Positions 1 to 35,936 of a stretch of DNA of 35,936 bases are shown here, in pieces (positions within the stretch are counted from its first letter, which is position 1; each line of letters starts with the position of its first letter). Below the pieces are notes generated by a model. That model saw nothing but the letters and a program-made list of their open reading frames with translations. It ran no database searches and had not been told where the DNA came from. A program made the translations under genes and the position numbers. The stretch is taken from positions 1 through 35,936 of the forward strand of contig NZ_RWKW01000024.1 of NCBI RefSeq assembly GCF_003970795.1. Reading direction: 5' to 3'. Source of the stretch: Aquibium carbonis (GTDB lineage Bacteria > Pseudomonadota > Alphaproteobacteria > Rhizobiales > Rhizobiaceae).

Positions 1-1
1 C

Positions 2-1408
2 GCGCTGGTGCTGCCCCAGCAGGGCGCGACCGTGACCGCCACCCGCGCGCCCGACCATGCGCTGCCCGGCGAGGCGATCGTGGCCTTCCGCGATCCGTTC
101 AACGATTACGAGGCCGGCTCGGCCCGCCGCCTGCGCGACGGCGCCGCCAATCCGGGGCAGGAGCGGCTGGGCTTTGCCGGTTGCCTCGAGCCGCCGGTGG
201 CCGAGGCCCTGGTGGCCGACTGGCTGAAGCGGCGCTGGCGCGAACGCGACGAGGTGTCTTTTGCGCTGCCGGCCGGCGAGCGGCGGGTGCGGCCGGGGAC
301 GCTGGTGCGATTGCCGTCCGCTTTCGGCGCCGACGACCTCGAGGTCACGGACATCGACGAAGGGCTGTTGCGGCAGGTGCGGGCGGTGCGGGTGGACCGG
401 CTGGCGCCCGCTCGCATCGCGCCGACCCTGGGCGACGCCACGCACGAGACCGTGCAGGCGCTCGCCGCGCCCGCGCTCGTGCTGCTCGACCTGCCGCTGA
501 CGTCGGACGTGGACGAGCCGTGGCGGGGCCTGCGCATCGCCGCCTGGGCACGACCCTGGCGCAGCCAGATCGTGCAGGTTTCGCCGGAGGACACGGGCTT
601 CGAACTGCGCACCGTGCTTCCGGACGCGGCCAGGCTCGGCGAACTGATCGAAGCGCTCGGCCCCGGCATGCCGGGGCGGCTCGACCGGGGCGGGACGGTC
701 CACGTCTCGCTGTCGGGCGGTTCGCTGCAAAGCCTCTCGGCGCTGCAGCAGCTCAATGGCGGCAACGCGGCGGCGATCCTGTCGCGGAACGCGGCCTGGG
801 AGGTGGTGCAGTTCCGCACCGCCGAGGAAATGGCGCCCGACGTCTGGCGGCTCGGCGACCTGCTGCGCGGACAACTCGGGACGGAAGACGCGATGCTGGC
901 CGGCGCCGACCCCGGCGCGCCCTTCGTGCTGCTGGACGGCGCGGTGCTGTCGGCGGGGCTGAAGCCGGCGGAGGCAGGGCTGGTCCTGAACTGGCGCGTC
1001 GGGCCGGCAGGCGCGGACCTCGAGAGCGACGTCTTCACGCTGGAGACGGCGGCCGGCGGTCTGCGCGCGGCGCTGCCGCTCGCACCGGTGCATCTGCGGG
1101 CGGCATTCGAGGACGGCGGCGACCTGTGCCTGACCTGGATCCGCCGCAGCCGGATCGGCGCCGACGGCTGGGACGCCGACGAAATTCCGCTCGGCGAGGA
1201 GGCCGAGGCCTACCTGGTGGAGGTGAGGACGGCCGGCGGCGTGCTGAAGCGCTCGGCCGAGACGACGTCGCCGGCCTGGACCTACGCGGCCGCCGCCATC
1301 GCCGCCGATTTCGGCGCGGGAGGGGCGGCGCTCTTGACCGTGCGGCAGAGGAAACGTCCGGGCGGACAGGCGGGCCTGCCGGCGACGCTGGCGGTGGAAA
1401 TGCCATGA
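2..1408 (+). CDS. GTA/phage tail protein, C-terminal part (partial)
   Basis: The reading frame is open from the left edge, so the true start lies outside the window and the first in-window GTG is probably internal. About 468 residues remain. They look like the C-terminal part of the large tail-fibre or host-specificity protein of rhizobial gene transfer agents (the TIM-barrel plus phage-tail protein, GTA gp15 type). Supporting signs are beta-rich, low-lysine sequence; a segment on coordinates and surfaces (LVRLPSAFGADDLEVTDI); and a C-terminal fibronectin-like stretch (VHLRAAFEDGGDLCLTWIRRS) that is common at the ends of these proteins. In family members this protein sits at the tail tip and recognises the recipient cell. 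The next gene encodes a small holin-like protein, which fits the end of a GTA or prophage late operon. The family call comes from recall, and nothing catalytic is visible in this fragment. Confidence 0.7.
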   Translation, partial: ALVLPQQGATVTATRAPDHALPGEAIVAFRDPFNDYEAGSARRLRDGAANPGQERLGFAGCLEPPVAEALVADWLKRRWRERDEVSFALPAGERRVRPGTLVRLPSAFGADDLEVTDIDEGLLRQVRAVRVDRLAPARIAPTLGDATHETVQALAAPALVLLDLPLTSDVDEPWRGLRIAAWARPWRSQIVQVSPEDTGFELRTVLPDAARLGELIEALGPGMPGRLDRGGTVHVSLSGGSLQSLSALQQLNGGNAAAILSRNAAWEVVQFRTAEEMAPDVWRLGDLLRGQLGTEDAMLAGADPGAPFVLLDGAVLSAGLKPAEAGLVLNWRVGPAGADLESDVFTLETAAGGLRAALPLAPVHLRAAFEDGGDLCLTWIRRSRIGADGWDADEIPLGEEAEAYLVEVRTAGGVLKRSAETTSPAWTYAAAAIAADFGAGGAALLTVRQRKRPGGQAGLPATLAVEMP

Positions 1409-1491
1409 GACGCCTTGCCGGCGCGATCCGGGGGCTGGCGCGCCTTCGCCGCCCCTCCCTTCCCTTCCCCAACAGCAACAGGAGACGTGCA

Positions 1492-1704
1492 ATGTTGACC
1501 GAACAGAAGCCTTGGTATCTCTCGCGCACCGTCTGGGCATCGATCGTCACGATCGCCACCACGATGGGCGGCGTTTTCGGCCTGCCGCTCGCCGGTCTCG
1601 ACAATTCGGCCGTGACGGATACGATATTGCAGGTCGCCGCCGCCATTTCGGGGGTGGTTGCGCTGTGGGGCCGGATCGTCGCGACGAACCGGATCGGATC
1701 GTAG
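1492..1704 (+). CDS. Small holin-like membrane protein at the GTA cluster end
   Basis: This 70-residue protein has one clear hydrophobic helix early (about residues 14-35) and a second hydrophobic stretch (about 41-61), ending in RIVATNRIGS. Its opening (W-Y-L-S-R-T-V-W-A-S) resembles small phage or GTA proteins that begin with a tryptophan-rich amphipathic segment before a membrane span and are often labelled holin-like. GGAG at 1481-1484 lies seven bases before the ATG at 1492 and supports this start. An in-frame ATG at 1405 overlaps the upstream stop (ATGA) and would add 29 arginine-rich residues, which is less likely. Its place directly after the tail protein suggests a role in particle release or in the cell membrane, but that is inference from position. 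Confidence 0.65.
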   Translation: MLTEQKPWYLSRTVWASIVTIATTMGGVFGLPLAGLDNSAVTDTILQVAAAISGVVALWGRIVATNRIGS

Positions 1705-1801
1705 CGGGCAGGTGGGAAAGGGAGGGCCGGGCGGTGACGAAAAATCGGATTCGGCCGGACCATTCATGCCCCGTTCAGAGGCGACGGACTATCAAGGCGG
1801 C

Positions 1802-2101
1802 ATGAAAACCTTTCTCGCCCCCCTGCGGTGCCTGGTGCCCGCGCTGATGATCCTGGCCATGGCGGCACCCGGCCACGCGCAGTTGCCGCTTGCCACGCCT
1901 GCCGTTCCGGAGCTGGTTCAGCCGGCGTCGGCCGATTGCGGTGCGATCGGCCGCTCCGTCGCCGCCAGCGAAGGCGGCACCGTGCGCAGCGCGGTGGCCG
2001 AAAGCAGCGGCGGACGCACGGTCTGCGTCATCGTCTACACCGTGCCCGGCACGGGCGGGCAGCCGCCCCGCGTCGTGCGCAAGCAGGTGCCTGCGAATTA
2101 A
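1802..2101 (+). CDS. feuN: Small periplasmic protein, FeuN-like
   Basis: This 99-residue protein has a clear signal peptide: MKTF, a hydrophobic core to about residue 22, and a probable cleavage after GHA (residues 24-26). The mature part is about 73 residues with two cysteines (C46 and C75) that could form a disulfide, and it ends in a glycine/proline segment and a basic tail (VRKQVPAN). AAGGCGG just before the ATG is a plausible ribosome binding site. It lies 65 bases upstream of the FeuP-like regulator. In Sinorhizobium meliloti a small periplasmic protein, FeuN, is encoded next to feuPQ and holds down FeuQ kinase output. Size, export signal and position match that role. Sequence-level homology was not tested, so the symbol is provisional. 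Confidence 0.6.
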   Translation: MKTFLAPLRCLVPALMILAMAAPGHAQLPLATPAVPELVQPASADCGAIGRSVAASEGGTVRSAVAESSGGRTVCVIVYTVPGTGGQPPRVVRKQVPAN

Positions 2102-2166
2102 TTCACTGTGAGGAAGCCAGCGGTCGTGCACATGAGGATGTGAACGCACCATCGGGCAGAGGGACC

Positions 2167-2832
2167 ATGCGCATACTGGTTGTCGAGGACGACAAGAACC
2201 TGAACCGCCAGATCGTCGAGGCGCTGACGGAGGCCGGCTACGTGGTCGACCGCGCCCATGACGGCGAGGAAGGCCATTTCCTGGGCGAGACGGAGCCCTA
2301 CGACGCCGTGGTGCTGGACATCGGCCTGCCGGAGATGGACGGCATCACCGTGGTGGAGAAGTGGCGCCAGGCCGGCCGCAAGATGCCCGTTCTGATGCTG
2401 ACGGCGCGCGACCGCTGGAGCGACAAGGTGGCCGGCATCGATGCCGGCGCCGACGACTACGTCGCCAAGCCCTTCCATATCGAGGAGGTGCTGGCGCGCC
2501 TGCGCGCGCTGATCCGCCGCGCCGCCGGCCACGCATCGTCGGAACTGGTCTGCGGGCCGCTGAGGCTCGACACCAAAGCCTCGAAGGCCGAGGTGGACGG
2601 ACAGACGCTGAAGCTGACCTCGCACGAATTCCGGCTGCTGGCCTACCTGATGCACCACATGGGCGAGGTGGTGTCGCGCACCGAACTGGTCGAGCATCTC
2701 TACGATCAGGATTTCGACCGCGATTCCAACACCGTGGAAGTGTTCGTCGGGCGGCTGCGCAAGAAGATGGGCGTCGAGCTGATCGAGACCGTGCGCGGCA
2801 TGGGCTACCGCATCCGCGAGCAGAACGGTTGA
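2167..2832 (+). CDS. feuP: OmpR-family response regulator FeuP
   Basis: This 221-residue protein has a receiver domain (about 1-115) and an OmpR/PhoB winged-helix DNA-binding domain (about 125-218). The acidic pocket D8-D9, phosphoacceptor D51 (VLDIGLPEMDG), a conserved TARD threonine and the lysine in YVAKPF are all present. The recognition region reads VVSRTELVEHLYDQDFDRDS followed by VEVFVGRLRKKMG. The sequence closely follows what I recall for rhizobial FeuP, including GHFLGETEPYDAVVLDIGLP. With FeuQ it controls osmoadaptation and cyclic glucan export in S. meliloti, and FeuPQ was first described in Rhizobium leguminosarum in the context of iron uptake. It is followed after 34 bases by feuQ, on the same strand and probably in one transcript with the small upstream gene. 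Confidence 0.88.
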   Translation: MRILVVEDDKNLNRQIVEALTEAGYVVDRAHDGEEGHFLGETEPYDAVVLDIGLPEMDGITVVEKWRQAGRKMPVLMLTARDRWSDKVAGIDAGADDYVAKPFHIEEVLARLRALIRRAAGHASSELVCGPLRLDTKASKAEVDGQTLKLTSHEFRLLAYLMHHMGEVVSRTELVEHLYDQDFDRDSNTVEVFVGRLRKKMGVELIETVRGMGYRIREQNG

Positions 2833-2866
2833 AGCGGACCCGCGCGCGGGCCGTGGGAGACATCGG

Positions 2867-4225
2867 GTGAAATTCGGTCTGAGATCGCTCTCGTTCCGCG
2901 TCGTGACCTTCTCGACGCTGTGGGCGGTCGCGGCCCTCGTGGTGATCGCGACCCTGATCTCGGCGCTTTACCGCGACGCCGCCGAACGTGGCTTCCGCGA
3001 CCTTCTGACCGCCCATCTCTACAGCCTCGTGACGACCGTCGGCCTGTCTGACGACGGCGCGCTGCAAGGCGCGCCGGATCTCTACGACATGAAGTTCTCG
3101 CAGCCCGGCTCCGGCTGGTACTGGGCGGTCGAAGCCGTGTCCCCCGAGGTGACCGGCGGCATCCGCTCGCCCTCCATGACGGCCGCCATTCCCGCCCCCG
3201 GCGTCGACCAGGTTCCCTTCGACAGCCAGTTCCAGCGGCTCTACCAGGCGCAGGGCCTGACCGGCGAACGCGTCGACGTGCTGGAGAACGACTTCATCCT
3301 CGACGCGCAGAACCGCATCGCCCGCTTTCGCGTGATGGGCAACCGCAGCGAGCTGGAAACGCAGATCGCGGATTTCGAGACGCAGCTCTATTCCTACCTG
3401 TCGGTGTTCGGCGTCTCGATGATCGCCGTCAACGCGCTGGTGATCCTGTTCGGGCTGAGGCCGCTGGACCGGGTGCGCACCGCGCTGTCGCAGGTGCGCG
3501 AGGGCACGGCCCGCCGGCTGGACGGCACGTTTCCAGCCGAGATCGAACCGCTGGCCAACGAGACCAACGCGCTGATCGAGAACAACCGCCGCATCGTGGA
3601 ACGATCGCGCACGCAGGTGGGCAACCTCGCGCATTCGCTGAAGACGCCGGTGGCCGTGCTCCTGAACGAAGGCCGCGCCATGGGCGGCGCCCGGGGCGCG
3701 CTGATCGTCGAGCAGGCCTCGGCGATGCAGCAGCAGGTGGAGCACTATCTCCAGCGCGCCCGGATCGCGGCGCAGCGCGACAGCGTCGTCTATCGCACCC
3801 CGACCTGCGATGCCCTGCAAAGGCTGGTGCGCGTGTTCCGCAAGGTGGACCCGTCGGTCGAACTCGAATTCATGGAGCCGGGCCGCGACATGATCTTTGC
3901 CGGCGAGCGCGAGGACTTCGAGGAGATTGCCGGCAACCTGCTCGAGAACGCGATGAAATGGGCACGGAGCCGCGCGCGCGTGGGTCTGTCGGACGAAGCG
4001 GGGCAGGTGGTCCTGACCATCGAGGACGACGGACCGGGCATTCCCGAGGACAAGGCGCGCGAGGCGCTGGCTCGGGGCAAGCGGCTGGACGAGAGCAAGC
4101 CGGGCACCGGGCTGGGGCTGGCGATCGTCAACGACCTCGTGCGCGAGTATGGCGGCCAGCTGACGCTGTCGCGCTCCGACCTCGGCGGCCTGAAGGCCGA
4201 GGTGCGCCTGCCGGGGCCGGGATGA
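2867..4225 (+). CDS. feuQ: Sensor histidine kinase FeuQ (PhoQ-like)
   Basis: This 452-residue inner-membrane kinase starts at GTG 2867 (MKFGLRSLSF). The first transmembrane helix spans about residues 12-33, a periplasmic sensor domain about 34-175, and the second helix about 176-197. A HAMP-like linker follows. The phosphorylated histidine is H256 in NLAHSLKTPVAVL, the H-box form seen in PhoQ-type kinases. The N box (LLENAMKWA, N361), G1 (DDGPGIP) and G2 (GTGLGLAIVND) motifs show an intact ATP-binding domain. It is the cognate kinase of the preceding regulator. The exported FeuN-like protein upstream would meet its periplasmic domain, as FeuN is thought to do in S. meliloti. Confidence 0.87.
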   Translation: MKFGLRSLSFRVVTFSTLWAVAALVVIATLISALYRDAAERGFRDLLTAHLYSLVTTVGLSDDGALQGAPDLYDMKFSQPGSGWYWAVEAVSPEVTGGIRSPSMTAAIPAPGVDQVPFDSQFQRLYQAQGLTGERVDVLENDFILDAQNRIARFRVMGNRSELETQIADFETQLYSYLSVFGVSMIAVNALVILFGLRPLDRVRTALSQVREGTARRLDGTFPAEIEPLANETNALIENNRRIVERSRTQVGNLAHSLKTPVAVLLNEGRAMGGARGALIVEQASAMQQQVEHYLQRARIAAQRDSVVYRTPTCDALQRLVRVFRKVDPSVELEFMEPGRDMIFAGEREDFEEIAGNLLENAMKWARSRARVGLSDEAGQVVLTIEDDGPGIPEDKAREALARGKRLDESKPGTGLGLAIVNDLVREYGGQLTLSRSDLGGLKAEVRLPGPG

Positions 4226-4529
4226 GGGGATCGGCGAAGGCCGGCGATGCGCTTGCGGACGGTGGCGATAGCGGGTTTCAAGGCTGCAGCCGGACGTCCG
4301 CCGGCAGGATCGTGGGGTGGCGATGGCCCTCGATGTCGACGGGGCACGGCCTCGCCTGACGACGTTTCCGGCATGACGGGGGGTCTGGAACCGAACCGGG
4401 CCGCGGCCGTTTCCGAAGCGGTCGGAGCAATCCGCCAATCGTGACCGCGCCCTTTCACCCGGGCCAAAATTCCGACATACATCAACCCTATCGGGCCGGT
4501 TCGGCCGCAATGCGTCGACAGGAGAACGA
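4226..4529 (+). other. Intergenic stretch without recognised gene
   Basis: These 304 bases lie between feuQ and the lipoprotein gene. An open frame at 4247-4444 would give 65 residues with no signal, domain or convincing ribosome site, so it is not called. No strong terminator hairpin was found after feuQ. The last 80 bases are relatively AT-richer (around 4465-4495) and are the likely place for the lipoprotein promoter, but no -35/-10 pair with normal spacing could be defended. Confidence 0.5.
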
Positions 4530-4949
4530 ATGAGCAGGACGACTGGACACCTCGTGGTGGCGTTCGCCTGCCTGGTTCTCGGCGGCTGTACGACGTCCTC
4601 GCTGACGGGCTCGGCGGCAACGCGCCCGGCGACGGCCGATTCGATCATCGCCGCCATGTCCGGTGGGCTGGTCGGCGGCGATCTGGGTGCGAATCTCGGC
4701 TCGCGGGACCGGCGCAGGGCGCTGGAAGCCGAATACCGGGCGCTCGAATACACCGCGGCCGGTGCGCCGGTGGCATGGCGCAGCGAGGACGGGCGCGTCA
4801 GCGGGCGCGTGATCGCGGCGCAGCCCTACCGCGTCGGGTCGCAGGATTGCCGCCAGTACAGCCATGCGATCGCCCGGGGCTCGGAAGAGCGCGACGCCCG
4901 CGGCACGGCCTGCCGCAACCCCAACGGCAGCTGGACGCCGCTCACCTGA
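4530..4949 (+). CDS. Glycine-zipper outer-membrane lipoprotein (17 kDa surface antigen type)
   Basis: This 139-residue protein begins with a lipoprotein signal peptide ending in the lipobox LVLGGC, so C20 would be lipidated after cleavage. Residues about 41-58 (AAMSGGLVGGDLGANLG) form a glycine-zipper segment of the kind found in Rickettsia 17 kDa antigen and RT0821/Lpp0805 surface proteins. The C-terminal half carries two cysteines in QDCRQYSH and GTACRNPNGSW, also typical of that family. The ATG at 4530 follows AGGAGA (4520-4525) at a good distance; an ATG at 4510 is out of frame. It probably sits in the outer membrane facing the periplasm and stabilises the envelope, but no specific function is known for these rhizobial members. 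Confidence 0.75.
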   Translation: MSRTTGHLVVAFACLVLGGCTTSSLTGSAATRPATADSIIAAMSGGLVGGDLGANLGSRDRRRALEAEYRALEYTAAGAPVAWRSEDGRVSGRVIAAQPYRVGSQDCRQYSHAIARGSEERDARGTACRNPNGSWTPLT

Positions 4950-5090
4950 AACGGCACGCCCGAACGGGGCATGGACGGCGGTCGGCGGCCCGCGCTATGA
5001 GGCGTGACGACGCGGCGAGCGCCGATGCCGCCAAATAGCCGCATGGCTGCGCGATTGGAATGCGCTCCAACCACCGCTATGTGAGGTCGC

Positions 5091-6233
5091 ATGGTGTTCT
5101 GGATCGTCCTCGGCCTGCTCACGATCATCGCGAGCCTCGCCATCATCCTGCCGCTCTCGGGTTCGCGCCGCGAGGTTGCCGGCGCGCGCGAGCATGACCT
5201 GGAAGTCTACCGCGACCAGCTGGCCGAGATCGAGCGCGATGCGTCGCGCGGGCTGATCGGCCAGGACGAGGCCGCGCAGGCCCGGGCCGAGATCGGCCGC
5301 CGCATCCTGAAGCTGGACGTCTCCGGAACGGGGGAGGTGCACACCGCACGCGACAACGCGCTGGTGCGCGGGCTGGCGATGGCGGCCGTGGTGGCGGTGC
5401 CGATGATGAGCTGGGGCCTCTATACGGCTTTCGGCTCGCCCGACATGCCCGGCCAGCCGCTGGCCGAACGGTTGGCCAAGGATCCCGGCTCTTCCAGCAT
5501 CGACGAACTCGTGGCCCGCGCCGAGGCGCATCTGCGCGCCAACCCCGACGACGGGCGCGGCTGGGACGTGGTGGCGCCGATCTATCTGAGGCTCGAGCGC
5601 GTCAGCGAATCGGCGACGGCATTCCGCAACGCCATCCGGCTGCTTGGCGACAGTGCGCCGCGCTGGACCGGCCTGGGCGAAGCCCTGATGGCCGGGGCCG
5701 GCGGCGTCGTGACCACCCAGGCGGCGGAGGCCTTCGAACGGGCGGCAGCGCTCGATCCCGCCGATCCGCGGCCGAAATTCTTCCTGGCGACGGCAAAGGC
5801 CCAGGAGGGCGACCTGGTTGCGGCGGCAGGCGACCTGCGCGCGATGCTCGAAACGCTGCCGGCCGAATCGCCGTGGCGGCCCATGGTGGAGCAGACGCTG
5901 GCGCAGGCGACGGCCGAGGCGCAGCGCCGGACTGGGGCGGCCGCGCCCGGCCCGACGAGCGACGACATGCGGGCGGCCGCGGAATTGTCCGACGAGGAAC
6001 GCGCCGACATGATCCAGGTCATGGTCGAGCGGCTCGACGAGCGGCTAAGGGAGAACCCGCAGGACGCCGAGGGCTGGCAGCGGCTCGTCCGCTCCTACGT
6101 CGTGCTTCAACGCAGGCAGGACGCGCAGGACGCGCTGGCCCGCGGCGTGGCGGCGCTCGGCACGGACACGGAACAGGCCCGCGAACTGACCGCCTTCGCC
6201 GCGGAACTCGGGCTCGGAGACGCACAACCATGA
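5091..6233 (+). CDS. ccmI: Cytochrome c biogenesis protein CcmI (CycH)
   Basis: This 380-residue inner-membrane protein presents apocytochrome c to the haem ligation machinery. It has two membrane spans (about residues 3-20 and 93-113), separated by a cytoplasmic segment with the family signature [13 protein letters not shown] long periplasmic TPR-rich part follows (about 140-375), with repeats such as [25 protein letters not shown] split over successive helices. Order and overlap (its stop shares four bases with the ccmE start) match the rhizobial cycHJKL operon. CcmI is thought to chaperone the C-terminal helix of the apocytochrome. The start ATG 5091 gives the expected short periplasmic N-terminus. 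The other maturation genes (ccmABCD, ccmG) are not in the window, as is usual in rhizobia where the pathway is split. Confidence 0.92.
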
Positions 6234-6667
6234 TGAGACGAAAGCGAAAGCGGCTGACGATCATTGCCGGCGGGCTGACCTTCCTCGGCGCCGCCGCCGG
6301 GTTGACCTTCTATGCGCTGGGCGAGAAGTCGTCCTATTTCTACATGCCGGCCGACCTGGCGACGGCGAGCATCGCGCCCGGCCAGCGCATCCGCCTCGGC
6401 GGGCTGGTGGAGGAGGGCTCGGTCGAGCGCGGCGGCGGCACCCGCGTCGCCTTCGGCGTCGCGGATGGCGGCGGTCAGGTGAAGGTGGTCTATGACGGCA
6501 TCCTGCCCGACCTGTTTCGCGAGGGGCAGGGCGTGGTGACGGAAGGAACGCTTGGCGACGATGGCGTCTTCGTGGCCGACAGCGTGCTTGCCAAGCATGA
6601 CGAGACCTATATGCCGAAGGAAGTGGCCGACAGCCTGAAGGCGCAGGGCGTCTGGCAGCCGGAATAG
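6230..6667 (+). CDS. ccmE: Haem chaperone CcmE (CycJ)
   Basis: This 145-residue protein is the periplasmic haem chaperone of system I cytochrome c maturation. A basic N-terminus (MMRRKRKR) is followed by one membrane anchor (about residues 10-28) and an OB-fold beta barrel (about 35-125). The haem-binding histidine is H123 in [10 protein letters not shown], with the conserved tyrosine four residues on (Y127); together they form the covalent haem site of the family. The start ATG at 6230 overlaps the ccmI stop (ATGA), so translation is coupled. The product receives haem from CcmC and hands it to CcmF. Confidence 0.94.
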
Positions 6668-6691
6668 AGGCGGAAGGGAGGACTGCCGATC

Positions 6692-8674
6692 ATGGTCGAG
6701 ACCGGACATTTCGCGCTCGTGCTGGCCTTCGCGCTGTCGCTGGTGCAGTTCGTGCTGCCGCTGGTCGGCGCCCGAACCGGCGACGCCCGGCTGATGGCGA
6801 CGGGGGGACCGGTCGCGGTGACCGGCTTTGCGATGACGGCGATCTCGTTCGCCGCGCTGACGGTGGCCTACGTGCTGTCCGACTTCTCCGTTCTGAACGT
6901 CGTCGAGAACTCGCATTCGCAGAAGCCGATGCTCTACAAGATCACCGGCACGTGGGGAAACCACGAGGGCTCGATGCTCCTGTGGGTGCTGATCCTGACT
7001 TTCTTCGGCGCGCTGGTGGCCCTGTTCGGCCGCAACCTGCCCGCCACGCTGCGCGCCAACGTGCTGGCGATCCAGGGCCTGATCGGCGCGGCCTTCTTCC
7101 TGTTCATCATCGCGACCTCGAACCCCTTCGTGCGGGTCAGCCCCGCCCCGATCGAAGGCCAGGACCTCAACCCGATCCTCCAGGACATCGGCCTGGCGAT
7201 CCATCCGCCGCTGCTCTACCTCGGCTATGTCGGTTTCTCGGTCTGCTTCTCCTTCGCCATCGCGGCCCTGATCGAGGGCCGCATCGACGCCGCCTGGGCG
7301 CGCTGGGTACGCCCCTGGACGCTGGCGGCCTGGGTGTTCCTCACCGGCGGCATCGCGATGGGCTCCTACTGGGCCTATTACGAACTCGGCTGGGGCGGTT
7401 TCTGGTTCTGGGATCCGGTCGAGAACGCCTCCTTCATGCCCTGGCTCGCCGGCACGGCGCTGCTGCATTCGGCGATCGTCATGGAACGGCGCTCGGCGCT
7501 GAAGATCTGGACGCTGCTGCTCGCCATCATGGCCTTCTCGCTGTCCCTGCTCGGCACGTTCCTGGTGCGCTCGGGCGTCCTGACCTCCGTGCACGCCTTC
7601 GCGACCGACCCGTCGCGCGGGCTCTTCATCCTCATGATCCTCGTCTTCTTCATCGGCGGTGCCTTGATCCTGTTCGCCTGGCGGGCGAATACGCTGGCGC
7701 CGGGCGGCATTTTCGCGCCGATTTCGCGCGAGGGCGCGCTGGTCCTGAACAACCTGTTCCTGTCCACGGCGGTGACGACGGTGCTGGTGGGAACGCTTTA
7801 CCCGCTGGTGCTGGAATCGATCACCGGCGAGAAGATCTCGGTGGGCGAGCCCTTCTTCAACCTCACCTTCGGCCCGTTGATGGTGCCGCTGCTGCTGGCC
7901 GTGCCGTTCGGGCCGCTGCTGGCGTGGAAGCGCGCCGACCTGTGGGCCGCCTCGCAGCGGCTGGTGTTCGCCTTCGGCGGCGCCGTGCTGGTGATGCTGC
8001 TGACCTATTCCTTCATCGACCGCGCCTCGGTGCTGGCCGCCTTCGGCATCGGTCTCGGCACCTGGCTGGTGCTCGGCGCCCTGACCGACCTCGCCGCCAA
8101 GTCCGGCATCGGCAACGTGTCGCCGGGCGTGGCGCTGCGCCGCTTCGCGGGCCTGCCGCGCTCGGCCTACGGCACGGCGCTCGCCCATCTCGGCGTCGGC
8201 CTGACCACGCTCGGCGTCGTGGGGGTGATGTCGCTGCAGACCGAGCACATCCTGACCATGAAGCCCGGCGACAGCGTCGCCGTGGCGGGCTACGAGGTGC
8301 GATTCGAGGGGCTGCAACCCTATCGCGGGCCGAACTACACCGAGGACCAGGGGCGTTTCCTGCTGTTGAATTCCAGCGGTCGGACGCTGACCGAAATCGT
8401 CTCGGCGAAGCGCTTCTATCCCGCCCGCCAGATGCCGACGACCGAAGCGGGCATCGCCACCCGCGGCGTCAGCCAGGTCTATATCGCGCTCGGCGACGCG
8501 GTGGAGGACGGCGCCATCGTCGTGCGCATCTGGTGGAAGCCGCTGGTGACCCTGATCTGGCTCGGCTGCGTGGTGATGATGGTCGGCGGCACGCTGTCGC
8601 TGCTCGACCGGCGGCTGCGCATCGGCGCGCCGGCGAAACGACGCAAGCGGCTGGCCGAAGAGGCAGCGGCATGA
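6692..8674 (+). CDS. ccmF: Haem lyase subunit CcmF (CycK)
   Basis: This 660-residue polytopic membrane protein (about 14-15 helices) transfers haem from CcmE to apocytochrome c. The tryptophan-rich WWD haem-handling motif is at about residues 231-248 ([17 protein letters not shown]), with W234 the first of the pattern. The conserved histidines of the family flank it, including [12 protein letters not shown] upstream and the THILT-like loop before the last periplasmic domain. The last periplasmic domain (about 510-620) and the final helix ([16 protein letters not shown]) are intact, and the length is normal. GGGAGGA at 6676-6682 lies nine bases before the ATG. It acts with CcmH and CcmI, encoded on either side. 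Confidence 0.95.
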
Positions 8675-9156
8675 TGGCCGCGCTCAGGTCCTTGCTGGCG
8701 GCGCTGGTCGTGACGCTGGCGATCGGCCTGTCCGTCGGTGGAGCGCGCGCGGTGCAGCCCGACGAGGTGCTGGACGATCCGGCGCTGGAGGCGCGGGCGC
8801 GCGAGCTCTCCACGCATCTGCGCTGCCTGGTCTGCCAGAACCAGTCGATCGACGATTCCAACGCCGAACTGGCGCGTGACCTGCGCGTGCTGGTGCGCGA
8901 ACGGCTGGTGGCGGGCGATACCAACGGGGAAGTGATCGACTTCGTCGTCTCGCGCTACGGCGAGTTCGTGTTGCTGAAGCCGCGCATGAACCTGCAGAAC
9001 CTGGCGCTGTGGGCGACGCCCGTGGTGGTGATCGTGGCGGGCGGCGTGTTCCTGGTGACGCGCCGGCGCCGCAAGGCAGGGCCCGGCGACCGGCTTTCCG
9101 CCGAGGAAGAGGCGCGGCTCGGCAAGATTCTGGAAGAGACCAATCGCCCCGGCTGA
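8671..9156 (+). CDS. ccmH: Apocytochrome c thioreductase CcmH (CycL)
   Basis: This 161-residue protein has a signal peptide (to about residue 27), a periplasmic domain carrying [10 protein letters not shown] with the redox pair C52/C55, and a C-terminal membrane anchor (about 109-130: [18 protein letters not shown]). The CxxC reduces or resolves the CxxCH haem-attachment thiols of apocytochrome c so that CcmF can ligate haem. The start ATG overlaps the ccmF stop (ATGA), so the two are co-translated. The short form without the TPR extension is normal where CcmI is a separate protein, as here. Confidence 0.94.
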
Positions 9157-9195
9157 TAGGATGTGCCCTCCGATGCCGAACGGAGAGACCCATCC

Positions 9196-10428
9196 ATGCC
9201 ACCCATGACCAGCCGCGCAAGCTTTCCCGGCCATTCGGGCGCGAACCTCGCCGCCCGCCTCGACATGCCGAATGGACCCGTGCGGGCCTTTGCGCTGTTT
9301 GCGCACTGCTTCACCTGCTCCAAGGACCTGATGGCGGTGCGGCGCATCGCGGCCGAGCTCGCGCGGTCGGGCATCGCCGTGCTGCGCTTCGATTTCACCG
9401 GTCTCGGCTCCAGCGAGGGCGAGTTCGCCTCGACCAACTTTACCTCGAATGTCGGCGACCTCCTGGCGGCGGCCGACTGGCTGCGGGACAACCATGCCGC
9501 GCCTTCGCTGCTGATCGGCCATTCGCTGGGCGGGGCGGCGATGCTGGCGGTGGCGGCCGACATCCCCGAAGCGCGGGCCGTCGTGACCATCGGCGCGCCG
9601 GCCGACACCGACCACGTGCTGGCGAATTTCGGCTCGGACCTGGCCACGATCGAGCGCGACGGGCAGGCCGACGTGACGCTGGCCGGCCGCCGCTTCCGCA
9701 TCGCGCGCCAGTTCGTCGAGGACGTGCGCGGCGTGCGGCTGGCCGAGCGCATCCGGGCGATGCGCAAGCCGCTTCTGATCCTGCATTCGCCGCTGGATGA
9801 AACCGTCGGCATCGACAACGCGACGTCGATCTTCATCGCAGCCCGCCACCCCAAGAGCTTCGTGTCGCTGGACAAGGCCGACCACCTGCTGACGCGCGAG
9901 GACGACGCGACTTTCGCGGCTTCGGTGATTGCGGGCTGGGCGTCGCGCTATCTCGACGCGGACGTACCGCAGGGCGAGGCGGCGATCGAGCACGTGCGCG
10001 TGACCGAGACCGGCGAGGGCAAGTTCCAGAACGCGGTGCAGGCCGGCGCCCACCGGCTCTTCGCCGACGAGCCGGTTTCCGCCGGTGGACTGGATTCCGG
10101 GCCATCGCCCTATGACTTCCTGTCGATCGCGCTCGGCGCCTGCACGTCGATGACGCTGCGCATGTATGCCGATTTCAAGAAGGTACCGCTCGGCCGCGTC
10201 AGCGTCGACGTCAGCCATGCCAAGATCCATGCGAAGGACTGCGCCGACTGCACCGACGAGGAGCGCGGCTCTGGCAGGCGCATCGACCGTTTCGAGCGCG
10301 TGATTTCGATCGAGGGCGACCTGCCGCCCGAACTCGCCGAAAAGATCGAGGAGATCGCGGGCAAGTGCCCGGTGCACCGGACGCTGGAGGGGAGCTCCAA
10401 GGTGAAGACGGTGGTGAAGGGGCGGTAG
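9196..10428 (+). CDS. Alpha/beta-hydrolase fused to OsmC-like peroxidase domain
   Basis: This 410-residue two-domain protein starts with an alpha/beta-hydrolase (about residues 1-255). It has a nucleophile elbow GHSLGG (S110), an acid in SPLDETVG and a histidine in DKADHLLT, which gives a complete triad. The C-terminal OsmC/YhfA-type domain (about 265-408) carries the two redox cysteines in GACTSMTLRM and GKCPVHRTLEG. This fusion is widespread in proteobacteria and is annotated as a bifunctional hydrolase/OsmC protein. OsmC domains reduce organic hydroperoxides, and the fusion may cleave an ester or peroxide ester before or after reduction; the real substrate is unknown. GGAGAG at 9182-9187 supports ATG 9196; an earlier in-frame GTG at 9163 is less likely. 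The gap to ccmH is 39 bases. Confidence 0.88.
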   Translation: MPPMTSRASFPGHSGANLAARLDMPNGPVRAFALFAHCFTCSKDLMAVRRIAAELARSGIAVLRFDFTGLGSSEGEFASTNFTSNVGDLLAAADWLRDNHAAPSLLIGHSLGGAAMLAVAADIPEARAVVTIGAPADTDHVLANFGSDLATIERDGQADVTLAGRRFRIARQFVEDVRGVRLAERIRAMRKPLLILHSPLDETVGIDNATSIFIAARHPKSFVSLDKADHLLTREDDATFAASVIAGWASRYLDADVPQGEAAIEHVRVTETGEGKFQNAVQAGAHRLFADEPVSAGGLDSGPSPYDFLSIALGACTSMTLRMYADFKKVPLGRVSVDVSHAKIHAKDCADCTDEERGSGRRIDRFERVISIEGDLPPELAEKIEEIAGKCPVHRTLEGSSKVKTVVKGR

Positions 10429-10431
10429 CGC

Positions 10432-10453
10432 GGGGGCAGTATCTGCCGCCCCC
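10432..10453 (+). terminator. Weak imperfect hairpin after the hydrolase/OsmC gene
   Basis: A G-rich arm and a C-rich arm around the loop TAT form a stem with one bulge just after the stop codon. No T-run follows, so this may be a weak or Rho-assisted terminator, or just a stabilising 3' structure. The remaining bases up to degP contain a second small inverted repeat (CCGCC and GGCGG around 10474-10488). Confidence 0.3.
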
Positions 10454-10562
10454 CAACCTTACCAACATTTCATCCGCCGGAAATGGCGGTGTAATGTGCG
10501 ATTGCCTAAATCCCTGTCCGAGGATGTTCACCATGCATCCGAACCCGAAAGGACAGGACACG

Positions 10563-12095
10563 ATGAAGTCTCCATTCTCTTCCAAGTCGCCCGTGGGCAA
10601 GCGCTTTGCAGCCGCCGCCGCATCGGTCGCGATCGGCACGGCCGTCGGCCTCGGCGCCGTGACGTCGGGCACCGTTCCGGTTTTCGCCGAAGCCGTTCGC
10701 GTCGAGACGCAGCAGCAGCAACTGGGTTTTGCCGACGTCGTCGAAAAGGTGTCGCCGGCCGTCGTTTCCGTGCGCGTGAAGGCGACGGTACAACCGGCCG
10801 CCGCCGGGCCCGACGGCATGTTCGGCCGTGGCTTCGAAAGCCTGCCGGACGACCATCCGATGAAGCGCTTCTTCCGCGATTTCCGCGGCTTCGAGAACAG
10901 CCCGCGCGCCGAGCGCAACCGGCCCAACCGCGGCAACCGTCCGGAGCGGGCGCGTCCTGTCTCGCAGGGGTCCGGCTTCTTCATCTCCGAAGACGGCTAT
11001 CTCGTCACCAACAACCACGTCGTCCGGGATGGCTCGGAACTGACCGTGGTGATGGACGACGGCACCGAGATCGGCGCGACGCTGGTCGGCTCGGATCCGC
11101 GCACGGACCTGGCGCTGTTGAAGGTCGACGAGGAGCGGACCTTCACCTACGTCTCCTTCGCCGATGATTCCAAGGTGCGCGTCGGCGACTGGGTGGTGGC
11201 TGTGGGCAACCCTTTCGGCCTCGGCGGCACCGTGACCGCAGGCATCGTCTCGGCGCGCGGCCGCGACATCGGCGCCGGCCCCTATGACGACTTCATCCAG
11301 ATCGACGCAGCGGTGAACCGGGGCAATTCGGGCGGTCCGGCCTTCAACCTCAATGGCGAGGTCGTGGGCATCAACACCGCGATCTTCTCGCCGTCCGGCG
11401 GCAATGTCGGCATCGCCTTCGCGATCCCGGCTTCCACGGCCAAGGACGTGATTTCCGCACTCCGCGCCAGCGGAACGGTCGATCGTGCCTGGCTCGGCGT
11501 CCAGATCCAGCCGGTGACCGAGGAGATCGCCGATTCGCTCGGCATCCAGGGCACCGACGGGGCGCTGGTTTCGCAGCCGCAGCCCGACAGCCCGGCGATG
11601 AAGGCCGGCGTCGTGCCCGGCGACATCATCGTCAAGGTCGACGGCAGGCCGATCAAGTCGCCGCGCGACCTGGCCCGTATGATCGGCAACATGGCCCCCG
11701 GCGTCTCGGCCGAGGTGACCGTGCTGCGCAACGGCGAGGAGCAGACCATCACGGTCGAGCTCGGCGAGATGCCCGGCATGGAGCAGCAGGCCTCGCTGGA
11801 CCCGGCCGTCGAGGAAGAGGGCAGCGTGCTCGAGGACTTCGGCCTGACCGTCACCCCGTCCGAGGATGGACAGGGCGTGGTGGTGACGGACGTGGCGCCC
11901 GGCAGCGACGCCGCCGATCGCGGCATCCAGTCGGGCGACGTGATCACGTCGGTCAACGCACAGGCCGTGACGAGCGCGGCAGCGGTCGAGAAGGCCGTCA
12001 GCGACGCCTCCAAGGCGGGCCGCAAGGCGGTGCTGTTCCAGATCAAGCGCGACGACACCAATCGCTTCGTGGCGCTGCCGGTGCAGCAGGGCTGA
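10563..12095 (+). CDS. degP: Periplasmic serine protease DegP/HtrA family
   Basis: This 510-residue exported protease/chaperone has an N-terminal signal or anchor (about residues 14-44, ending VFAEA), a trypsin-like domain (about 55-290) and two PDZ domains (about 300-390 and 415-500). The catalytic triad is complete: H152 in TNNHVV, D182 in RTDLALLK and S256 in RGNSGGPA. The protease segment has a long Q- and R-rich insert (LA loop region, about residues 70-135), as in other rhizobial DegP1 proteins. It degrades or refolds misfolded periplasmic proteins. ATG 10563 gives a normal signal peptide; ATGs at 10533 and 10542 would add 7-10 residues. It is followed by a strong terminator and then a two-component pair, a conserved order in rhizobia. 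Confidence 0.93.
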   Translation: MKSPFSSKSPVGKRFAAAAASVAIGTAVGLGAVTSGTVPVFAEAVRVETQQQQLGFADVVEKVSPAVVSVRVKATVQPAAAGPDGMFGRGFESLPDDHPMKRFFRDFRGFENSPRAERNRPNRGNRPERARPVSQGSGFFISEDGYLVTNNHVVRDGSELTVVMDDGTEIGATLVGSDPRTDLALLKVDEERTFTYVSFADDSKVRVGDWVVAVGNPFGLGGTVTAGIVSARGRDIGAGPYDDFIQIDAAVNRGNSGGPAFNLNGEVVGINTAIFSPSGGNVGIAFAIPASTAKDVISALRASGTVDRAWLGVQIQPVTEEIADSLGIQGTDGALVSQPQPDSPAMKAGVVPGDIIVKVDGRPIKSPRDLARMIGNMAPGVSAEVTVLRNGEEQTITVELGEMPGMEQQASLDPAVEEEGSVLEDFGLTVTPSEDGQGVVVTDVAPGSDAADRGIQSGDVITSVNAQAVTSAAAVEKAVSDASKAGRKAVLFQIKRDDTNRFVALPVQQG

Positions 12096-12103
12096 TCCCG
12101 CGA

Positions 12104-12151
12104 CGCGCCGCCTTGCGCGGCGCGGCATCTCTGCGGGCCCCGGAACGGGGC
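12104..12151 (+). other. Two GC-rich hairpins downstream of degP
   Basis: The first is an eight-base-pair perfect stem (12104-12111 with 12117-12124, five-base loop). The second is a six-base-pair stem (12137-12142 with 12146-12151, three-base loop). Neither is followed by a T-run. Together with the terminator that follows, the 3' end of the degP transcript would carry three consecutive stem-loops. Confidence 0.5.
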
Positions 12152-12160
12152 TCGCGACGG

Positions 12161-12190
12161 CGGCAGCGGACATCATCCGCTGCCGTTTCT
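12161..12190 (+). terminator. Strong intrinsic terminator after degP
   Basis: A perfect ten-base-pair stem (12161-12170 pairs with 12176-12185) closes on the five-base loop CATCA and is followed by TTTCT. This is the best rho-independent terminator in the window. It ends only about 17 bases before the start of the next response regulator gene, so it could also act as an attenuator for that gene. Confidence 0.75.
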
Positions 12191-12206
12191 GCATCGGAGC
12201 CGAAAA

Positions 12207-12929
12207 ATGGACATGACGGCGGTTCAAGCGCCCGAGATCGCGTATAAGGCGGGCATGAAGATTCTTGTCATCGAGGACGACCGCGAGGCGGCCGACTACC
12301 TCCAGAAGGCGCTCACCGAGGCCGGCCATACGGCGCATGTCGCCGCCGACGGCGACACGGGCTTCACGCTGGCCGACGAAGGCGACTACGACGTGCTGGT
12401 GGTCGATCGCATGCTGCCGCGCCGCGACGGGCTGTCGGTGATCGCGGGCCTGCGGGCACGGGGTTCCGAAACCCCGGTGCTGATCCTGTCGGCGCTGGGC
12501 GAGGTCGACGATCGCGTCACCGGGCTGCGGGCCGGCGGCGACGACTATCTCACCAAGCCCTACGCCTTCAGCGAACTGCTTGCCCGCGTGGAGGTGCTGA
12601 AGCGGCGCTCCGGCGGCAAGGACGTGGAGACGATGTACCGCGCCGGCGATCTCGAGCTCGACAGGCTGTCGCATACCGTGCGCCGTGCCGGGCGAGACAT
12701 CCCGCTGCAGCCGCGCGAATTCAAGCTGCTGGAATATCTGATGCGGCATGCCGGACGGGTCGTCACCCGCACCATGCTGCTCGAGAACGTCTGGGACTAC
12801 CATTTCGACCCGCAGACCAACGTGATCGACGTGCACGTGTCGCGCCTGCGCGGCAAGATCGAGAAGGGCTTCGACAAGCCGCTTCTGCACACGATCCGGG
12901 GAGCGGGCTACATGCTGAAGGCCGACTGA
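12207..12929 (+). CDS. OmpR-family response regulator
   Basis: This 240-residue protein has a receiver domain with acidic pair D24-D25, phosphoacceptor D67 (VVDRMLPRRDG) and the lysine in YLTKPYAF, then a winged-helix DNA-binding domain ending in HTIRGAGYMLKAD. The CusR/QseB-like spacing and the motif DVHVSRLRGKIEKGF place it in the OmpR/PhoB class. The ATG at 12207 follows GGAG at 12196-12199. An in-frame ATG at 12255 (MKILVIEDD) would remove 16 residues that are not part of the fold and is a real alternative; D67 would then be D51. It is followed after two bases by its kinase. In rhizobia this pair lies next to degP, so a role in envelope stress is plausible, but the signal and regulon are unknown. 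Confidence 0.88.
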   Translation: MDMTAVQAPEIAYKAGMKILVIEDDREAADYLQKALTEAGHTAHVAADGDTGFTLADEGDYDVLVVDRMLPRRDGLSVIAGLRARGSETPVLILSALGEVDDRVTGLRAGGDDYLTKPYAFSELLARVEVLKRRSGGKDVETMYRAGDLELDRLSHTVRRAGRDIPLQPREFKLLEYLMRHAGRVVTRTMLLENVWDYHFDPQTNVIDVHVSRLRGKIEKGFDKPLLHTIRGAGYMLKAD

Positions 12930-12931
12930 CA

Positions 12932-14407
12932 TTGGCCGTCGGGGCGATCCTGCGCGGAACCGGTGCGCGCCTCGCGGCGCTGATGAAGACGACGGCGGCG
13001 CGGCTGTCGGCGCTCTACCTCCTGCTCTTCGGCGTCTGTGCGATCGGGCTCGTGGTCTACATGACCTCGGTGTCGGTGCGCATTCTCGCCGCCCAGACGC
13101 AGGAGACCATCAACGAGGAATCGATGAGCCTCGTGCGCGCCTATGAGCGCGGCGGCCTGCCCTTCCTGGTGCGCGTGGTGGAGCAACGCGCCCGCCAGCC
13201 CGGCGCCAATCTCTACCTGATCGCCGATCCGAACGGCCGCATCCTTTCCGGCAACGTGGAAAACCTGGAGCCCGGCGTGCTGGACACGCTCGGCTGGACG
13301 CCGCGCCCGTTTCTCTACAAGCGCTATGGCGAACGCGGGCCATTGCAGGCGCCAGCCGAGGACGGCAGCACCACCGCTGCCGACACGACGCCGCCGCACG
13401 CGGCCATGGCGCTGGTGCTGCGCCTTCCCAACCAGCTGATCCTTCTGGTCGGCCGCGACCTCGGCGAACCGGAGCGGTTCCGCCGCGTGGTGCAGCGCGC
13501 CCTGATCCTGGCGCTGGGCACGATGGGGCTCGGCGCCTTTCTCATCTGGTATTTCGTCGGCCGCACGGCGCTGCGCCGCATCGACAGCGTGTCGGAGGCG
13601 AGCCGGCGCATCATGGGCGGCGACCTGTCAGGGCGCCTGCCGGTGACCGGCGCCAGCGACGAGTTCGACCGCCTGTCGGAGAACCTGAACGCCATGCTGG
13701 CCCGCATCGCGGTGTTGAACGAGGGCCTGAAGCAGGTGTCCGACAACATTGCCCACGACCTCAAGACGCCGCTGACGCGCCTGCGCAGCCGCGCCGAGAC
13801 GACGCTGTCGAGCGCCCGCGACGAAGGCGATTACCGTGCCGCGCTGGAAGCGACGATCGCCGAATCCGATCAGCTGATCCGCACCTTCAACGCCATCCTG
13901 ATGATCTCGCGGCTGGAGGCCGGCTACTCGGCCGAACAGACCGAGACGCTCGACCTCGCAGCAGTCGTGGCCGACGTGGTGGAACTCTACGAGCCGCTGG
14001 CGGAAGACCATGGCGTGGCGCTGGAAACGCGCATCGATGGCCGGCTGGTGGTGAACGGCAACCGCGAACTCCTGGCCCAGGCCTTGTCAAACGTGATCGA
14101 CAACGCCATCAAGTACTGCGCGGGCCATGCCGAGACCCCCCTCGTGCGCGTGACGGCGACCCGCGCGGGAGGAAACGTGCAGATCGAGATATCCGACAAT
14201 GGTCCCGGCATCGAGCCGGCTGATCGCGCCAGGGCCACCGAACGCTTCGTGCGGCTGGAGAAGAGCCGGTCGCAGCCGGGCTCGGGACTTGGTCTCAGTC
14301 TCGCCAAGGCGGTGCTGGGCTTTCACCGGGGGAGCCTGGAGCTCGGCGACGCAGAGCCCGGCCTGAAGGTCATCATGACGATCCCGGCGCGGCAGGGTAC
14401 GGCGTGA
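12932..14407 (+). CDS. Sensor histidine kinase, partner of the degP-linked regulator
   Basis: This 491-residue membrane kinase has a first helix at about residues 24-46, a periplasmic domain of about 140 residues and a second helix at about 185-210. A HAMP domain follows (about 211-263). The HisKA histidine is H275 in NIAHDLKTPLTRLR. The N box (NVIDNAIKYC), G1 (DNGPGIE) and G2 (GSGLGLSLAKA) motifs are complete. The start is either TTG 12932, right after the regulator stop, or ATG 12983 (MKTTAARLSALYLL), which begins nearer the first helix; TTG keeps the genes adjacent but needs a rare start codon. The last four bases overlap the glnE start, so this pair and glnE are probably one operon. Confidence 0.86.
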   Translation: MAVGAILRGTGARLAALMKTTAARLSALYLLLFGVCAIGLVVYMTSVSVRILAAQTQETINEESMSLVRAYERGGLPFLVRVVEQRARQPGANLYLIADPNGRILSGNVENLEPGVLDTLGWTPRPFLYKRYGERGPLQAPAEDGSTTAADTTPPHAAMALVLRLPNQLILLVGRDLGEPERFRRVVQRALILALGTMGLGAFLIWYFVGRTALRRIDSVSEASRRIMGGDLSGRLPVTGASDEFDRLSENLNAMLARIAVLNEGLKQVSDNIAHDLKTPLTRLRSRAETTLSSARDEGDYRAALEATIAESDQLIRTFNAILMISRLEAGYSAEQTETLDLAAVVADVVELYEPLAEDHGVALETRIDGRLVVNGNRELLAQALSNVIDNAIKYCAGHAETPLVRVTATRAGGNVQIEISDNGPGIEPADRARATERFVRLEKSRSQPGSGLGLSLAKAVLGFHRGSLELGDAEPGLKVIMTIPARQGTA

Positions 14408-17349
14408 GCGGTCGAATGGGCGCCGACTGGTTTGGAACGTCGCCGCGTCGGCTGGAGCCGATCGATCCCGAACGTGCGGCGGCCGAGCTGCAGGACGTGC
14501 TGTCCTCCGCGGGCGAGGCCGGCTGCCACCGCCTTGCCGGACTGGCGCAGGCACGCCCGGAGATCGCCGCCTTCCTGGCCGGCGCGATGTCGCTGTCGAG
14601 CTATGTGCGCGACACGCTGCGCCGCCGCCCGCAAATGCTCGAGCCGCTGTTCGACGTGGGCTGGGAAACGCGCGTCGACGCGATCACCGACGAGGTCCGC
14701 GCCGCCTGGTCGGTCGACGGCGTGACCGAAAAATCGCTGATGGCCGAATTGCGCCGGCTGAAGACCGAAGCGCATGTGCTGATCGCGCTCGCCGACCTCG
14801 CGGGCGTCGCGGAAGCCGCGACGAGCGTGCGCCTGCTGAGCGCGCTCGCAGACGCCGCCGTCGGCGCGGCGATCGACTTCCTGCTGCGCGAGGCGCACGA
14901 CCAGGGCAAGCTGAACCTGCCCGACCGCGACCGGCCCGGCGAGGGCTCCGGCTTCGTCGTGCTCGGCATGGGCAAGCTCGGCGCCGGCGAGCTCAACTTC
15001 TCCTCCGACATCGACCTGATCCTGTTCTTCGAGGCCGACGCCCCGGCGATCAGGGATCCGCTGGACGCGACCGACCTGTTCTCGCGGCTGGCGCGGCGTC
15101 TGATCCGGATCCTGTCGGACCGCACCGAGCATGGCTATGTCTTCCGCACCGATCTGCGCCTGCGGCCCGACCCCGGCTCGACGCCGCTGGCGATCCCGGT
15201 GGAGGCGGCGCTGAACTACTACGAAGGCCGAGGCCAGAATTGGGAACGCGCCGCCATGATCAAGGCGCGGCCGGTGGCCGGCGACTTCGAGGCCGGCATG
15301 GGGGTGCTGAAGGAATTGCAGCCCTTCGTCTGGCGGAAATACATGGACTATGCCGCCATCGCCGACGTGCATTCGATCAAGCGCCAGATCCATGCCCACA
15401 AGGGTCATGGCGAGATTGCCGTGCGCGGCCACAACGTCAAGCTCGGCCGGGGCGGCATCCGCGAGATCGAGTTTTTCGTCCAGACTCAGCAGCTGATCGC
15501 GGGCGGGCGCTTTCCCGAACTGCGCGGCCGCGAGACGGTGGCGATGCTGGAGCGGCTGACCGAGCGCGGCTGGATCGACGCGGATGCCTGCGCCTCGCTG
15601 ACCCGGCAATACTGGTTCCTGCGCGACGTCGAGCACGCCATCCAGATGGTGGCCGACGAACAGGCGCACGACCTGCCGGAAGACGACGCGGGGCTGGAGC
15701 GGATCGCCCGCATGCGCGGCTTCGCCTCGGCCGAAGCTTTCTCGGAAGCCTTTCGGGCCTCGCTGAAGGAGGTGGAGAGCCACTACGCGGCGCTGTTCGA
15801 GACCGCGCCGCAGCTGTCGGCCGGCGTCGGCAACCTCGTCTTCACCGGCGACGTCGACGATCCCGACACGCTGCAGACGCTGTCCAGCCTCGGCTTCGAG
15901 CGCCCGAGCGACATCTGCCGCGTCATTCGCACCTGGCATTTCGGACGCTACCGCGCGACGCGCTCGGCCGAAGCGCGCGAGCGGCTGACGGAGCTGACGC
16001 CGGCCTTGCTGGCGGCTTTCGGCCGCACGCGCCGGGCCGACGAGGCGATCATCCGCTTCGACGAATTCCTCGCAGGCCTGCCGGCGGGGATCCAGCTCTT
16101 CTCGCTGCTGCAATCCAACCCGGGCCTGCTGCAGCTGCTGGCCAACATCATGGGCGCGGCCCCGCGGCTGGCCGCCATCATCACCCGCCGCCCGCATGTC
16201 TTCGACGGGCTGCTGGACCCGCTCTTGATGTCGGAACTGCCCAACAAGGCCTATCTGGCGGCGCGGCTGGAAAGCTTTCTCGCCGCCGCGACCATCTATG
16301 AGGAGCGGCTCGACCGGCTGCGCATCTTCGCCGCCGAGCAGAAGTTCCTGATCGGCATCCGCCTGCTGACCGGTGCGATCGACGCGGCGCGCGCGGGCAA
16401 GGCCTTTTCCGACCTCGCCGACCTGACGATCGGTGCCGCCTTCGACGCCGTCGTCGCCGAATTCGCCCGCCGCCACGGTCACGTGCCGGGCGGCCGCGCG
16501 GTGGTTCTCGGCATGGGCAAGCTCGGCAGCCGCGAATTGACGGCAGGGTCAGACGTCGACGTCATCCTGCTCTACGACCATGATTCGGACGCCGAGGAGA
16601 GCGACGGCGACAAGCCGCTGGCGCCATCGCAATATTATGCACGACTGACGCAGCGCGTGATTGCCGCCGTCTCGGCGCCGACCGCCGAGGGCGTGCTCTA
16701 CGAGATCGATCTGAGGCTGCGCCCGTCCGGCAACAAGGGGCCGGTGGCGACCTATGTCGAGGCCTTCCGGAAATACCAGAAGACGGAAGCCTGGAGCTGG
16801 GAGCACATGGCGCTGACGCGCGCCCGCGTGGTGGCCGGCGACGAAGGGCTTGCCGCCGCGGTGGCCGACGACGTCGCCGCGATCCTCGCCGCCCCGCGCG
16901 ACCGCGCCAGGCTCCTGAAAGACGCCTGCGAGATGCGCGCCATCATCGAAACCGAAAAGCCGCCGCGCGACGGCTGGGACCTCAAGCTCATCCCGGGCGG
17001 GCTGATCGACCTCGAATTCATCGCCCAGACGGCCGGCCTGCTCGGCGAACTGGACGGCGACACCCGCACCACCTCCACCGCCGAGGCGCTGGCCCGGCTG
17101 TCGCCGGGCTTCTGCGAGGCGCAGGCGCGCGACGACCTGGTGGCGGCTTACCGGCTGTTCATGGGGCTGACGCAGGTGTCGCGGCTGTGCCTCACCGGCG
17201 CCATAGACCGCAAGGACATGCCGCCCGGCCTTGCCGACCTGTTGCTCGCCAACACGGACCTGCCCGAGATGGCCGTGCTCGAGGCCCATATCCGCGAAAC
17301 GGCGAAGCGGGTGAGGACGGTGTTCGACGCGGTGGTGTGCGGGAAGTAG
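14404..17349 (+). CDS. glnE: Bifunctional glutamine synthetase adenylyltransferase/deadenylylase GlnE
   Basis: This 981-residue enzyme adds AMP to, and removes it from, glutamine synthetase in response to PII state and glutamine. It has two nucleotidyltransferase domains, each with its GKLG and SDxD motifs. The N-terminal deadenylylase motif is FSSDIDLI (D202, D204), and the C-terminal adenylylase motif is GSDVDVIL (D717, D719). The helical linkers include FVQTQQLIAGG and LEFIAQTAGL, the glutamate/glutamine-rich family signatures. Length and domain order are normal for alphaproteobacteria. The GTG start overlaps the upstream kinase stop by four bases; an ATG twelve bases further in is also possible. 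The overlap suggests co-translation with the two-component pair, although no regulatory link is known. Confidence 0.95.
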   Translation: MSGRMGADWFGTSPRRLEPIDPERAAAELQDVLSSAGEAGCHRLAGLAQARPEIAAFLAGAMSLSSYVRDTLRRRPQMLEPLFDVGWETRVDAITDEVRAAWSVDGVTEKSLMAELRRLKTEAHVLIALADLAGVAEAATSVRLLSALADAAVGAAIDFLLREAHDQGKLNLPDRDRPGEGSGFVVLGMGKLGAGELNFSSDIDLILFFEADAPAIRDPLDATDLFSRLARRLIRILSDRTEHGYVFRTDLRLRPDPGSTPLAIPVEAALNYYEGRGQNWERAAMIKARPVAGDFEAGMGVLKELQPFVWRKYMDYAAIADVHSIKRQIHAHKGHGEIAVRGHNVKLGRGGIREIEFFVQTQQLIAGGRFPELRGRETVAMLERLTERGWIDADACASLTRQYWFLRDVEHAIQMVADEQAHDLPEDDAGLERIARMRGFASAEAFSEAFRASLKEVESHYAALFETAPQLSAGVGNLVFTGDVDDPDTLQTLSSLGFERPSDICRVIRTWHFGRYRATRSAEARERLTELTPALLAAFGRTRRADEAIIRFDEFLAGLPAGIQLFSLLQSNPGLLQLLANIMGAAPRLAAIITRRPHVFDGLLDPLLMSELPNKAYLAARLESFLAAATIYEERLDRLRIFAAEQKFLIGIRLLTGAIDAARAGKAFSDLADLTIGAAFDAVVAEFARRHGHVPGGRAVVLGMGKLGSRELTAGSDVDVILLYDHDSDAEESDGDKPLAPSQYYARLTQRVIAAVSAPTAEGVLYEIDLRLRPSGNKGPVATYVEAFRKYQKTEAWSWEHMALTRARVVAGDEGLAAAVADDVAAILAAPRDRARLLKDACEMRAIIETEKPPRDGWDLKLIPGGLIDLEFIAQTAGLLGELDGDTRTTSTAEALARLSPGFCEAQARDDLVAAYRLFMGLTQVSRLCLTGAIDRKDMPPGLADLLLANTDLPEMAVLEAHIRETAKRVRTVFDAVVCGK

Positions 17350-17351
17350 GA

Positions 17352-17396
17352 GCCGCGACGGTCGCGGCGAGCCCCCGGCGGCCCGTGAGCCGCCGG
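17352..17396. terminator. Tandem hairpins between convergent genes
   Basis: Two inverted repeats lie in the 67 bases between glnE and the converging decarboxylase gene: GCCGCG/CGCGGC at 17352-17368, and an eight-base-pair stem with 17375-17382 pairing 17389-17396 around a six-base loop. Both are symmetric and would form in either transcript. There is no T-run on either side, so termination strength is uncertain. Confidence 0.45.
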
Positions 17397-17416
17397 AAGT
17401 GTCCTGGGTTGTGCCG

Positions 17417-18466
17417 TCAGGCGCCGATCTTGAACACCTTGCGGGCATTGTCCTCGAAGAACTGCTTCAGCCCGGCTGCGCCGATCGGCATCTGCTCGAG
17501 GATGCCGATCTCCGACTGGACGAACTGCCAGGGGTAGTCCATCGCGTACATGATGCGGTCGGCCCCGATCACCTCGCGCACGAACATCACCGGCGGGGCC
17601 CAGCTGACGCCGCTGCTGGTGTAGTAGAAGTTCTCCTTGAGATAGTCGCTCGCCTTGCGCTTCAGCGGATGGACATGCGGGTAGCGCTTCGAGACGGAGA
17701 TGTGGCCGTGCATGAAGTCGATGCGCGACAGCCAGTAGGGCAACGCCTCGCCGCAGTGGCCGAGCACGATCTGGAGCTTGGGAAAGCGGTCGAACAGGCC
17801 CGACACCACCAGCCGCAGCGCATGCAGCCCCGTCTCGCAAGCAAATCCGTAGACCGCCGCGTCGAGGCCACGCTTCAGGAACGGCTCGATCATCTCGGCC
17901 GGCGGGGTCTGCGGGTGGAGATAGATCGGCACGCCCAGCGCTTCGGCCGCCTCGAAGATCTCCCAATACTGCTCGTCGTCGAGATAGGTGCCGAGCGTGT
18001 GGGAATTGAGGATGCCGCCGCGCAGCCCGAGCTTGGTGACGGCGCGCTCGAGTTCCTTGGCGGCATTCGTCGGATCGAGCGGGCTGAAGGCGGCCAGGCC
18101 GACATAGCGATCCGGATGCCGTGCGATGCCCTCGGCGAGTTCGTCGTTGAAGCGCGTGGCGAGCACCGAGGCTTCCGTCGGTCCGAAGATCTGCACGCCC
18201 GGCGAGGTCAGCGACAGGACGGCGATGTCGATGCCGGAATCGTCCATGTCGCGCAGACGCTCCTCGTCGATGTCCTGGATGCGCCGGCTGTGGTCCTTCG
18301 CCTTCGGCGAATCGCCGGAAAAGAAGCCCCAGAGGCTGTGAAACCCCGGATCGCCGATCGTCTTCTCCTCGATCTCCTTGCGGTAGAGCCGGATCAGCTC
18401 CGGCGAGGCCCAGGCCTCTTCCGCGGCAATGCGCTTGTAGGGCGGATTGGGGTTGCGTTCGTTCAT
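17417..18466 (-). CDS. LigW-like metal-dependent decarboxylase (amidohydrolase family 2)
   Basis: This 349-residue protein is of the Amidohydro_2 (ACMSD) superfamily. The sequence pattern matches 5-carboxyvanillate decarboxylase (LigW): RIAAEEAW near the N-terminus with E16 as a metal ligand, H184 in IYLHPQT, H237 in GHCGEALPYWL, and D310 in YAMDYPWQ. These correspond to the Glu/His/Asp manganese site described for LigW. It lacks the HxH of hydrolytic members, so a non-oxidative decarboxylation of a phenolic carboxylate is more likely than hydrolysis. TGGAGGA seven bases before the ATG is an excellent ribosome site. It is the third gene of an operon with a TAXI-TRAP transporter, so the transported molecule is probably its substrate. 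Gamma-resorcylate decarboxylase-like activity is an alternative. The exact substrate cannot be read from sequence. Confidence 0.82.
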   Translation of the reverse strand: MNERNPNPPYKRIAAEEAWASPELIRLYRKEIEEKTIGDPGFHSLWGFFSGDSPKAKDHSRRIQDIDEERLRDMDDSGIDIAVLSLTSPGVQIFGPTEASVLATRFNDELAEGIARHPDRYVGLAAFSPLDPTNAAKELERAVTKLGLRGGILNSHTLGTYLDDEQYWEIFEAAEALGVPIYLHPQTPPAEMIEPFLKRGLDAAVYGFACETGLHALRLVVSGLFDRFPKLQIVLGHCGEALPYWLSRIDFMHGHISVSKRYPHVHPLKRKASDYLKENFYYTSSGVSWAPPVMFVREVIGADRIMYAMDYPWQFVQSEIGILEQMPIGAAGLKQFFEDNARKVFKIGA

Positions 18467-18495
18467 GGGGTCGTCCTCCAGCTGGTTGGGTTGGA

Positions 18496-20373
18496 TCAGG
18501 GGGCGGCGGAGCGCAGGCCGGGACCCGCTCCGGCCGCAAGGCGCCGCAGCGCGAACAGGAGGGCGACGGCCGCCACCGCCACCGTGATGGCCGCGGGGCT
18601 GGCGGCGCCGAAGATCGCCGTGCTGGCGCCGATGAAGGCGGCCACGGCCGCGGCCGCCAGCCGCCGCCAGCCGCCGCCATAGGCGCCGCGCCACGCGAGC
18701 ACTTCTGCCAGGATGACACCCGATGCCCCGACGCTGAGGCAGGAGATGGCGATCTCCAGCCAAGTGCCGTCGAGCAGCAGCGCGGTATTGAAGGCAAAGA
18801 CGAAGGGGATCAGGTAGGCCACGATCGCCAGCCGCATGCCGGCGAGCCCGGTCTGCCACATGTCGGAACCGGCCAGCGACGCCGCCGCATAGGAGGCGAT
18901 GGCGACGGGCGGAGTGAGCATCGACAGAAGGCCGAAGTAGAAGATGAAGAGGTGCGCGGCCATCGGCACGATGCCGGCCTTCACCAGCGCCGGGGCCAGC
19001 AGCACCGACACCACGACGTAGACCCCGGTGGTGGGCATGCCGACGCCGAGCACGATCGCGATCAGCGCCGTGACGGCGAGCAGCGGCAGCACGCCGCCCA
19101 GTTCGGCCACGCGGCCGAGCGCCAGCGTCAGCCCGAAACCGAGCCCAGAGATGTTGATGGTGCCGATGACGATGCCGGCGACCGCGCAGACGAGCAGCAC
19201 CGGGATCAGCGTGGCGCTGGAATCGCGCATCACCCCGACGAGGATGCCGAAGCGCGGCGCGCCGCGGGGCGCGGTGACGAGATAGAGCGCATAGGACGCG
19301 AAGGCGGAGTAGAGCGCGGCCTTGCCCGGCGCGTAACCGAGCCCGAACAGGAAGTACATGAGAACGCCGAGCGGCAGCAGCAGCGGCCAGGACTTGGCCA
19401 GCACCGGGCCGATGGGCGGCAGCTCCGACCGGTCGACGCCGACCAGGCCGTGTACGGCGGCGTAGCGGTCGACCTGGAGATAGAGCATTACGTAATAGGC
19501 GACGGCCGGCAGCAGCGCGGCCAGAACCACGCTCGCATAGGACACCTGCAGGAACTCGGCGATGACGAAGGCGGTTGCGCCCATGACCGGCGGCGCGATC
19601 TGGCCGCCATTCGACGCGACGGCCTCGATCGCCGCGGCATAGCGCGGGGGAAATCCCGAGCGCTTCATCATCGGAATGGTGACGACGCCGGTGCTCATGA
19701 CGTTGGCGACCGTCGAGCCTGACAGCGTGCCGAACAGGCTGGAGGCGATGATGGCGACCTTGGCCGGCCCGCCGCGCCGGTGGCCCATCGCCGCCATGGC
19801 GAGATCGGTCAGGATGCGGCTGCCGCCGACCGCGTTCAGCACCGAGCCGAAGACGATGAAGCCGAGGATCTGCGTGGCCCCGACGCCGAGCACCAGCCCG
19901 GGAATGCCGTTCGTGTCCGAGTAGAGATAGAGGATGAAGCGGCGCCAGGCGATGTCGGACGCCGACAGGATGCCGGGCAGGTGGGTGCCGAAGATGCCGT
20001 AGACGATGAAGGCGGCGGCGAGCGAAGCCAGCACCATGCCGCAATGGCGGCGCGTCGCCTCGATCGTGGCGGCGATCGCCACCACGGCCGGAATCCATTT
20101 CTCGGGGCCGCGGTTGACCGCATCGAGCAGCCAGGCCTCGTAATTGACCGCCAGCCACAGCCAGGACGCGAAGGCCGCCGCCCCGCCGATCCAGTCGAGC
20201 AGCTGGAGCCGGCCGCGCAGCGGCGCGGCCAAGAGGCCAGCCAGCGTGGCGAGACCGATCATCAGCGCCAGGTACTGCTCCGCGATGATCACGAAGCCGA
20301 GCCGGCGCGGGACGTCCAGAAGCCAAAGGATCCCGATGGCGGTGATGGGCACCGCCAAGTCCTTCCTGTTCAT
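18496..20373 (-). CDS. TRAP transporter fused permease (DctQ-DctM type, TAXI system)
   Basis: This 625-residue inner-membrane protein is very hydrophobic, with about 16-18 helices. The N-terminal four-helix part corresponds to the small DctQ-like subunit. The rest is the DctM-like translocation domain, with characteristic loops such as GSTVANVMSTG, GGQIAPPVMGATAF, GVGMPTTGVYV and MLTPPVAIASYAAASLAG. This fused form is the standard partner of TAXI binding proteins, one of which is encoded 34 bases upstream. The ATG at 20373 follows AGGGCGACGAG. It would use a sodium or proton gradient to import the captured solute. The decarboxylase gene follows 29 bases later, so all three are likely on one transcript. 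Confidence 0.92.
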   Translation of the reverse strand: MNRKDLAVPITAIGILWLLDVPRRLGFVIIAEQYLALMIGLATLAGLLAAPLRGRLQLLDWIGGAAAFASWLWLAVNYEAWLLDAVNRGPEKWIPAVVAIAATIEATRRHCGMVLASLAAAFIVYGIFGTHLPGILSASDIAWRRFILYLYSDTNGIPGLVLGVGATQILGFIVFGSVLNAVGGSRILTDLAMAAMGHRRGGPAKVAIIASSLFGTLSGSTVANVMSTGVVTIPMMKRSGFPPRYAAAIEAVASNGGQIAPPVMGATAFVIAEFLQVSYASVVLAALLPAVAYYVMLYLQVDRYAAVHGLVGVDRSELPPIGPVLAKSWPLLLPLGVLMYFLFGLGYAPGKAALYSAFASYALYLVTAPRGAPRFGILVGVMRDSSATLIPVLLVCAVAGIVIGTINISGLGFGLTLALGRVAELGGVLPLLAVTALIAIVLGVGMPTTGVYVVVSVLLAPALVKAGIVPMAAHLFIFYFGLLSMLTPPVAIASYAAASLAGSDMWQTGLAGMRLAIVAYLIPFVFAFNTALLLDGTWLEIAISCLSVGASGVILAEVLAWRGAYGGGWRRLAAAAVAAFIGASTAIFGAASPAAITVAVAAVALLFALRRLAAGAGPGLRSAAP

Positions 20374-20407
20374 GCTCGTCGCCCTGTGATCGGCGGCCTT
20401 GCGGCCG

Positions 20408-21403
20408 TCAGTCCGCCATGCCGGCGTCGCGCGCGGCGTTGGCCTCGGTCCACATGCCCTTGCCCTCGTAGAAGACAACCGCCGCGGGATGGTAGGGGAC
20501 GGTGTTGGAGGGGGTTGAGAACCGTTCCTGAGCGGCGCCGCCGAGGGCCGGATAGTCGGTCTTCAGCTGCGGCAGGCTCTCGTACAGGGCTTCCAGGATC
20601 GCGGTGGCGTCCTCGTCGGCCATGTCCGCGCCGACGGTCAGGAAGACGTCGAAGGAGGCGACCGTGACCGGCTCCGTCACTTCCGGCAGGCGCGGGTTGG
20701 GATTGATGGTGGTGAGATAGGTGCCCTGGAACGCGGCGTCGGCCTTCTCGGTCGTCGCGTTCTCGCCCTCGATGCTGACATAGCGGATGCCGCCGGAGAT
20801 CGAGGCGTGCGCCTGCTGGGTGAGCGGGATGCCGACCGCGATCAAGGTCGCGTCGAGGCTGTTCTCGGTCAGGCGCTCCATGCCGGGTCCAAGGCCTGCG
20901 ACGGTCTCGGCCTCGACGTCCGACACGGCCAGGCCGCCGAGTTCGAGGATCGTCCGGGACAGCTGGCTCATCGCCTTCAGCGCGCTGAGATCGGTGACGA
21001 CGCGCTTGCCCTTCAGATCCGCGACCGTCTTGATGCCGGAATCGTTGCGGGCCACGAGCGCGACGTTGAGCGGCCACAGCCGTGCGAGCACGCGCAGATC
21101 CTTCGCCTGGTCGCCGAACACGCCGGCCCGCGCCTCGCCGAGGTCGAGGCTGGAATTCAGCCCCATCGACACCTCGCCGGCCGCGATCAGCGGCAGGTAG
21201 ACGGACGAGCCCGTATAGGGCTGCACCGTGACCTGCTTGCCGAGCTTGTCCTGCAGAGCGGCGGCGATGCCGCCGCCGATCGTGTAGTAGATGGTTCCCT
21301 GCGGGTTGGTGCCGAGCGTGTAGCGGTCGGCGGCTCCGGCCGCGGTGGAACCAAGGCCGATCATCGCGGCAACGGCAAGTCCAGCGTACTGACGCCAGTT
21401 CAT
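20408..21403 (-). CDS. TAXI-family TRAP solute-binding protein
   Basis: This 331-residue periplasmic protein has a signal peptide cleaved after about residue 24 (GSTAAGAA). The mature N-terminus RYTLGTNPQGTIYYTIGGGIA is the TAXI signature (type I TRAP binding protein, 'TRAP-associated extracytoplasmic immunogenic'). Later blocks typical of the family are ELGEARAG-like (LDLGEARAGVFG), LKGKRVVTDLSALKAM and PYHPAAVVFYEGKGMW. GGGAGGA five bases before the ATG supports the start. It captures the substrate for the permease encoded next. Ligands of most TAXI proteins are unknown; the decarboxylase in the operon hints at an aromatic or heteroaromatic carboxylate. Confidence 0.92.
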   Translation of the reverse strand: MNWRQYAGLAVAAMIGLGSTAAGAADRYTLGTNPQGTIYYTIGGGIAAALQDKLGKQVTVQPYTGSSVYLPLIAAGEVSMGLNSSLDLGEARAGVFGDQAKDLRVLARLWPLNVALVARNDSGIKTVADLKGKRVVTDLSALKAMSQLSRTILELGGLAVSDVEAETVAGLGPGMERLTENSLDATLIAVGIPLTQQAHASISGGIRYVSIEGENATTEKADAAFQGTYLTTINPNPRLPEVTEPVTVASFDVFLTVGADMADEDATAILEALYESLPQLKTDYPALGGAAQERFSTPSNTVPYHPAAVVFYEGKGMWTEANAARDAGMAD

Positions 21404-21466
21404 CGCATTCCTCCCATGTGTGTTTCGCGCAGCGGTCGCGACCGTGCGGCTCTCCCTGGGGAAGCA

Positions 21467-21495
21467 TTGAACCGGACTTTGATTGTGAATAAAAT
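21467..21495 (+). promoter_or_regulatory. Sigma70-like promoter for the lysR gene
   Basis: TTGAAC at 21467-21472 and TAAAAT at 21490-21495 are separated by exactly 17 bases, close to the housekeeping consensus. Transcription would begin near 21502, leaving a leader of about 29 bases before the GTG start of the regulator. The -10 box lies inside the dyad described at 21486-21516. Confidence 0.65.
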
Positions 21496-21516
21496 CGAAA
21501 AATTCGAAACCATTCA
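21486..21516. promoter_or_regulatory. Two-shell dyad operator, probable LysR binding site
   Basis: An inner inverted repeat TCGAA-N3-TTCGA (21495-21507) fits the LysR-type T-N11-A pattern. An outer pair TGAAT (21486-21490) and ATTCA (21512-21516) has exactly the same centre, base 21501. The dyad covers the -10 box of the lysR promoter, which suggests negative autoregulation, and lies about 83-113 bases upstream of the divergent transporter start, a usual place for activation by a LysR protein. Confidence 0.65.
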
Positions 21517-21530
21517 TGCGGTGACTTCAA

Positions 21531-22436
21531 GTGAGTATCGAGAGCCAGCTGACGCTGAAGCAGCTTCGCGCCTTCGCGGCGGTGTACCGGCGCGGCAAGC
21601 TCGCCGCCGCCGCCGAGGAACTGGGCGTGACCCAGTCGGCCGTCAGCGTGCTGATCCGCCAGGTGGAGGAGACCCTGGGCACGCGGCTGTTCGACCGCAC
21701 CACGCGCTCGCTGGTGCCGACCCCGGCCGCCGAGGACGCGTTCGGCGTCGCCGAGCGCATTCTCCAGGACGTGCAGACGCTGTCGAGCAACTTTCGCGAT
21801 CTGAGCGCGGGCGGTCGCGGCCGGGTGCGCATCGCCGCGACACCGGCGACGGCAGCGGCGTTCCTGCCGAAGACGGCGCGGCGATTTGCGAGGCGATACG
21901 CCAATGTCGGGCTGCTGATCGACGACTGCGCGCCCAACCAGTTCCTGCAGCACATCGAGGCGGAACGGGTGGATTTCGGCCTCGGCACGCCGCCGCCGGA
22001 GGGTGGCGAGTTCACCAGCCGCATCGTGCGCGCGGACCGGATCCAGCTGGTCTGCGCCCGCGATCATCCCTTCGCCGAACGCGCCAGCGTGCGCTGGGCC
22101 GAGCTGGCCGGGGAAACGCTGATCGTCTTCCGGCCCGGCTACGGCGTGCGCCAGCTGATCGATCAGACCCTATTGAAGAACGGCGTCGAACCGGCGATCC
22201 GCCACGAGGTGGGCTTTCTGGCGACCGCCGCCTGGATGGCGGCCAGCGGGCTCGGCGTCACCATCCTGCCGGCCGCCCTCGCCGAAATGGAAAAACGTTC
22301 CGAACTGGCCATCGTGCCGCTGGTGGAGCCGGCCATGTCGCGGTCGATCGCGCTGGTGGCGAAGAAGGGACGGTCGCTGTCGCCGCCCTGCCGCCTGTTC
22401 GTCGACATGCTGTTCGAGGACATGGGGGCGTCGTGA
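21531..22436 (+). CDS. LysR-type transcriptional regulator
   Basis: This 301-residue protein has an N-terminal winged helix-turn-helix (about residues 5-65: LTLKQLRAFAAVYRRGKLAA, then ELGVTQSAVSVLIRQ). A linker helix and a periplasmic-binding-like effector domain (about 92-295) follow. It is divergent from the TAXI-TRAP-decarboxylase operon and almost certainly controls it, with the substrate or its decarboxylated product as the likely co-inducer. GTG 21531 is the start that gives a standard N-terminus (MSIESQLTLKQL); no strong ribosome site precedes it. Its promoter overlaps its own probable operator. Confidence 0.9.
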   Translation: MSIESQLTLKQLRAFAAVYRRGKLAAAAEELGVTQSAVSVLIRQVEETLGTRLFDRTTRSLVPTPAAEDAFGVAERILQDVQTLSSNFRDLSAGGRGRVRIAATPATAAAFLPKTARRFARRYANVGLLIDDCAPNQFLQHIEAERVDFGLGTPPPEGGEFTSRIVRADRIQLVCARDHPFAERASVRWAELAGETLIVFRPGYGVRQLIDQTLLKNGVEPAIRHEVGFLATAAWMAASGLGVTILPAALAEMEKRSELAIVPLVEPAMSRSIALVAKKGRSLSPPCRLFVDMLFEDMGAS

Positions 22437-22469
22437 GGCGCCACCGTCCGCAGCACCCTGACCGTGCTT

Positions 22470-24788
22470 CTACGCTGCCGCCTGCATCTGGCTGACCGGG
22501 ATGCGGACGGAGACGATCGTGCCCTTGCCCTCCTCCGACTTGATCTTCAGAACGCCGCCATGCATCTCGGTCAGCGAGCGCGAGATGGCGAGGCCGAGGC
22601 CGGAGCCGGTGTGGTTCTTGGAGAACTGGTTCTGCACCTGCTCGAAGGGCCGGCCGAGCTTTTTCAGCGCATCCTTCGGAATGCCGCAGCCATTGTCCTC
22701 GATCGACAGAACCAGGGCGCCGGCCACCTTGCGGGCGTGAACGACGATGTGGCCGTTCTGGCCGGTGAACTTCACCGCGTTGGACAGAAGATTGATGACG
22801 ATCTGCTTGATCGCACGCCGGTCGGCATGGAGCACGGTGCTGGCCGCGATGCGGGTTTCCACGGAAATCGCCTTCGCGTCGGCCTGAACGCTGATGACGC
22901 GGATCGCCTCGGCCATCAGCGCGTCGAGATCGATCTCCTCGCGCTGCAGGGCGAACTGGCCCGCTTCGATCTTCGACATGTCGAGGATGTCGTTGATGAC
23001 GCCGAGCAGATAGGTGCCGGCCGAATGGATGTCGCGTGCATATTCCTCGTAGCGGTCCGACCCGAGCTTGCCGAACAGGTTCGACTGCATCAGCTCCGAG
23101 AAGCCGATGATCGCGTTGAGCGGCGTCCGCAGCTCGTGCGACATGTTGGCGAGGAATTCCGACTTGGCGCGGCTGGCGGCCTCAGCGCGCTCGGTCTCGC
23201 GCATGTACTTGCGGTTCAGCTCCGACATCTCCAGCGCGCGCTCTTCCTCGGCGCGGCGCGCCAGGCTGAGATCGTGGATCGTCGCCATCAGGCGACGTTC
23301 GCTGTCGACCAGCTTTTCCTGGTTCTGCTTGAGAAGGGTGATGTCGGCGCCGACCGACACCGTGCCGCCGTCACGCGTCCTCGACTGGTTGACCTGCAGC
23401 CAGCGTCCGTCGGCCAGCTGCCGCTCGAAGGTGGCGCCGCCGTCGCGGCCGTTGGGGTTGGCGAGCTTGCGCTCCAGCGCGAAGGGCTTCATGCGCCGCT
23501 GCAGGTCTTCCCGCTCCAGGCCGGGCGCGACGTCGGCCTCGGCAAGGCCCATCTGCTCCTGGAACTTGGTGTTGCACATCACCAGCCGGTCCTCGGCGTC
23601 CCACAGCACGAAGGATTCCGAGATGTTCTCGATGGCGGTGCGAAGGCGCATGTCGGCCATCTCGGATTCGCGCGCCAGCTTGCGCTGCTCGGTGATGTCG
23701 ACGGCAATGCCGATCAGGTGGATTTCGGACGCCTCGGGGTCGATGACCTGGGCGCGGGCCCGCATCCACACCCAGTGCCCCAGTGCATGCTGCATCCGGA
23801 ACACGCGATCGATATGGTCGATCTTGCGCGAGACGATCTGGTTCGCCAGGTCGAACAGGTCGGCGTCCTCGGGATGGATGATCGCTGCCACCTCGCCGAA
23901 GGACAGCATCTCCTCGCTGGTTTCATAGCCGAGGAGGTCGTACATCGAGCGCGACCAGTACATCCGGCCCCGGCCCATGTCCCAGTCCCACAAGCCGCAG
24001 CGACCGCGAACGAGGGCGAGGTCGATGCGCTGGTGCGCCTGTTCGTAGATCCGGTCGGCGGTCTGGGCGCGGGAGGCCTGGCTGAAATAGGCGTAGAGGA
24101 TGATGATCAGCACCCCGGAGGTGATGACGAACAGCGTCACGTTGAGCGAGACCATGCGCCGCCACTCGGCGAAGACCACATCCTTCGAGGCGAGCGCCGC
24201 CGTCATTCCGCTCCCCGACGCCAGGGCGCTCGTGACGGCGTACCATTCCTCGCCGTCGATGGTCACGTCGAGCACGCCGGCGCGCGCGCCGAACAGGAAC
24301 AGAGGCTGCCCGCCGACGATGATGTGATCGAGGTCGCGGCCGTTCCAGCCGGAGGACGACGACGAGATGGCGACGACCTTCATCTCCGCATCGGTCACCG
24401 CCAGCACGTAGCGCAGTCCGAACGGTCCCATCGCCCCGGCATTGTCGACGAGGCGCTGGAGCGCGGCGGGATCGCCCTCCGAGGCGCTGGATTGCAGCGA
24501 AGCGGCGAGTTGGGCCGCACCGAGCGCGAGGATCATGCGGCCGGTGCGGTCGATGTCGTCGCGCCAGGCGATCATCGAGACCGTGCGCGCGGCCGCGATC
24601 ACGATGAGGAAGACGATGATGAGGGTGGGGATCGACCGGCGCAGGAAGGGCTCGGCGGCGATCAGCCGCTGATAGGCCGGGGCGGCCAGCACGCGCGCAT
24701 TGCCCGACAGTCCGGGAGGATTGCGCCGGCCGCTTCGCCGCGCAAAACTTCCCGTCTCGGGCGCGCTTCGCGCGTCCGCCTCCGCCAT
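22470..24788 (-). CDS. pleC: PleC-type cell-cycle sensor histidine kinase/phosphatase
   Basis: This 772-residue membrane protein has one helix at about residues 52-74, a periplasmic domain and a second helix at about 214-235. Two PAS regions follow: about 255-370 (GLWDWDMGRGRMYWS, HPEDADLFD, AVDITEQ), then one beginning AIENISESFVLWDAEDRLV. The kinase core has H551 in ANMSHELRTPLNAIIGFSE, NLLSNAVKF, DNGCGIP and GSGLGLAISRSL. The block between H and N boxes (LFGKLGSDRYEEYARDIHSA) is typical of the PleC/DivJ/PdhS group, which acts on DivK and PleD in alphaproteobacteria. The neighbourhood (glnE on one side, pepN on the other, ignoring the inserted block) matches pleC as I recall it in Sinorhizobium. 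ATG 24788 with GGAG upstream is preferred over a GTG at 24839. Confidence 0.78.
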   Translation of the reverse strand: MAEADARSAPETGSFARRSGRRNPPGLSGNARVLAAPAYQRLIAAEPFLRRSIPTLIIVFLIVIAAARTVSMIAWRDDIDRTGRMILALGAAQLAASLQSSASEGDPAALQRLVDNAGAMGPFGLRYVLAVTDAEMKVVAISSSSSGWNGRDLDHIIVGGQPLFLFGARAGVLDVTIDGEEWYAVTSALASGSGMTAALASKDVVFAEWRRMVSLNVTLFVITSGVLIIILYAYFSQASRAQTADRIYEQAHQRIDLALVRGRCGLWDWDMGRGRMYWSRSMYDLLGYETSEEMLSFGEVAAIIHPEDADLFDLANQIVSRKIDHIDRVFRMQHALGHWVWMRARAQVIDPEASEIHLIGIAVDITEQRKLARESEMADMRLRTAIENISESFVLWDAEDRLVMCNTKFQEQMGLAEADVAPGLEREDLQRRMKPFALERKLANPNGRDGGATFERQLADGRWLQVNQSRTRDGGTVSVGADITLLKQNQEKLVDSERRLMATIHDLSLARRAEEERALEMSELNRKYMRETERAEAASRAKSEFLANMSHELRTPLNAIIGFSELMQSNLFGKLGSDRYEEYARDIHSAGTYLLGVINDILDMSKIEAGQFALQREEIDLDALMAEAIRVISVQADAKAISVETRIAASTVLHADRRAIKQIVINLLSNAVKFTGQNGHIVVHARKVAGALVLSIEDNGCGIPKDALKKLGRPFEQVQNQFSKNHTGSGLGLAISRSLTEMHGGVLKIKSEEGKGTIVSVRIPVSQMQAAA

Positions 24789-24822
24789 CTGGTGGCTCCG
24801 ATCCTGTCTGGTGTCCCCGTAC

Positions 24823-24896
24823 GATTCGAAACGCCGCACATCCGAATCGTGACTAAAGAATCAAAGCCGATTCGCCTTGTCCAGTGTTCATGAGTC
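24823..24896. promoter_or_regulatory. Cluster of five GANTC (CcrM) sites upstream of pleC
   Basis: GANTC, the target of the cell-cycle methyltransferase CcrM, occurs at 24823-24827, 24844-24848, 24858-24862, 24869-24873 and 24892-24896, all in the upstream region of the pleC-like gene. Chance expectation is about one site per 256 bases in balanced DNA. The cluster suggests that methylation state, which changes as the replication fork passes, influences transcription here. Confidence 0.55.
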
Positions 24897-24940
24897 CGAA
24901 GGGGAAAAAAGATCGAAATGGAGAGGCGAAGCGAGACCTG

Positions 24941-24950
24941 CCCCCCCCCC
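24941..24950. repeat. Ten-base C homopolymer
   Basis: A run of ten C (G on the pepN strand) lies six bases beyond the pepN stop codon, in the gap before pleC. It is outside both coding regions. Such tracts slip easily, during replication or as a sequencing error. Confidence 0.8.
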
Positions 24951-24956
24951 GGCCCT

Positions 24957-27602
24957 TCACGCCAGCGTGCGCTCGACGATGTCGCGCAGGTCGGGCGACA
25001 GGTTTTCGGTCGAAGCGATCCGCAGCAACGCCTCACGCGCCCGCGCCTTGCGCTTCGGCTCCAGCGAGCGCCAGGAGCGCAGGCCGGTGGCCAGGCGCGC
25101 GGCGACCTGCGGGTTGCGCTGCTCCACCTGAAGCACGATGTCGGCGAAGAAGCGGTAGCCTTCGCCATCGGCCCGGTGAAAACCGGTCTGGTTGGCGCTG
25201 GAAAACGTGCCGATCAGCGAGCGGACGCGGTTGGGGTTGGCGATCGAGAAACCCGGATGCGTCGTCAGCGTCCGCACGGTCTCGAGCGCGCCGGCGCCCG
25301 GCGCGGCGGCCTGGATCTGGAACCATTTGTCCATGACCAGCGCATCGTCGCCGAAACGCGTCTCGAAGTCGGCCAGCGCGGCCTTCGTGTCGGCCGCATC
25401 CGGATGGCGCATGACGAGCACGGAGAGGGCCGCCGATCTGTCGGTCATGTTGCCGGCGTCGCGATACTGCGCCGCCGCGCGGCCGGTCGCGCCGGGACCG
25501 GACGAGAGATAGTCGAGCAGCATGTTGCGCAACGACCGCCGGCCGGCGCTGGCGGCATCCGGCGTGAACGGCTCGCTGTCGGCCAGCTGGTCGTAGAGCG
25601 CCGCGAAGGTGTCGCCATTTGCCGCCGCGATCGCCTCGACCAGCCCGTTGCGCGCCGCCAGGATCGCGTCCGGGTCGATGTTGGCGCCGATCTCGCGGGC
25701 CACGTCGGCCTCCGAGGGCAGGGCCAGCGCCAGCGCCCGATAGGCCTCTTCGAGCCGGTCGTCGGTGGCGATGACGCCGCAGAGCTCCGGGATCTCGCGG
25801 CCATACTCGGCCTTGCGGCCGTCGCGCAGATGTTTCGACGCCTCGATGATGGCATCGCTCATCAGCCCGCCGAGCGCCTGCCAGCGCGAGAACAGGTCGC
25901 CGTCGTGCCGCGCGAGGAAGGCGCGGTCCTCGGGTTTCTCCTCGACGGATAAGGTGATCGGCGCGGAGAAACCGCGGTTGAGCGACAGGCGCGGGCGCTC
26001 CGAAATTCCGGTGAAGCGGACGTGATGCTTGCGCTTGCGCACGTGCAGAACGCCATGCTCGATGGTCGCTCCCTCGACCGATTCCCACACCATGTCGCGT
26101 CCGTCCGGCCCCACGAGGCCGAAGGCGAGCGGGATGTGCATCAGCCGCTTGCGGCTTTCGCCGGGCGTCGGCGGCGAGGACTGCTCGATGTCGAGCACGA
26201 GTTCGCCCGTCGCGGCATTGTGGCTCGCCTTGACCGAGACGTTGGGCGTGCCGGCCTGGTGATACCAGAGCGCGAACTGGGAGAGGTCGCGGCCGGATAC
26301 CTCCTCGAAAACCGTCAGGAAGTCCTCGATCGTGGCCGCATCGCCGTCATGGCGCTCGAAATAGAGATCCATGCCGGCGCGGAACGCCTCGGCGCCCAGG
26401 ATCGTGCGGATCATGCGCACGACCTCCGAGCCCTTCTCGTAGACCGTGGCGGTGTAGAAATTGTTGATCTCGCGGTAGCGGCGCGGCCGCACCGGATGGG
26501 CGAGCGGCCCCTGGTCCTCGGGGAACTGGTGCGCCTTCAGCGTGCGCACCTCGGCGATGCGCTTGACCGCCCGGGAGCGCTGGTCGGCGGAGAACTCGTG
26601 GTCGCGAAAGACCGTCAGGCCTTCCTTTAGGCAGAGCTGGAACCAGTCGCGGCAGGTGATGCGGTTGCCGGTCCAGTTGTGGAAATATTCGTGCGCGATG
26701 ATCGCCTCGATGTTGGCGAAGTCCGCGTCGGTGGCGGTCTCCTCGTCGGCCAGCACGTACTTGTCGTTGAAGATGTTGAGGCCCTTGTTCTCCATCGCGC
26801 CCATGTTGAAATCGGACACGGCGACGATGTTGAACACGTCGAGATCATATTCCAGCCCGAACACCTCCTCGTCCCATTTCATGGAGCGCTTCAGCGCGTC
26901 CATGGCATAGGCCGCGCGCGGCTCCTTGCCCTTCTCGACATGGATGCCGAGCGCGACGCGCCGGCTCGACATCGTCACGAACTCGTCCGTCACCACGCCG
27001 AGATCGCCGGCCACCAGCGCGAAGAGGTAGGAAGGCTTGGGATGCGGATCGTCCCAGACCGCGAAATGCCGCCCACCGGGCAGGTCGCCGGCTTCCACCG
27101 GATTGCCGTTCGAAAGCAGCAGCGGCGCGGTCGCCTTGTCGGCTTCCAGCCTGACGCGGTAGACCGACAGGATGTCGGGCCGGTCGAGATAGTAGGTGAT
27201 GCGGCGGAAGCCCTCCGCCTCGCATTGCGTGGTGTAGACGCCACTCGACCGGTAGAGCCCCATCAGCGCCTGGTTGGCGGAGGGATTGACGCGGGTCGTG
27301 ATCGTCAGCCGGAAGGTCGAGTCGGTGGGCAGCGCATGGATCGTCAGCCGGTCGGGCGTCGCCTCGAAGGCGTTTTCGCCCAGCGCCTCGCCGTTGAGTT
27401 CGAGCGCGACGAGGTCGAGCCCGTCGCCGTCGAGCACCAGCGGCGCGCCGGCTGCCGAATCGTCCGCCCGCTCGATGACGAGTTCCGACACGACGGTGGT
27501 CTGCTCGGGATCGAGATCGAAGGCCAGCCGCGTTTCGGGGATCCGATAGTCCGAGCGGCGATAGTCCTCCAGCCTGAAGACCTGGCCCGTATCCGTGCGC
27601 AT
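24957..27602 (-). CDS. pepN: Aminopeptidase N (M1 family)
   Basis: This 881-residue cytoplasmic zinc aminopeptidase removes N-terminal residues from peptides. The exopeptidase signature GAMEN is at residues 268-272 and the zinc site HEYFH at 304-308 (H304, E305, H308), with the third ligand in KEGLTVFRDHEFS. The N-terminal beta domain, the catalytic domain and the long helical C-terminal domain of the E. coli PepN type are all present, and the length is normal. The ATG at 27602 follows AAAGGAC; a GTG further upstream at 27647 adds a cysteine-rich tail without support. It is transcribed towards pleC, with a 168-base gap. Confidence 0.95.
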   Translation of the reverse strand: MRTDTGQVFRLEDYRRSDYRIPETRLAFDLDPEQTTVVSELVIERADDSAAGAPLVLDGDGLDLVALELNGEALGENAFEATPDRLTIHALPTDSTFRLTITTRVNPSANQALMGLYRSSGVYTTQCEAEGFRRITYYLDRPDILSVYRVRLEADKATAPLLLSNGNPVEAGDLPGGRHFAVWDDPHPKPSYLFALVAGDLGVVTDEFVTMSSRRVALGIHVEKGKEPRAAYAMDALKRSMKWDEEVFGLEYDLDVFNIVAVSDFNMGAMENKGLNIFNDKYVLADEETATDADFANIEAIIAHEYFHNWTGNRITCRDWFQLCLKEGLTVFRDHEFSADQRSRAVKRIAEVRTLKAHQFPEDQGPLAHPVRPRRYREINNFYTATVYEKGSEVVRMIRTILGAEAFRAGMDLYFERHDGDAATIEDFLTVFEEVSGRDLSQFALWYHQAGTPNVSVKASHNAATGELVLDIEQSSPPTPGESRKRLMHIPLAFGLVGPDGRDMVWESVEGATIEHGVLHVRKRKHHVRFTGISERPRLSLNRGFSAPITLSVEEKPEDRAFLARHDGDLFSRWQALGGLMSDAIIEASKHLRDGRKAEYGREIPELCGVIATDDRLEEAYRALALALPSEADVAREIGANIDPDAILAARNGLVEAIAAANGDTFAALYDQLADSEPFTPDAASAGRRSLRNMLLDYLSSGPGATGRAAAQYRDAGNMTDRSAALSVLVMRHPDAADTKAALADFETRFGDDALVMDKWFQIQAAAPGAGALETVRTLTTHPGFSIANPNRVRSLIGTFSSANQTGFHRADGEGYRFFADIVLQVEQRNPQVAARLATGLRSWRSLEPKRKARAREALLRIASTENLSPDLRDIVERTLA

Positions 27603-27747
27603 GGGCGTCCTTTCGCATGCGCCTTGGGAGGCGCATTGGCACAACAATTCGCCGGAGTTGCCCTTTACACAATTCCGACACTCGACAAAACTAGAGAGAC
27701 CCTTATCTCCCCCTTGCGTTTCCAGCTAGCACCGATCGGACGGTAAC

Positions 27748-30054
27748 ATGACGGTATTGACGCCGAAATTCGGAATGGGCGCTTCGGTCCTGCGGGTCGA
27801 AGACGCTGCCTTCATCACCGGAAAGGGACGTTATACCGACGACATCGCGCCCGAAGCGGTGCTGCATGGCTATGTGCTGCGCTCGCCGGTGGCGAACGCG
27901 ACCTTCACCATCGCCTCCGTGGAAGCGGCGAAGGCCGCGCCGGGCGTTCACCTGGTGCTGACCGGCGCCGACGTCGCCCACCTGGCCGACCTGAAGTCCG
28001 GCGCCATGCAGAAGCAGCCGGACGGCAGCCGGGCGCCGACCAAGGACATCCCGATCCTGTGCCGCGACCATGTCCGCTACGTGGGCGACGCCGTGGCCTT
28101 CGTGGTGGCCGACACCCGCGCGCTGGCGCAGGATGCCGCCGAACTGATCGAGGTCGACTACGACAGCGAGGAGGCGATCGCCGAGACGGCGCGCGCGCTC
28201 GACCCGGACGCGCCGCTGGTCTGGCCGGACACCGGTTCCAACAAGGCCTTTCTCTACGAGCTGGGCGAGAAGGCCAGGGCCGAGGCGGCGTTCGCGAAGG
28301 CGACGAAGATCGCCACGGTCGAGTTCCACAACAACCGCCTCGTCTGCAACTACATGGAGCCGCGGGCCGCGATCGGCGAGTGGCGCGCCGACGAGAACCG
28401 CTTCCGGCTGACCACCGGCTCGCAGGGCGTGCATTCCATGCAGCGCATCGTTGCCGGCGTGATGGGCGTCGAGCCTGGCAAGCTGCACGTGGTGACGCCC
28501 GACGTCGGCGGCGGCTTCGGCCCCAAGACCTTCGTCTATCGCGAGTATCCGCTGGTGCTGGAGGCCGCAAGGCAGCTCGGCCGCCCGGTCAAGTGGACCG
28601 GCGACCGCACCGAGCACTTCCTGACCGACGCCCAGGGCCGCGACAACGCCGTCGAGGCCGAGATGGCCATGGACGACGAGGGCCGCTTCCTGGCGCTGCG
28701 CGTGAAGCTGGTCGCCAATCTGGGCGCCTACATCTCGCAATACGGCCCGTTCATCCCCTTCGTGGGCGCCACCATGTCGACCGGGGTCTATGACATCCAG
28801 GCGCTCGACGTGTCGATCACCGGGGTCTACACCAACACCTGCCCGGTCGATGCCTATCGCGGCGCCGGGCGACCGGAAGCGGCACTCCTGCTGGAAAAGC
28901 TGGTCGACGAAGCCGCCCGCGTGATCGGCATCGGTCCGGACGAGATCCGCCGCCGCAATTTCATCCGTCCGGAGCAGTTCCCCTACACCACCCCGACCGG
29001 CCGCATGTACGACGTCGGCGAGTTCGCCGGCCACATGGATCTGGCGCTCGAGCGCGCCGGCTGGACCGGTTTCGAGGCCCGTCGCGCCGAGGCGGCGGCG
29101 CGCGGCCGGCTGCGCGGAATCGGTCTCGCCACCTACATCGAGGCCTGCGCCTTCGCCGGTTCGGAGCCAGCGCATGTGCGGCTCGAAGGCGACGGCACGG
29201 TGACGGTGTTCATCGGCACGCAGTCGAACGGACAGGGCCATGCCACGGCCTATGCGCAGTTCGTGTCCGAAAAGCTGAACCTGCCGATCAGCCAGATCCG
29301 GGTTCGCCAGGGCGACACGGACGAACTGGCCAAGGGCGGCGGAACCGGCGGCTCGCGCTCGATCCCGCTCGGCGGCGTCTCGGCCGCCCGTGCCGGCGAG
29401 GATCTCGCCGCCAAGATCCGCAAGATGGCCGCCGACGAACTGGAAGCGTCGGCCGCCGACATCGAGCTGATCGACGGCACGGCGCGCATCGTCGGCACCG
29501 ACCGCTCGCTCGACTTCGCCTCCATCGCCAAGGCGGCGAAGAACCCCGACGACCTGAAGGGGTTTGGCGAGTTCGTCCAGAACGAGGCCACCTATCCGAA
29601 CGGCACCCATGTCTGCGAGGTCGAGATCGACCCCGAGACCGGCCACACCGAGGTCGTCGCCTACACGATCGTCGACGATTTCGGCGCGACCGTGAATCCG
29701 ATCCTGCTGGCCGGCCAGGTGCATGGCGGCATCGCGCAGGGCATCGGCCAGGCGCTGAGCGAGAACACGGTCTACGGCGCCGACGGGCAGTTGATCTCCG
29801 CAAGCTTCATGGACTACGCCATGCCGCGCGCCGAGGACTTCCCGGAATTCCGCTTCGAGACCCGCAACGTTCCGTCGACCACCAATGCGCTCGGCATCAA
29901 GGGCGCGGGCGAAGCCGGCACGATCGGCGGCACGCCCGCCGCACTCAATGCGGTGACGGACGCGCTGTGGCGTGCGCACGGCATCCGCCACATCGAGATG
30001 CCGGCCACGCCGATGCGCATCTGGCAGGCGATCAGGGACGCTGCCGCACAGTGA
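27748..30054 (+). CDS. Orphan molybdopterin-binding large subunit, xanthine/CO dehydrogenase family
   Basis: This 768-residue protein is of the xanthine oxidase superfamily (CoxL/XdhB-like). The N-terminal a/b hammerhead domain covers about residues 20-130. The molybdopterin-binding domain has GGGFGPKTF, the active-site loop AYRGAGR (369-375), IGTQSNGQGHATAYAQ and the C-terminal GIKGAGEAGTIGG with the catalytic glutamate E722. The loop AYRGAGR, not AYRCSFR, marks it as form II, not a proven CO dehydrogenase. These enzymes need a 2Fe-2S small subunit and an FAD medium subunit, but neither gene is adjacent. It may borrow partners encoded elsewhere or use another electron acceptor. It oxidatively hydroxylates an aldehyde or heterocycle of unknown identity. 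The next gene, an exporter, overlaps it by four bases. Confidence 0.87.
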   Translation: MTVLTPKFGMGASVLRVEDAAFITGKGRYTDDIAPEAVLHGYVLRSPVANATFTIASVEAAKAAPGVHLVLTGADVAHLADLKSGAMQKQPDGSRAPTKDIPILCRDHVRYVGDAVAFVVADTRALAQDAAELIEVDYDSEEAIAETARALDPDAPLVWPDTGSNKAFLYELGEKARAEAAFAKATKIATVEFHNNRLVCNYMEPRAAIGEWRADENRFRLTTGSQGVHSMQRIVAGVMGVEPGKLHVVTPDVGGGFGPKTFVYREYPLVLEAARQLGRPVKWTGDRTEHFLTDAQGRDNAVEAEMAMDDEGRFLALRVKLVANLGAYISQYGPFIPFVGATMSTGVYDIQALDVSITGVYTNTCPVDAYRGAGRPEAALLLEKLVDEAARVIGIGPDEIRRRNFIRPEQFPYTTPTGRMYDVGEFAGHMDLALERAGWTGFEARRAEAAARGRLRGIGLATYIEACAFAGSEPAHVRLEGDGTVTVFIGTQSNGQGHATAYAQFVSEKLNLPISQIRVRQGDTDELAKGGGTGGSRSIPLGGVSAARAGEDLAAKIRKMAADELEASAADIELIDGTARIVGTDRSLDFASIAKAAKNPDDLKGFGEFVQNEATYPNGTHVCEVEIDPETGHTEVVAYTIVDDFGATVNPILLAGQVHGGIAQGIGQALSENTVYGADGQLISASFMDYAMPRAEDFPEFRFETRNVPSTTNALGIKGAGEAGTIGGTPAALNAVTDALWRAHGIRHIEMPATPMRIWQAIRDAAAQ

Positions 30055-30998
30055 CCCTGGCCGACGCGCCTGAACGCAGGCCACTCGTCGGCATTGCCCT
30101 CAAGATCTGCTCCGTCATCGCCTTCGTGGCGATGTCGGCGCTGATCAAGGCGGCCGGCGAGGTCTTTACCGGGCAGGTGGTGTTCTTCCGCTCGCTCTTC
30201 GCCATCATCCCCGTGGTTCTGGTGATGACCTGGCGGCGCGAACTGCGCACGGCCTTCTACACGAAGCGGCCGGTGAGCCACATTCTGCGCGGCCTGGTCG
30301 GCGTCGCCTCGATGGGGCTCGGCTTCTTCGCTCTGACACGGCTGCCGCTGCCCGAATGGGTCGCCATCAACTACGCCCAGCCGCTGATCGTGGTCGTCTT
30401 CTCGGCGATCTTCCTCGGCGAGACGGTGCGCATATTCCGGTGGACGGCAGTGGCGGTCGGCTTCGTCGGCGTCGTCATCGTGTCGTGGCCGAAACTGACG
30501 CTGATCACGTCGGGCGCCGACCTGGGGCAGGGCGAGGCGGTCGGCGTGGTGGCGGTGCTGGCCGCGGCCGCGATCTCGGCCGTCGCCATGCTGCTGGTGC
30601 GCCGTCTGGTGCTGACGGAACAATCCGCCACGATCGTCTTCTGGTTCTCCGCGACCTCCACCGTCGCGGGCCTCGCCACGCTGCCCTTCGGCTGGTCGCC
30701 GATCGATGCCACGCAGGCTGTGATCCTGATCGCGGCCGGGCTGTGCGGCGGCGTCGGCCAGATTCTGATGACTGAAAGCTATCGCCACGCCGACATGTCC
30801 ACCATCGCGCCGTTCGAATACACCTCGATGATCCTGGCCATCATCATCGGCTACGTGATCTTCGCCGAGGTGCCGACGATCTACACGCTGGTCGGCGGCA
30901 CGGTGGTGGTCGGCGCCGGGCTGTTCATCATCTGGCGCGAGCAGCGGCTCGGCCTCCAGCGCGCCCAGGCCCGCAAGGTCAGCCCGCCGCAGGGCTAG
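30051..30998 (+). CDS. EamA-family (DMT) transporter
   Basis: This 315-residue inner-membrane protein has ten predicted helices in two EamA repeats (about residues 15-145 and 160-298). Repeat landmarks include FVAMSALIKAAGE, LPEWVAINYAQPL and IAPFEYTSMILAIIIGYVIFAEVP. The GTG start at 30051 overlaps the upstream stop (GTGA), so it is translationally coupled to the molybdenum enzyme subunit. Members of this superfamily export amino acids, purines or other metabolites, so it could move the substrate or product of that enzyme. Its end overlaps the converging regulator gene by 20 bases. Confidence 0.88.
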   Translation: MTLADAPERRPLVGIALKICSVIAFVAMSALIKAAGEVFTGQVVFFRSLFAIIPVVLVMTWRRELRTAFYTKRPVSHILRGLVGVASMGLGFFALTRLPLPEWVAINYAQPLIVVVFSAIFLGETVRIFRWTAVAVGFVGVVIVSWPKLTLITSGADLGQGEAVGVVAVLAAAAISAVAMLLVRRLVLTEQSATIVFWFSATSTVAGLATLPFGWSPIDATQAVILIAAGLCGGVGQILMTESYRHADMSTIAPFEYTSMILAIIIGYVIFAEVPTIYTLVGGTVVVGAGLFIIWREQRLGLQRAQARKVSPPQG

Positions 30999-31821
30999 CC
31001 GGTGCGGCGCGCCGCCGCAGCCAGGCGGCGGTCCCGGCGTCGGCGGCAAAGAAGGTCTCGACCGCCAGCTCCGACAGCGTCACGTCGAGCGGAGTCCCGA
31101 AGACCGTGATCGTGGTGATGAAGGACAGCACCTCGCCGCCGAGCCTGATCCGCAGCGGCACCGCGATGGCCGAGGGGTCGGGGACGGCCGCCGGGCGCCT
31201 GCGCGGCGGCACGGGATAGGCCCGCAGTTCCTCGACCAACGCCGCCAGCCGGGGATCGGAGACGTTCTGCGTGATGCGGCCGAGCCGCTCCATGAGATGG
31301 TCGCGCCAGTCGGCGAGATCGAGGATGTGCGGCGCAAGCCCGCCCGGATGCAGCGACAGCCGCAGCACGTTGACCGGCGGCGAAAGCAGCGTCGGATCCG
31401 CCACCGCTTCGAGGAACGGCGCCATCGCCGCGTTGGCCAGCAGCAGGTTCCATGCCCGGTCGACCGCGATGGCCGGGTTGGGCTCATGCCCTTTCAGCAC
31501 GAGTTCGACCGCCTTCAGCGCCGGCGCCAGCGGGGCGTCGTCGAGCCGCCGCTCGGCATAGCCGGGCGCGAAGCCGGCCGCGAGCAGCAGCCGGTTGCGT
31601 TCGCGCAGCGGCACGTCCAGCCGCTCGGCCAGGTGCAGCACCATCTCGCGCGAGGGCCGCGACCGGCCGCTTTCGACGAAGCTCAGATGGCGCTGCGAAA
31701 CCTCGGCCTCGAGCGCCAGGTCGAGCTGGCTCATGCGGCGGCGCATGCGCCATTCGCGCAGCAACGATCCGGCGGTCGGCGGGGCGGAGGGGGACGGGTC
31801 GGGCGCGGCGGTCGTGTTCAT
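30979..31821 (-). CDS. XRE-family regulator with MmyB-like ligand domain
   Basis: This 280-residue protein has an N-terminal helix-turn-helix (about residues 18-77: LLREWRMRRRMSQLDLALEA, SQRHLSFVESGRSRPSREMV). An MmyB-type ligand-binding domain related to PAS follows (about 95-265: VDRAWNLLLANAAMAPFL, LRLSLHPGGLAPHI and FITTITVFGTPLDVTLSELA). Proteins of this design often repress a divergent gene and bind a lipid or small hydrophobic ligand. The start ATG 31821 leaves a proline/alanine-rich 16-residue lead. A perfect palindrome (31856-31872) lies 35 bases upstream and is its probable operator. Its target is likely the divergent membrane protein gene and itself. Confidence 0.87.
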   Translation of the reverse strand: MNTTAAPDPSPSAPPTAGSLLREWRMRRRMSQLDLALEAEVSQRHLSFVESGRSRPSREMVLHLAERLDVPLRERNRLLLAAGFAPGYAERRLDDAPLAPALKAVELVLKGHEPNPAIAVDRAWNLLLANAAMAPFLEAVADPTLLSPPVNVLRLSLHPGGLAPHILDLADWRDHLMERLGRITQNVSDPRLAALVEELRAYPVPPRRRPAAVPDPSAIAVPLRIRLGGEVLSFITTITVFGTPLDVTLSELAVETFFAADAGTAAWLRRRAAPASPAAG

Positions 31822-31855
31822 GGCGCCAGGATAGCCAAGACGGGCACGGGTTCCC

Positions 31856-31872
31856 ATTACCTGCCGGGTAAT
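31856..31872. promoter_or_regulatory. ATTACC-N5-GGTAAT palindrome, probable XRE operator
   Basis: A perfect 6-5-6 inverted repeat with spacer TGCCG lies in the 136-base gap between the divergent XRE regulator (35 bases away) and the small membrane protein gene (85 bases away). Size and symmetry fit a dimeric helix-turn-helix repressor. It is the only such repeat noticed in this gap. Confidence 0.65.
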
Positions 31873-31957
31873 CGCGCGACCGTCGGAGGCGCGCCATGGT
31901 CCGGCAGGCCGGGGGAGGGATGCGTCCCGCCGGTCTCGCCAACAAGGAGACACCACC

Positions 31958-32359
31958 ATGACCGTCACCGTCACGCCCTTCCTGCGCAACGCGCTGCTGC
32001 TCGACGCGGTCGGCAGCGCCGCCGTCGGCCTTCTGCTCGTCGCGATGCCGACCTATCTGGCCGGCCTGTTCCTTCTGCCGCGAACCCTGTTGCTCGTCGT
32101 CGGGGTCGGAATCTTCGGCTGGGTGGCGCTGCTCGTCGTCGCGGCGCGCCGGCCAAGCCTGCCGGCCGCCATGGCCTGGGCCTTCGTTGTCGGCAATGCC
32201 GGTTACGTGGCGGCGAGCTTCGGCATCCTGCTCCTCGGGCTCGTCCAGCCGAACACGCTCGGCGCGCTGTTCGTCGTGGCGCAGGCGCTGGCGGTGGCCT
32301 TGTTCACGCTGCTGCAATGGCTGGCGATCCGCGCGCAACCCGCGATGGCGTCGAGCTGA
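31958..32359 (+). CDS. Small four-helix membrane protein, function unknown
   Basis: This 133-residue protein has four hydrophobic helices (about residues 8-29, 38-62, 70-95 and 101-126) and short loops. No catalytic motif is visible. AAGGAGA (31944-31950) is at a good distance from ATG 31958. It is divergent from the XRE/MmyB-type regulator with a shared palindrome and is therefore its probable target. Its design resembles small DoxX-like or uncharacterised integral membrane proteins found next to such regulators in rhizobia. A role in handling a membrane-active compound is a guess based only on that pairing. Confidence 0.75.
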   Translation: MTVTVTPFLRNALLLDAVGSAAVGLLLVAMPTYLAGLFLLPRTLLLVVGVGIFGWVALLVVAARRPSLPAAMAWAFVVGNAGYVAASFGILLLGLVQPNTLGALFVVAQALAVALFTLLQWLAIRAQPAMASS

Positions 32360-32437
32360 AAATTGACTCGTGCCACCGCAGAAGCATGTAGTTTCCACGA
32401 AATCGACTTTCGCGATCCGGGGAAACAGCAGGCGGAA

Positions 32438-33172
32438 ATGGCATCGAAACAGTTCATGCCGGCGCAGACCAACACGGCTCTGTACGGTCAGCTTCACGCC
32501 CTTGGCCATTCGCCGGCCGACATCCTGCGGGTGCAGGAGGCCTACCGGCTGGCGCTGCGGCTGTTCAACGGCCGGTATCGCAAGACGGAGCGCGCCTTCA
32601 TCTGCCACGCGGTGGGGGCCGCATCCTCGGTGGCTCATTTCGAGCGCGACGTCGATGTCGTCATCGCCGGCATGCTGCATGCGGCCTATGACAGCGGCCA
32701 GTTCCCCGACGGCCGCTTCGGCAAGGCGAGCGAGCCCCATCGCACGCTGGTCCGGTCCGTCGTCGGCGAGCGGGCGGAAAGCCTCGTCTTCCGCTATCCG
32801 ACGCTCGATTTCGACACGGGCGGACCCGAACGCCTCGCCGCGGGACCGCTTCCCGCCGGCATGGAAGACATCCTGTTCATGGCGCTGGCGCACGAGATCG
32901 ACGATCTGGCGGATATCGGGCTCGCCATCGCCCCGAAATACGGCGAATCGATCGCATCACGCCTGGAAGCCTGCGTGTCTCTGGCCCGTCGCATCGGCCG
33001 GGAAGAGCTCGCCGATACGCTCGCGGCGCAGGCCTCGCTCTATGGTGACACGCAGTGGGCCACCGCGCTGCGGTCGGAACGGACCCACGGCTTCCGCATC
33101 GCGCCCAGTCTCGGCGCGTATCTCCGGTTGCGTCGGGCGCGTCGCAAGGGCCAGTCCGCCGAGGTGTTCTGA
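32438..33172 (+). CDS. Uncharacterised helical protein with HD-like pattern
   Basis: This protein of 244 residues (from ATG 32438) is mainly alpha-helical and soluble, with no signal peptide. Conserved-looking histidines occur in FICHAVG (H57), SVAHFERD (H67), IAGMLHAAYDSGQF (H81) and ALAHEIDDLADIG (H152). The spacing H, then GMLH, then a late HE-DD recalls HD-type metal-dependent phosphohydrolases and the DUF6817 group, but the classical HD pair is absent (H81 is followed by A), so activity cannot be assumed. A TTG at 32363 would add 25 residues. The start is uncertain because GGCGG lies only two bases before ATG 32438. It is upstream of two glycosyltransferase genes and could serve the same surface-glycan function. 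Confidence 0.7.
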   Translation: MASKQFMPAQTNTALYGQLHALGHSPADILRVQEAYRLALRLFNGRYRKTERAFICHAVGAASSVAHFERDVDVVIAGMLHAAYDSGQFPDGRFGKASEPHRTLVRSVVGERAESLVFRYPTLDFDTGGPERLAAGPLPAGMEDILFMALAHEIDDLADIGLAIAPKYGESIASRLEACVSLARRIGREELADTLAAQASLYGDTQWATALRSERTHGFRIAPSLGAYLRLRRARRKGQSAEVF

Positions 33173-33386
33173 CGTCGGGCTGACGCGGCTGACCGGTCGG
33201 CCTCAACGTGACATTTTTCATTGCGGTTTTCGATCCGGCGGTCGATGACGCCGAGGCCTATCAACGGTGTGGAACACGGGGTCATGAACGAGTTTTCGGT
33301 GCGGGCGACGAGCAGATCGATCCGCGGGCGAGCCGGGCGCGGGCGCCCTTTCGCAGGCCCGCGCACGATGCAACGCCAGCATCGTC

Positions 33387-34352
33387 ATGGAGATGGAGAA
33401 CGCGCGCCTGATCACCCGCGACGAGTTCGGTGAGACGGTGTCAACGCTCGAGCGCGAAATCGCCGCCTGGCGCGACGGACAGGCCGGCCCGCGGATCGCC
33501 CAGTTGATCATCGTTCATGGAGGCGGCGCCGAGGAGACGGAAATCCTGGACGCGATGCTGCGCGACCTGGCGCCCGATCTGACCGCGCTGGCCGAGATCG
33601 ACGTCGTCTCCGTCCCGGGTGGGCGCTACTACGAGATCAAGAACGCGGCGATCTCCAGGGCGAAGGGGGAAATCGTCCTCTTCCTCGACTCGGATTCCGT
33701 CCCGCAGCCCGGCTGGATGTCGAAGATGCTCGCGCCGTTCGAGGACAAGGCGGTGACCGTCGTGAACGGCTTCACGGCGCTGGAGCACGACGATTTCCTG
33801 TCGCGCGCCTATGCGCTGTTCTGGATATTTCCGCTGGCGAACGGCGACGAGCGCTTCGCGGCCAAGCGCTCGCTCAACGTCAACAACAGCGCCTTTCGGC
33901 GCCACTGGATCGCCGCCAATCCCTTCCCCGACAACAACGGGTTCAAGGTCTCCTGCAGCATCCTGTGGGATCAGGTCCTCCGCGACGAGGTGGGGGTGCG
34001 CCGGGTCGACGCGCTGGCCCTGCACAAGCCGCCGCGCGGGGTCCGCTTCCTGGTGTGGCGCGCGCTGGTGACGGGCCGCGACAACGACCGCCGCCATGCG
34101 GTCCTGAAGTCGCCGAGCCGCCCGCGGCGGGTCGTGCACGCGTTCGGGCGCCTGTGGACGGCCGAGTGGCGTTCGCTGCGCCGCATCTTCGGCAAGGGCG
34201 GCCATGTCGGCATGCCGATCTGGGAGCGGCCGCCAGCCTTTCTCGTCGCCTCGGCGTTCCACATCCTCCCCTTCTTCAGCCAGGCCGCGATGGCCGCCGG
34301 GCTCGTGCGCGATCGCGTGGAGCACATTCCCGATTACGTCGAGCGAAGCTGA
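33387..34352 (+). CDS. Family 2 glycosyltransferase (start uncertain)
   Basis: This 321-residue GT-A fold protein has LFLDSDSVPQPGWM (about residues 98-110), with the metal/nucleotide-sugar DxD-like motif, and a later segment NVNNSAFRRHWI that fits the acceptor half of GT2 enzymes. A hydrophobic C-terminal stretch (about 290-305) may be membrane-associated. The frame upstream reads CNASIV just before ATG 33387, which looks like the first beta strand of the fold, but no start codon exists in that frame back to the stop at 33285. Either the gene uses ATG 33387 with a shortened first strand, or the upstream end is broken or shifted. The donor sugar and product are unknown. The next gene follows after five bases. 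Confidence 0.78.
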   Translation: MEMENARLITRDEFGETVSTLEREIAAWRDGQAGPRIAQLIIVHGGGAEETEILDAMLRDLAPDLTALAEIDVVSVPGGRYYEIKNAAISRAKGEIVLFLDSDSVPQPGWMSKMLAPFEDKAVTVVNGFTALEHDDFLSRAYALFWIFPLANGDERFAAKRSLNVNNSAFRRHWIAANPFPDNNGFKVSCSILWDQVLRDEVGVRRVDALALHKPPRGVRFLVWRALVTGRDNDRRHAVLKSPSRPRRVVHAFGRLWTAEWRSLRRIFGKGGHVGMPIWERPPAFLVASAFHILPFFSQAAMAAGLVRDRVEHIPDYVERS

Positions 34353-34357
34353 ACGCA

Positions 34358-35266
34358 ATGCCGGACAGCCCGCTCATCGCCATCATCACGCCGACCCACA
34401 ATCGCCGCGCGGCCTTGCTGCGCGCGGTGGAGAGCGTCCGGGCCCAGTCCCTGGCCGGCTGGGAGCACGTCGTGGTCGATGACGGCTCGACCGATGGCAC
34501 GGTCGACGCGCTGGCCGCCGCCCCCGACGATCGGCTGACGGTTCTGCGCCTGCCCGGCTGGCGCGGCGCCAACGCCGCCCGCAATGCCGGCATCGAGGCG
34601 TCGCGGGCACCGCTCGTCACCTTCCTCGATTCCGACGACGTGTTCCTGCCGAATCGGTTGCGGGACACCGTGGCCCTGTTCGACGCCGATCCCGATCTCG
34701 TCCTGACGATCAGTTCGTTCGAGCATGAGAAGAACGGGGTGGTCCGCCGTGTCTCCAACCCGCCGGCGCGCCTCGACGCCGCTGGACTGGAAAGCGCGAT
34801 CGTCGGCGACCTGATCTCGGTCGCGGGTTCGGCGATCACGGTGCGCAGGCAGGCGCTGGACGAGGCGGGGCGCTTCGACGAGACGCTGATGCGCCTGCAG
34901 GATCGCGATCTGTTCCTGCGCCTCGCTCGCCGGCATGGCGCGCGGGTCCTGCCTGATGCGGACTGGATCAAGTACACGAGCCCGGACTCGATCTCGCGGC
35001 CGCATGACGGCTATGTCGAGGCCTTCTCCGAACTGGTCCGGCGGCATCCGTGCTATCGCCACCGCTATCCGTCGCTGGCCGCCTACATGGTGGCGCGCCG
35101 CCTGCTGGGGCGGCTTTTGCAGGGGGAGTTCGGCGGCGCGTGGCGCGACTACCGCGTCAACCGGGCAAGCCCGTCGCTCGGCTTTTCGGTGCCGACTCTG
35201 GCGACGGCCTACCTGCCGGGCCGTCGCCAGCGGCGCAGGCTGCGGGACGCGCTGCGCGCCGGCTGA
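34358..35266 (+). CDS. Family 2 glycosyltransferase
   Basis: This 302-residue GT2 enzyme of the GT-A fold opens with IAIITPTHNRRAALLRAVES. VVVDDGSTDGTVD follows as the nucleotide-binding aspartate region, then GANAARNAGIEAS and the DxD-like LVTFLDSDDVFLPNR. A late RLQDRDLFLRLAR supplies the probable ED/QxxRW-type catalytic part, and a basic C-terminus (RRQRRRLRDALRAG) may touch the membrane. It forms a two-gene unit with the preceding transferase. It presumably adds a sugar to a surface polysaccharide, lipid or glycoprotein. Its end lies nine bases from the converging uracil-DNA glycosylase gene. Confidence 0.88.
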   Translation: MPDSPLIAIITPTHNRRAALLRAVESVRAQSLAGWEHVVVDDGSTDGTVDALAAAPDDRLTVLRLPGWRGANAARNAGIEASRAPLVTFLDSDDVFLPNRLRDTVALFDADPDLVLTISSFEHEKNGVVRRVSNPPARLDAAGLESAIVGDLISVAGSAITVRRQALDEAGRFDETLMRLQDRDLFLRLARRHGARVLPDADWIKYTSPDSISRPHDGYVEAFSELVRRHPCYRHRYPSLAAYMVARRLLGRLLQGEFGGAWRDYRVNRASPSLGFSVPTLATAYLPGRRQRRRLRDALRAG

Positions 35267-35275
35267 ACCGGCGTC

Positions 35276-35935
35276 TCAGCCAAGCGCCCTGAGCTTTGCC
35301 TTGACCTCCAGCAAGTCGCGCCATGCCAGCCGCTTGTGCGACGGATTGCGCAGCAGGTAGGCCGGGTGCAGCGTCGGCATGGCGGGAATGGTCACCCCCG
35401 AGGCGGTGGTGTGCGACTTCCAGGTGCCGCGCATCCGCAGCACCCCTTCGGTGGCATGGAGCAGCACCTTGGCCGAAGGCCCGCCCAGCGTCACCAGCAC
35501 CTTCGGATTGGCGAGTTCCACCTGCCGCTCGATGAACGGCCGGCAGATCTCGGTCTCGATCGGCGTCGGCGTCCGGTTGCCCGGCGGGCGCCAGGGAATG
35601 ACGTTGGCGATGTAGGCGCGCGAGCGGTCGAGGCCGATGGCGGCCAGCATCAGGTCGAGCAGGCGGCCCGAGCGGCCGACGAAGGGCAAGCCTTCGAGAT
35701 CCTCGTCGCGGCCCGGCGCCTCGCCCACGAACATGATGTCGGCCTGCGGATTGCCATCGGAAAAGACGAGGTTCTTGGCCGTGGACTTGAGGTTGCAGCC
35801 CTCGAACGCGGCCAGCAGTTCGCGCAGCTCCTCCATCGAGGCTGCCGAGCGCGCGAGTTCGCGTGCACGCGCGACCTGCGCCTCGTCGGGGATGGCCGCG
35901 GGCGCCTCGGGCCGCGCCGGCGGGGCAAGCGCGTG
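35276..35935 (-). CDS. Uracil-DNA glycosylase, family 4 type (partial, 5' end outside window)
   Basis: The frame is open to the right edge, so the N-terminus is missing; an ATG at 35836 is internal. About 219 residues are visible. They contain the uracil-pocket motif FVGEAPGRDEDLEG, then PFVGRSGRLLDLML, NVIPWRPPGNRTPT, LVTLGGPSAKVLL and the second active-site motif TLHPAYLLRNPSHK. These define the family 4/5 uracil-DNA glycosylases, which excise uracil to start base-excision repair. Family 4 enzymes usually carry four cysteines for a 4Fe-4S cluster. Only two cysteines (in FEGCNLK and EICRPF) are present in the visible part. The class is clear, but the cluster is in doubt. Confidence 0.88.
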   Translation of the reverse strand, partial: HALAPPARPEAPAAIPDEAQVARARELARSAASMEELRELLAAFEGCNLKSTAKNLVFSDGNPQADIMFVGEAPGRDEDLEGLPFVGRSGRLLDLMLAAIGLDRSRAYIANVIPWRPPGNRTPTPIETEICRPFIERQVELANPKVLVTLGGPSAKVLLHATEGVLRMRGTWKSHTTASGVTIPAMPTLHPAYLLRNPSHKRLAWRDLLEVKAKLRALG

Positions 35936-35936
35936 G

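Follow-up and report, generated by a model that had tools for sequence, protein, structure and literature searches.

The window analysed here, a stretch of 35,936 nucleotides from Aquibium carbonis, carries a LysR-type regulator gene divergent from the genes of a TAXI solute-binding protein, a fused TRAP permease and a LigW-related decarboxylase (Table 1). We propose, with a probability of about 0.65, that these genes form a LysR-controlled cassette for the uptake and decarboxylation of an ortho-hydroxy aromatic or heteroaromatic carboxylate, which is probably not 5-carboxyvanillate. The proposal draws on the gene set, the active-site residues, the clade of the enzyme, a conserved operator motif and the exchange of the transporter between loci.

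Table 1. The cassette and its predicted operator, with positions in the window.
Feature	Position	Strand	Remarks
Metal-dependent decarboxylase (Amidohydro_2; LigW-related, Trp313 subfamily)	17417..18466	-	349 aa; GGAGGA upstream
TRAP fused permease subunit (DctQM fusion)	18496..20373	-	625 aa; TIGR02123, DctM
TAXI solute-binding protein	20408..21403	-	331 aa; GGGAGGA upstream; TIGR02122, NMT1_3
Conserved LysR operator (predicted), TTcATgAATg-N5-AATTtTTCgaTTt type, partly palindromic	21478..21523	-	shared motif
LysR-type regulator, divergent	21531..22436	+	GTG start, 301 aa; HTH_1 + LysR_substrate

Gene set and its conservation

The four genes and their divergent arrangement, as given in the preliminary description, were all found in the window. 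The Pfam scores of the encoded proteins were 146.5 bits for Amidohydro_2 (cut-off 26.4), 267.5 for DctM and 119.3 for NMT1_3; the permease scored 489.6 bits against the fused TRAP family TIGR02123 (cut-off 320.65), and the TAXI protein 170.4 bits against TIGR02122 (cut-off 84.35). The regulator has both LysR domains, and the divergent promoter contains the conserved motif. The TAXI, TRAP and decarboxylase genes lie on one strand with gaps of 34 and 29 bp, which suggests a single operon. A signal-like segment was recognized by eye at the N-terminus of the TAXI protein. Scanning gave two promoter-like matches (0.5 expected), one of which overlaps the operator, and one terminator-like match (1.7 expected). 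The set is bordered by glnE and a PAS histidine kinase gene, and no ring-cleavage, demethylase or FerD/LsdD-type gene directly adjoins it in the window.

Conservation in related genomes, which had been put forward as a check, was found: the full set occurs in the same order and orientation in 19 of 30 relatives from the decarboxylase clade, and three more have TAXI, TRAP and decarboxylase genes without an adjacent LysR gene. An adjacent orthologous TAXI-TRAP is missing in the other 8/30, where the contigs of two loci (L035 and L070) are shorter than 5 kb. The full set is also present in Aquibium sp. ELW1220 (L030, genome G004), which is not counted among the 19. The surroundings of the set mostly differ between relatives, and the cassette appears to move between lineages. 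A gene of the TctC cluster lies directly downstream in 11 of the 14 sister-group rows and also in L033, whose enzyme is 83% identical to that of the window; the TctC assignment was checked by Pfam for L065 and L033.

The decarboxylase and its active site

LigW removes the carboxyl group of 5-carboxyvanillate in lignin catabolism. The window enzyme shares 161 of 338 aligned residues (48%) with LigW (4INF), and its AlphaFold model (mean pLDDT 93.5) has LigW2 and LigW as its best PDB matches (TM 0.95, rmsd 1.7-1.9). The Glu/His/Asp pattern noticed at the outset was borne out by the alignment, in which E16, H184 and D310 correspond to the LigW metal ligands Glu19, His188 and Asp314. The equivalents of H241, R252, F212 and M256 of LigW, whose roles are described in PMC6305744, PMC8187880 and PMC6031855, are likewise retained, as His237, Arg248, Phe208 and Met252. 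The metal motif of the window enzyme is E16-E-A18, i.e. E-x-A, and not the Glu8-x-His10 reported for gamma-resorcylate decarboxylase (PMC8187880). This motif and the LigW-type active site make a hydrolase seem an unlikely alternative.

The pocket differs from that of LigW. Tyr51 and Arg58, which bind the C1 carboxylate of 5-carboxyvanillate (PMC6305744), are Phe49 and Lys55 in the window enzyme, and the ring-stacking Tyr317 is Trp313, still an aromatic residue. Trp occupies the latter position in 31/31 clade rows and Tyr in 54/54 sister and LigW-like rows. Phe49 is present in all 30 clade rows compared, and Phe is also found there outside the clade, in 11/40 LigW-like and 14/14 sister rows. 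The Arg58 column, which adjoins a gap and is alignment-sensitive, holds K in 15, I in 8, L in 3, M in 2 and R in 2 of the clade rows (K/I/L/M in 28/30). In SYK-6 LigW, a true 5-carboxyvanillate decarboxylase, this column holds Ala, with Arg one column later. Lys55 might still serve as the partner of a second carboxylate.

In a quick tree without bootstrap, with support given as SH-aLRT, the window enzyme belongs to a separate clade of 31 rows (SH-aLRT 100); Novosphingobium LigW is found elsewhere, and SYK-6 LigW lies on a long branch outside both. 5-Carboxyvanillate is probably not the substrate, because the enzyme belongs to this Trp313 clade, with altered C1-carboxylate contacts; on the same residues and the same clade, a LigW-type substrate is not supported.

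It is accordingly doubtful that the enzyme is a functional LigW, serving the import of 5-carboxyvanillate or 5-carboxyferulate and delivering vanillate or ferulate to a lignin pathway, even if its nearest solved relative is LigW, all catalytic residues are retained, LigW specificity has been described as relatively broad (PMC11323797), and Lys55 could stand in for an Arg58 whose column is unfixed even in SYK-6 LigW. The window genome contains VanA-type oxygenases (best match 154 bits) and, on contig C185, two intradiol dioxygenase matches near a flavin hydroxylase, but FerD/LsdD-type genes are absent directly beside the set in the window, and in a survey confined to VanA_C, matches of at least 100 bits were found in 4/20 clade genomes (11/20 having no match at E 0.001) versus 6/7 sister or LigW-like genomes.

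Neighbouring oxygenases and downstream pathways

The earlier observation that no ring-cleavage gene accompanies the set holds for the window, but some relatives have flavin hydroxylases or a Rieske dioxygenase pair attached to it and, in a single case, an intradiol dioxygenase. No consistent downstream pathway was found with the set. A flavin hydroxylase (c13) is adjacent in five loci (L039, L042, L043, L046 and L076). Close orthologues of it (at least 60%) were found in five of the 21 genomes searched, which did not include L042, L043 and L046, and in three of these five (G036, G110 and G113) they lie off the decarboxylase contig; the window genome has none. This hydroxylase was therefore rejected as a fixed partner of the set.

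Residue 55 may give a hint of a relation to adjacent oxygenases (flavin hydroxylases and the L035 dioxygenase), which occur with 8/13 I/L/M rows and 0/17 K/R rows (Fisher p 0.0002; L070, which has no residue there, was dropped); the association comprises just three independent pairs, too few for significance at 0.05 in a sign test.

The LysR gene of Anianabacter (L039) has genes for a flavin hydroxylase and an intradiol dioxygenase next to it. Orthologues of these two (77.5% and 72.6%) are clustered on contig C183 of the window genome, together with a second intradiol dioxygenase and a gene of the Fe-ADH family, which we read as maleylacetate-reductase-like. This arrangement would suit a cassette for resorcylate or a similar dihydroxybenzoate, with resorcinol passing to a hydroxyquinol pathway on C183. 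Such a cassette seems improbable to us, as close orthologues of the hydroxylase (c57) are present in only 4/38 decarboxylase genomes, 13 of the 15 relatives (out of 101) that possess one have no close decarboxylase, and the enzyme has E-x-A where gamma-resorcylate decarboxylase has E-x-H. On the same counts, a resorcinol/hydroxyquinol link was rejected as a general rule.

A heteroaromatic substrate, such as a hydroxypicolinate or a uracil-like carboxylate, would undergo the same decarboxylation chemistry. Enzymes of the amidohydrolase family are reported to act on 3,6-dihydroxypicolinate (PicC; PMC10142695) and to decarboxylate 5-carboxyuracil (PMC6305744), and the altered C1-carboxylate contacts are compatible with a monocarboxylate. 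No genes of pyridine or pyrimidine catabolism, however, were recognized by eye among the neighbours listed, and taken as a specific proposal this substrate also appears improbable.

The predicted LysR operator

The predicted operator was refound at the same place in 31 of 32 intergenic regions by a leave-one-out procedure. It lies upstream of the TAXI gene in 21 regions and upstream of the decarboxylase gene in 11, the latter mainly in Betaproteobacteria, where TctC usually replaces TAXI-TRAP. A matrix built from the 21 TAXI-first promoters scored above all 574 AT-rich background windows in eight of the 11 decarboxylase-first promoters, five of these eight from named Betaproteobacteria; with this matrix, the operator was missing in L061 and unconvincing in L066 and L071. 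The Rhizobium locus L045 has two copies, one before the TAXI operon and one before an aldehyde dehydrogenase-decarboxylase pair. In the window genome, 150 of 230 candidates were scored with model R1, and none emerged as another member of the regulon.

The binding protein and the proposed function

Glutamate-binding TAXI proteins (VcGluP and TtGluBP) share a signature of contact residues, most of which are replaced in the window protein. In Thermus numbering, Q78 is S84 and T187 is A189, while E111 and Y186 were matched by numbering to L112 and I188; Y39 and S66 are retained. Mutants of VcGluP in Glu125 and Tyr200 are reported to lose little affinity, and Gln93 to be found in only 54% of TAXI proteins (PMC11574862), so that the argument against glutamate hangs mainly on one residue. 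It is nevertheless very improbable that the TAXI-TRAP serves the uptake of some unrelated compound, for instance glutamate, and is merely co-operonic with the decarboxylase: Vibrio and Thermus TAXI proteins do bind glutamate (PMC11574862), and a Cereibacter one was assigned to it via mutants (PMC12632250), but Gln78 and other contact positions are replaced, the set is kept together across many genera, and in L045 the operator links a separate TAXI gene with the decarboxylase pair.

In the uptake-and-decarboxylation cassette that we favour, the LysR protein, with a substrate-related inducer, would act at the operator and turn on the TAXI-TRAP-decarboxylase genes. The TAXI protein would bind an aromatic or heteroaromatic acid hydroxylated at the position ortho to its carboxylate, which would then enter the cell through the fused permease. 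There, the amidohydrolase-fold enzyme would remove the carboxylate by the LigW/gamma-resorcylate decarboxylase route, with a divalent metal (Mn in LigW) held by E16, H184 and D310, the scissile carboxylate contacted by H237 and R248, and D310 as the putative proton donor. The products would be CO2 and a phenol, the latter feeding pathways encoded elsewhere. Of the first proposal of uptake coupled to decarboxylation, the transporter-decarboxylase unit under one LysR is supported by the conserved set, the shared operator and L045; a LigW substrate is not supported. The chances seem to us even that the Trp313 clade has an undescribed specificity, with one LysR/operator system and a ligand common to interchangeable TAXI-TRAP or TctC proteins.

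If this last reading is correct, the cassette would add a new class to the ligands of TAXI proteins. The TAXI ligands named in PMC11574862 are few: glutamate and o-phthalate, with one knockout phenotype for a few aliphatic acids and glutamate. The ligand should be directly findable, in that it should be common to the enzyme, the regulator, the operator and two binding-protein families that are unrelated to each other, and the exchange of these families would provide two independent reagents. Such decarboxylases are also applied to the enzymatic carboxylation of phenols, and the Trp313 clade, which should not be annotated as LigW, would widen their specificities.

Comparison with known systems

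No description of a TAXI-TRAP module with a LigW-like decarboxylase was found among the titles and abstract openings of open-licence PMC papers. The closest known enzyme is the 5-carboxyvanillate decarboxylase LigW/LigW2 (PDB 4INF, 4QRN, 4QS5 and 4ICM). The window enzyme resembles it in fold and sequence (TM 0.95 and 46-48% identity with 4INF, 4QRN and 4QS5), in the E-x-A metal site and in the four retained pocket residues, but differs in the three substitutions at Tyr51, Arg58 and Tyr317, in its clade, and in being tied to LysR and TAXI-TRAP rather than to FerD/LsdD lignin-dimer genes. With gamma-resorcylate (2,6-dihydroxybenzoate) decarboxylase (PDB 2DVT, 3S4T and 4QRO), it shares the fold and presumably the chemistry, but not the metal motif, and the identity in the structure alignment is 34-37%.

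Among transporters, TAXI-TRAP uptake of o-phthalate is reported in Azoarcus CIB and has been put forward for the Pseudomonas PTH10 opa cluster (PMC11574862, PMC13040137). By description, these systems likewise have a binding protein and a fused permease next to genes of aromatic catabolism; theirs, however, are phthalate catabolism genes, whereas the window set has a single decarboxylase and a LysR gene. Finally, the TctC loci found here in Betaproteobacteria have a related LysR and operator and a sister decarboxylase lineage, but a different binding-protein family in place of TAXI-TRAP, and their enzyme retains Arg58 and Tyr317.

Conservation of the gene set

The preliminary description had proposed a module in which the transporter imports an aromatic carboxylate that the enzyme decarboxylates; this module is well supported in outline, beyond the adjacency of its genes, with all its functional steps inferred. 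In the Aquibium carbonis genome (5.34 Mb), whose contig C103 is the window, the TAXI, TRAP permease and decarboxylase genes are separated by 34 and 29 bp, which fits a single operon. The nearest named relative here, the congeneric Aquibium sp. ELW1220 (L030, genome G004), has a decarboxylase of 97% identity.

Genes of the set and its flanks in the window
Feature	Position	Strand	Remark
glnE	14404-17349	+	flank of the set
Amidohydro_2 enzyme (LigW-like decarboxylase)	17417-18466	-	
Fused TRAP permease	18496-20373	-	
TAXI	20408-21403	-	
LysR gene	21531-22436	+	divergent from TAXI/TRAP/decarboxylase
PAS histidine kinase	22470-24839	-	other flank of the set

Relatives were sampled from a genome-collection scan (best 80 of 424), plasmid hits and 101 related genomes, and all counts for the clade, the sister set and the LigW-like rows rest on that sample. 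In a decarboxylase tree built from 91 rows by a quick method with SH-aLRT support only, omitting L024 and L030 as same-genome duplicates, the window enzyme belongs to a 31-row clade (SH-aLRT 100). This clade sits within a 46-row group (support 90) that also contains L059 and a sister set of 14 rows, mainly from Burkholderiales. Novosphingobium LigW lies outside the clade and groups with loci bearing aldehyde dehydrogenase (FerD-like) and lignostilbene-oxygenase-family genes; a pairing of FerD with LigW has been described for the beta-5 pathway (PMC11323797). On its long branch, SYK-6 LigW falls outside both groups.

Conservation of the four-gene set in related genomes, suggested earlier as a check, was borne out: the set is complete and in order in 19 of the 30 clade relatives sampled, and three more lack only an adjacent LysR gene. 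It also occurs on a Roseinatronobacter plasmid. Among the loci listed, the neighbours of the set mostly differ from one to the next, which fits horizontal movement; some Maritimibacter loci share theirs.

The other eight clade relatives have no adjacent orthologous TAXI-TRAP. At L045, L047 and L051 there is a LysR gene together with a distantly related TAXI-TRAP (33-36% and 45%). TctC is present at L033, where the enzyme shares 83% identity with that of the window, and L035 has a pair of dioxygenase genes that resemble AndAc/AndAd but score below cut-off. Neither a TAXI-TRAP orthologue, TctC nor the dioxygenase pair was found beside the decarboxylase at L037 and L038, and the L070 contig starts inside the decarboxylase gene. 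In the sister set, a TctC-cluster gene directly follows the decarboxylase in 11 of 14 cases (all except L061, L062 and L073), and a LysR relative (48-52% identity) adjoins it on 8 of 14 contigs. Both TctC-type and TAXI-type systems have been reported as phthalate importers (PMC13040137).

A phenolic product would be the common theme among the downstream genes. In five Paracoccaceae/Roseobacteraceae loci the decarboxylase gene is immediately followed by genes for a flavin hydroxylase and another amidohydrolase; a different flavin hydroxylase occurs at L044 and L053. L039 also has a hydroxylase-intradiol dioxygenase pair, with orthologues on contig C183 of the window genome; co-occurrence gave no support to a general link between such a pair and the decarboxylase. 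Vanillate as product would call for a demethylase, and genomes were searched for the VanA type with VanA_C. Of 20 clade genomes, 4, the window genome among them, have a match of at least 100 bits; 5 have weaker ones and 11 lack any at E 0.001. Of 7 sister or LigW-like genomes, 6 reach at least 100 bits.

A probable shared operator

From 32 intergenic regions (21 TAXI-first, 11 decarboxylase-first), a 46-bp motif with a consensus near TTcATgAATg-N5-AATTtTTCgaTTt was obtained, which on leave-one-out returned to the same place in 31 of 32, failing in L061. Because many rows are close kin, the matrix was trained on the 21 TAXI-first promoters and scanned on the 11 others, which comprise 8 from named Betaproteobacteria, 2 from Alphaproteobacteria and the unplaced L059. 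Eight of the 11, five of these from named Betaproteobacteria, beat all 574 AT-rich background windows; L066 and L071 were matched by 2 and 17 of these, and the operator was not found in L061. When all 7815 windows were considered, none scored above L047, L051, L056, L059 and L068, a single one above each of L065, L069 and L072, 3 above L066 and 22 above L071.

The single window beating L065, L069 and L072 is at L045 5184-5229, in front of a gene pair for an aldehyde dehydrogenase and a decarboxylase. The same contig has another copy at 13011-13056, ahead of the TAXI gene; the two score 20.0 and 23.5. Transport and decarboxylation thus seem to be tied together by one operator even at a locus where their genes are separated. 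Within the window the motif occupies 21478-21523, and no other site there stood out; model R1, run on 18 genomes, gave one site in the window genome (150 of 230 candidates scored).

Other loci

The window genome has a second TAXI-TRAP pair on contig C61 (L026, 8633-14878), beside genes for a PIG-L protein, a 4-oxalomesaconate tautomerase (548 bits, cut-off 440) and an amidohydrolase that in our reading resembles LigI (its best model, 4-sulfomuconolactone hydrolase, scores 271 bits and falls short of the cut-off of 500); this pair is a candidate importer of 2-pyrone-4,6-dicarboxylate or a related compound. The C183 cluster (L175, 6703-16085), with two intradiol dioxygenases, a maleylacetate-reductase-like gene of the Fe-ADH family, a flavin hydroxylase and genes resembling a branched-chain-type ABC transporter, is likely a hydroxyquinol pathway. 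On contig C118 (80425-82512), another Amidohydro_2 gene is divergent from a VanA-type oxygenase.

L125 and L126, from the genomes of L051 and L047 respectively, combine within a single region Rieske dioxygenase genes (judged HcaE/HcaF-like from a model match in L125 and from resemblance in L126), a short-chain dehydrogenase, a c13 flavin hydroxylase and another TAXI-TRAP pair, a candidate aromatic transporter; the L125 region also has an aldehyde dehydrogenase. On a Photobacterium damselae plasmid (L112, 2002-3036), a lone LigW-like amidohydrolase (45% identity) lies near insertion sequences, with no annotated TAXI-TRAP nearby.

Comparison with known systems

Compared with TtGluBP, the window TAXI protein keeps the stacking Tyr (Y39) and S66, but Gln78 and Thr187 are replaced by S84 and A189, and, with equivalences taken from numbering, Glu111 and Tyr186 by L112 and I188. 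Across 27 TAXI rows, Ser (24) or Gly (3) occupies the Gln78 position. VcGluP depends on the equivalent Gln93, present in only 54% of TAXI proteins, and little on its Glu125 and Tyr200 (PMC11574862). Glutamate is therefore an unlikely ligand.

The top phmmer match of the window enzyme is Novosphingobium LigW (4INF; E 3.9e-103, 161 of 338 aligned residues identical), followed by SYK-6 LigW and gamma-resorcylate decarboxylases. Its AlphaFold model (mean pLDDT 93.5, 39-row alignment) superposes on Novosphingobium LigW2 and LigW with TM 0.95 (rmsd 1.7-1.9), on SYK-6 LigW with 0.91 and on gamma-resorcylate decarboxylases with 0.81-0.83.

In LigW the metal ligands are Glu19, His188 and Asp314, surrounded by Arg58, Phe212, His241, Arg252 and Tyr317 (PMC6031855); His241, Arg252 and Asp314 are counterparts of scissile-carboxylate-binding residues, and Tyr51 and Arg58 hold the C1 carboxylate retained on the product (PMC6305744). 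The window enzyme has E16, H184, D310, H237, R248 and F208, but W313 replaces Tyr317, K55 replaces Arg58 and Phe49 stands at the Tyr51 position, so the scissile-carboxylate machinery is retained and the second-carboxylate site altered.

For residue counts, the six most distant rows, including SYK-6 LigW, were excluded, and 'LigW-like' denotes function inferred from gene context only. The Tyr317 position is Trp in 31/31 clade rows and Tyr in 14/14 sister and 40/40 LigW-like rows; the Tyr51 position is Phe in 30/30 clade and 14/14 sister rows, and Tyr (27), Phe (11) or His (2) in the 40 LigW-like rows. The Arg58 column, beside a gap, is alignment-sensitive, since SYK-6 LigW has Ala there and Arg one column later; it holds Lys (15), Ile (8), Leu (3), Met (2) or Arg (2) in the clade (one row without data), and Arg in 14/14 sister and 37/40 LigW-like rows. 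With a Trp313 clade apart from LigW and changed C1-carboxylate contacts, the LigW substrate, 5-carboxyvanillate, is probably not that of the window enzyme, and the LigW label should be taken as one of chemistry, not of substrate.
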